In this document: piece by piece, positions 1 to 64,000 of the stretch | Numbering within the stretch: position 1 is the first letter of the stretch | Layout: every line of letters starts with the position of its first letter | Assembly (NCBI RefSeq): GCF_910596095.1 | Contig: NC_056538.1 | Span: 9,294,001-9,358,000, forward strand | Direction: 5' to 3' | DNA from: Thunnus maccoyii | Lineage: Eukaryota > Chordata > Actinopteri > Scombriformes > Scombridae | DNA length: 64,000 nucleotides | Translations under genes and position numbers: made by a program | Notes under the pieces: generated by a model | What the model saw: the letters and a program-made list of their open reading frames with translations, nothing else | Told to the model about the DNA's origin: nothing | Database searches by the model: none

Positions 1-3000
1 ATACAAAACAGCATGTGTCTCCTGGACATTTACAGTGGCGGTGGGAAGATCGTAAAATCTTTCCATTACACTGAACACAACATATAGTCTAACATTCATT
101 CTGTGAGGTGAGATGATATATTTGTAGTTGTCTTTTTTCTAACCAAAACATTAATACTGGATGAGTTTAAATGATTCCAGATTATTTTTAGAGTGGACAA
201 ATAAATGCAGTTAAACTGTTTAAGACAACAAAGCCAGATGTAACATGAATCGTCCATCACTCCTCATGTGTTTGAACCACAACAGTATGAGTGAGCAACT
301 TGCAGTGGCCAAAACCGTCCATCAGACCAGTAGTCTGTACTGTATGCATTCTCTATGAGTCATAAAACAGTGAGTCCCACAGACAGCTTGTGCTTTGCTT
401 TCCATCTGAGTCCATTCATATGTCAGTGATATCACAGCCACATATTGTTGTTCTGCTCTGTCATCTCCCAGTGAACATATTGTCTGTGGTGGAAAACTGG
501 AAATCTGCTGATTGAGGTTCCCAAAAGGATTTATTTATTGTTCTTCAGTCTGTGCAGAACTGATCCATGCAAAATATGTGACTCCTGAAATATTGAACCA
601 GGATGAAGGATAAGTCTGGTGATATTCTATATTATTGTCAACAAATCACATGAAAAGACCAAAACCAACAATGAATTGATCCTACAACGTATTGTCTATG
701 TCTTATTCCTCTGTGCCATAGAGCTCCATTGTTGTTTAAAAACTATTAAAAACACATTAATGAGCCACACTGTTGCACTGGGTGACATCTTCCTTCATTA
801 CCATGAATATAGCCACTGTAGTTCATTTTGACTCAAATCCACATACTGTAAATACTCACTAGACCACCAAATGTGTAGTAATGGACAGCTGAAAACAGTC
901 CCCAGCTAATGCATGGTTTACTCCTGTTTGAGTAAAGTTTACTGAAAACCACAGCGCCCAGTTCTTTTTAGGGAAATACTAAATCATTTTTAATAGTGGA
1001 ACCATATATTTTTGGGCTGTTTTTAAAGATTCACGTTTTTAGAGGAAACCAATGGGCTTGGGGCTGAGTGAAACAGACAGGGCAGACTCAAAAAGTATTG
1101 AGAGACAGGCTAATGTAATGTCGGTTTTGGTCTTTTCACAGGATTTGGGGAAAATACAGAAAAAACATCCTTATCTTTAAAGGTAAGATATATATCATAC
1201 TGATCCGGTAAAGAACCCATGCAGACATCTTATGAAGTTTAACTTCAGAAATCACATTTGTTTCTCTATATTCAACTCAACTAACCCATAATTTACTTTA
1301 CAGCATCGGTCCATACTTGTGGTACTTGAGTTCAACTTTTATTAACCCCACTGGGGTTGGTTCTGGTTGGACTCAATCTCTGCTAACAATTTGCTTTCAC
1401 AATTTCCTCTCACAATTGGTTCACAAATACGGAGAGAAATTGTGGTGAAGGCAAGTTGCAGTTCAGGCTATAGCTAAGGAAAAAGCTAAACCAGTTGGGT
1501 TTGATTCATATTTTATCATACTCTGTTGACTGTACTGTCCTCCATCAGGGTATTTCAAAGCTGTACAACTGGCCCAGTTCCCTGCATGTGGCGACAATAG
1601 CGTCACCACGCAGTAATGAATCAAATTAAGTGGAATGTCAGCTAGGCTAACAGAGCTCTCCTTCTCCTCTCAGCATGAAAAGGAATAGTTTCATGGCTCC
1701 AATTTGTCTCTCCCTGCCCTCACTGGCACATATTTTTGCGTTTCATCTAAAAAATTATGCTACTGGCAAAGACATGAGGAGTAGAAGGGGAGAAAATCCA
1801 ATTGAAATATAGAATCTTTATTCATGTCTAGAGTCAGAAGTAGAGTAGTTGACTGGTGTAGAGCAGGGCCTTACCATTGGGTTTGATGTAAATAAATGCG
1901 ATAACATAAATAATATTCAAAGGGGGGGCCTGCACCTTTACTTCTCTCTTTCTACCCCTCTCGCATTCTTCTTCCCTCCCTCTCTCCTGTGAAGATTAAA
2001 GTACGTAAAGCTAATGTGAAGGAAGAGTGATACTTTACAGCGACAGAAGAAAGAGATCGACGCAGCAATATGCTGATGATATGGTGATGAGCAAGATGGA
2101 AGATGAAAGTGTAAGAGAAGAAGACGGAGAGCGAGAACGAGAGAGCAACATTTTGAATGAATAAATATGCACTGAGGCTTGTGTACAACTGCGTATGTTT
2201 TACAGCTAAAGTGACAGCTCCTATATGCCTTTGGCATTCAGAAACAAAACAATGGTTCCACATTTAAAGCAGTCTATTGAGGCCTCTGGATACAGGAAGT
2301 AAACAAACCCATTTATTTGTTTGTCTGTGTTTAACCTCTAGCCAACTTCTTTTTTTAAATCGAGTGTACCAAATAGTACTTAATGCTATTATACCGTCAG
2401 GTTGTAATGAATTAGGAGAATGACTACAGATTAAAAAGCTTAGCAGTTCCTCACACTGTTGTGATGATTGACAGAAAGTAAACCAAACAACAGAAAATAA
2501 ATAAAATGCTTTTTCATATGTAAGCTAATCCTCGTCCTTGTGAGTGTGGGCAGTTGTGCCACACAGTGTGAGTCGCTTTAGAGCTCTTATGAGGCATAAC
2601 AACCTATATTTACAGTGCATTTTGCATGTATACATATTCAGTAGGAAATTATGTTTTCTTTTGAGAGGGTTTGTGACATTGCAAGATTTAACTGAGAAGT
2701 TTATGTTATGAAATCACACGTGCTGCATTCAGTACACTTGGATATTAATGACACTGACACAAATGATGAAAACGCCATACAGTTCAATACCATGACATTG
2801 TTTGCCAAAGGTGATTATTTACTTTTTTCTTAATGTCTGTCAGACTGTGTTGATGAGGATTTACTTACTTACTGTTTCTCTTTTCCAACATATACAGCCT
2901 CAAAACTGTCAGTATCATGAGGTGTGTCTAGCTAACTTGCGACAATCTGTCTTGCTTCTTGTCTCTGCATTTTTGGAGCAAGAAATTCACAAAACAAAAA

Positions 3001-3727
3001 AAACTGTAAACACAATTAGGACCATCAAACAGTTTTTAGAAATGTTGGAATAGTCTGTGTTGAGCTTCACTATGAAGCACACTTCAGAATATGTGAGTAT
3101 ATTAGTGCAATGGCAGCAAAAGAATGAAGAGGCCGACTGTATTGGTTTTATAATACAAATGATCGATCTTCTCAGTAGGGGCTAAATCCTGGATAGAAAA
3201 ATCTTATGATTTACAGCAAAAAAGGGAAGCAGGGTGAGGTGGCAGAGGCAGAGCACAAAAGAGTGTGAATGACAGAGGAAAGCAAGAGAGTGAGATTATC
3301 TGTGGCCTTTCAATGTAGTTCTAATCCATACTTTACAATATTGTCGCCCGGAGCCAGGAGAGCATAAATCTGCTGCATGACACAGTCTATAGGAACACTT
3401 AGCAGACAAATGGACAGGAGGGAACACAGGATATTACACTGTGGACCATGGTAATCTGTCTCTCTCTAGACAGATAAGTATGTTACTATAAGTCCATAGG
3501 GGCTAAGTGTACACAGCATGCATGTGGACATTTTTCACTATTATATTATACAGTAGGTGAAATGTGATTCTCCCTCAGGTTTGTGTCAAACTGTGACACT
3601 CTACACTCTTCTCAGCACAAGTCCCGCTACCATTTACAAAAACATGCGGCTCGAGCCACTGAATTTTTAGAGCGCTGTGATGAGGGAGATGGTCTATTTG
3701 CATCGCCTGTCGCAAACCAAAAGGTGT

Positions 3728-3800
3728 ATCCAATGTCTTGGGGGCGCGGGGAGAAGATGAATAAGGGAAGCGGCGTAAGACTGGCTCTATATATAGCAGG
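3728..3800 (+). promoter_or_regulatory. Possible TATA/CCAAT-type core promoter
   Basis: A CCAAT match (about 3,730), a short GC-rich run (about 3,740-3,752) and a strong TATA match (CTATATATA, about 3,786-3,794) lie in the usual order within 70 bp. Downstream, a purine-rich stretch with an ATG at 3,901 runs to a donor-like GTAAGTG at about 4,070, which could make a first exon. The encoded peptide resembles nothing I know, and no following exon was found. Chance occurrence is quite possible. Confidence 0.2.
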
Positions 3801-5512
3801 TAATCTATCATCTCATTTTTGTCATCTCCCTTCCCCTCGTTTTTGCTTTGAGGAATGAGGGATTGATGTTCAGAAGATCAGAGGAAGTAAGGAGGGATTC
3901 TTGGAGGCTTGGAGAGAGGAGAATAAAGGGAGTGTGTGTATGTGTGTTGGGAGGAGGAAGGAGGGTGCCTGCGTGGAGCGACTGACGACTGCTGTTTTCT
4001 GGAGACCCAGTTGCAGCTGGCCGAAGTCCAAGTTGAATAGTTTTGGCTCACACATCTCCAAGAAAAAAGTAAGTGTCAAAAAAGGGGGAAACTATATATC
4101 TAACACTTTAGTTTCAAAAGATTTCCGCTGAATCCCATCCTACACTGCAAAAATTGCATTTCCTCTCAACCTGCAACACCATTGCTGCCTGGAGTCAGAT
4201 ATTTCTAAAGTGGATATTGTTTGAACGTCCTGTCAGCTCTGACAGGTTGGATTCCCTGGCACAGAGATCAGTTAGAGATAAATATGCCTTGTTCGCAGGC
4301 GCACACATACACAAGAAAACACTCCTGGTAAAAAGCTGAGGGGCCTTGTGAAGCTCCTTTTTGATAAGGTTCACCCTGTGGTCACTTCAAAGCAAGCAGA
4401 GATGAAGGAGTGGGTAAGGAAAAGGAAAGAGTGAGGAGGAGTGAGGAGTGAGACATGAGGCGGGATAAAAAAGATGGGAGCAAATGGCAGTTGAATGTGG
4501 GCGAAGCGTGGGTAAGGTGAAAGAAATGCAGGGAAGGATTACTGTGCAAAAACAAAACACAGAAAGAAGGAGACAGATTTGCATGGGAAAGACAGCAGGA
4601 CACACAGGCACACAGGCAAGAATACAACTTGTACACACACTAGAACATGCCGCTGCACATGCTCACACACACATCACACCCCCGAACCTGGGGAGTTGAA
4701 TCTGGAGTGTTATCAAGAGATTTTGGAGGCTGCATCTCGCCCCTCTGTGCAGGTCCCAGCAAAAGCAGCAATTTATTGCTGAGAGAGAATCCTCACAATC
4801 TCAATCTAGAAACTCTCTGATGAGTAGCTATGGTAAGGCCTGCAGGCATGCACTAATACATACGGGAGAGAGGGAGATCATTAGAATAACTCAACCATTC
4901 ATAGACGGTAGACAGTTTGCTAGCTAGCTCCATCTAGAAACCCTTCCCCTGAATAATTCACAGAGGTGTAAATAAAATATATCCAATGGCCTTCACCTAA
5001 AAAAAAAAAAAAATTAGAAACAGGATAGCTACCATGCTGAGTAATGAGTTCTTCTCTTGCAGATGAGTTGATATGACATGCATGCGGATGCGTGACATAA
5101 AAAAGACCTTACCTCAAAATTCAGTTATTCACATTGATATTCAAGGACGGGGTTGTGTTGCTTGATTTAAAACAGAATATTTCATCTATATATCTGCCTT
5201 TGATAATGACACTAAAGCACTGCCATTTCTCCAAAACTGCAAGAAAATCATAACAGGCAGTGATTGCAATGATGTCCAGAAGTGCTATTATCAAAAAGCA
5301 TTAACTGGGAAACATTGTTATCCAATCGGTTGGCGCTCGGCAGGCGCATTACCATCCTTTAATTTTCCCAGAATAACAGATGATAGCAGAGCGTTTAGTG
5401 CCTTTCTCCTGCAGCGAAGAGTGCAATATTGTCTGAATAATGTATGAGCACAACGATGTGGCCCAAATCATCCCCAAAACAAATAGCACCATAATCAATG
5501 GGGCGGCGAGCT

Positions 5513-5518
<6 letters not shown>

Positions 5519-5544
<26 letters not shown>
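5519..5544. repeat. (GT)n microsatellite
   Basis: Uninterrupted GT dinucleotide run. Confidence 0.9.
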
Positions 5545-7419
5545 ATGCATGTGACATATCAGTCCTCCTCAGATATATGACAGAGCATTAGGAGACAGAC
5601 TGCCACTAAGGGAGATGAAAGGTGGCAAGGACAAGAAATCAAAGCAGTTCCCAGTCAGGAGAAGATGAATAGGCCACAGGTCTTTCCACACGTCCCACTG
5701 GTGCTACAGTGTTAACACGCTGCGGTGATGTGGTCGTCAAACTGTGTGCCAAAGCTACAAGAGAGACTGAGCAGAAATCAATACGCGCTCCAGCCGATTC
5801 CTCATCGTGGTTCCTTTGATTATGACAATCACTCCATGTGGTCGGGGTATGGATCATTTGTTGCTCTGCTGGCTCAAGGGCACAGCTTCTGGCACACAAA
5901 AACCGTTTTATTTCCTAAAGGTCAATCAATAAGAACACTAGCTCATTTCCCCCTGGTCACTCTTGTATTGCTGAAATTATGCAATAATTAGTTTTAAATA
6001 GGCCTCACGGGATTGTGAAACTCCCTTAGCACACAGCAGACTGTGTAATTTTGCAAGTTAAATGAAAAAAAAAAAAACCAAGGAAGAGAAGGTTACAGCT
6101 CTTTCAGAACATTAGATTAACATCTTATATCTTATATTTGGAAACCCTAATCCAGAAACAAGTCTTCAGCCCTTTCATGGAACTTAAATCTGCTATTCCA
6201 AGATACTTAGAGTATTTTTTGCCAGAATAAGACAGATACACTCCTTCTCTTTGTCCATACAATTTTCTTTCAGTTTCTGTTTTCATTTCTTTGCTCTCTT
6301 CTTGGTGTCCAAATGCCAAGGTTGAGACACTTAAAAGATGTCTCCTGGTTGAGCTCTCAGAGACAGACATCTAAAGACAGCTGCTCCTCCTCTTCCCTCC
6401 CTCCCCCCTCTCCTTCACTCCTTGCCTTCCTCTCTCTGTCAATCTCAGAAAAACTTTTAACTCCCCTCTTCCAGCCCCACCTCTCCCAGCTCACCACATT
6501 TCCCCCCATCTGTTCTCTCTCCTTTTAAACTATTCTTACTCATTTTGCCTTCCAAGAACATCTTTTCTTGCATTTGCTTACAATGAATAGTTATTCCACT
6601 GAGGGAAATGGGTCAAGTGTGTCATATCAGTAGTTAGTCAGTCAGATAGGCAGGCAGTCTGTGTGTGTTTTTGTGTGATGTCTCAGGAGTTTCTTCTCAG
6701 CTCCTATTACTCTGACACAACACTTTCTAAATTAGCCGCCTGACACAAACCACTGCCTCTGAGTCTCAGGGCTCGACCCTCAACCTTACCCACAATGTCT
6801 CCCTCGCTGTACACACACCTCAGGTTGGGACTCAAAAGATATCTCAGCGTGAAAATGGAACACCTTAAAAACATTCTCACACCAAAGTTATCTAAATCTC
6901 ATTATATTGCTCTTTTGTGATGAAAATCTACTGCTGATAGTCTCTGTACTCTGAAAAGAAGAACTGTGAAAAGGTGACTGTAGCTTATATAGAAATGTGC
7001 AATTGGAACAATGTTGGCTAGCAGATGTAGTGTCTTTAACAGACAATATGATCATGAACTGCTCTATACATAATTAAACCGTGATAGCACCACAGTCACT
7101 GACCTTGTTAAAAGCAAACTCATGGCTGTCACTTTGTTGTGGCCTATATTATGGTTAGTCTATACCAAGTTGCTTCTACCCTTTAAACCCAACTCACAGT
7201 TTTGAGCCTGTTGGTCTCAGACACTTGAAGGTGTGATGATTAATGATATTGCTGGTGATGGGATTGAGCAGCGGGACTTAAGCTGTGCCCTTTTTCTTCC
7301 GTTCCTGTGGCTGGCATCTGCCCAACTCACACATGTAGAGAGAAAGTAGTCCTATCCCTGGCTAGAGGGCAGAGTGAGGGAGAGCCAACATATTATATTC
7401 CTGGCACATCACAAGAGAA

Positions 7420-7480
7420 TAATATAGAATAGAATGGAATAGAATGGAATGGAATAGAATGGAATGGAATAGAATAGAAT
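7420..7480. repeat. Pentanucleotide repeat (GAATA/GAATG)n
   Basis: About twelve tandem 5-bp units alternate between GAATA and GAATG. A second tract of nearly the same pentamer lies at 42.97-43.05 kb. Confidence 0.9.
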
Positions 7481-7549
7481 ATTTTTTCAAACCCAAATGA
7501 CAAATTTGAGATAACTATTTATACACTGATGCTGATCCAAATGTTTCAT

Positions 7550-7850
7550 TAGCAGAAAGACTGGAAACAGGGGAAACAGCTAACCTGTCCAAAGGTAAAA
7601 AAATCTGCCTACCAGCACCTTTAAAGCTCACTAATTAACATATTATATATTTCTTGATTAATCTGTACAAAAAATAAATTGTAAAAAAAGACAAGTTGTG
7701 CTTTTACAGAGGGTTATGTGCCAAACTATTCCTTGATCAGTCACTTCTTGATCAGTCTTGAACAGTGACTTCTGTTAGCAGATTTTGCTACCTTTGGACA
7801 AAACCAGACTAGCTGTTTCCCCCTCTTTCCAGTCCTTGTGTTAAAGCTAC
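7550..7850. mobile_element. MITE with long terminal inverted repeats
   Basis: The left arm at about 7,558-7,609 (starting GACTGGAAACAGGGGAAACA) is matched in reverse complement at about 7,777-7,834 (ending TTTCCCCCTCTTTCCAGTC), giving arms of some 50-58 bp around a 165-bp centre. The centre includes GGGTTATGTGCC, which I associate from memory with a very common teleost interspersed repeat. It has no coding capacity. Confidence 0.7.
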
Positions 7851-8538
7851 TAGCTGTAGTCTTGTGTTGAACTGACACACATGGAGAGTGGAATTGATCC
7901 TCTCATGTAACTCTTGACAAGAAAGCAAATAAGTGTATTTTACAAAATGTCAAACATTTCCTTTAAGCACACTAGTTGTGGTTATATGTCGATTCATGCA
8001 TAGATTTTAATTTCTCCTGTATGTAGAAAAATGTATCACATTTAAGAATACAAAAGAGATATAATATATCTATGAAGTGTGCAGAAAAAAACAGTTGTAG
8101 CAAGTTTAGTAATATAAAAGGGTTATAAGATATCTAGTATATTTTTAACGTGTGTAAACAGTGTTATTAGGAGCTCCTGTGTGGTGCTGAAACTATGAGG
8201 ACAGTTGGCTAGGTAGGTTTATTTGAATTGGACATCTGATCGCACCGCGGCCATTCAATAACTAAGTGGCACGCACTGTTAATTCCAAGCGGTGTTTGTT
8301 TCAACTTTCAACTTTAATAGGATTATAATATACATTCTACAGAACTGCAGAACGAATGAGATACAAGCAGTGAGGGTTACTTATATACACTAAGGTAAGA
8401 TTTCATGTCACATGTGGTAGCCTTCTTTTAGTACCGTAGGGAGCTGCTTGGAAAGGTGCTAGTGTGTTCTGTGTCATTCACCTCATACTGCACAGCCCTG
8501 ACCTCTGTCTGTCTCATAAACAGAGGCTTAGAACTTTG

Positions 8539-8560
8539 CGTGTGTGTGTGTGTGTGTGTG
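8539..8560. repeat. (GT)n microsatellite
   Basis: Uninterrupted GT run in otherwise unremarkable sequence. Confidence 0.9.
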
Positions 8561-9044
8561 GAAGGTGGAGGTTGTAGGGTCAGAAAGAGTATGAGTGAAA
8601 GTGAAAGTGAGAGAGAGATGAGTGACAGTCCGGAACGAGATGTCCTGTGGCATTTTATCCCTCCAGTGGAGCCATCCGTGCACCTTGATGCACTATGATG
8701 TTAACTCTACTCACTGTTGCACCAAAATCCCAGAACACATCATGTCAGATATAAGATGTATTATTCTACTCCACAGAGCAGCCTTTCTTTGGTACCTACT
8801 GCTGGAAACAACAGAGTCAACAATCAGAAACTTTTCTTTTACTGGAGCCTGCACTTGTAAGATTCTTTTGTCCTATTAGGCAGGGCAATATGAAAAGATG
8901 TCTCATGATAACAGTATACAGTACATATGGTGGAATCTTCTGCTGCATTTTCAAGCCTTTCAAAAATCATTCTAAGACAGCTCATAGTGTTACGTCAGGT
9001 AGAAAAATTGTGTAAAATCAGACACTATATTAAACACAATCACA

Positions 9045-9560
9045 GAATATAGCCGCAAGCGGCAGTTCGTGGGTTCAAATCTTTTTGCACTCAACGGAAG
9101 GAAGCAACTCAATCGCCAAAATGAAAGCCACAAGCAGCAACGAGCAGGTTTCAGGCTTCACAAAGGTGAGCAAAGTCACTTCAGCTGGTTTATTTCTGTT
9201 TAATTAAGTAGTGAGACCAATCACACACTTGTTTCATCTTCTCAAAGCCTGCAGCATTTCAATAATTGCACACTCAAAGTTCCGCCATTCGTCTCCCCTT
9301 CATCAGATGTGAACGAAACTTGGTGTGTATGTTCAGGAGACAGTGCAGGATGTCTCTAGTGAGTTTAATTGGGATTGCTCAAAGGCATCTTGAGTTATGA
9401 GCAAATATGTGATAGGCCACACCCACTCGCACCAATCAATATGGCACCTCAGATTTTGGTTAATACTTGCCCTCAGAGCGTGCACACCAATTTTGATGAA
9501 ATTCTATCACTGAGTCCTGTTTTTGTCAACTGATTGTTATTTAAAACCAGATGAGTTTCA
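9045..9560. repeat. Probable degenerate interspersed repeat
   Basis: It begins with a small GC-rich hairpin (AGCCGCAAGCGGC) and continues with stretches such as GTGAACGAAACTTGGTGTG and GATAGGCCACACCCA that I associate with a dispersed fish repeat. There is no open frame, no clear termini and no second copy in the window, so this rests on recollection. Confidence 0.35.
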
Positions 9561-12500
9561 CCCTTCTATGAATTGGACAAAGTAATTCATACTTTTATCT
9601 TTTCTAGGATCGATTATTGGTAGGTAATGCTGGTTCCAATGCTGTAAAAGTACCAAAAGCAGAAGGTATGTTATCCCAACAAAAACCTTTTAGGGAGGAC
9701 ATGAGACCATTGTTTTGTCTCCAGCATAATCTACATTTGTGATCATTTATGTTCTCACTTACTCTCTTACATCTCCCTCCTCACTTTTGTCATTAGGTAT
9801 AAATGATGTAAGCTCAGTCATGTCATACATTTCCACTTACAAATCATTTTTACAAACTTGCATTTTTGCACAAGGTGTTTCTTTTTAAACATTCCTTTTG
9901 AACAATGGGAGCCATCTCTTCCTCCTCCAAGCCTGCCGCTCTCTCTCCCCTAACTTCCCCATCCCTCCATTGTCGTCAGATCATATTATGTGAACTCTCA
10001 TTACAGGGGTGGTAATAGACTCTTCAGCACTAAGATCCTCTTTATTATCCGTCAACTGTGAACTACATCTCTAAGCTGATTAGCCAGAGCTGTCTTTTCA
10101 GCATTTCAATTAGGAGCATTTTGAAAAGTCAAGCAGATTGCATGCCTTATATTCATTACTGACATTCTTAGAGCGCTACACGATGTTCAAATACAGTAAT
10201 CCAAGAAACACATTACGACAGCGAGGATGAAAGAGCTACAGAAGAATGACATCATAGCAGATTTTAAATATTGGACTCACAGGGAAATGGCAAAAGTAGC
10301 TATTAACAGCAATCCAATACAACAGAAAGACATACAGTTTTAGCATTAATAGCCCAAGTGGTAATCCAATGCCTGTCACACAAACACACAAAGACACACA
10401 CAGTTAATGGTGTGCTGTAAAGAACTACACAAGACAAATAAAAATATTTCAAGAAGCATCTTCATTGCCATTAAGTACTGTTCCTTTTTACGTTAAAGGA
10501 CGACTGTGGTCTAAAGCCTAAAGATGCAGACAATTTAATACAAGATTATGTCTGTGTTAGCTTTAGCTGTGGTTGAATTTATCTTTATCTGTTTTTATGC
10601 CACTGTCTGCTCTCAGAGGACTGTGAAATAGCAAGAACTGATAAATTTGTCATTCTGAGTAGTGTGAAGAGAGGCTCTCTCGTCGCTGTACCCCCATAAG
10701 CGCCCACAGGGCAGGCAGCACCTATGCTTAATCTCGCTGTTCGTCTGTCTCCGTTCGTGTCATTTCAGACAAGCTTGTAGAGTAAATGTCCCACATAGGG
10801 GACCTGATGTCTGGGAAAGAATGAGAGAAGGTGAGAAGGGGAAGCGGAAGAGGAGGAAATTGAGGGAGAGGAAAGGGAGGATGAGGTTGTGACTCCTAGT
10901 GCTAATGGATTTGGGTCAGATGACGAGGATATGATCTGCTCAGTACCGTGTGTGTATGTGTGTGTGTGTGTGTGCTCACATGCACATGTGGAGTGCACGG
11001 TTTTGTGATGTCATTAGCAGTCGAGCCAAAATATGATGATCTCGGGGTATTATCGGTATCTGTTTAAGGTATCCGGCTTTATCAAATACCCACTTGACAC
11101 AGGAGTCACCATCGTGTTTTATTCATTCTGTCTCTGTCTGACTCTCTCTCATTCACACACACACACGCTCACACTCTCACTAATTCATGCAGTCATTGTT
11201 AATCCAGCTGTGTGCTGGTACAGGGATGTGCTGTACATGGCTGACGACCATGTCGCTGAGGTGGTGATGTCATACCTGTCTTTATTTTAGTTTTACTGCT
11301 GTTATTGCTGTTGTTGCAAACCACTCAGGAACACAGGCTGTACATCTGAATCTATCAAGGAGAATAAACTTTACACTCTGCCCTTCACATTATAGTGCAG
11401 TGAGTTTCTCTCCATGGAGATCATCAATGCTGTAAATGCATGTGTCTCTGCACTAAGTGAAGTGTTGTTGTCATGTTCTCAGTCGTATTAATTTGACAAA
11501 GAGCTCAGCCTCACTTAGAGCATCAGTCTGAGAGAGCAGAAGAGGGGAAAGAAGGGAAACAGTCGTACACACTGCAGAAATCATGTACCATTTGCCACAG
11601 AACAACTGCAGCAGAGCAGCTGAGAGTCAAGTGCCATTTCCCTGGGCACCTTAGTGGTACTTGTAGAGGAAGATGAGAGCCTGCCACATTTTAAATGAGA
11701 TTTTCCTACCAAACAGATACTTTTTTTACAGCTGTGTTTTCAGCCACAAGCATCTTTCGCTAACTCTATCTAAAGCTGTTCTAGCAATTTGGTATGTTTT
11801 CCATTTTTTTTATCCATTCAGATTCAGATCTCAAAATACTCGCACAATGTTTGCATCACAGGATAAAATAATGCAATGTGCTTTTTTAATCCTTGTGAAA
11901 ATCTTCTCTGCAAGTAGGTCAGAGCACGTGGTCAATAACTGAACAGTACGTCCAGTGCAGGTATGTAATTTTGCTCAAAGACACTTCAGCGAAGCAAATC
12001 TGGCTGAGGAACAGTGTCACTGACTACTAAATCCCCCCTGCCAACAGTTTAATTGTTCTTAAGTATTTACTAAGTGGAGATTTATGAATCACTAAATAAC
12101 AGATTGCACCACACAAATGAGTTCTTACATACAGATTAGTTGTTACAGATCTGAATATTTACACCTACACCACCTAGCTAGCTAGTATGTGACAATATTG
12201 TGTGTGACCCTTTTGAGAGAGGTTGTTAGATGTAAAATGAAACATGGCCACTATATCTGATGTAACAAAGATTTTAAATTACATTTCACAAAAATAACAC
12301 AATATATCTCACATTATGAAGTATATTGAAAATGTTATGCTGATAACATCAGGCTAAATGACCAAATGAGGTCACTTAGGTGGTGTGAAGTATTTCCAGG
12401 TCAGTTTAATATGCCTTTTGGCCTCCTGAAACTATTATTTTAGGAAGTTATGTTACAGCTCAGGATGCTACACTGACTTCCTGTTTACATAGTTGACTGC

Positions 12501-15500
12501 TTTTTATTGGACAGCGCTACAGGTGTTTCCTGCAACAGATTTATACATTACTAGCTACAGTAAGACATTCCTTAGCTTTGAATGTTGCAATCCAACTAGT
12601 TTGAAACTAACTGGTAGATCCTAGGACATTAGGAAGGACTTTACACACAAATTTAGTGATGGATTTATGAATAGCTGATGCGACACAATCCCGAGGAGTA
12701 GTTTTGCTGGCATAACGCACATCCTAAATACTATATACATTCCTAATAGAATGGATTTTTAGGACTTTCACATTGGAAAGCAGAGGGTATGGTCTGTGAT
12801 CACGGAAACCCAGATTAGGATTTGACAGGCTATGAAGAATGTTTGGTGTGGTCGTGTATATGGGTGGGACAGAGAGGGAGATAAAGTGGTGTTTGGAGAC
12901 ATCCCGAGATTTAAGACAAGACAGAAGAAAAGCAAACATTTCAATGAAGCATGAAGTAGTCATGAAGAATGAGGACGCAAAGAGAGAGGAAGAAAATTAA
13001 GGCCAGGAGGATGAGGGAGCAGTCAGATTGGGATTGAGAAGTGTCAAACGGAGGAACATGGTGGAGATCGGAGTCTGAATGGGAGAGGAGGAGAGGGAAC
13101 AAGACCGGAAACGCAGTAGGAAGGGAGCACAGAAAAATACAGAGAGAAACACAATGAGGAAATGCAATAGGAAATAAACTAGAGTGACAGATAGAGGGAG
13201 CGATACTGAGCGCTCAAACGTAGTAGAGGAGACAGCAGATGGTGGGGATTATTCTGGACTAAAATACTCTGGGATCTACAGAGGGAAGGCCGCAGACATA
13301 AACCGTTACAGACTCCATCTGCCAGAAATAGACCAAAAAGAGCTGTATGTCCACCATCGCCATAACGATAAAACGCTGCCTAGATGAACTCCAAATGGCT
13401 CCATTTTTTTTATGATGATTGTGTTTTTTATTAAAATTAGTTGGGAGAGTCATCCTGTCGAGTCATTAGATTGACATACTGTACATACATAGCTACATAA
13501 ACAACATGGGACCTTTTCAAATAATCATATCAACTAAAAATGTAGGTAAGCAAACATTAATTTCTTATAGATGGTATTCGACATAATATGGGGCATGAAC
13601 ACATACTAGTTTTTTTGCAGTAGGTGCATGTGTGCTATGAGTATTTCAGTATGTGTTTGTGTGTGATTATGACTGATACCATAAGACACCCCTAATCCAC
13701 ATTTTATGTTCACTGTGATTAGGATAACAGGCTGCTGCACTAAATGTGTGTGTGTGTGAGTGAGTGTTCAGGGAAATCAACAACAAACCCGGTCTACAAA
13801 TCTCCCCAATAAAGCCTCAATATCCATCCACACACACAAACCTGAGCACACACAACTGCAGATACAGTCTAATGCCAGCTAATCATCCTGTCTCCCCCTG
13901 CATGCAGAGAAAAAGAGAGTAGAGAAAGAAGTGATCTTGAGGTTTGTTTTTTTTTTTACCTTTCCCTGTGTGTAGATCAAACCTTGAACCTGCAAAAAGA
14001 GGAGAAAAAACATAATTACTGTTGTGTTCTTACTGAGCACAAGCAAAGCTGAACAGATCATACAGTGAGCTACCACACTGATGAAGCAATTTAAACAAGA
14101 ACCAACAGCATTAGCTCCTCTCTGTAGGCAGACAGAACCCACACCATGCTCCGTTCCTGTCAGCAGCCTTTCTCAATACTCCTCTGTAATTGCCTATTGA
14201 GCCGTGTCACTCAAGCCTTGTACTTTATGTTCCTGCAACAGCAAGTAATTGTTAGTACGTTCTAGTCTCAGCGTTAGTGTTAGAATGCCAAATTTATTGA
14301 CTTTTTCTGTGTGTTTAAAGAGAAAGAGAGTGTGTGTTTGTGTGTGCATGTGTGTTATTGACTAATTATGTGCCCTGTCAGGGGACAGTTAATTAAATCC
14401 TTCCCTGGCACTGAGCATAAAGTAATTATTGTGCATGGATGCATATCCACCGAAAAAAGTCAACATCCACGTGTGCTTAATACATATCACGTGTACATGC
14501 ACATCTTTAATACACACACAAAACCCATTTTTCTTCACATGCCTGCACCCATTCTTACACCCACCAGTACTCAGATTGCAAACCAGTGCCAAACTTTTGC
14601 ATCATCACCTTGTATTGTGAGTGTTTACGATTAAAATGATGGGACATATTTCTGTCATCATCAGCTGATTCACAGTAACATGTGCACCCAAACAAACTTT
14701 TTATTCTCTCTCTCTCTCTGCCAGGCAAATTAAAATCAGATGGCAGCTGGGTGTACCACCATTGACTTGCATCTGACAAGCCGCCAATATCATCTTTACT
14801 GCTGTCATCATTACAATTGGCAGCAATCAAGCTATTTGACTTCTCACAGTTGAATGCACCAGTATGGCAGCACAATGCCTCTTACATTTGACTGATACAG
14901 TATTAAAGAATACAGTGTGTTAGAGAGGTTACTGAAAGGGCAAATTAGATACATTGTTAGAGTGCAATGTATGATTCATTGTTTCAGCTCTGCACTAAGA
15001 GGTTTGCTAATGCTCACTAGCCACAGAGGACATAACAGAGAATACTTTGAAGATACGTTTGCATCTTCATTTTGATACGTAATAAATAATGGATTAACTG
15101 GGAATTTGAATGAATGTTTTATACGCCTCCCAGTGCCAAACTGTGCCCACCAACACTGCCAGGAGTAATTTCCCAAAACAACATTTTCTCCCTAATTCCC
15201 TGAACCACTCTGCCCTCAATTACTGGTCTCCAGTCTGAAGCCGGTGAACAAACCAGCTCATATCTGCTGGATGAAAGACTTGTCGTCTAGTTGGTTTGTA
15301 CATCTGCTAACAGATGTCCGCTACATCTGCTGTCTGATAACAGGATCTGCTCAGTGGGATGGTCCAGCACTGGCTGCAGATTGATCAGTGACATTTTGCT
15401 GAGCTACAGTGTGTGTTTGAGAATTGTTGCCTTCACTGAAGACGCTTTGAATGTTATCATCAATGACAAAAGGCTTTTTTGCCTGCATGGAACCACATAA

Positions 15501-17921
15501 CATGACTTTTGGCGGGAAAAAGACTTGTAAATGTGTATTTCTGTCTCTTATTTCCTTAAATTACAAACCTTTCTCACAACTCTGGACTTGAAATAGCTGA
15601 TAGCTGAGAAGAGCTGTTAGAGAAAGACTAGTTTTTATTTTTTATTCTTATTCTTTTTTTTTAATTTTAAAGAATTAGTCACCTTTCTTTCTATGTAAAA
15701 CACTACTTTATTGTCTGGCAAGTGGTAGTTCCATTCACAGTTCTGTGAAAAGAGGAGACACTGGCAGATAAGATGTGTGTCCTCAGCTGACAACCTTTGA
15801 TTCTCTCAGGCTGAACAGAGACTGACCACCCAGGCTACAGGAGCCCTAGAAACAACAGGAGCTGCTGTGGCATACAAATAAGCTTCACAATCTGCTATTG
15901 ACACACATGCACACACATTACAGTAACACACTTGCATATCTATGCTATTCATAGGCAAGTTCATGTCTGGGTTTATGCATCCACAAAAATGGGTACAAAG
16001 TACATTCATATCACCAAATCTCATTTAAGCACCCCTGTGTATTTGCTTTTATGGTACCTATTTGGCACGAGTAATCCCTCAGTGGTACCAATGCAAATAA
16101 CATTTAGCTGCACTTGCTCAATTGAAAATCCTATTACACCCCCTTCATGTGTGACAAGATCAAATTCAACAGCGGCAGGCCAAACTCACAACAAAAATGC
16201 CTTCTGCTTGTAAACGCACATTTACAAATTCGATTCCACGTCAACTAAAGGGTCTCTTCGATGCACTCGGTGGTAAAACCAAGCACACAGTAATAATCTT
16301 CCATATTTTCTGCATGAGCTGGCGATGCGGGCAGAGGTGTGAGGCTGATGCTTCGCCTGGCTGATCCTTTTCAGCTGCTGACGTTCACAGGCCCATCAGC
16401 AGCAGGCCTTCACACTACCTGCCACATACGGCTAAAGTGTTCTGCACTTGGAGACGGAGAGGAGCAATCATTTCTTCAGTTGTTAAGCAGCAGTGCCTGA
16501 CCGCTCTCATTCAGATGGGTCTGCCAGCTGGAGCAAAGGCTCCTGGGTAAGAAGGAGGGGGTGCCGAAATATGGCAGAGAAGAACAAGCGTTGCACATGC
16601 TGCTTTTTTTTAACAGTTAATATTTCTGACACAAAGAAAATGTCCCTGCCTCTGAAAAGAAATGATGCAGAGGAAAATGTACAACAGCCTAGATGGATCT
16701 GAATCAAAGTGAATACTGTAATGAAATCAAAGTGAATACTGTAATGATGGTTCAATAGGCCTCTCCTACTAGAAATATAAAATGTGATCAGTGAATATCG
16801 ATGCAAGAATATCCAAGTTCCTTTTTAATGAATGAAAAGTGATATTTTATAGATTGACTGGCAGCCAGGAACAAAGGAGCTACTAAACATTTGATATGTG
16901 AGCAACAGGCTATGTACAGTATTTCTCTCACTGAATGCCATTAAGCACTTTCTTTCTGTCTCTCTAAAACGGTGTGATTAGACACTGCATGAGTCTACCC
17001 CAAGCAGGTTGAATTTAATCTCAACCTCTGAGGCACTTTACAAAGAATTTCGAACCATTACCCAAGCTCAACAATTGGCAGTGGCTGCCAAGCACCTTCG
17101 AGGGAATGTCAGTTTCCATGGAGACCAAGCCACCCCAGCTGTAGCTCCCCACTCTCACTGCAAGTAAAAAATGGTAAAAACCCATTGACAGGCACATATC
17201 ACATACCTCTCTGTAATTCTCTCAAGCACTGTCTCTGCCTATCTCGCACTGTCTGACATCACTGTTGGTGTTAATCTATGCGTCTTTGTTCTCGGTTCAA
17301 ACATCTGCCTCTGTGTTTACCAATGTTAGTAATTGCTCATTTGCAGTAGCTTGGCAGTTTCCCTTGGACTCTGAGAGGCATTTGTGGGAATAAAAGGAAA
17401 GACGTACAAATTTTAAAGGAAGCTGGAAAGTAAAAAAACTAAGTTAGGTGGGTAAAAGCTGAAAGCAGGTGGAACCTAATTCAAGTATTAACAAAAAGGC
17501 AGCTTTGGCAGACTGTTTAAAGCTACAGTCTAAACTACAGTCAATATTAATCTTAACTCACTTAATTAATCTTAACAATGGATCTAGTGTTTACATGTAT
17601 CTGCAAGAGGTCACCTATAGTGACAAACCCAGTCCACCTACACCCAGTCCACCAATTACCGCCAATGGGGCTGATAGCTCGGAAAACACTCCTATGTGTC
17701 ATGCTGGAGTGCGTGATCAAACAATGTATTTGGTTTAATTTGGAGGACTTGTTGGGACAAAAAAGAGACTAATAATGCTAATTTTGCTCTGTATATTCTG
17801 TGTAAGTAAGCAACTGTTTGCTAACAAGTTTGCCACATCAGCTTAAAAGGTGATAATATGCCAATGTTGTATTTGCATCGTGTTTCTGCTCCCCCCAAGT
17901 GGCCAGAAAATCAGTTAATGC

Positions 17922-18170
17922 AGGTTACCTTAGAATGAGCCCTTTATATCTACATAGGGAAGGGGTCCGCTTCCACTAAGCCTGCAATGTTTCTTCTGTA
18001 GCCCAGAACAAACAAACCAAACACTGGCTCTAGAGAGGGATTTTCGTGTTTTTCACGATTTTTGTGGCCATCGTAGGTTCTCCTACACGCTTGGAAGGGG
18101 AGGGTGAGGGGAGGTGTATTCAGTTTGTTGACATCTGCAACCTCGCTAAATCCTCCACACTGCACCTTTA
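17922..18170. mobile_element. MITE fragment, right-hand part
   Basis: It ends in CACACTGCACCTTTA, the inverse of the start (TAAAGGTGCAGTGTG) of the copy at 36,718. The two share an identical stretch of about 31 nt here (from CTTAGAATGAGCCC, about 17,929-17,960). This copy holds the right part of the element and the 36.7-kb copy the left part, so together they outline a family with terminal inverted repeats. I recall it as abundant in percomorph fish. A 121-codon - strand open frame inside is fortuitous. Confidence 0.7.
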
Positions 18171-18189
18171 AGTGTGGCTGACACTGTAA

Positions 18190-21100
18190 CAAATGGATGC
18201 ACCCATTTAAACAAATCACTCTAGGAATCCAGGAACCTATCTGCTGCCTTAAATGTTCCTGTTCAATAAACAATAGAAAATGCATAAATAACCACATATA
18301 GGAATGTCTTCTCATACGCTTTATATGTGACCAAGGTTGAGAAACTCCAGCTTAGCAAATAAGAGGGATGACATATGGGTTTGTTGGAGGTTGAGAACAT
18401 ATTTGACATTAATGTATGTATACACTATGTTGTGCCTGATCTTACCATTGTCCTTAAAACATATCATTCTGTTGATAATTTTTCCTCTTTATATTAATGA
18501 TTCCTTGCAGCTCAACTGTTACTCTCCCTCTGTAGCGTAATGATGTGGATTCACCCAGCTCTTTATTCTTCTTCTAAGAGCACACTGACGCCAATAAAAC
18601 AAATCACTCTGGGGCACCTTTAGTTTTGCCTGCATTCCTAAGAACACTATTTGAGCAGTGAAAACAAGAGTTTGAAGATGGTATTCCCAAACATATAAGT
18701 GCTGTTAAGGGTGAAATATCTGTAAAGGTACAGTAGATATAATCTCCTGGTAACCTAAAGCATATCCGATTATCATTGAAATTACTTTACACTCTTTTTA
18801 CTTTTTTGCCTCACAGCTTTTCTCTTTCTATCTAGCGAAGAGAACAACTAAATAGGGAAACTCAATGGACACAGAAGAAAATGCAGCTTCAAGGAAAACA
18901 GTAATGTGCCTCCCAGAGGCAAAACCACACTCAGTGTGTTAAGCCAAAAGACGATCAGCAGGTAGAGTAGCTATGTTGGAGATAACATGCCCAAAGAAAG
19001 TCCCACAGGAGGTAGAGCATTTCTTAAAACCATACAAACAGCTTTAAAAACACATCCTTGGCATATGTTCACACATGATTTCATGACCCACAGTGTTCAC
19101 ACCTGATTCTCTCCCCCTCCTGAGTCTTAATCAAGTTGTTTGTTTCAGAAAGGCTTCATTAGTTTAGTTTCTTTGATTGTGTAGGTGTGAATGCCTCTGA
19201 GTGAGTGTGTGTACCCACTCATGTGTATGTGCGTTTAGCATGAAAAAACACACACACTGTCCTTGAGAATATGGAAAACAAATTTAAACACAGGTAACAA
19301 AAACCCCTCATGATTTCATCACATTGATAATTTTTCATCGTCTGCTCTCTGTTGTTGGGAATACAGGTCATTACAATGCAGGCTACAGAGGAGAGGGTGT
19401 TAAAAGATGTTTCCCTTTATGGAGAATGATTTGTTTGTTTTACGTTACAGCTCACTAGCCTCCTGGGCCCTAACCTACATTACAGCACAAAGACTATTAA
19501 TCATTGATGATCAGACCTTTTAATATTGCTCATATAAAATTTATTTGCACGTGAACAAAACAAATGAAGAGTTCTGTTCCAAAACACTGAATATCCATTT
19601 CAGGGGGGGATATTATTACCTGGAGATTATTGAAAATGTGGTCTGTCCAAGTCCATTTTTGTCAATTAGATATACTCACTGCACTGTAATATGTTTAAAT
19701 GCGGTGTGATTTGCTCATTTTAAATGTGGTGGGAAAAGAATTCTGGAAATATTCTTTGTAGCAATACCAACATTAAATTCAGAAAATAAATAATCACGTT
19801 TTAATCTCCACACTGCAAGAGCGAGTTAATCTAAATGTTATCAAATGTTTTACATTGGCAATATTTCTGAAGCAGCCATCAAAGAAACATTTAAGATATG
19901 AGAGATGGTGTGTTCAAATGTCTCATTTAAAAAAATAATGAGCCACCTCAGAACTCAAAGCCCTAACAAATCTCACATCTGAGGCAAACGCAGAATAATC
20001 ATATAATCCAGACATTCATTATCACAGAAGAGAAAAATGTCCCTAGAGGTCAATTAACCCAGTGTGTGAACTGAGAACTCTTGGCACAGACGTCCAATAA
20101 GCCAGGATAATAAAGACACATGCACACACTCACACACACATGCACATACGATCGCACTGTTAAGCAAAGATAATGCACACATGCACACCAACAGGCCAAG
20201 ATAATAAAGACATGATACAGAAACATTTGCCAACATTGCTCAACTCACACTCATAAACACACATACATTGTCTGTTTCTCTTTTTTTTCTGATAAACACG
20301 CATGCACTCGCACATACATATTACCAAGCAGACTGCTGGCCTTTAATCATGTCATGTTTTAATTGGAATAAGTGTGAAGGAAATAAGAGCCGTTAGAGTG
20401 GCTCAGTCTGGCACAGATACGTTCAAGCATGAGACTGCTGGAGCCAACTTAGTGGATTCACATATGCTTTTATCATAAGGTCATTTTACAGTCAATATGG
20501 AAGTGGAGGAAGCCAGATTATTTGTATGCTCTCCCTCAATCAGATCCAACACCTTATTTTGTTTTCTGACATGTGATGGAAGCCTCGTTCTACAAATTGT
20601 ACAAACTGTAATCAAGCAAAATCTGTGCTGGATTAGTGCTCACTCTGAAATGTATTTTTCTATTTCTGTGTCTTTTGCATGTTGTGCTACATCATGTAAG
20701 GTATGAAATAAGCAGACCCAAACAAACAAAAAATATTTATAATTTATATAAGTTATAATTCACCTCCACCTGAGTTGAAACCGCAGACAGTAACTGGTGA
20801 TATAACTTCATAATACATGAGGCTTTACCCCCCAGCGCAGCCATTTTCTGGGTAACTACGTCTGCCTACAATACACTTATTCACTCAGGCTTCATAGGTG
20901 TTATTCAACCACACATTTATACATAATAAGTGTGTGAGCTGCGTGCAATCGCTCACAGATGCAAGTCAAAGCACCTCAATATTGCTTACGCAAGTACTTT
21001 AGAGCCCGATTCACACTTACACATATAAACCACCCCTCCATCACACTCACACACGCACACGTACAGCACCTGCCCTGACACACAAACCAAAACCCAGCAC

Positions 21101-24100
21101 ATACAGCATTACAACACCTCAGGTTTGCACGAGCACAGGGGGTCATGCTGTTTGGACCCTTGGCTATTCAGGTCTTTAAATTGGTCCCAGTGAGATGTGA
21201 AAGCTCAGACCACAGGGCTAACATATAACTCCACGCCTGTGTATCAAAGAATTAGTCTCTGTCAGTCTGATCAATACCCCCAACAGCAACAAGAGAACTA
21301 GCTCCAATGTAGGGAGTCTGTTGTAGAGTATTAGAGGGCCGGTGATGGTAACAGCAAAAGCCATCTGCTAGGTGGTTCTACAGAGAGTACAGGTTTGATT
21401 GTAAGGAAAGTCCTCCTCCAATTGGCTATTTAATCATCTTGGGATTGGAGAACAAAAATCAACTGAAGTGGTTTATTAATCAGTGGCATGGTCAGCACTT
21501 GATAGGATGGACACATGCCCTTCTACAGACTCCTCATAATATGATTACAAATGATTGGCAGCAACCATTAAGCCTCTCTGTACCTTTGTAGGTTTCGCCA
21601 AAAACAGGAAAACTGTACTGGCAAAGTGGAGGAGTGGTCACAAGAAAACACACTTACAAGGTATTTAGCAATACTCATGCATTTACATTTATCGAGCACT
21701 TTATTAGGAACACCTGTGCAATCTAATGCAATCCAGTAAACAAAATAGTAGTAGTGGAATCCTTTCTAACAATGTCGACAAAGACTGAAAATGTATAAGC
21801 TTTGTAAAAGTATAATTTATGGCAGAGCTGTTGTATTGGATTGCACTAGATTACACAGGTGTTCATAATAAAGTGCTCAGTGAGTGTATATGCTATTAAA
21901 TGCAGAGCTACTGTATTTATTACATTTGTAGGGTGTTTCTGTAATTTTTTTCCATCCTCTATGAAAGTTTGTCATTACAATATTGATGTATTTTGCACAT
22001 CATAACATAATCTTTTTGTACATATAAGTCAGGACTATATCATCTGAAGTATTTAAATCTCACGTGTAACAAACCCTCCATCAGTCATTTAAATTAAAGT
22101 TTCTGAATAGAGTCTTCCCTGTTTCATTCCTTTCCCGGCTGTTGAGATGCCAGTACAGATGGACTGAATCACGATGAGGCCAACAGCAGTGTCTGTAGAG
22201 CTAAACTCCTGGTGAATTGTGCCAGCGCAGAACCGCACCACGTTGGGGCCTGGCCGCTGTGGTGCTCGAGCCCTGGCAGAGAGAACAGGGGCCCCCTTGT
22301 TTGGCAGAGGCATGTCGACAGGAAACATAATGCATTCACATGATAATGAGCCAGTGAATCCATGTCCCTTGCACCACCCTGCTTTCTCTCCCTTACATAC
22401 AGGACACGTCTATACACAGATAGGGGGCAGAGACACACACAAATCTACTGTACGCTGACACAAACATACGCAGTCACGCAAACATGCATGCACAATCACA
22501 AATCCCTTAGTGTCTAGTGCAGAACGGCCTGATTGCCAGTCTCATCACCAAGGAGACCAGCACTAAGCGGGCGCCTGGCAGAGACAGACTGGCATTTAGC
22601 ATTTAGGACCCCACAAAGCTTTCAGGCAGACTATGCAGGCCTTTTTCAATGAAGAGAGAGGGAGTGAGAGAGATTAGTCGTATGCAGAGAAATAGAGGGA
22701 AGAGAGGGAATGAAATACTGCTTGACAATTACATTAAAGAGCAGAATGATTTGGAGAGGAAGAGTGGTAGAGGGAGCAGAGAGCAGGTTAGCAATAGATA
22801 GGCGAGGTACAAACACAACCAGATAAAGAAAGACAGAAAAGGCATGAAAATAAATGCATCATTGTGGTTAAGAGGCAAAAAGGCAGGCAGGAGGAGAGAA
22901 AAATTAGATTTTTTTATCCTGTTTTATACTGACAAGTGCTTTACAGCACTGACTAAATAACCGCTGAGGGTGATGTGTCTAACATAAAACACCATCTGAG
23001 CGTTAAGAGGCACATGTGTGATTTCAGCTGACGTCACAAATGAGGGAAGCTATTAATACTCATGCCCACCTGAGTCTCCACCAGGCTATGGGAGAAAAAA
23101 TGTAGTGCAAATGAACTGTAAAAATAAAGTTGTTGTTTTTTTTTTTTCTGTTTTTCATTTTCATTCACATCTCCCTGGGTCAGGAAAAGAAGGGAAGAGA
23201 GAGAAATTAAATGAAAATAGGGTAAATCAAGCATTGGGGCTGTCGAGAGTCCTCTGCCTTCTAAACAGAAAGCGGAGGAAGATCGAGGGATGGCACGGAG
23301 CAAACAAGTGTTAAATGGTTTAAGAGAGGGGAATTTAGGCTGCAAGCTCCAGATGTTTTTTTTGAGTTGAAAGGAGGAGGAGTGGAAGGATAATAAAAAA
23401 AAAGCGGCAGGAGGCAATTAATTAAACAGATAACTGAAGGTGTATGAGGTTGTCATATCAGCATCCTTTTAAGCTTCCTTAGACCTGTGGTTGCTCTTTT
23501 TTTCTTCCTCTCTGCAACCCCCCTTTTAGGTTTGTCACTTCTCTTTTGTACCGCATCCAGTTCGGTCCCAGCACTTTCTCTCTGGTCTCCGCCCACACAC
23601 ATTGCATCTTTCCCACTGTTCTCAGGCACAGCTTCAGCCTCTGACCGACTGCTCAACCAGGTGAGAAATGTGCTTCATTTGCTTTTCAATTTCACCTCTC
23701 CATCTACAGTCAACTGGTCTCCAGTTATTCTCCCACTCATGTCCTTTAAAAGTTAAGCTCTCAACCCACTACCCCCCCACCCCAATCCTCTCAGTGTCTA
23801 TGATGCTTTGAAAATTCACTGTGAAACACTGTATCAAACACACCTCATCTCATCTGTGCAGCCAATTCTCTCTATTAATCTTTCATCCTAATTTAAACAA
23901 AGATTAATTGAAATTGGAGTCATTTTTTCTCTCCCCACTGTGCATGGTGGCGGTGTAATTCGTTACAGAGTAGCTGTCTCAGCTCTGCAACCTGTATTCA
24001 TGAGTTTTTATCTAAGCAGTGTTTTATTATAACAATGGTGAGTAGCATCTCATGTGGCTGCACAGGCTGATGGCAGTCTCTATAGGCCTGATTCTAGCCT

Positions 24101-25250
24101 ATCTTCATTTTAACAAAGGGCAATTTTTTTTCCCATTGTGCTCTAATACACAACACACATCTCCACATCTCTCATCATCCAGTGGTACAGTAATAAAGAC
24201 AAGCTACATCTCTCTCTAGTTCTCTCTCCATCTCTCCAAGCATTACACAGCTCTATTCTGCTTGATTACAATGCACAAAAGAGGAAGAGCCACACATTCA
24301 GCTCTGGCCATCGAAGACCCAAATTCCAATGGGGAAATCATCCTCTAAATGCGGAGAAATCGTTTTGGAACAGGACAATGCCCCATGTTAATAAAGCACC
24401 CTCCTGCTGAGTACAATGGAGTCATTGATCATCTCGTGTCATCATTAAAACCCTGCGTTTCATCTCACAGCTTTAATAAAGGAAAAATGTCAACCGTTTA
24501 CAGGCTGGAGAAGATGGATCACTTGATATTCTGCCATTGATTATGAGATATGTTTATGAAGAGTGGGACCGCGACTCACAGGTCCTTGCGAGGATACTCT
24601 CTGTCCCTCTCTCTCTCCCCTTTTCTCCACCCTGCGGCTTCTATGTATATCAATATTACATAGTGCAATTCCCAATCATCTCTACACCCCGTCTGCTGAC
24701 ACCACATCACAATGGAGCAATGACAGTGAATTGTAATTGCACATCATTGTTGCTTTGCCATAATTACAGTTGTGATAGTGCACAGGGAGAAAACGACTTA
24801 ATAGTCTCTGGGTAATTACCCCAATTGACTAGATGGTAGCTAATTGGATTGTTTGACATTGTGTGGATGTGCACATTTTTGCATGTCTTTACTATGTCAA
24901 TGTGTGTACACATGTGTGTATGTATATAGGAGCAATTGATAACAAAAAACAACAAGAGACTCTATTTGTAGGAACAGCAGGCCAAAAGCATCAACCTTTC
25001 CAACCTTTATCTGCAAATATCCACTGACATAGCACATACACTTAATTTTACTTTAGGAATCTATTTAAAATCCTACTTACTGATGTTCATTTTGTCCTTC
25101 ATGTCTTAATGTCGTCAAACAACTGAAAATTGTCTCTTTTATTCTGAATTCCTTGACAGAAATGTAGCTGGTCGATTACTATTCTTTCAAGAGTTGACAA
25201 TTCTAATCATTTTAACTAAGCCTCGAAATATTTCATCTCAATAGACTACA
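18190..25250. other. Gene-free stretch
   Basis: No supported coding exon. It includes a short MITE (21.69 kb) and AT-rich blocks with homeodomain-type cores, for example GGTAATTACC at about 24,813 followed by CAATTGACTAG and TAATTGG. These might be conserved non-coding elements, but conservation cannot be judged from one sequence. A GC-richer segment at 22.2-22.3 kb has open frames on both strands but no splice context. Confidence 0.5.
21690..21886. mobile_element. Short MITE with about 45-bp terminal inverted repeats
   Basis: The left end (GAGCACTTTATTAGGAACAC, then CTGTGCAATCTAATGCAATC) is mirrored at the right end (GATTGCACTAGATTACACAG, then GTGTTCATAATAAAGTGCTC). The whole unit is about 195 bp and has no reading frame. 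Confidence 0.75.
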
Positions 25251-25254
25251 CTCT

Positions 25255-25830
25255 CAAGGAAGAGTTCTTCTGACAAGTAAACTTGAGCGTGCTGCAAGGT
25301 TCATTACTAGGCCCACTGCTATTTATGACTTACATGTGCTGAAATGCTTTCCTGGACACCAAGAAGAAAAGCCCAGGGCCTCCTGCTAAATAAATATTAA
25401 ATTACTAAATTTAGCTAATGTTGTTTCATCAACAGGCATGTACTTCCATGTCATGATATCCAGGCTACCAATTACCAGTATTAAAAATTCAAAAATGCTG
25501 CAAAATGCTGCTTGAAGAATATTACAGCAAATCAGAAGATTTGATCACACTGCATACTTTCTAGCACACAGTTTGAGCCAGATCTGATTTCAAATAGCTT
25601 CTACTAGCATATCAATAGTAAACAAGCTCACACAATCATATTTATCTGATCTCAGCATCCTGTATGTACCCTGTCACGCCTTCCGATCACAGGGTGCTGG
25701 TTGGCAGACTGTCACCAACAATCAAGAGGAAATTAGCGAGCAACAGAGCATTTCCTACCAAGCTACATATCTTTAGAACCACTATCCCCTCAGGAAGATA
25801 AACCTGAAGGAATCTTCAAATGCTATCCAC
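25255..25830 (+). mobile_element. Degenerate LINE (L2/Rex-like) ORF2 fragment
   Basis: At 25,286-25,333 the + strand reads SVLQGSLLGPLLFMTY, a clear match to the reverse-transcriptase motif (G-V-P-Q-G-S-x-L-G-P-x-L-F) of non-LTR retrotransposons. Further along, short stretches recall the region after the RT domain: a Lys-Ser-Glu-Asp-Leu-Ile-Thr stretch near 25.54 kb and a C-terminal-like stretch around 25.67-25.77 kb. Frames are broken by many stops and the middle is deleted, so this is a dead 5'-truncated copy. Confidence 0.65.
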
Positions 25831-25834
25831 TGTT

Positions 25835-26985
25835 TATCTTGGGGAATACACAGATTTAAAGAGCATTACAGCTCCCCACTACTCAGTCCAGAGCTGCCTT
25901 TTTTGTTCCTGTATCATCACACTCACTTCCTGTCTAGTAGGAGTTGTCTGCTTAAGGTGTGTGTTGTCTTGTCCAGACACTATTATATACCATGGTTTTA
26001 CCAAGCAGGAAAGCAAAGTCCTTTGTGGTGATATATGTGAAGGGCTGTGTAAACAAACTTGACCTTCACCCAACTATCACTCACCACAGCTGGACCTTTC
26101 TCTGCTCTGAAGTGAACCTGTTATGGGCAACACTGCAAAAGACCTGTAGCGAAACATTGCATCATCTCCTCTTTGATACCCATTTCCAGTTGGGTTTTGA
26201 TTTTGGAAATTTCTGGACAAAGTTTTGGTAAGCACTTACAACATGTAAAAAATAGAAAAGCAAAGAGAAATGTAAAATAAACTGATATGAAGGGTAGTTT
26301 CACATTTTGTGAATTACAATAAAACAATGCTTGCCTTTGTAATTCTACAATAGTCTCTAGACCTTAGTGTGTTCGCATGCATGGCCTTGCTTGTGTGTCA
26401 CTGAACTGATCAAATAAAGCCAAAGCTATCTATAATCTATAAACCAGGGTCACAGACCAAATGACAGACATAATCTGTAGCAAAGCCTGTCTTAGCAGAT
26501 GATTTGGGCCTTGGCTCAATAGTTTACACATTGTTCCATATTCACAAATCACCTCTTAGCAGGCAAGCTGGGTACAGATCAGCAGCCACGGCTCATCCGA
26601 GGAGGCAAGTAAGCATGTTACAGCCTCTTCGGTCATAAAAAAGCAACAAGGAAGGTTTTTATATTGTTGATAATCAAATTACAAAGGTGTGGAAAAAAGC
26701 CAAAAGTACCGAGTAACCTAGAGTCTGTTCTGCAGAAATAACCCAACAACACCGATCAGCTCACTTGACTGTCGCTTATACAGTATGTGAGGTCAGAAGG
26801 TTACCCATGTTGTCTATTCGCCTCCTGAGAGATGTTCCATCATGCTATGCTAAGTTGAATCATTCAAATATCTGTTTTATAACACAATAATATACTGTAT
26901 TTTAATTTTATCTCATCTGAAAAGGTAAAACTGTATGTGATCTATACACTCTTTTTACACTATACAATAGAATATCACAATATCA
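25835..26985. other. Gene-free stretch
   Basis: AT-rich sequence with short unspliced open frames on both strands and no convincing splice-bounded coding piece. Confidence 0.5.
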
Positions 26986-26989
26986 CACC

Positions 26990-28265
26990 ACATCATGTGC
27001 GTAATTGCCACAGGGGACCAGGGGACACGTCCCCCCCCCCACAATGTACGAAAGAGGGAAATTGGTTGAAGCTCATGAAACTGCATTGTCAGTTACTTTT
27101 CTGTGTTAAATTACACTCAGTCGGGTGGAGGCAGCATTGATTGCACTAGTACCTAATGACATCCCACAAAAGAAACAAAAGACAGAGACAGAGGAAAAGA
27201 GGCAGACAGAAAGCAGACTGATGAGATGCTGGTTCCAGGTTGGCACCAAGACACTGTATTACTCAAACAACACTCGCACACCAAATATTGTTGGCAGCAT
27301 GTCGCGGGTTGTGTTGAAGTTCATTATTTCAGAGTTTGTCAGGGGCGAGACAAAAAAGTTTGTAGAACTTGACTAGCAGCCAACCTCCATATCACTAGCT
27401 GTTGTCCTGAGGTCTCTGTCTCTTAACCCACTAATATTGTTTCTCCTGTCAGTGTTGCAGTGTTTACATGTATGTATGTATGTGTGTAGGTAAGTTTGTA
27501 AGTTAAAGAGCCAAACTGTTTATATCCCTAACAGGCAGGCATGATAATGTTTTATGTGTATAATTCTTGTTTGTCAGTACATAAATGATTTGATCCTCTA
27601 TCACTGCTCGCCTTGCAGTCAGAACAACTCAGCAACTATGAGTGAGTCGCTAGGGAAAAAGACTGGGCCAGATATAAGGCATTTCTTTACGAAACAGCCT
27701 AAAAGACAAGTGAGTTCCACAGACTGTCAGCATTGTTTAGGATGATTTTATTATCACATAGCACTGGCAAAGAGGGAAAGAATGTCTTTGCAGTTAAAGG
27801 CAATTCTGCACTTAATATTAACTACATGCTAGTGATTACACTGATTCTTTTCATTCTCTGTTTGTCTTACTCATCCTAATCACAAAACTGAAACAGATGA
27901 TGAATAAGTGTCGAATATAACATGTGCATATCTGTGATTTATTGAGCAATCATTAGAAGCACAAGTGAGGGAAAACAGATGTTAAATCTCATAAATCTTT
28001 CATTTAGTGTGCCTGTGCCTATGTGTGCATCTTAAGTTACACATTGCCTGTGGTAAAGATAATTGTGTTCATTTTAATCATGTGAGTCACATATCCATAT
28101 CCAATGTGCACACATGTCTCTGTCTTAGGATGAACAGAATTGTACGGGAAAGTCTGCTTTCTTTATCTCGCCACTATGCATCTGTTGCTGTAATTCATTT
28201 AGGAGAACCAGCATGTAGTCAGCATGGAGGAAAGGGATGGCAGGGACAGTGTAGCAGAGACAGAG
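26990..28265 (+). pseudogene. Two exon-like pieces, possibly the N-terminus of a hAT/ZMYM-type transposase-derived gene
   Basis: Exon A (27,619-27,709; CDS from ATG 27,638) lies between CTTGCAG and GTGAGT and encodes MSESLGKKTGPDIRHFFTKQ followed by PKRQ. Exon B (28,203-28,265) lies between TTTAG and GTGAGT, joins in phase 0, and encodes ENQHVVSMEERDGRDSVAE followed by TE. The I-x-x-F-F core followed by basic residues resembles a PIP-box-like segment and the opening of fish hAT/zinc-finger MYM-like proteins. A GC-rich leader about 600 bp upstream (GGGGACACGTCCCC, about 27,020) recalls the same kind of element. No transposase domain follows in the window. It could instead be the start of an unrecognised host gene. 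Confidence 0.35.
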
Positions 28266-31200
28266 GTGAGTTACCAAGTTATTTTTCTTGACCCCACCTG
28301 TTTTTTACGTCTGTGTTTTATAAGTGTGTATCCCCCGTATTGCACATCAATAAAGGTGGTGGTAAAGGTAATGGTGAGGTTAAAGATTGTGAAAAAAAGG
28401 TTGTTTAGTGAACATATGTGTTCAGAGTCAGAGTCAACAACTGTGAGAGAAATCTGAGCCTCAAATTTCCTACATTATCTGTGACACTTAAATTATACAT
28501 GCGCATATATTAAAGTTAGAAGCATGATTTTGGGCTTGCTTTAACAACTAAAAGTCTGTAACTTCACTGTCACACAGAGTGTGGGAACTTTGAGAGCTTC
28601 ACAGTCTTCTGCTTTGAATCTCTACTCAGATGAACAAAAGCTGATATACCAGCCATAGATATCACCACAGGCTGTTAAATTATTCCCGAACATCATTTCA
28701 CAGGATCTGTCAGGACAATTTTTGAAGTGCTGCTAAAACACAACTATGAAAGCAAATAAGTGCAATAATAATTTGAATTATATCAGCAATTATTATATCA
28801 CCACATTTTGAAATTTTATCACTACTGAATACTTTAATGTTGTTAAATACCACTGAATTTATTGCACTGAAATGTTTGACTTTGAAAACCACCTTTCCGA
28901 AATTACGTGGTCTGAATTTCAATAGTCACTTTCAAGTTGCTCAACTTCAAAAGCTTAATTTCCAGTATATATCTTGGATTTCTCAAATTCAGATAGAAAA
29001 TTCACCTCCCTAATATTCAAAAGCTATATTGAAGTTGTTGAATTAGCTCAAATCAGATCGGAAAGTTCTAATCAAGTCAAAAACTCTGAAACTGGTTGCT
29101 AAAATCCACTTGGTGAAATTCAGATGCTTAATATTCAGATCTGAACATAAAGGATAGATGGCACATGAATTCTCTCTCTGAGTTTGAGAACCCTAAAATA
29201 AATATATACTGGAAATGAAGTTTTTGGAATTGCAAAACTTGAAAGTGAGTATTCAGGATTTCACAAAGTGAAAATTCAGAAAGATGGTTTTGAAAGTCAG
29301 TGAAATAAATTCTGTGGTATTTAAATTTCAACATCAAGTATAGTAGTTATTAAATGTAAAAATTTGGTATTCAGTTGCTGATATGTTTCCAGTTATCATG
29401 GCACAACCAGATACATTATCCTCACTCACACACACTGTTATTCTCTAACTCACTCCCCACTCGGTCCCCCCCCCCAAAGTCTGAGTGAGGATTTCGCCCT
29501 TGCACCACATCATTCTTTGAAATAGTCAATTCATGTTGACATTGTTATTACTAATGTCCCATTACTCTCCCTTAACCCGTCCTAGAGCCGCCATCAGTTT
29601 AAACAACCATCTTCTTTTTTTGTCTTATATTTAACAGGAGGATTGTATCCAATTTAGCTTTCGCCCATTGTTGTTCATCTTTTTTTCTTAAGCTATTTGT
29701 AAAATGTCTGCCAGGGAGGCTGCAGTGGCGAGTGCAGTCATTTCTGCATACAGGGGAATGCAAAAGGCTACAACTCTCAGAGCGAGTTTGATTGGGGACA
29801 CAACATTTCATGCATGCGTGCAAACAGAAGAGGGGTTAGAGTGAAGGAAGGACAACCCAGTATTGGAGAGTGATCCAAACTGATTGTTCAACAGCTATAT
29901 TCAATACATTTCAACACAACTTTATTAATAGACAGAAAAACACTGTTAATCACAAAACTAAGAATGTGGTTATAAGCTTTAAAAAAAACTTGAAGTGGAA
30001 CTTGTTATATTAAGAAGTAACTATAAAAATCTCAAAAATACACCAGAGAATGGGGCTGTACTAAAGCATAAAAGCATAAAGAAAAAGTATTAGGACTTGA
30101 AAAGGTGGACAGCAGAGGGCATAAAGTGCATGTGCTCAGGTAGGTTCAACACGCTCATTCATTTCTTTGTGATTTGTTGATCACAAAGAGAACTCAGATC
30201 ACTCTGTTTCACTGCAACAGTCTTTAAACAGATCTTAACAACACTGCTCAGGCCGTTTCTGTCTTTCACTGTTAGACTGTGAAACCAGCAAATAAAATAA
30301 AAAGGTTAAAAGTCTCTCAATAAAAGGTTGATAAAAACAACAAAGAATAACTGAACTGACTGGAAAAAGAGTTGCATGTTTAGAGATGGTGCGCTCATCA
30401 ACATCAATAGTCATTGTTGCTTGATATGTTTGCTCATTAGCTCTCTGAAAGGGTTTTAGAGGTGGTAAGTTCACACAAAACCGCTTCTTTATCTAGATGT
30501 CATAACAGACTCATCATGAGTGTTCTCCTCCAAGGCTGTCGGGTTTCCTGAATAGAGTGTTTCTGTGTTTCTACCCTCCACCCTCCCTTGCAGCCGGTGT
30601 CATGTGGAACAAAAGTGTATGGACAAACATTCCATTATTGTGTTACGCTTGTTAAAGCTCCTCCAATAGCTGGGATCTACTTTAAAGGCTTTTTTTGTAG
30701 GATAGTGGACAAATAGGACACACACGCACACACATATGCACAGTGTGTCAGTGGGGTTTGTACTATCTGGCATTATCAGTTAAGTCTGTTCAATATCCTC
30801 GTATATTAATGCGTGTTGGAGAGTGAGGAGATGGATCTTCATGTTTGTGTGTGGGTGGGTAGGTATGCCCGTGTGTGTTTGTGTGAGTGACGGTGAATCT
30901 GGCCTCTCATATTCTGGCAAAACTATCTGGGGCTGGAGTGGATTTGCATATTGAGCACAAATACAAAGCAGTGTGCAGCGCAGTGGACAGTGTTTCCCTG
31001 CCCCCCCCCATCACCAGGCTCCAGGCTGTCAGAGAGGGCAACCAGATAAGACAGTGGAGACATGGATTAAAGGTTGAAGGGGCACAGCAGCATATGGTGC
31101 CCCCTGATATCCATGCCCCTTATATTGTTGTTGGACTAACACCGCCTACGTAATCACCACAAGAAGAATGTCTCACAGGATGTAAGAAAACAGTGCTCGT

Positions 31201-32985
31201 CTTCTTTTCCTTTCGGTTTAGAATATGTTTAGAATATGCTCGCAACAGGTTTCAGCGGTCAAAGGGTCATCAAACTAAACCGATAAAAAATGAAAATGAC
31301 AAGTCAAGCAGAGACGATCAGTTTGAGCCACAAAAAAACACTGTTTACAGGAAATGTGGTCCTCTTGTTATTTTAACATCTCAGAAAATGCTAGAATGTG
31401 AATAGAAAGTCAAGAGAAAAATGGGAAAAAAGTCAAAGCTGCTGTTCAGGCTTATGTCCCTCAATGAAAAAACAATGAACTGCAACACTACATAGTGTTC
31501 ATACTGCTATTTTTGCATTATTAATTTTGTTCTTTAATTTAATGTTCAATCTTTTTTAATAATCAAAAAGATACACAGATATTTTTTTTTCCTTTTTGTT
31601 AAAAATGAAAGTAATGAGTCCTAAAACCAAAAGGTCAAAGGTTCAATGCACTTAACATCCACATAACATGTGAGTCCTTGCCAACAGACCTAGTTGCTCA
31701 CTGTAGGTCTCTGTATACCAGCACTAGCTAAAATGCCTCGACTATAATGTGAAATTACAGTAGTGGTACGCATAGTTACCATTAATAACCCATCAAATAG
31801 CTCTTTGACACCAAACTCCCCTCACCAACAAACCACAAAACACTCCAAAAGAGGATGCAATACAAAGGTCGACCCAAGCAACCCAAATACAAATAATCAA
31901 ATACATACACTCTTGAATATGCAAACTGTAGTAATGCTATGAAGTGTTACTATGAAGGTTTTTGTAGTCCTCATGTGTCTGCTGTGGCCTGTGTGTTTTT
32001 GTATATGTTTATGTAGGTGTGTGCACATATTGTAAATGTACAGTAAGTCTGTGAAACGTGTTTTCAAATGTATCTGTATGCGTGTGCTCCCCAGTTTGTC
32101 CCACCTGTGCCCCCTCCTGTTCTACTGGACACAACGGTGACAACGTTGAGGTGAAGTCTGCTGTAACAATGCACAGATGGGATCTCTCGCTCTTGCCTCT
32201 CTCTCTCTGTCTGTCTCTCTCTCTCTCTCTCTGCCTCACTTTCTCTCACTGTGTGCCTTAACGCACCATTCATCCTAGCTGTTCATATGCATCAGATTTG
32301 ACATGCTCATTCGCTGTCTGCAAGGACAGAACAACCAGGGACCACTTTTCAGCCTCATCCCTGGAAAGTCATTTGTGTGTCGGCTGAGTGTGTGGGAGGG
32401 TAGAGTAAAAGAGACAGAAATTTGGAGTGCGTGATAGAGAGACACGGAGAGAAACAGCGAGTGAAAAAGAACGACAGTGAAAGTGAGTGCAATTGGAAAA
32501 AGAATGATGTAAAGGGAGGCAAACACAGGGGTGCGAGGAGGATGAAGAGAAAAGTAGAGGGATGTAGACATTATAGAGAGAGGAAAAAGGAAATTGTAGG
32601 AGTATTTTGAAAGAATGACAAGTGAGAGACAGAGAACGCAAGAACAACACTAGCGAGAGAGCAGGGCTCCGGGGCGCTGTACAAAAGAGGGACTAATAAT
32701 GAAACTAAGGAGAGCTGCTGCGCAACCTTTCCAACGGGGAGAGATTCAGGCAGTAAACACACATTTACAGAGAAGCCAAAGTGTGTACACTGAAGAGCTC
32801 GTCTCCCACTCCTGCAGGGACATCTCATTTCAGTGTCCGCACTTTGTGGTTTCTTGGATTAGCTTCACACATACACCACTAACTACAGCTGGCCTTATTG
32901 CAGCAATGTTTTTGTTGAAGGACAATTTCAGTTTATTGCAACTTATATTAACTTAATTAAGTAATTTGATCTGTTCTCTTGGCTA
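28266..32985. other. Gene-free stretch
   Basis: It contains a long foldback repeat (28.82-29.35 kb), a short CT-rich microsatellite (about 32,199-32,232) and open frames in low-complexity DNA. I see no splice-bounded coding piece that I would support. Confidence 0.5.
28818..29352. repeat. Long imperfect inverted repeat (foldback element)
   Basis: The left arm (about 28,818-29,010) reads into the reverse complement of the right arm (about 29,160-29,352) for roughly 180-190 nt at perhaps three-quarters identity. Matching blocks include AAATACCACTGAATTTATT with AAATACCACAGAATTTATT, TCACTTTCAAGTT (identical) and TTTCCAGTATATAT (identical). The centre of about 150 nt is AT-rich. It has no coding potential and is probably a MITE of the foldback type. 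Confidence 0.65.
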
Positions 32986-32988
32986 CAG

Positions 32989-33061
32989 TAACATTGCACT
33001 CACCAAAGAGTTTGATGAGATCTGTAAAGGCGAAGACATCATGTCAACAAAGACCAATAGG
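32989..33061 (+). CDS. Isolated exon-like piece, unrecognised
   Basis: A pyrimidine-rich tract ending CTACAG precedes 73 nt that end at GTAAGA. In the frame entered with two carried-over bases, the piece is fully open and reads NIALTKEFDEICKGEDIM followed by STKTNR. Composition is protein-like rather than low-complexity and both splice signals are good. I found no partner exon to either side, and a SINE begins about 20 bp downstream. It may be an exon of a gene otherwise outside my reading, a relic, or chance. Confidence 0.3.
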
Positions 33062-33081
33062 GTAAGAAACCTGGGCTTTCT

Positions 33082-33244
33082 CTGCAGTCTAGTGGTCTAA
33101 GACACATAATATATAATTGCAACATTCCTGGTTCGATTCTGGATGGGGATCTTTGTTGCATGTCATCCCCCTTACTGTTTCCCTATATATATATAGATAT
33201 ATCTAATGTCAACTGTCAAATAAAGGCAAAATGCCCTAAAAATG
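33082..33244 (+). mobile_element. tRNA-derived SINE
   Basis: A tRNA-like head (TCTAGTGGTCTAAG, a degenerate A-box region) is followed about 35 bp on by a B box (GGTTCGATTC, 33,130). Then come GTTGCATGTCATCCCC and a tail with TCAAATAAAGGCAAAATGCCC. This architecture and the CATGTCATCCCC segment fit a common teleost tRNA-derived SINE. Confidence 0.75.
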
Positions 33245-34724
33245 TTTTAAATGGACAGGGTTTGGTTATATTTTTACTGTTTGCATTCAATTTCTCTTCA
33301 AAATACCTGGGGGTTTATATGTACAGTAAGATGGTCTGACTGTGTCAGCGTTTTGTCTCTCATCTTACTTTTTTTTTTGCAATGTCCCCATGTTCCCACA
33401 TCTCAGCAATTAACTTATGATGAAATGTTATTACCAGAAGTTCCCTTTAACTCTTCTCTGCCACCTTGCTGCCTTCAGCATTGTATTTCTTTATGATGTT
33501 GATCACAAAGTTAATAGATTCTGAGAGCACTCACACTGAATGAGAAAGAACGAGCACAAATAAAACAGCAGAGTTTTACCCCAGCAGTCAGTTTATGAAT
33601 TACCTATGGCAGTGAAAAGCCCTGGGCATATTTAATGCAGGAGAATCTGTCCCCTTTTTCACTTTGTTCCCCTCTATTCTCTCTCCTCTTTGCAGTATTC
33701 TGCATTTTTCTCCACTAGCAGCATGACATTAGTTGGTGTCGAGACAGGCGGAGGGATTTCGAGTTAAGTTCCTCCGCTCACCCTGACCACACTTTTTCTG
33801 AAGAAGCAGGATTATTCAATCTTGAAAGGTAAAGGATCTGACTAAACTAGCTGCTGTCAGAGGGATAAAAACATGATTTTCACAAGACATTTTCACAAAC
33901 ACAGAGTAGGACAGTAGCAGCAAAAAGCTTGCAATGCTGTCTCCATTCGGTCTAAAACCACATCATGTTTTAGACCTCTGACCGTCAGAAGCTTTTAAAA
34001 ACTCAAAGGAGAGAAGTAATTTCTATAGGTGCTCTCAGCGAAGCACCTAACAGTGTAGGTAGCCATTACAGAAGAGCACAGACAACCCATCGTGCGCAAC
34101 GATGAGCAATTTACAAAATTACATTCCTCTGGAATATGAAATTATCTACAGTGTATTTTTAGAGCATGCGCAATTATCTGGTCAAGGCAACTCAATGGAC
34201 CACCATGCACTCAAAGCAGGTCACAGGATCTGCATTATCTCGCAATGTGACACCAGCGAGTTCAGCCGCTGGGTTCATCAAGAGCTGTAGGGTCATTTAG
34301 TTGTTGTGTGGATCGATTAACAATCAATTTCAAATTAGTGATGCAAGGCCACAGTACCCCCGGGAGTACAGTTTAAAAGACCTGCATGCACAGTAGTCCT
34401 TGCTTCAGGACTCATGTCAGGAAAGTCTGACCTAAAACTACCCACAGCTGAGTCTGCATCATTCCTCCAGGGCTCCTGTAAATGCAGCGCCCACAACAAC
34501 ATTTTATGTAGCTGTCAGTCATAAAGTTATTAGTGGGAATGGACTGCTTGTTTTCCAGGAGGGAGATTTTTTTTTTATTGTGCTACACACTTCAGTGCTG
34601 TGAAATCTGTGCAATTTAGAAATGTTGAAGATGACTGATCACATCATCATCATCATAATATGTCCTCATCTCCCTTCTCCCCCAGTTTAGCTGAGTCTGG
34701 ATTGTGTCAAGGGCTAAAATGTAT

Positions 34725-34965
34725 GATTAATCATTCCCTCAAATTAGTAATTTGTGCTCTCAAATTTCAAGTCATTCCCTTCAAATTACACCAGTAATTT
34801 GTGCATGCAATGTGCAGTACTTATCACATTCCTTCAATTTAGCAATTTGTACCCTGGAATTACTTAATTTGCTCCATGGAACTATTTAATTTTCTCCCTA
34901 AAATTGCTGATTTGGGATCTTAAATTACTTAATCCATTTCTGTCTAATTAAATTAGTTTACTGCT
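34725..34965. repeat. Degenerate AT-rich minisatellite
   Basis: About eight diverged units of roughly 25-35 bp, each built around CAAATTAGTAATTTGTGCTC-like cores (each core itself a near-palindrome), follow one another. The spacing is irregular and the units are too diverged for recent slippage. Confidence 0.55.
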
Positions 34966-34990
34966 GCTTCTGACACGAATATGTGTATTT

Positions 34991-34998
34991 ACATATAT

Positions 34999-35054
<56 letters not shown>
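34991..35054. repeat. (AC)n/(AT)n microsatellite
   Basis: A short AC run passes into about 23 uninterrupted AT dinucleotides. Confidence 0.95.
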
Positions 35055-35056
<2 letters not shown>

Positions 35057-36717
35057 ACATCTTTGGTGTACTTCAGTTTCGGTTGTAACACAATGGGTTA
35101 CTGCTGGCATCATTGCATGTTTTTAAGGACACTGTTGAGATTGTATCACTGTATTTACTATCACTTTCTGGAAATGTATTATAAATTCTATGAATTAAGG
35201 GCATAAATGACTGATTAAGGGTAATGCTTTATCAGAAACAACCATCAAATGAACTTTTTAAGCTGCGTATCATGTAGTTGCAGGCAGTAAGGGTGAGCTT
35301 GTTCTTGAAATGTGCCCATTCTTCAGTTTATTTCCAAAAACTGTGACCGACCAAGTCACAAGAGCTATTTACGAATTCACCCCCTGCAGAAAAATGAACA
35401 GCTGAACAGACTGAGTTTCCTTTCATCTTAGCATTAAGCTCACTGGAGAGCATGAATCTGCCTAATGAACCCAAAAGACAATCTGACTGTCTGGAACCTG
35501 GAGAACTGTGATTGGTGGATCAAACTGATGAGGTCATTACAATCCAGGGAAACCTTGATCCTTTGGGATCCAACGTAATTTATTTGCCAGGGGAATAAGA
35601 GGCACACACCCTGCCTGTTAGCACACACTTGTGGGAATAATGTGTGTGTGGGAGCATTTCCTTCGCCATTGATCTGAGCTCATAAAGGCTTACAATGATA
35701 AACACGGTAACTATTCTTGGTAATACCAGAGATCAACTTAATGACTCTCTGGCAGATACTGATTGAGAGCTGCAATATATCACAAACACACACACAGAGA
35801 CATGAATGGTGTAGGAGGGCTTTTGTAAAATGTAAGTCAATTCACATTGATTATTACAAACCTGAAAGTTTCAGTAGGAGTCGTAAAGATACAGAGAACA
35901 GGAATATTTCTGTGAGGTTTGTGAGGATAAATAAAGTAAAGAAAGTCTTTTAATTCAAGCATAATGTGTAGCCTGTGATGCTGCAACATACATCTTGGTG
36001 GTTAAATGAAAACTGGGCAATTTTTTAACAATAATGTGATATTGAGAAGCATCCTGTACAAGAATTGGAATCAACTATTTATGTGCAAAGAAACAATAAT
36101 TATTCTTGTTAGAGCAGAGTCAGTGTGTGACTAGTTTAGAGCGCTGACTCACACTCATGACTTTGCTCAGATTTTATCACTCCTTTTGGTCATGCTGAGC
36201 TCTTGTAATAATCACTGATAAGAAATGACTAAACTCATGAACATGACTATGACATTTCATGAATTTGAAAAGCTTGCTTACATGTTTTGTGTGAGAAAAC
36301 AACAAACTATAACCGATCCATAGTTGGAAAGAGTTGAACATTTTTAAAAGCTTTTTTTTTTTTTTCTAATTTTTTTAACCACACTTTTCAAGACTCTTAA
36401 CTTAGCCACCCATATTTCTATGCCTGTATCTGTATGTACCCAATATGTCCTGAGTTACTGCTGTGATGTGGGAGTCCTGTCAGCAAACGTCCTGTCAAAC
36501 CTCAAGTGCCAGCAAAGCAAAGCTGCTCATTTCAAGGAGAGGATCTTCAAGGTGCCATGACATGAAGAAGACATCCGCTTTAAATATGTATAAGCCCAGA
36601 ACTCTTCTCACACACACACGCACGCACGCACACACTCTAAATGAGAACCTAAAAGATAGCCTTTACCAAATGCCACATGTACTGCATGTTACGGATCAAA
36701 GATTCTTTTATATACAC

Positions 36718-36931
36718 TTAAAGGTGCAGTGTGTTGAATGTAGTGACATCTAGCGGAACAGACTTTGCAGAAATGGAATATAATATTCATAAGTATGTTT
36801 TAATTAGTGTTTAATCCCATGAAAATAATAATCATGTTTTCATTAGCTTAGAATGAGCCCTTTATATCTACATAGGGAGCTGGTCCTCTTCCACGGAGGC
36901 CACCATGTTGCACTAACATGTTTCTACAATA
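36718..36931. mobile_element. MITE fragment, left-hand part
   Basis: It starts TTAAAGGTGCAGTGTGTTG and includes ACATCTAGCGGAACAGACT and the 31-nt block identical to the copy at 17.93 kb. It breaks off after CATGTTTCTACA. It has the same orientation as the 17.9-kb copy and supplies the half missing there. Confidence 0.7.
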
Positions 36932-39900
36932 GTAATTTCAGTGACTTTGATTCACTGATGAAATGTCTTCATCACTCAATTAAATTAAAATGCTTTAAAA
37001 CAACAGCACAATACCTCTGCACAGAATGAAGAAGTGTTGACAGAGTTGCTTAACTGACTGCAATGAACTTCCACTGTAAAGTGTTTGGTACTTGAAATGT
37101 TAGAGAGGTACAAACCTGGATCTGAAACAAGTTTGACAAGTGTATTGAGTGCCTCCAGATGAGCTTCTGCTTTAATAAGTGACACCCCACCTCCCCAACG
37201 CCCTTTTTCATCATCTAACTCAATGCAGTTAAAAACACAATTTATCACATTTCAGCATGATCACCATCACCCTGCTCCCTACACGCGTATGATTCACTCA
37301 TGATCCTCTCATTTGCCACTCTGATTAAAGGTACAACCAACCCGAAAAACCTCAAAGCCACAAACCTCTAAACCCCAAAACCTCTGTGAACTGACCACAT
37401 CAGATGTTTGCCCCAGATGCTTGGCCAACTGCCGCGCAGCGAGAACAGCCTGTGGACTCTTTGGGGCCTAGTTTAATGTGTGCTTAAGAGACCGTGGGAC
37501 TGGGCAAACGCTGTGCTCTCTCTCCTCCAAATATCTGCCCATCATTTATTCATTCACACTCCCAGGATGGCCGCTGCCGCCATCATCTGAGGACCCCGTC
37601 GTCTGAAGTCCTCTGCGCCTCTGTCGCTCACACATACACACGCGGACGCACACACGCACATGCACTTTGCAAGCGGTCCCAGGGGTCTTTTAATTTTTTG
37701 AGAGGTTATTTTTAGTGAGAAAAATAATCGAGGTGGAAAGTTCCATCTGTCCAACACTCTTGTTCCAGCTGCTCCTTTTTAGCAGCAGGCGGAAAGAGGA
37801 AGAAAAAAAAAACGCTACTTATCTGATAAATCTGACACAGACAGGATTTTTCATCATACGCACTCTCCATGAGCAGGATTTTTTAATTGAGAGGCTTCTT
37901 TTAAGTAAGATGCTAGGTGTGTGACATTTAAAAGAAAAAAAAACACTGCAAGATCGCCTAGGGTTACAAAAGTGGGAGTATGTTTAAATGGCTTACTGTG
38001 CTGTTCAAAGCTCTTGTTACTGTGTTACCTCTCATTTTTTATTATCTGTAACTACCTGCAAAAAAAATCTAAGAGAGTAAAACAAAGCAGCTCTGAAGAG
38101 GCAATAGAAGCATTGCAGCAGCAAGCATGATTCTGTTGATTTTCAGACCTGCCACACATTATTATATACAGTATAGTTCTTGAGATAGTATTGAAACAAT
38201 GGTTTTATGAACCTAGACATAAAAAAATCACTTTTCAAACTAGTCTGTCTTTATGGCCAGCTAAGTGTCTTTTCTGTAGCTCACCAAAACCACTGCTACT
38301 GTGAACCCAGTGCAACTGAGTGGCATAAATCACATTTGAGTGATGGATTTATTGAGAAATGAAATCGGAAAACTGAGCAAAGGAGACGATGTAAACAACA
38401 AACAGACCAGACTCTCTATGTAATTTCATACCAGAACTTTCAGCAGAGCCTCAAAGGTTAACAAGCTCACAGAAGAAAGTGAAGAAGGGTAACTGGTCTC
38501 AGTTCAGCTTTGATGCCAACATGAATGCCCTGAATGTCAATGAGCAAGAGAAAGATTCCATGTTGTCTTTCTTTTTATGCTCCAGCACTCCTCCGTCCTC
38601 ACTGGACTCTTTATTTCAAACATATGGACAGCAGGATGGAAGCCCGGAGCCTAATGTGAACATTTCAGTGTATGCAAATTTGAAATGTTCTATAAGATCT
38701 ATTATGCAGACAACCAAAACAAACAGCAGCAGTAGTTGAAAAGTTCAGAGCCACCACCTCCTCTTGAATTTAATTTGCTGAATTGATTGGACCTCCGCAT
38801 CGGTCCCTGCCACACCCTTGAGGGTTGATTTGGATGAATCGTTAAATCGGGGCATGGACAGAGCAGCTCTGTGTTGATATCGCCTGGAGGGTACATTGTG
38901 ACAACAGCTGAACCGATCAGTTTATTAGCATAAAGCCTCTACTGTTTATTATTCTAACTTTTAGAAACTTTCTTCAAACACTTCAAGCAGTGCAGATCTA
39001 ACTAACTTTTCTTCGGTGTATCGCTGCGAGATTCCCATTGCTAATTGAGAAGAGGGGATGCAATATTTATGTGTAACTCGGGAGCGTTGATGGTTGAAGA
39101 CGGACATGACATATCCCCTAACTAATGCTGAAAGTACGAAGGGGGCCCTGCCATAAACTTGGCCGTGACTAACGCCTGTCAAAATCACTTATAAATTTTC
39201 CCTTCCTCCTGTCATAGTTGCTCACAGTTTCCTGGTCTTCCAAAACTTTCCTCTTTAGCTCTCTTAAATGTTTACTGTACGTCCACAGCCATAAAAACAT
39301 ACCGGGTGGCACGTCCATTAAGATCAAGACAAAAAAAAAACCCAAAACGATAAATATATGCGAGGTAAATGTGAAGTGACTCAGGCTTCATTGTGTAATA
39401 ACCCAAAACGATCCAGTATCGGCTAATGTAATGAGCTAATCCAATCAATTCAGTGACAATGTATGACATGCAAAAAGTGGAGGTCAGTACACAAAGCCAA
39501 AACAAGCAAACCACAATCAATACTGAGTTTGCTGCATCAGAATTTATTTATAGAAACACTGGCAGCTCCCCACCAAGACGCAAGAGGAGAGAGGAAAAAC
39601 TGTTAATAGAGCTGCTGAGAGTCATTTGTAGACTTGACCCTTCAGTTATTGCAGTGGCTGAGGTTCCTGTGGAATGGCCACAATGCACTGTTTTCATTTT
39701 GAACCATTTTGTCAGACAATGGACCAGACTGATCAAATCAAATAAACTTGTGTATATATGTGTGTGTGAGTGTGTATATATGTGTGTGTGTGTGTGTGTG
39801 AGTGTGTACGTGTAACCCTGAGTAAAGCTGACAAGACACCATATATCCACTCACTGCAGAGGTATACAGCTAAATAAGTGAGCAGTGGAGTGAAACACCT

Positions 39901-39959
39901 GGGCAATCAGGGCTAAATTCAATCTCTGTCCAAGTTCTGTCCAAATTGACATGTCAGGC

Positions 39960-39960
<1 letters not shown>

Positions 39961-39999
<39 letters not shown>
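39961..39999. repeat. (GT)n microsatellite
   Basis: About 19 GT units. Open frames translating as His-Thr runs across this tract are artefacts. Confidence 0.95.
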
Positions 40000-40002
<3 letters not shown>

Positions 40003-41299
40003 GTTCAGTGGAAATGCTATTGCTTCTCGACATGAGGCTCTGAGGGGACTTAGTCTGTATTCTAGCATTTTTCTGCCCTGTTCTGCTTTATTTTCTGAAA
40101 AAGAGAAAGACTTGTACACTATATGAAAAGAAAGATGAAGATTATTTCAAGGAATTTATTTCAGTGCCAGTTATTTAACAATCTTATAATGCATATTAAC
40201 CATGTTCATCTGTTAACTTCCATCATGTTTGTGTGGATACAAAAGATATCAGTTTATTAAATGGTGCTATTAATCATTTCTTAAATGCTACTTCTATTTT
40301 TGGTTGTTTTCAATTTTATTCCTTCGAAGCTTTCTCTCAACTACAGGAAACATTCTAGCAGGCTTACTGAACAAATATCAACCTGGGTTACAATATTTAA
40401 GGGAAATTATATAACACATCATAATAAAGGCAACCTAAAGTATGACAAACTCGCTAAATTTACATGCTCTCTCTATAGGAATACTGATGAATTCAAGAAA
40501 ACCACCGCACTAAGAAGTAAGATGAGATCGATAAACTTGTAGTTTAGAGTAACACATACACAGTAGAAGTCCCACAGGAGAATCATGGGAAATATAGTGA
40601 TTTTCCTGTGGGGTTGCCTGCTCTCCTGTGCTGCCTGGTCACCATGCTTCTCGTTAATCGGGCGGATTAGCAGCGCAACCCTTCACCGTCTGCTCCGTTT
40701 CTATTTCAAAACACAGACTCTCCCACCACTGTGTCACGTTTTAAATGTGTATCCGTGGCGGTTGCGTGGTTTAACGGGGGAGAGAAAAAAAAGCAGTAAT
40801 TTCAGTCCTTGTGTAAGACGCGCATATCAGGCAGTGCAGAGCGCATTATGGATAAGACGCGCACAATCAAAAGTGCTTTTGGGGGAGAGATGACATGGCG
40901 ACTAGTGCTGGGGAAAAGTCATCCTAAATCAGCGCTTTGTTTTTTTGTGGAAATGCCGGGGATTTGTCAGCCTGATCCAAACATACAGTATTAAGGAGGG
41001 AGGGCGGATCAAATGGCTGTGGCACGCGCTCTTGGAGTGGAGAGGTTGAGCCCGTGGCACAATTTAATTCCAGATACATCTGTTTTTGCAATACTGATGC
41101 AGATGTATTGTAATAATGATTTGTCCACGTGATTCGAAATCTGTAAGCCTTTTGAAATAATTCTCTAACCTACTACTACTGTTACTACTATTATTAATAT
41201 TATGATTACGCCTATTATTACTATTATTTTAAGTGTGTAAGGTGCATTGTAGTTGAGAATAGACAGCCTACACAAGTTTTCAAGTGTCAGACAACTTAC

Positions 41300-41360
41300 C
41301 CTCCATGCAGAAAATGACCATCCAGGCTATCCATAGGTCCGAGTTATGAAACTTCACCAT
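41300..41360 (-). CDS. First coding exon of a secreted or membrane protein, unrecognised
   Basis: On the - strand an ATG in good Kozak context (ACC ATG G, 41,358-41,360) opens a 61-nt exon ending at GTAAGT. It reads MVKFHNSDLWIAWMVIFCME plus one base (phase 1). Residues 9-18 are strongly hydrophobic (LWIAWMVIFC) after a short polar N-terminus, as in a signal peptide. Signal-peptide exons followed by a very long first intron are typical of neuronal cell-surface genes. I found no second exon in the 41 kb to the left, so the gene may continue outside the window. The region 41.36-42.0 kb is less AT-rich and would be its 5' UTR and promoter. SEZ6 lies in the same human region as TP53I13, but the exon is too short to support that or any other name. 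Confidence 0.55.
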
Positions 41361-42313
41361 GGTTCGTAACTGTTCAGTGTGTCGTTTTCAGTTTTAGCCC
41401 AACGCCTCCTTCTTCAGACTGTATCTGCTCCGCTCACAGTTTCCTTGAAGAAAAGTAACTGTTCCTTGTAATGGCATGAGACATGCAAGCAGTCCGGGAT
41501 TTTACGCAGCGCACACCAGCGACATTTTCCCCAAACAACGTGAAATGTTCAAATTCGTAGACAAAAATAACCTTGCGAGCATTTCTATCCAGCACCAGGC
41601 ACTCGTCTCTCCTTCGGGCGCTCTTTACTCCGATCCTCTCCTCCCGTTCTTTGGTAGCTGCTAGTCACTCCAAGACTATTTTCTTCCCTAGTCCTCTATC
41701 CAGTCAATTTACGCACGCTTGGAAAAACTCAGTGTGCACCTGCTGGTGAACGGAAAACTGTTCACTGTCGCTGAAAGTGACTTACAAACAGATCAGAAAC
41801 TGGCACTTTTCCTGACCGCTCGGTGAGTCTCTCCAACGCGTCTTGTTGCGCTCCATGGTTTCTGTCTGCTCTGCTGAAGCTGAGCGGACCTGGGAGCAAA
41901 TCACACAGACTTGGAGACAACACCACTTCCGATCAATATTTTTCAAAATAAAAAATCCAGGGAGCAGCACGGAGTTATTCAAGTTATTCTATTTATTAAT
42001 TTATCAGTTTTATCAATTATCAGAGCGTCACTGATTCGCTCCTCACTCGTTCTTTAGTAGCTACTCACAGTTTTGTGTACCTTTTGTTAAAGTGTTACCA
42101 CAGCTTATAAAGAGCATTTAGGGAGGAAAAGGTTGCCAAAGGTCAGAAGGTCAATCTGTCAGTCAGGGTTGAACCACTTTACTCCTTTACATATGTGCTC
42201 CACATATTTTATTTTACTTAAGAAGTTAGTTAAGCTACAAGAGAATGTTTCTCGTTTTTGTTTTTTAAATTAAGAAGCCTTTCAAATTAAGAAAAGTCAA
42301 TGTTGAACCTCTA

Positions 42314-42466
42314 TAGCTACAGAAGAGGATTAGGGCCACGTGAAAAAATTATTTGAGTTCTGAGTTTAAAGTCAGATTTCTAAACTTAAAATTGAAATTT
42401 TCAACTGACTTTAAACTCAGTACTGAAATGATTTTTTCTCATGTGGCCCTATCTTCTTCTGTAACT
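42314..42466. mobile_element. Foldback MITE, nearly perfect hairpin
   Basis: The left arm (TACAGAAGAGGATTAGGGCC, then ACGTGAAAAAATTATTTGAG) pairs along about 65 nt with the right arm (ending CTCATGTGGCCCTATCTTCT, then TCTGTAAC), leaving a loop of about 20 nt. The ACTTTAAACTCAG and CTGAGTTTAAAGT blocks pair exactly. I recall the AGGGCCACRTGAAAAAA motif as widespread in fish genomes. Confidence 0.75.
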
Positions 42467-42966
42467 AACAAGCAATAGCCTGCAACTTAAAACGTCTCCT
42501 CCATTCCAGGATGCCTACGCTGCACTTTGTGTATTGAAAGCAGCATTAATTCAATGGAATGAATTCATTTATTCATCCATGTATTTGTTGCACAAAATGC
42601 TCAAGTACAAAACGTGGATTAATCAACCAATCGGGGGTCTGCTACCTTGAAAAAGTCTTACTCGTTGCTTTGGCAGTTTGTCTAAATGCAGCAGAGTTAG
42701 AGACAGTCTTCAATAGTCAGACAGACTAACAGCTCCACTGTGAGCTAAGCTGAGAAACTCACCTGGACTCAAAATACATTTATTCTGTAGTTAAAATCCA
42801 CCCGACTTCCTGTTTGGTCTGAGTGTGTCTGTGCGGCTTGACGGCGCTCAGCAGCGGGTGACCGGAGCCCGGCTGTTGCTGGGAGACCGCTGACGCCAGA
42901 GAGAGAGAGAGAGAAAGAGACGTTCGTGCCCTCCTGCGGTGCGTCCAGAGAATACCGACAGAACAC

Positions 42967-43054
42967 AACAGAGTAGAATAGAACAGATCAGAATACCGAG
43001 AGAACACAACAGAATAGAATAGAATAGAATAGAATAAAATAGAACAGAATAGAT
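42967..43054. repeat. Pentanucleotide repeat (AGAAT)n
   Basis: Tandem AGAAT units with single-base variants (AGAAC, AAAAT). The tract is preceded by a duplicated segment (CAGAATACCG, then GAGAACACAACAG) seen at about 42,946 and 42,989. Confidence 0.85.
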
Positions 43055-43143
43055 GTTGTACTCTTTATAGTCACCATGTGCATACTTAGGCTAAGTATGG
43101 CACTTTTAAAGTATACATAATTATAATAAATATGATCAATAAT

Positions 43144-43240
43144 ATTCAAGATTCAAGATTTCTTTATTGTCATTTCTCAATACTCGCATACATTGAAATG
43201 AAATTACGTTTCACCCAGAACAAAAAGTACACAAAAGTAT
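43144..43240. mobile_element. Retroelement 3'-tail-like fragment
   Basis: It contains ATTCAAGATTCAAGATT, then TTTATTGTCATTT and ACATTGAAATGAAATTACGT. I recognise this combination from a dispersed teleost repeat with the character of a LINE/SINE tail. It is short and non-coding. Confidence 0.5.
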
Positions 43241-44761
43241 AAAAACCTAAAAAAAAAATAGCAGCAATATAATATAACAGAAATATATAATAATAACATA
43301 GCTAATGTAGGCCTAATTCTTCATATTCTGGCAAAACTATAGAATTCATCAGTCTCATTGTTGCTACATTAGACTCAACATTCTGATTCATTTTCATAAT
43401 TTATAATGTAAATATCAATGCGGTGTCACTGTAACACAGAGATAGTCTACAATGGGAGCTTCACTCTAGATGAGTTCTTCATTCAGTCCAAGTCTGTTAC
43501 ATGTCAGAGGCACTAAGAGAAACACACACACAAAACAAACAGACTACAGATTGTGTTGTGCATGCACACAGAGCCTACAAGCAAACACACATCTGTCACT
43601 GTCTTTTCTTACACACACACACTCACACACACACACTCCATTTCCAAATCATGTGAAAGATAATAAAATGCTCAATTACATACAATTTCATTTGAGAGTT
43701 TTTAATCTCAGTGAGTCAAAGTTTGTGTGTGTAAGTTGTAATAAAACGGTAATGTGTGGTGCAGCGTGGCAGTGTAACAGACAAATCATTCATTTCGAAG
43801 ATTTCCTCAGTGAAGAGCAGCATTAAGGGAAGAAAAACTTACTCAAGAGTGACTGCAGGCTAAGAGGACTACTCAGTGATTAAAATAAGCAGGCTGCATC
43901 AAACAACCTGTGTTCAGGCCTCTAATCACTCTAATCCACTGATCAAACCTCGCCCACCTCAGCACTAAATGACTGCTTACATCTTTCCTACTTCACAAGA
44001 CTTCTGGTGTCGGCACCATGTCTTCACCAAAAAAAGCTTCCAAACATCAAAAGAGAAACGGTGTCGACTGATTTTTTTTTTTTTCCTTTAAATTTTCTCC
44101 CCTAATTAGATTTTTAGACTTTAAAAAAGGGAAAAATCAAACGGGAGGACATCTATCTTATCATCCTGTCTTCTGCACAAAGCTGTTGGCAGGATTTCAC
44201 AGACGTTTAGCTGTCACTGCAGACATATAAGGTACAAGTTAGAGAATCTTAGGGATGCCCCGAAGCCTTCACATCTCCCTCTTTGTTCCTCTCTTTCTCT
44301 TCCTGCCTGAACTTTAAACTTGTCTCACATGCGTGCTCAGCTCCTTTTCTAAAAAAAGTTCATGTAAATTTTGTGATATTGCATTCATGCAAGTTGCATC
44401 AGAGGGAAAACAACATCCAGCACATCGGCTTGTATCTTAAAAGTTTGATGCTGTAAACAAGGTTTGGTGTCACACCTGGAGGAATCCCTTCTGAATCAAA
44501 GCCATTATGACAAACACAGTCTGTATTGTCACACACAGGAAATACTGAACCTGTGAGATGAGACAAACCATGATTTACAGCATGATTACTGGGATGCTAC
44601 GTGTATGTATGACATTCTGTTTGTCAAAAATGCACTGATGCATACTTTTCTTAAAGTGATTTTGTAGCATATGATGCTATTTTTTAAAAATCTTTGTCAT
44701 TATCTTGTCTTTGCATATACAGTAGCTATGTTTGATTCATCTTTTATGTATGAGGTTCAGT

Positions 44762-45228
44762 TAGGGCGGCAATTTTTATTATCAATTAATCTGCTGATTA
44801 GTGTCTCGATTAACTGGTTAATTGATGGGTTTGTAAAATGTCAGAAAATAATAAGCTCATCACAGTTTCCTAAAGCCAAAAGTGACATTGAATTGATCTT
44901 GAAATTGCATGTTTTATTTTGAGCGAACTGTCCAAATCCTTAAAAATAAGTTTACTATCACATAAAGCAAAAAGAAAAAGTTGTATATCCTCATATTTGA
45001 GAGGCTGGAACCGGAGAATCTTTGTCATTTTTGCTTTAAAAATGATTTAATGACTTTGCTTTTATGTTTTCACGTAAAGCACTTGGTGCATGTACTTTCT
45101 CTTGTTGTAAAGCACTTTGAGCTGCATTTCTTGTATGAAAGGTGCTATATAAATAAAGTTATTATAGCTGTATTAAACATTGAATCAGTGATCAAAATAG
45201 TTGCTGATTCATTTCCTGTGCAAATATT
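44762..45228. mobile_element. Degenerate interspersed repeat interrupted by a second insertion
   Basis: The sequence carries ATTAATCTGCTGATTA, then GTAAAATGTCAGAAAATAAT, TTGAGAGGCTGGAACCGGAG and, after an interruption, ATCAAAATAGTTGCTGATT. I know these as consecutive parts of one abundant fish repeat. The interruption at about 45,070-45,166 is a separate element, listed on its own. Confidence 0.55.
45070..45166. mobile_element. SINE/LINE 3' tail nested in an older repeat
   Basis: It contains AAAGCACTTTGAGCTGCATT, then AAGGTGCTATATAAATAAAG and TTATTAT, the hallmark 3' end shared by several teleost LINEs and SINEs, ending in a short TTATTA-like tail. Confidence 0.6.
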
Positions 45229-46351
45229 TTCTCCAAAATAGTGTTGCTGACTGTTGTATTCATTTCCCAGTAGCTACAGACAAATGCAAATGACACGTGT
45301 GATGTGCCAAGTCAAGTGACTGCTGCTGCACTAAATCAAACAGAAGCAATGTACAAAGTCAAAATGATGTCCAACAGTGAGAAAATATTTTAAAAAGGAA
45401 TAACATCAATAATATATGCTGTTCTGAAAAAAAGATTACTTTTTTTTTGCACAAATTAAACCTCGTGCATGTACCTCGACCAGATCAATGCATCAAGAAA
45501 ATGTTCTTTTACACCATCCACTCATGTTCCCCTTCAATACTCCCTTAGGTTAAATAAAACACAGGTTTGACCATGATGGATGGGTTACACTGGGTCTCTT
45601 CAGCAGCCCCCAGAAAGATGCATGCTTGATTTATTATTGATTCTTCTCTGAAACTGCTCCATTTTTCTTTTTCTGCACCCCCTATAAAAGATTCAAAAGA
45701 CCTGAAGGAGATCCTCAATGTTAAATGTTGTAATTCTCTTCTCCTGACAGTCCTGGCTGGAGTTCACGATAACTTGAATATTGATGTCAGGTAAACGGAT
45801 GATCCTTTTTTCTCTTTTTAGTGCTGCATCATGTGTTCTTTGAGTTGTTGGATCATTTTTAAGCGGCTTAATTTTTTCCCTAAGGATATTTTGTTGATTT
45901 TGAATAAGTCAAACTCAGATCCACTGATGTCTGCTGAGAAGAGTAATTTAAAGTGAAATCAAGCAGCCATTACACTCACTGAGGGTCAGTGCTCTGAGTT
46001 TTGAACAGTATCCATGCAATGAGGTCCTTTCATATATTCATCTTTCTCGACAGAAAATCCATTTTTATTTTGCAACAAAACTTATACTTGTGTCCAAAAT
46101 ACTTGCAAATGTCTCATTTACAATAAATTATTGTGTATATTTTTTGTATTCTTACCTATAAATCTTGAAAATAAAACTTTCATTGTCTACTTGAACTTCA
46201 AACTTTGATTGTCCTTAAAAACAGAAAACACTGCCATCTTGTGGTGAAGGAAACACTTTACTTGACAGAAGAACTTCATAGAAGAAGAAATAAGAAATCC
46301 GTCAGGCATTTTGCTTGTTTTCAGTAACATTTACTTCTAGGAAGTAGCAGA

Positions 46352-46357
46352 TTTATT
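46352..46357 (-). terminator. Candidate polyadenylation signal of the small Lys/Ser-rich gene
   Basis: AATAAA on the - strand, about 150 nt beyond the proposed stop codon at 46,504. Confidence 0.35.
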
Positions 46358-46503
46358 TAAACAAGACCAACATGTTACAGTGACGTAAGTGCAAGGACGA
46401 GAAAGAAGATTGGTACTACTGCACACTCAACAACACACACTCAATATGTCAATACACAAGATCATAAGAGACTAACAGAGCAGGCTGGTCCCCCAAGGAA
46501 GCA

Positions 46504-48240
46504 TCAGTTCTGAAATGACAAAAAGGACAATGCTGTTACTGCAGAAAGAAAACATGATTTATTAAAGAACTTCTTGAGGGCCACAGCTCCTGTCATGAAT
46601 GTATGAATCTTTCTGGCAGCAACATAAACACCAAGATGACATTCATTTTTGGAGCAGGAATATTACGGAGGCGAGTCAGGCTATGACAGGTCTGTGTTCA
46701 CTTCTGGGGAGGCAATTAGACAGAACAGCTCTTATATGACTCTTATCTGACCTGTTTCTCTCCTCTCCCACCCTGGGCTGGGTTCTTTCCTCTTTTGCTT
46801 CAGTCATTTGCATGGAAAACCTATTATTCATACCAATGTGACTAACAAAACTGCACCAAAATGAAAGCAATGTAGCCTAAAAGTGATAAGAGCAAAAGTT
46901 GCTCAAGATAAAAATAAATCTGCAGATAAGGAAGATGGTCACCTGACAACAAAAGAGGAGTAGTGAACGTATGAATGAAGACAGCTTGTACACAGGTGGG
47001 TGTGTCGCAGCTGATTACAACTGGCACTGCTGGTAAGACCTGTTTTGGATCTTTCACACGCACCGGGTGACGAGCAACGAGCCCGTGATAAGTAACCTTT
47101 GAAACGGGGTGTGACTGGGGTGTTACCTGTTGAGCTGCATTTTATTGCATTTTGCTGTTAAATGTATTGTGAACTACAAACGGAGGAATGTTGGAACATT
47201 TTTACACACTGAGCAGTGAGCAGTGATAGAGGTCAGTCCTTGGGTGTACTTGTTCACTAGAGTAAAACTGTTTTATATCAAATAAAATATCTCTAATAGT
47301 GCAATAGTACAATACCTCATCACTGCTGGAGGATGAAGATGAGGATGAGCTGCTTGATTTATGTCCATCCTTCTTTTCCTTATTCTTCTTGTCCTTCTTC
47401 TTCTTATGCTCTTTGTGCTCATCTGACTTGTTCTTACTGCCAGACTTATGCTTACTGTCAGACTTGTCCTTCTTGTCAGACTTCTCGTGACTGTGAGACT
47501 TGTCCTTACTGCCGGACTTGTCCTTACCGTCCTAAAAAAAAAAAAAGGCAAAAAAGTTCAGATGCAGTAAATTTACCAGAGAAGCAACTTTTCAATATCC
47601 CCTTCCAGTAATGTGCCCTGGCGAGACCCACTAGTGTCACTGCCAAAAAGCAGCTAAAAGCATAGATTTATATATAAAAAAACACACTTTTCTAAATTCT
47701 ATTTCTCAGTAGCTGGAAAAGCTCTTAGCATATTTGTTACAACGCACACAAACAGTGCAAAGCCTCCCTACCTTATCCTTGTCCTTGCTCCATGGCCAAT
47801 TAAACTCATCCTTATGAGCTTCCTCCTTCTTCACTGCACCTTCATCTTTACCCAAAGCTGCAAGCAAGCAAAAGAGACAGATGGTGAGCAGGCTTAGAAG
47901 AAAAGTGATATAAAAATCTGAATTACTTTCACCAAGAAAAGAAACGTCTAAACACTGCAATATATCAAGTAAATACACCTTGCTGGGTCTGTTTACACTG
48001 ATGCAATTTGTCACTGTTTTTCTTGTGTATATATTTGAATAATTAAGCTGTCAGGTGTAAAACTTCCCTCTAAAAAGCCTGTTGCTCGCTACTTGGAAAC
48101 ATGTTTACTACATAAATCAGCCGACCCACGTCGACTCACACTTACGGGATTAATGTTTAATACTCACTAATGAAACCAAAGCTTGTCTGTGCGCCTGTCC
48201 AAACAAGTGACCGCAGAGATTGACAGGCTGCTTTTTTCAC
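46504..48240 (-). CDS. Small Lys/Ser/Asp-rich protein gene, start not found
   Basis: Exons on the - strand: 48,168 upward (first, 5' limit unknown), 47,772-47,857, 47,316-47,531 and 46,504-46,509 (last codon plus TGA). Acceptors are good and the phases agree. The second exon ends NWPWSKDKDK. The third is 72 residues of KDKS/SGSK repeats (DGKDKSGSKDKSHSHEK at its start), a lysine-rich part and a serine run ending SSDE. The protein would finish SSDEN. Upstream of exon 2 the matching frame reads WTGAQTSFGFIT and stays open to an in-frame stop without any ATG, so the true first exon is missing, or an upstream or non-AUG start is used. If the 47,316 donor is not used, the frame reads on about 40 codons into the intron. 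It shares composition, though not the exon module, with the large gene next to it. It is probably intracellular and disordered; its function is unknown. Confidence 0.5.
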
Positions 48241-48819
48241 AAACAGGAAGAAACATGAGATGGCAACACCTAAACCACGTGATCTAACCTGACCACACCT
48301 CCAACCACGGCTCCAGTTTATTAATACATTTATTATTCACGTTTATGTTCAGTATCAGAGTTAAGAATTGTATGAACGTTACAGACCAACACAAATAAGA
48401 AATTCAAATACTATTATTGATACTGCGTCAATAATTATTTGTGTAAAACGTGTGTAAGGGGCTGTAGCAAAGTGACAGGTGAGGGTTCATATTTTACTTT
48501 ATAATAAAGCAGAACCGCCTCCACTTTTCTCAAAATAATATGTGTGGCAAACATGATAAAATGTAGTTGATTCTTCATTCAGATGCTTCAGCACAACACA
48601 TAAACAACATAAACCCACTAAGCAGTTGTTTTTGACAGTGGATGATATGTTACAGCTTCCACACAGGAGTAGCTATATGAAGAGTTAGAAAAGTTATTGG
48701 CTTTAGGAACTTTAGGAGTTTTTAAAGGCAGTTGACACATTATTGACTTCTGAGTTATAAGCTTTTGTCAGTTATTGTTTGCTAAATGTTCTTATACTAT
48801 TTTTTCAAGATTTTATATT

Positions 48820-49182
48820 CAGTGGTGGAAGTACACAGTTGAGATACTTGCACTTTACTTGAGTGTTTCCTTTATACTTTTTAACTTTTACAGATGAAGA
48901 TTTTACACACAAAACATGAGTTTATTTTATAGAACATTTCCCACTGCTCAAAACTACCCAACAGTATATAAAATAGGCTAGTTAAAATTAGCTCCATTTA
49001 CTTACAGCATCAGCAATAATAATCCAGTAATATATGATAGTGTAACAATCACAGGGTCCATTGTTCTGAATTATGAGTAGCTACTTCTACTTTAGATAGT
49101 TTAAGTACAGGACAGAGTATTTTTATATTTCAGTATTTCTACTTTCACTCACGAAAAGGATACGGATACTTCCTTCACCACC
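48820..49182. mobile_element. hAT-like MITE, diverged copy
   Basis: It starts CAGTGGTGGAAGTAC and ends CTTCCTTCACCACC. Inside are ACTTTACTTGAGTGTTTCC and ACAGATGAAGATTTTACACA, collinear with the element at 59,856-60,757 but without the nested insert. Target duplications are no longer clear. Confidence 0.75.
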
Positions 49183-49484
49183 ATATATACACCATATATA
49201 TTATATATATATATATATTACATATATTATATTTAACTCAATAATGACATCAGGATTGTGACTTCTCATTCGTCTTTGCTGGTTCAGGGAGACCTTGTTC
49301 CATATTTTGTTTTGAGTACACACAAGCATTAATCCTCTGCCTTTCTAGGTGTGAAAAGATGTGTTGGACCTTTTCAGTAAAGCCCCAACTGTATTATGAA
49401 AGTAATAATAAACCTGCTGCCATCAATGTAAATTTACACAAAATTATAAAAAAGACTACTTCATACTACAACTAATACTACCTC

Positions 49485-49526
<42 letters not shown>

Positions 49527-49530
49527 TAAT
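49485..49530. repeat. (AAT)n microsatellite
   Basis: About 13-15 ATA/AAT triplets, the last ones imperfect. Confidence 0.95.
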
Positions 49531-49777
49531 AACAGACACAGCAAACGAAATAAAATCGTATTGTTTTATTCTGTCAAGCAAGTATTGAATTATTTCATGT
49601 GAATTGACATTTCCTCCACAGATGTGCTTTTTCTTTCTTACCATTTAAAAAATTATAATATTATAATTTTTCAGGATACGATTATCCCTCTCAGTGTGCA
49701 CATGTTCATCATGTCACAATGCATCTTTACCCAGTAACCTCTGTATTCCACAAGAAAACACAACAAAAACATCTCAT

Positions 49778-49783
49778 TTTATT
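49778..49783 (-). terminator. Candidate polyadenylation signal of the modular gene
   Basis: AATAAA on the - strand about 157 nt past the stop codon at 49,940; this would give a short 3' UTR. Confidence 0.4.
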
Positions 49784-49939
49784 TTATATGAGTGGTCATA
49801 TTTTCCTCATCAGAGCTCTAAGATTCATCATTAGAGCACATCTTTAGATTGCATGCATTTCAACTTCCTCCAATGTCATGTAAGCTATGTTTTTTTTTTT
49901 TTTTAATCAGTAACATCTATTTAGATCTATGACATCTCA

Positions 49940-52900
49940 TCATTGATAAGGCTTGGGGCCTCTTAGTAGATCACTAGAGGTGAGGTTGGAAGTGGAACGG
50001 GTGCTTCCGTCTCCGTATCTCCTTGGGTTCCCAATCAAGGACTCCATGGGGCTGGGAGGTCTGCGAATCCTGTCTACCATACTCAGTGAGGAGCCAGAAT
50101 AAGAGTGCCTGGAGACAGCCGAAGAACTCAGAGGATCCGGCTTCAGGACAGGCTTAGAGACAGCCGAAGAACTTAGAGGATCCGGCTTCAGGACAGGCTT
50201 AGAGACAGCTGAAGGACTCAGAGGATCCGGCTTCGTGACAGGCTTAGAGACAGCTGAAGAACTCTGAGAATCCAGGTTCAGGAGGGGCTTAGAGGGAAGT
50301 GGTGCAAAGGGAGCGCCACCAGGCTTGGAGCTGCTGCCACCGGATGCTGAAAGTTCGCTACCACCTGAGCCTGAAACCTGCATTTTTGGCTCACCGCTTT
50401 CCTCACCATCAGGGCTTCCCTGGAATGAAATCAACACCACCACCCCACATGAAGGATACAGCAAATATAGCCTGAGCCAAGAACGAATAACAGCTTATAT
50501 GTCGTATATAATTTATATTTAAAGCAAACTCACAGTCTGCTTCTTCTTCTTCTTGTCAGTTTCACTTCCAGATGAGCCCGAACCCTGAGGAGCAGGGAAC
50601 CAGTAAGATTCAGTCACTTACAGTATATGAAACATAATCTGATGATATTTCCATTTTTTTAAATTTACCTTCTTCTTCTTCTTCTTCTTCTTGTCTTTCT
50701 TATCCTTTTTGTTTTCCTTGTCGCTGTCACTGGAGCTATCAGATGAACTTGATGAACTGGAGCTTGAGTCCTGATCAAATACAAAGCATACAACAGTTGA
50801 TCATCTCTCTTTTTGTAAAACAAAAGATGAGCATTATACACCCACTGAATTACCTTCTTTTTGTCCTTCTTCTTTTTCTTCTTCTTGTCTTTCTTCTTCT
50901 TTTTCTTCTTCTTGTCATCATCACTGCTAGAAGAATCTGAATCCTTAGATGTAAATAAATACATTTTGTTAGTGTATTGCTGTTTTTTTTCATGAAGAGA
51001 CATCCCATCTGAATATACATAGGAAATGGCACTAACAAATATTAAGAAGCAGGAGGCTGCTTTACAATTGCTTTACCTTCTTCTTGTCTTTCTTTTTCTT
51101 CTTCTTCTTGTCCTTTTTCTTCTTCTTTTTCTTCTTCTTATCATCATCACAAGAAGAATCACTGGAGGAGTCAGAAGAAGAAGAATCCTGGACAGAAAAA
51201 AGATAACATGTCATATTTAACTTATACAGTAGTAATTACACCATAGTAACGTTAATGTTATAGATACTGTTGTGCTTGTTTGCTCATCACACCACCTCGT
51301 GCATGCTGACATTGTGATTCAGTTGTTTCGCTCTACATATTCAGACATTTACTGAAGATCAACAACAGTAAGTTTTTCCAAGAAATTTCACATAGAAAGA
51401 GTTGTCAGGCTGCTTTATTCTCATGTTCCACATGTTTCAGCATTTTGGAGTTTGTGTTTTGAAACCTTTCTGGAACATATTTGTTGATTTTCAGGAGGTA
51501 AAATCCTGACATGTAAAACATGAAGGGACCTCATATTTAAGCTTTGTCTCACCTTCTTTTTCTTCTTCTTCTTATCCTTCTTCTTCTTCTTTTTCTTATC
51601 TTTCTTTTTCTTCTTTTTCTAAATAAAAAAACACACAGACTCATGATAAAATTGTGCATTCACTGTATTTGTTGATTTTGTAAACATCTGAAGTAGTGAA
51701 CATTATATTCATGTGTGTGTCATCTCACCTTGTCATCATCACTAGAAGAGGAGCTATCATCAGAGGAGCAGGGCTTCTAGAAAAGACATCAGTCAGTCAG
51801 TCACAGAAACCAACAGGAATCTTTATGACTTTCAGGGGCATTAATCCTCTAAAACAATACCATCATAGAACAGTGGAAAGTGAACCATGTTTACTCAACA
51901 GCATGTTAAAACAATGTTTTATTTTTCACCTTCTTCTTCTTCTTCTTCTGCTTCTTCTTCTTCTTCTTTTTCTTCTTGTCATCTTCACTATCAGATGAGG
52001 AGGAGGAGGAGGAAGAGGAGGAAGAGCTGGAATCCTGTAAAGAGATGAGAACAGTGTAATATTAACACAAAACACAAATGAACCAACCAAAAAAAGGACA
52101 CATACAAAAATTAGGATTATATAGAGGAAGACAAACCTTATCCTTCTTCTTCGTCTTCTTCTTCTTCTTCTTCTTTTTCTTCTTCTTTTTCTTCTTCTTG
52201 TCATCTTCACTATCAGATGAGGAAGAGGAGGAGGAGGATGAGGAGGAAGAGCTGGAATCCTGTAAAGAGATGAGAACAGTGTAATATTAACACAAAACAC
52301 AAATGAACCAACCAAAAAAAGGACACATACAAAAATTAGGATTATATAGAGGAAGACAAACCTTATCCTTCTTCTTCGTCTTCTTCTTCTTCTTCTTTTT
52401 CTTCTTCTTTTTCTTCTTCTTGTCATCTTCACTATCAGATGAGGAAGAGGAGGAGGAGGATGAGGAGGAGGAGGAGGAAGAGCTGGAATCCTGTAAAGAC
52501 AGAAAGACGAGAACAACGTATTAACACAATACACAACCAAACATACAAAAAAGGAACATACAGAAGAAGACAAACCTTATCCTTCTTCTTCATCTTCTTC
52601 TTCTTCTTTTTCTTCTTCTTCTTTTTCTTCTTCTCATCTTCACTGTCTGAGGAGGAGCTATCAGAGGATGATGAAGAGGAGGAGCTGGAGGAGTCCTATA
52701 GATCAAATCAAACACAAATATCCACATTGATATCTACAAACATCCCACTTCAGTTAGAGATATTTACACCTATGAGTAATTCAGTTTTCAAATCACCCAA
52801 AACTGCACACAGAAGCACATTTTTTGTATCTGTTTTATACTAATATACTAAATTTAATGTGCAATATAAAAATGTCAACATACATATTGTATGTACAGCA

Positions 52901-55900
52901 CTCTTTTCACTATCATCATGATGTACACATAGTCTGTCTGTATACCTTTTCCTTCTTCTTCTTTTTCTTCTTCTTGTCTTTTTTGTCATCATCACTATCT
53001 GAACATGAGCAAGAATCCTGCTGAGAAAAAAAAGGGAGTAAAAAAAAGTCACGGTGAATTTGGACTATTCTGTAACACAGACATTACCAACCACTATGCA
53101 GCAAATGTTGCATCAGTACACTGTGGTAATAATGAACTATAACAAAAGTGATGGTCATTAAAAAAAGCTACATTCTTCAACAACATTTTGTTTAGAGACA
53201 TTCTCTTTTTATCACTGCGTACACATGGTGATCACCTTTTTCTTCTTCTTCAACTTCTTCTTCTTGTCCTTCTCCTCCCCTCCTTCTCCCTCATCATCAC
53301 TTAAGTGGCCTTCCTCCAGACCGTCATGGAACGCCTCTGCTTTGCTCTGTTGTTACGACAAAAGAAAGCAATGATTCATCTGTGCATTTGTTGCATATAT
53401 TTGTGCGATATGCAAAAAGTGTGTGTCTGAGTATTTCACCTTGTCGGCATCTTTAGCTTTCTTTTTATCTCCATCAGCACTTGATCCTGCAATCTCACCA
53501 TCTGCAGAAAAGGAGAAATCCAAGAGATACTACATCAACCTCGTGAACAGGTTTGGTTTTGACGATGTCATTTGTAATTCAGTCTCTTTCAATCACCAAA
53601 AAGTGGAAACACTCACCAGCTGCTGAAAGAGCAGCACCACTGCTGATCTCCTCCTGCTCCTCATCCTGTGAAAAAGCACAAACACAATCAATCGTCTTTT
53701 ATTTCCCCTACAAATCTCCATACAAACCTTTATACAATAAATGCACACACACACACACACACACACACATACAGGCATGTGGAAAGATCTTTCCATCCTC
53801 TTACAGGTCCTGACAGGCACAAGAGCTACACATTTTCTCAGGAGGTATGCACTATTCACAAATCTGGTTTGTTCTTTATTAAAAGCACAACAAAAACAAG
53901 CTTCTCCACAGTTGTGAATTAAGAAATGGAGAGTTTCTGCCTTATATTGTTCATATTTTTTGCATCATATTTTTTGCATAACATAGTACAAACTAAGCCA
54001 CCTGCAGGCAGAGAACAAAGAAACTTGACTCAGCATTCCTACAATAAGTGGAATACCTTGAGAGGGTCACATGATGAAGAGCCTCGCCCCTGACCTGAAA
54101 ACCTACTACATAATTTAGAGGCCGTAGGCTTTTTAAAAAAAACAAGGAGGGGAATTTTTTTACCTTTTTCTCATCCTTCTTCTTCTTCTTCTTCTTTTTC
54201 TTATCCTTCTTCTTCTTCTTTTTCTTTTTATCTTCGTCACTGTCAGAAGATGATGATGATGATGATGATGAAGATGAAGAGCTGGAATCCTGTGTCAATA
54301 AAAAATGTTTTTATCTTTAGTGAAAATGTACAAATTACATATTAGTGATCTGCTGAACCCTCCCAGTCTTAATGTACATAGTAAATAACAGGCTGCTTTG
54401 GACAAATGACAAAACATCTTCATTGTTTTACCTTTTTCTTGTTTTTCTTTTTCTTCTTCTTCTTGTCCTTCTTCTTCTTTTTCTTTTTCTTCTTGTCATC
54501 ATCGCTGTCAGAAGAAGATGAAGAAGAGCTATCTGAGGAAGAGGAGCTGGAGTCCTGTGAAAGAAAAAGAAACAATACAATCAACACTTTTGGCCATTTA
54601 CATTTAAACAGGGAACAGTCAAACCAAACAGATGACACCCAAGATATCCACAATATTGTAACTACATAGTATTAAATAAACTGATTTTTTAATCATACCT
54701 TCTTCTTTTTCTTCTTCTTCTTCTTCTTCTTTTCATCTTCACTGTCAGAGGATGAACTATCAGATGAGGAAGAACAGGAATCCTGGGAAGTAGAGGTAGA
54801 TGTTCAGTAACAGATGAGTGTTTTATGTTTTATTGTTTTCATTACATGTATGGTTTAATGACATGTGCTGGTCCTTTAAGACAGTTAGTTATCGTTGTAT
54901 AATCTGCTGCATTATAGGCAAATTTGAAATACCTTCTTCTTCTTCTTCTTCGTCTTCTTTTTCTTCTTCTTCTTCTTCTTCTTGTCCTTCTTCTTCTTCT
55001 TCTTTTTCTCTTTCTTCTTGTCATCCTCCTCATCTGATGAGTCGAGACCCTGAGGCTGGCAAAATGAAAAATGCAAGAAGAGGAGAGAAATTCTGTAATG
55101 TGATATGATATGATTCTTTATGGATTACAGACATTAGCAAATCCAAGGTATAACACATTGAAGTGAAATTTATTTCAAACATGGCCCCAGTTGTAAGTTC
55201 AACAGCCACAGCATTCGACTTCTCTCTCACCTGGCTCAAACTCTGTCCCTCTGCAGACGGCTCTTCCATTTGGCCTTCGGTACCTGAAAACATTAAATGC
55301 ATTCAAATGTAAAACACAAGTATGAATTGCATGTATTGACAACAAATTCTGCAGATTATTGTTCATGGTAATTCTGCTGACTTTACCAATGAATACAGCC
55401 AAACACAGGGCTTTATAAATATTGGAAATATGTGCAGATTACAACTGCTGCAATTTGACTGGCAACCCATTTGACTGGCAACCCTTCTCTTCTCTGTGTC
55501 ACCATATACTTCAATTGTCAGTCCATTATGATGAAGACATGAGTGAATCTGAAAGATCTGGATGAACTGGAGGTTTCAACTCAATTCTGCCAAAGTGCCC
55601 TTCAGCAAGATATCGACTTTAAATGTCAAAATTGGCCTCACTCTCAAATACAGACCGCAACTATTCAGACTGTACGTTAACTGGCTATTGAATTATACTT
55701 GCAGAGTTCTCTAAGGAGAAGATGGAGAATAATATTCTAAGTGAAACAAAAGCAGACAAGATGAAGTTCTTCAGTTTCTTGCAAACAACCTTAGAAACGC
55801 TTTTTCAAGTTTTTGCAATACAAGCATACTTGCAAACAAAGTCACTTTGGGCGGAACTGTGATATGCAACACACGCTTTTGTAAAAGAGAATACACAGAG

Positions 55901-58900
55901 CTGAGACACACATTCATCTCATGAGACTTGATATAAGCAGTCATCTGAATACATAAAACTATGTTGCAGAACGTTGCAAAGGGGAAATTCTGTATTTCAC
56001 TTACCAGACTGATATATGATGACATTGTCCCAGACGTACTCCTTCTCCTCTTCCTTTTTCTTCTTCTTCTTCTTCTTCTTCTTCTTGTCATCCTGCAAGG
56101 GAATGTTGACTCTGTCATAACTATAGGTTGTGTTTTAGTGTTGTTTTTTTAATTGTTGTACTATAATGTGTGTGTGTGCTTGTTTGTGAAGCTTGTTGAT
56201 GAATTGATTTATATTTGCTTAATAAAAAATCATGATACAGTCATAGTTGGGTGTCACCCACTAGTTATACATGAAGAATTGTCTATCTTCACCGCGTTTA
56301 GATAACAAACATCCACACCCACTGTGACCAAGAAGCCAAAACCAACACACAGCAAATGACATGCACAGACTGTGCATATTACACACCAACTGGCTGCATG
56401 GCCATACACTACTACTACTGCTGTGTAACGATGCATGTAAGCACGCACACACCCCCATACCTGCACACACATATTTCTGAGGCGTTCCCATTCTCCCCAA
56501 AACAGCTACAAAAATCACATCTGAGTGTAGTGTCATGACTTGCTGTGGTTGACACAACAGGCATGTCAAGCATATGACTGGGTGTGTTCCTCTCCTGTCA
56601 GATATCTCCTGCTATCAGATCTACATGTGCCTCCGCCTAGTACTCAGGCTGAATCGCACGGCAGTGTAATGGACTCCTACCTTCAAAGGCTCTGATCTTG
56701 TGATTTTTTTCACCTTAATACTTTACAACCAATCACTCCTATCAGAAGAGAACTAGTGGGTAAAAACTCAGCTCTGAGGTTTCTTTGAACTGATTTTTTT
56801 CTTTTCTTTTAGTCTTTTGTCTTAAAAGCTTGCAACAGCTGAGCCGCTTGCCTTTCCCGCACCTCCTGATTTTCAGCCCACGCCTTCAGAAAATGAGTAA
56901 GACATCAAGTCATCGTGTGATTGCAGCTACTTGAAGCGGAACCTTACTAAGCTAGGCAAAAAGGTGAAAGTAGTGCATGCCCCATTTGGTATTTGAGTGC
57001 TCTTGTTGATGTTGCAGACTTGGTGGAGAGTTGACGGGCTTATCCCCGACTTGCCAAAAGACTATAATGAATACTCAGTTTTTAGATTTCACTCAATTTG
57101 AAAGAAATCCCACCCTAAATATTCTCTTAACATACTGTATTGTCAGCTCTGACAAACTCTTATATCCTCACTTGAGGCAGCGACATAGTTGGAAAGGACT
57201 ATCAGTCCCCTATGAGCTGATGTGAAACTGTTTGTGCTTGTGGCCAAGGACTTAATTTAGCACCGCCGCGGGAAAGATTTCTCAAGGATTAACATAAACA
57301 AAACTGTAACACCATCAGATTTACACTCTCTTTCACTCCTTTGAGATATTTTGGCTTCAGCTGAAAAAATATGACTTCTGAGCTCTTTGGTGTTGAAAGG
57401 TATGTAATTGCGTAACCTATGCCATAACTAGACTTACCTCACTGTCACTGCCTGAAGAGCTACTGGAGGAAGAAGAGGAGGAAGAGGAGGAGGAAGAGGA
57501 GGATGAAGAAGAGGATGATGAGGATGATGAGCTGGAATCCTGTTGAGAAAGAGGTTAGGGAAGTTATTGCTCAACATTGTGTACACTTTGGACAGATTTA
57601 TTTATACCCTCCTTTGTTGGCGAAAGTGATAAATGAGTCTAAATGAATGAGTCACCATTAACACACTGGAATAGGGCTTTGTCACAGACGCTTAGAGAGA
57701 GGAGTGTGGCTGGCAGCAGAAGGGAGGGGCGTTCTAAGCCCTCGGCGACACACAAAGGGAATTATATGAGAAACCATTTTACCGAGAAGGCACACGGAGG
57801 CACACACACGCCCATCACAGCTATGCCGTGAGCCACTCGAACCTATTGAGAAAGTGATCATTTCATTCCTAGTCCTCTCCTGTTTGACTGGCTGTTGCTT
57901 GGTGCAGCACTTCCTTCCTCTGTCTGTGAGGACTGTGCAACTCTCTGAGTGTAGTTTCTAATCAGGGCAACACCCGCTAAAAACCACAGGATTGACTGAC
58001 CATCTAATAAGGTGTAATATTTTACTAGACATGCTGCGGAGACTGTACTCAATAATGGTACAGTAAAAGCAGAATCAAGTGTCAATCAAGAAATTAGTTT
58101 AACTCCATAACAAACTTCAAGCCATTTAAGATTCTCTTGGTACAGCGGAGACATTATTTCCCTTTAAGCTGACAGTAACTGTTTTGTTAATATTTGTATT
58201 TAGGCACTTTGCTGTTCAGGTTAGTAGTGATTAGTAGTTGGTTAGTTTTGAAGATAAGATTAAAACACATACCTTCTTCTTCTTCTTCTTCTTCTTCAGC
58301 TTCTTCTTCTTCTTCTCTTTCTTGCCGATACCTTCATCCTCACTGTCCGAGGAGGACGGAGAGCTGTCAAGTGAGTACACCACCTTGTGAAAGACAAAAA
58401 TAAAAAACCGACATTATTTCCGGTGTCCCTCAAAATCTTTAGAACATCTGGTGGGAATGAATACACACAAACAGAGCTGATATGCATTACAGTAACACTT
58501 AATGTTCTTTACTTTAATGCAGATGCATGAATATCTGGTTATAAAGTATTATGGGTCGCTGCTCTTCACCTTGTTGCAAAAGATTATTCTGTGTGCTTTA
58601 AACGTGTCCCTTACTCACCTGTATATGTCCTGCTCCTGCTGGGTGTCCAGGTTGACTCTTGTCTCCCTCCACCTTTCCCAGGTCGGCAGGCTCTGCCACC
58701 TCAGCAAGGGGCTGCAAACCACCCTGAGGGGCTGCTACTGGGTGCACCACACCTGCAGCTCCACCTGGAGCTACACAGTTCAGGTTGACAGGATTAGAGA
58801 TGTTCTGAAGACAGGCACCAATACCTACCTCTCTTTACATTTAAAATCCTTAGAAAGACCTAGCTAATGAACCATCAGAATATGCAAATTTCACAGAGGG

Positions 58901-61582
58901 TTAGCAACCTGTTTCTATGATGCTGGTTGTACCATAACAGCAGAGGGAATGATGGCACTTCCTTATTCTTTCACTTCCTTAAATGGAGTGCCAGTTTCAA
59001 ATAGAGGACTAAATATCAAACATAAGGGCCTAAATCAATAAAATGGTTCCTGCAAATTGAGGACTATCTACTGCCCTTTGCTATAAATCCAATGAATTGC
59101 TTAACTATTACAATAATTCAGCAAAGTGCCACACCTCTAACAGCAGAAGGGGTCTGCTTTGTGTAAATAGGCTATCTCAGTATATAAAACAGTAATAAAC
59201 AGGTAATTTGTTTCCTTCCTGAAACAACTACTGTCTCTCTCTTAAAAGAGAAACAAGCCAAAATTTCATCAAACTATAAACAAAGCAAACTGCTGAATAA
59301 ATCATAGCCAAAAAGAAAGCAAACCTTTGTGGAGTGTGGACTCCATTTAGGTCCAGACTTCTCCTCTGTCCAGGGACCTAGGTCTCCTCTGACAGACTCA
59401 CCCGTACAGTTTTATGACAAGGTGTGCGTATGTGGGGAGAGTGATATGGGAGGGGGAAACAGGGATTGTGCCAAATTAAAAGAGACTTCTCCTCAAAAGT
59501 TTCAAAATAAAACCCACTATGAAATATTTTATTTAGCATTGCAAAAAAAATCAACCCAATATATATTTTATGTACCAAGTCCGATGATTTCATTCATATG
59601 TACCATCTGTGTGCACAACAACTGACAGATTGTAGGCCTGCATTTTTTATTTGGCAGACTATTTTTATAGAGTTTCTTTTATTTTGAAAGCAACACCAGG
59701 TGTTATCCTGGCTGTTGTAGACTGGCAGGTTTACCTGTGCTAACAGGTAAGGCCTGTTTCAATGCCTGTGGTGAGAGGATAGTAGCTATTCACACTATCT
59801 GCCCCAGGACAAAACCAGGAGGTAAGTTTTACTATAGAAACAGGTCTGTGGTACCCAGTGGTGGAAAGTAACTAAGTGCATCTACTCAAGTACTGTACTT
59901 AAGTAGAATTTTGAGGTATTTGTACTTTACTTGAGTATTTCCATTTGATGCTATTTTATACTTCCACTCCACTACATTTCAGAGAGAAGTATTGTACTTT
60001 CTACTCCACTACATTTATTTGACAGCTTTGTTTACTTTTCAGATGAAGATTTGACACAATGGATAATACAACAACTTTTTAAAATACAACACATTGTTAA
60101 AGATGAAACCAGTGGTTTCCAACCTTTTTGGCTTTTGATGTCTTACAAAAAGCAGTGTGTAGTTGGGTCACATTTCAGATGTCTGTGAGTTGTTAACAGC
60201 ATCACCAAATAGTGATTTTTCCCTCTAAACTTCTCACATGGTTTCATTTCAATAAATGTTCAAATGATCCAATATTTCACCAAAAATCAAAGATTAGAGA
60301 AAAAGTCTAAAAACTGAAAACAGATTTGTGTTTCAAAACTTTGTTTTTTCTTCTCTCCCATTAATCATGTAACGATCCCTCAGATTTATCTGGTGACCCT
60401 TTGGAGGGGCCCAACCCCTAGGTTGGGAACCACTGGACTAAACTAGCTAACTGTATATAAAGTAGTTCAAACTAGCTCCACCTCCAGCAGCTACAACAGT
60501 AACATGCTGCTCTAACACTGATGCTTCAATATTAATAATCTAATGATGTCATATATAAAAATATATCAGTCAGAGGGACCAAACCACTACTTTTACTGCA
60601 ATACTTTAACTAGCCTACATCAAGTTGATAATAGTTAAGTTACTTTTACTTAAGTAGGATTTTTCATGCAGGACTTTTACTTGTAATGGAGTATTTTTAC
60701 ACTACTGTATTAGTACTTTTACTTAAGCAAAGGATCTGAATACCTCTTCCACCACAGATGGTACCATTACAATTTTGTACGCACGAATTAATTATTATTA
60801 AGAGATTTATCCGTGATACCTACCGCACAAAACTTGTTTGTCCTTAGTTTGGAGCAGCGCATTACTGAGTTTGAACTAAGTCGCAGATAGGAAACTTTTT
60901 CCTTTTTCCATTAGTTTGTAGTAATCAAATAAACAAGAACACACGCATCATGAATCATGAACACTGATTTAAATAGACTAATGTTTTGTCGCCTCCCAGA
61001 GGATATTCAGGGTTAAAACCATGGACCACATAGGTCAAACGTCTATAGTTTGTTCCCTTCCAGCTTCCGTAGTTCTACAGCTTGTAAAGTTAACTGAGAT
61101 CACAAGAGAGCCAGCGGAACTCCGGAAAAGCAATTTGCTTTCTAAATAAAAGTATGAACATCACTAGCTTAATTCAAAACAGAAAACAACACCGGAGTAC
61201 ACTGAACTATAGGGTGTAAAATACTTAGCTGACTCATTCTATATAGATACATAGAAGAAGATCTAGTTAGTTTATGAAGTTTCAACTTCATAATCTAGTT
61301 AATGAAGTTATGATACAATGGCCTTATTTTGAAGATCCTAGGGGAAACGGTATCTTTCAATAATGTCGGCTGCTTGTCCGCAGTTTATCAAACGTTGCAT
61401 AGCGAAGTAATGTTGAGAGGACACTTTGTAATATATTTTCTGCGTGATAATTGGAAGATTTTCAATCTTTAGTTTAACGTTATAATGTAGAACAGTTAGC
61501 TAACGTTAGCTTAAGTTACCTCAAAGAAGAAACCGGACTGTCTGCGGGGTGTGACGGTTACCTTTTTAACCGACATTTGCAT
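49940..61582 (-). CDS. Modular Asp/Ser-Lys repeat protein, 25 coding exons, unrecognised
   Basis: Exons in transcript order: 61520-61582, 58619-58804, 58273-58383, 57438-57539, 56005-56092, 55231-55283, 54933-55049, 54699-54782, 54432-54554, 54164-54289, 53617-53665, 53440-53501, 53236-53346, 52946-53017, 52576-52695, 52362-52490, 52137-52259, 51930-52034, 51729-51776, 51553-51618, 51077-51187, 50854-50943, 50669-50770, 50534-50584, 49940-50419. All have AG/GT borders and compatible phases (2,772 nt; 923 residues). The N-terminus is MQMSVKKVTVTPRRQSGFFF (RRQS fits a basophilic kinase site) with an in-frame stop upstream. Residues 22-83 are Pro/Ala/Gly-rich. Residues 84-764 are modules of acidic serine then lysine, interrupted by short acidic exons (EYVWDNVIIYQS at 172-183). 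Residues 765-923 are Ser/Pro-rich and end LLRGPKPYQ. There is no signal peptide or membrane segment. A disordered, CK2-phosphorylatable nuclear or nucleolar protein (Nopp140-like in style only) is my inference. Small exons may be missed. Confidence 0.75.
50114..50283 (-). repeat. Coding 45-bp minisatellite in the last exon
   Basis: Three and a half tandem 45-bp units begin at about 50,114, 50,159, 50,204 and 50,249. On the - strand they encode KPVLKPDPLSSSAVS-type 15-residue repeats (variants KPVTKPDPLSPSAVS and a degenerate first unit). The reading frame is preserved, so unit-number changes would alter protein length without a frameshift. Confidence 0.85.
52035..52490 (-). repeat. Recent tandem duplication of an exon-intron unit (about 225 bp)
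   Basis: The unit 52,035-52,259 is repeated at 52,260-52,490. The intron parts (52,035-52,136 and 52,260-52,361) are identical over about 102 nt. The exons differ mainly by a few triplets in the GAG/GAA and CTT tracts. A third, clearly diverged copy follows at 52,491-52,695: its intron still shares ACAAACCTTATCC and AAGAC blocks. Confidence 0.9.
53743..53771. repeat. (CA)n microsatellite
   Basis: About 14 CA units within an intron of the modular gene. Confidence 0.95.
56100..57430. other. Long intron of the modular gene
   Basis: I see no further module exon in this 1.3-kb intron. Open frames here are short and lack splice context; a small CA-rich run lies at about 56,441-56,470. Confidence 0.5.
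59856..60757. mobile_element. hAT-like MITE with 8-bp target duplication
   Basis: The termini are CAGTGGTGGAAAGTAACTAA on the left and CTTCCACCACAG on the right. The flanks are GTGGTACC (59,848-59,855) and ATGGTACC (60,758-60,765), an 8-bp duplication with one mismatch, the hAT hallmark. The subterminal regions are full of ACTTTTACTTAAGT/ACTTAAGTA motifs. It has no coding capacity. A second element is inserted inside; without it this one is about 570 bp. Confidence 0.85.
60110..60435. mobile_element. Second hAT-like MITE nested in the first
   Basis: The terminal inverted repeats are CAGTGGTTTCCAACC and GGTTGGGAACCACTG. The flanks GATGAAAC (60,102-60,109) and GACTAAAC (60,436-60,443) match at 6 of 8 positions, as expected for an old 8-bp target duplication. 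The element is 326 bp and non-coding. Confidence 0.8.
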
Positions 61583-61745
61583 GTCTCGCCACTCCTGCTC
61601 TGTTATGGAAAGGAAAATAGTGTTTTGGCTTTGTGAAAGGTCAGTTCTTTGTCAGTGACTCTGTAGCTAGAGCACCCGAGGGAAGTCATGATAACTAGCT
61701 AAATGTTGGTCTTTTCACACCTTGAATGACTGACTGGTCGTCACC
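61583..61745. promoter_or_regulatory. Bidirectional promoter between the modular gene and the tp53i13-like gene
   Basis: Only 163 bp separate the two divergent start codons, so both 5' UTRs and at least part of both promoters must lie here or overlap the first exons. No TATA box is evident. Nearby sequence on both sides (61.35-61.87 kb) has more CpG than the rest of the window, consistent with a housekeeping-type shared promoter. Confidence 0.6.
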
Positions 61746-61888
61746 ATGCCGAGCCAAACGACATCCCCCCCGCCGCTGACAGTGACTGTACTGGCCGCGC
61801 TGTGGGTCAGTTTGGGTCGGTGCGGTGTCTCAGAGTCTCCGGGGCCAGGCTGTGACAATGGAAAAGTAAGTCAAAATATCATGTCCGC

Positions 61889-61967
<79 letters not shown>

Positions 61968-63137
61968 CGTGAGAGAGAGAGAGGGAGAGAGACTTTGTAC
62001 TTTATGAATATAAGTTTATACGTGTGTGTGTGTTTCAGCTCTCACTGGACAGGGACCTGCTGCGTGCGGATGCTGTTTATTGGGACTGTCCAGTCTCTAT
62101 GTGGCCAGAGTCTACTCAGGTAACCATGGATACAGCAGCAGACCTCATCATCATCATCTGTGTTACACATTATCCTCAGTGACTCACTCTCTCATATGGG
62201 TGGAGTGTGCTATAATACACTGGGTACCAGGAAGTTTAAACAATCATAGGAAAGTAAATGTTGTGGAAAACCTTGTACATCTGACTCTGCCCAGTAGTGT
62301 AACTCAACTTCTACAAACTACTTGGTTCGCTTGTGATCCCCTCACAGACTGACACACATTGGCAATGATCAAGTATTTTTTTTTAGGTTGCTCTCTCAGT
62401 TGTTTAACCAGTGTTCACTCTCTGCTTTTATCTACAGAGACTTCCCAGTATTGACACAGTGTATGATCCTGAGGTGAGTAAACACCTAACCATGCACTTT
62501 ATGAGAGCAACTGCTATCTCTGTCCAATCTTCCCCAACCTTTGACCCTCCAACAGTAACATGACCTGGCTTTTTATTTAAATCAGAACACAGCAGGATTA
62601 CATTCAGTGACAAATCCTAATTCAAAGTTCACAAATTTTAACCCAATGCAGGAAATAAACTGAACACCTTTATGATGCTGAAATAATGAAATGTATCAGT
62701 TGCAGGTTCAGTTTGAGTTAACTAAAATATCTTCCTTGTTATGTAACTGTTGCCAACAACAACTCAGTGAACACTGAACAGCTGCTGACTTGGTATTTGT
62801 CTTGGGTTTATAAAACCAATCCAAATATATGGTGATAAACTCTTATCTGAATTCTTGTCCCTGCAGCCAGCCAAGCCAATCTGCATGGATAAACCTATCT
62901 CCTACAGCCACACCATTCCCAACAGGTAAGGCTGTGTGGATAGACTTATTAAAAAACCCACAAAAATATCTAATTTTGGTCTCTGTGCTGCAATAAGTCA
63001 TTGACAGATGTCTTCTTATTATGTTGTGTCTCTGTATTTGTATGTGTGTGTGTTGTAGTGGAGCGTACAGACCAATAAGGGCAGAGAGTGGAGAGTACTT
63101 GTACTGTCCTCCTCAACGGTGGCTCAATAACTTGCAT
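61746..63137 (+). CDS. tp53i13: tp53i13-like signal-peptide protein, 5' part, five exons
   Basis: Exons: 61746-61865, 62039-62119, 62438-62473, 62867-62925 and 63059-63137; all have AG/GT borders and the phases agree (0, 0, 0, 2, 0). They encode 125 residues, and the gene runs off the window. Residues about 10-27 (PLTVTVLAALWVSLGRCG) form a signal peptide. Downstream come DCPVSMWPE, PICMDKPISYSHTIP and EYLYCPPQRWLNNLH. I assign it to TP53I13 (p53-inducible protein 13, a single-pass membrane protein in mammals) from the CPxSxWP motif after the signal peptide and the following Ser-Tyr-x-x-x-x-Pro region, as I remember the family. The human protein is divergent, so the exon structure is surer than the name. 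The first intron contains a long GT/GC/GA microsatellite directly after the donor. Confidence 0.6.
61890..61991. repeat. Compound (GT)n(GC)n(GA)n microsatellite
   Basis: About 33 GT units pass into GCGCGCG and then GAGAGAG. It starts 24 bp after the first donor of the tp53i13-like gene. The alternating purine-pyrimidine part has Z-DNA potential. Confidence 0.95.
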
Positions 63138-64000
63138 GTAAGTCACAACATCAGACATCTCTTGCTGTGCTGCTTCTGCCTCCATCTCCTCACTCATCAC
63201 AACATAATCACTATATCTGCTTACTACAGTCAACTAAGAGACATTAGTGTTCACAGCATCGGTGAAAAACAACAGGGTCACATTTTCGTGAACCTGTTGT
63301 TCCGGCGTTATGCAAGACTTACTGTAGACAGTACTCACATACAGTACCCGCATGTACATTCAGCATTCAGACAGCTTGACACATATAATATGGCTGTTGC
63401 TGTAAAAAAGGAACACACTTATACATCTAAGTCCCTCTATCATAATGTACAACAATTTCACCTTAAATGATTTATAGCTGATTGGTTTTAATTTGTGCCA
63501 CATGAAAAGGCATCCAAGTATCTCCAACCAATTTGTTGGAGATACCAATTTGTCCAACCAACAGTTTTCTTAGAATAACCAATTATTCTGAGTCTGTACT
63601 TTCCCCATTTCCCCAATTTTGAACAGTTTGTCCTTCATTATTTCCCATGACAGGGAAATGTTTTACCCAGAAATGCATCAAACTGCAGAATTGAGGCACA
63701 ACCAAAGTCTTTTCATTTAAATGAACAATACAGGGAATCTTCCAGAACTCACATTCTCCCTGTTTAGACCCTTGGCTTCAGGGCTGCCACTGGATATGGA
63801 TTTTCAAGGATTTAACAAACAAACAAGGATTATCAAGGATTTAACAAACAGTAATGGCATATCAGGGATTCTTATTAATGGGCCATTGTACACCAGAATA
63901 TACTGTATATCACAGTACACATTAGTTGGTGTTTCTCAGCTGTTTTTCTCCAGAAGTTTTCCTCTTTGGAATCTTTGTCAGCTGAAAAACATTTTTTAAC
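63138..64000. other. Intron of the tp53i13-like gene, no further exon seen
   Basis: No sixth exon could be identified before the window ends. The stretch holds a perfect hairpin at 63,518-63,545 and a partly duplicated CAAGGATTTAACAAACA segment at about 63,807-63,850. Confidence 0.5.
63518..63545. repeat. Short perfect inverted repeat
   Basis: GTATCTCCAAC, a 6-nt loop, then GTTGGAGATAC: an 11-bp perfect stem. Confidence 0.85.

Follow-up and report, generated by a model that had tools for sequence, protein, structure and literature searches.

A Thunnus maccoyii gene of repeated serine-then-lysine exons that may encode a CK2-switched charge-block scaffold

Gene model and neighbouring genes

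The window analysed here, a stretch of 64,000 nucleotides of Thunnus maccoyii contig NC_056538.1, carries on its minus strand 25 exons that join from 61582 to 49940 into an open frame of 926 residues (model B), with a single stop codon at the frame end (49940; Table 1). Model B is the gene model of a preliminary description, rebuilt by joining its exons; the 25 minus-strand exons with consistent phases that had been described are borne out by GT-AG borders at all 24 introns and by the one open frame, while the length of 923 residues given at the time becomes 926 in the rebuilt model. The phase-0 design described for the gene holds for 22 of the 24 introns and fails for introns 5 and 11, which are phase 1.

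An alternative ATG at 59346 would give a protein of 901 residues (model A). For the 400-bp windows from 61200, 61400 and 61600 onward, the CpG observed/expected ratio is 0.97, 0.87 and 0.70, the first two being the top ratios between 48 and 64 kb, and 0.17 around the alternative start (59250-59500). On the opposite strand lies a tp53i13-like gene arranged head to head with model B, at an ATG-to-ATG distance of 164 bp. The CpG ratio and the head-to-head position with the tp53i13-like ATG both favour the start at ATG 61582, which on the DNA evidence is better supported than ATG 59346. We note that no stop codon interrupts the frame in at least the 20 codons above ATG 61582, which leaves room for a true start further upstream.

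The tp53i13 label of the neighbour is an assumption, shared with the preliminary description; when the long open stretch of this neighbour was compared with Pfam, just one sub-threshold, unrelated match was returned. The gene after it is on the minus strand and matches GIT1_C (E 1.6e-12); human TP53I13 and GIT1 are neighbours as well. We considered the position of human ABHD15, which is head to head with TP53I13; the scanned parts of the Ser/Lys gene gave no match to any Pfam domain. Since the gene itself contains 11 copies of AATAAA, the poly(A) candidates of Table 1 are weak evidence.

Table 1. Features of the Ser/Lys gene, in positions of the window
Feature	Position	Strand	Basis
Exon 1, model B, ATG at 61582 (MQMSVKKVTVTPRRQSGFFFE)	61520..61582	-	CpG o/e, joined frame
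First exon of model A, MESTLHKA, the less likely alternative	59325..59346	-	CpG o/e just 0.17
Exon 2, N-terminal, non-repetitive	58619..58804 (model A: 58619-58770)	-	single copy in genome
Exon 3, first Ser/acidic-then-Lys module	58273..58383	-	
Exon 4, first split module, serine half with 28 Ser in a row	57438..57539	-	
Exon 5, first split module, lysine half + EEEKEYVWDNVIIYQSG	56005..56092	-	
Exon 6, non-repetitive	55231..55283	-	
Exon 7, Ser/acidic-then-Lys module, weak	54933..55055	-	
Exon 8, module	54699..54782	-	
Exon 9, module	54432..54554	-	
Exon 10, module	54164..54289	-	
Exon 11, non-repetitive (DEEQEEISSGAALSAAD)	53617..53665	-	
Exon 12, non-repetitive	53440..53501	-	
Exon 13, acidic then Lys, without serine tract	53236..53346	-	no Pfam match
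Exon 14, module (QDSCSCSDSDDDKKDK...)	52946..53020	-	
Exon 15, module, older copy of the 16/17 unit	52576..52695	-	intron 15 similarity 76-84%
Exon 16, module, recent duplicate	52362..52490	-	introns 16/17 identical, 102 bp
Exon 17, module, recent duplicate	52137..52259	-	0 substitutions vs exon 16, 120 aligned bases
Exon 18, module	51930..52034	-	95% identity to exons 16/17
Exon 19, second split module, serine half	51729..51776	-	
Exon 20, second split module, lysine half	51553..51618	-	
Exon 21, module	51077..51187	-	
Exon 22, module	50854..50943	-	
Exon 23, module	50669..50770	-	
Exon 24, weak module (GSGSSGSETDKKKKKQT)	50534..50584	-	
Exon 25, C-terminal 159 non-repetitive residues + stop	49940..50419	-	single copy in genome
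45-bp minisatellite within exon 25	50112-50294		
AATAAA, candidate poly(A) signal, ~370 bases past stop	49565..49570	-	
AATAAA, second candidate	starts 49783	-	

Evidence that the exons are coding

Every one of the 24 runs of at least six AAR codons on the minus strand of the region is exonic and in the model frame, as are 15 of the 17 runs of at least four Ser codons, the other two being intronic. Of the 15 exons that hold such a Lys run, 14 use as their donor the first GT past the last run, always in phase 0, with exon 5 as the exception. Splice-site scores, which are not blind given that the exons were initially picked by eye, point the same way: at least seven of nine consensus positions are matched by 23 of the 24 donors as against 6.2% of the 746 GT sites of the region, and mean pyrimidine content preceding the acceptors is 0.74 as against 0.40 at 963 AG sites. 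The in-frame and first-GT tests are less dependent on that choice of exons. The eight highest CpG ratios (400-bp windows, 48 to 64 kb) are found at 48.0-48.6 and 60.6-62.0 kb, and none of these windows overlaps exons 2-25. A reading of the region as two unrelated genes or as unspliced repeat DNA is not favoured, since frame, donors and phases are consistent across the 25 exons and the high-CpG windows lie outside exons 2-25. We consider the observation of one real protein-coding gene to be confirmed at the level of the DNA.

Module design and codon use

The 926-residue product is 31% Lys and 25.5% Ser (236 residues), with 104 Asp and 48 Glu (5.2%). Its modules follow the order Asp, serine tract, acidic cap (e.g. 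SDSEDD) and lysine tract; tract lengths differ among the copies, the longest runs being 28 Ser and 15 Lys. Eighteen serine tracts are listed, of which 15 precede a lysine run and three lie in exon 25, and an acidic cap stands between the serine and lysine runs in 15 of 15 cases, that of exon 24 (ETD) being weak. About fifteen serine-then-lysine module exons had been described; clear serine-then-lysine tracts are found together in 12 exons, each of them phase 0-0. Exons 7 and 24 have weak modules, exon 13 has acid and lysine but lacks a serine tract, and the exon pairs 4/5 and 19/20 each hold one module cut at the serine-lysine border. The module count was thus somewhat too high, and so was the accompanying statement that Asp-Ser-Ser begins nearly every exon somewhat too strong, as Asp-Ser opens 11 of the 25 exons, nine of these with Asp-Ser-Ser, and exon 14 opens with Gln-Asp-Ser.

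Arginine is absent from the repeat region (0 of 679 residues, positions 88-766 of the protein). Departures from AAG within the Lys tracts number 28, 6 and 63 at codon positions 1, 2 and 3, respectively, and 41 of the 63 third-position departures are AAA, the remainder lying in Asp, Glu and Asn codons; AGA/AGG occurs 0 times in these tracts. Among the 18 exons from 3 to 24 that contain five or more Lys codons, AAA is present in 17 and AGR in none, for which a sign test across exons gives 1.5e-5, a rough guide limited by the mutual duplication of the exons and by two transitions that are perhaps unequal in frequency. Exon 25, outside the repeats, contains six AGA/AGG codons. The commonness of AAA together with the absence of Arg suggests, on codon evidence, selection for lysine itself, beyond mere positive charge. 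A nuclear-speckle protein of the SR/RS type, characterised by Arg-Ser dipeptides, is rejected on the same absence of Arg.

The lysine tracts also bear on splicing, as GAAGAA is present at 49 per kb in exons versus 0.34 per kb in introns, and AGAAGA is given as the top Tra2-beta hexamer in the excerpted text of PMC3240583. These figures, along with the phase 0-0 borders of all 12 clear module exons, would suit a gene in which the Lys tracts serve mainly as (GAA)n splicing enhancers and symmetric exons are alternatively included to yield many isoforms. The GAAGAA excess is, however, largely a consequence of AAG-coded lysine, and the serine tracts, the acidic caps and the common frame of the 24 Lys runs are left unexplained, so that we regard such a splicing device as distinctly improbable.

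Growth of the repeat region

Introns 16 and 17 agree at every one of their 102 bp, while intron 15 reaches 76-84% similarity to them. Exons 16 and 17 differ by gaps only, with no substitution in 120 aligned bases, and exon 18 departs from exons 16/17 by five substitutions in 105 aligned bases. Further intron matches (E 0.01, low-complexity filter on) amounted to just 14 bp shared by introns 19 and 20. The identity of introns 16 and 17 directly supports a recent exon duplication at exons 15-17, as far as an assembly can tell, and the 225-bp unit bearing these introns may be an assembly duplicate. Older duplications elsewhere in the repeat region are suggested by the exons only; the growth by exon duplication that had been proposed for the whole array is thus upheld directly, through introns, for exons 15-17.

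A neutral history, in which AAG/TCN repeats and exon duplication inflated a protein that functions by its ends, the repeats being filler, would fit both the variation in tract length among module copies and the complete identity of two introns, which implies that growth was recent. Such a history fits less well with the absence of Arg from all 679 residues although AAA is common, with serine tracts in which all six Ser codons are mixed, with pure AAG runs that reach nine codons at most, and with an acidic cap in each of the 15 listed modules. On balance we find it unlikely that the repeats are filler.

Comparison with known proteins

The ends of the protein had been described as matching nothing known, and the scans agree: residues 1-105 and the last 159 residues gave no Pfam match up to E 1, and both ends gave none in NCBIfam, a prokaryote library that is thus little informative. 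The last 60 residues matched nothing among solved structures. Beyond the ends, Pfam coverage comprised exon 5, exon 13 and a pair of internal stretches, in which no family was matched. Across the genome searched (782 Mb in 54 contigs, with the gene on contig 6), the N-terminal and C-terminal ends are each single-copy, the next matches having E of at least 0.9. We found no literature on this gene by title or abstract start within one open-licence library.

As in Nopp140/NOLC1, acidic-serine and basic blocks alternate here in many copies, but the basic blocks of Nopp140 are Lys/Pro/Ala whereas those of this gene are mostly Lys. The non-acidic segments contain 65.5% K, 0.7% P and 2.6% A, compared with 18.4, 19.8 and 40.6% in the nolc1 of the same genome (contig 14), as computed on 431 residues of an open stretch 464 residues long; the likeness to Nopp140 and the Lys/Pro/Ala-linker caveat attached to it in the preliminary description are both upheld by this comparison and by the block pattern. 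SRP40_C (PF05022) has its sole match in the genome on contig 14 and was not found by Pfam in the 159 C-terminal residues of the present gene. Nopp140/NOLC1 also carries an N-terminal LisH motif, which Pfam (up to E 1) did not find in residues 1-105. Since the end domains and linkers differ and nolc1 lies on a different contig, identity with NOLC1 is rejected, and by its sequence the gene is separate from nolc1, working at most like Nopp140.

Treacle/TCOF1 is similar in that acidic-serine tracts alternate with basic linkers in a central repeat domain, and its tracts are Ser/Glu-rich, with a LisH motif near the N-terminus and a lysine-rich nucleolar signal at the C-terminus (PMC11996177). None of these three features was found here: Pfam (up to E 1) gave no LisH match in residues 1-105, and no lysine run is present in the last 159 residues. 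Identity with Treacle is rejected on linkers and on the domains looked for at these ends. The Treacle profile PF03546 gave no match in the whole genome, and control genomes were likewise silent.

In the repeat domain of Ki-67, phosphorylation is likewise expected to yield alternating charge blocks, but the average block size given is ~30-40 residues (PMC9106583, in excerpt), whereas Ser and Lys runs here reach 28 and 15 residues at most. POLR1F, POLR1G and TOP1 combine K-blocks with E-rich stretches, and the resemblance is that acidic stretches space the lysine blocks (PMC10936679, in excerpt). The present protein has Lys blocks but Glu at just 48 of 926 residues, its acid being mostly Asp together with serine; it has far more blocks and, in the parts scanned by Pfam, no recognised domain.

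Proposed mechanism

The gene is real and unusual; its mechanism we infer. We propose, with our confidence evenly divided for and against, that it grew by phase-0 exon duplication into the gene of a disordered nuclear, likely nucleolar, CK2-switched charge-block scaffold. The middle of the gene would have grown by the duplication of symmetric phase-0 exons, such that one exon would supply one functional unit of Asp, serine tract, acidic cap and lysine tract. The chain is expected to be disordered, probably nuclear and likely nucleolar. Because CK2 needs an acid at +3, it could start at the acidic cap, C-terminal of the serine tract, and would then proceed backward along the serines, converting a net positive chain of few blocks into a long series in which negative and positive blocks alternate. 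These blocks may bind one another and other polyelectrolytes, leading to condensation, in which case module number would be valency and exon copy number would tune the scaffold. The protein would act like Nopp140 or Treacle without membership of either family.

We modelled the switch by marking S/T-x-x-D/E sites with phosphoserine counted as acid, a rule without kinetics that sets an upper limit. The model marks 183 of 248 Ser/Thr and predicts a net charge of -219 in place of +147 and 23 alternating blocks in place of 8, while charge segregation relative to 100 shuffles rises from +16.9 SD to +44.9 SD. Studies of other proteins, here cited from excerpts, are consistent with the scaffold proposal. 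Charge blockiness drives the phase separation of Ki-67 and NPM1 (PMC9106583), and Treacle condensates are stabilised by alternating charge blocks and nucleated by a K-rich tract (PMC11996177). RPA43 requires at least two of its K-rich LCRs for nucleolar entry, and the many E-rich LCRs of TCOF belong to a protein that acts as a scaffold (PMC9470157); nucleolar partitioning is favoured by K-blocks (PMC10936679). CK2-primed acidic serine stretches are pyrophosphorylated, most of all in NOLC1 and TCOF1 (PMC11427299).

Several observations count against the scaffold proposal. Many of the modelled blocks are shorter than the reported average of about 30-40 residues, and in Treacle, nucleolin and Nopp140 mitotic phosphorylation reduces blockiness, as stated in the same excerpted source (PMC9106583). 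In the grammar known so far, the partners of K-blocks are Glu-rich stretches (PMC10936679, in excerpt), and acid here is mostly Asp. Nothing in the last 159 residues corresponds to the C-terminal lysine-rich signal of Treacle. The phosphoprotein, as modelled, has a strongly negative net charge, and trinucleotide repeats could extend the tracts without selection.

Long acidic-serine tracts suit secretory-pathway kinases, and their presence here would also be expected of a secreted acidic phosphoprotein of mineralised tissue, of the starmaker or SCPP type. Such secreted proteins carry a signal peptide; neither model A nor model B has a hydrophobic N-terminus, judged by hydropathy only, with 0.83-0.86 as the highest mean of any 15-residue stretch among the first 40 residues. 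With a net charge of +147 before phosphorylation also against it, this origin is rejected as extremely unlikely.

Under the numeric rule for PASK-type windows (20 residues, at least 75% D/E/S/K, with a Lys), such windows span 620 of the 926 residues, compared with 219 of the 431 residues taken from an open stretch of nolc1. This density, and the retention of lysine with exclusion of arginine that lysine-specific chemistry requires, would be expected if the protein were a hub for polyphosphate or lysine modification, its PASK clusters carrying or binding inorganic polyphosphate (polyP) and/or undergoing JMJD6 poly-hydroxylation, so that modification and not self-association would matter. Excerpted sources describe PASK clusters as polyphosphate targets (PMC7008358, PMC11294840, PMC8345927), treat PASK regions together with nucleolar polyP (PMC7008358, PMC11294840), report that Top1 modification requires an acidic setting (PMC7008358), and find that JMJD6 hydroxylates lysine runs in condensate-linked disordered regions (PMC9371714). 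The PASK proteins Nsr1 and Top1 share the dense D/E/S/K content, but the PASK of Top1 is, as excerpted, one region, whereas the windows here span two thirds of the chain. Mutation of the Top1 PASK serines had no effect on polyphosphorylation according to the available text of PMC7008358, and the serine tracts would therefore be left unexplained by a modification hub. This account is compatible with a scaffold, not opposed to it, and as the main role of the protein we think it improbable.

Returning to the scaffold proposal, we considered whether the coding sequence of the module could aid its own spread, with the AAG enhancer, the phase 0-0 borders and the added charge block reinforcing one another, a possibility that we hold only tentatively. 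The AAG lysine tract would double as a (GAA)n splicing enhancer, such that an exon copied with its splice sites would be included; phase 0-0 would preserve the frame, and each copy would add one charge block. The outcome, perhaps in one fish lineage, would be a CK2-switched scaffold of nearly just serine, acid and lysine. Enhancer content could account for the retention of duplicated exons in the message, although the evidence is suggestive only.

If the scaffold proposal is true, the protein would be a near-bare natural block polyampholyte, with two block types in ~15 copies, lysine without arginine and mostly one exon per block copy. It would permit an in-animal test of whether condensation depends on nothing more than the number of charge blocks and phosphorylation by CK2, and would represent a Nopp140- or Treacle-like architecture re-arising from unrelated ends via exon duplication. 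Zebrafish are described as normally without a fibrillar centre, and overexpression of Treacle can create one (PMC10936679, in excerpt), which would make a fish protein of such architecture directly relevant.

Internal repeats of the serine-lysine gene and of nolc1

In the two split modules of the 25-exon serine-lysine gene an intron sits at the serine-lysine border and separates the two halves, so that skipping of a single exon would alter the charge of the protein and not its length alone. The minisatellite within the last exon encodes repeats of the type SAVSKPVLKPDPLSS, which constitute a different, second internal repeat type of the same protein. At the nolc1 locus of this genome (L009), used for comparison, a 464-residue open stretch carries a long series of near-identical repeats, each combining an acidic-serine part with a K/P/A part, and the additional open stretches upstream of it contain a single module each.

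Features of the window and of the nolc1 locus
Feature	Position	Strand	Details
Signal-peptide-like start	41300-41360	-	followed by donor
Second short Lys/Ser-rich reading frame	46504-47857	-	exons 47772-47857, 47316-47531, 46504-46509
Similarly worded stretches, one each side of gene	48840-49190 and 59860-60745		by eye only
45-bp minisatellite	50112-50294		4.1 copies, 89% alike; in last exon
Split modules (n=2)	51553-51776 and 56005-57539		intron at serine half/lysine half border
nolc1, T. maccoyii	G000:C14:20608501-20618500		L009

Sequences flanking the serine-lysine gene

By eye, the two flanking stretches share CAAGTAAAGT and each terminates close to a TTCCACCACTG; on this inspection they resemble two copies of a single interspersed repeat. 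For the signal-peptide-like start, MVKFHNSDLWIAWMVIFCMEG, no following exon was recognised in the remaining window, either by eye or with a simple CUB/sushi pattern.

The short Lys/Ser-rich frame lies close downstream of the large gene and shares its orientation. Its translation reads LGKDEG...KDKDKDGKDKSGSKDKSHSHEK...HKSSSSSSSSSSSSDEN, and a search for its first coding exon gave no result. A Pfam match to SR-25 was sub-threshold (E 0.02). A genome search returned a single copy, and the frame has a separate CpG rise at 48.0-48.6 kb.
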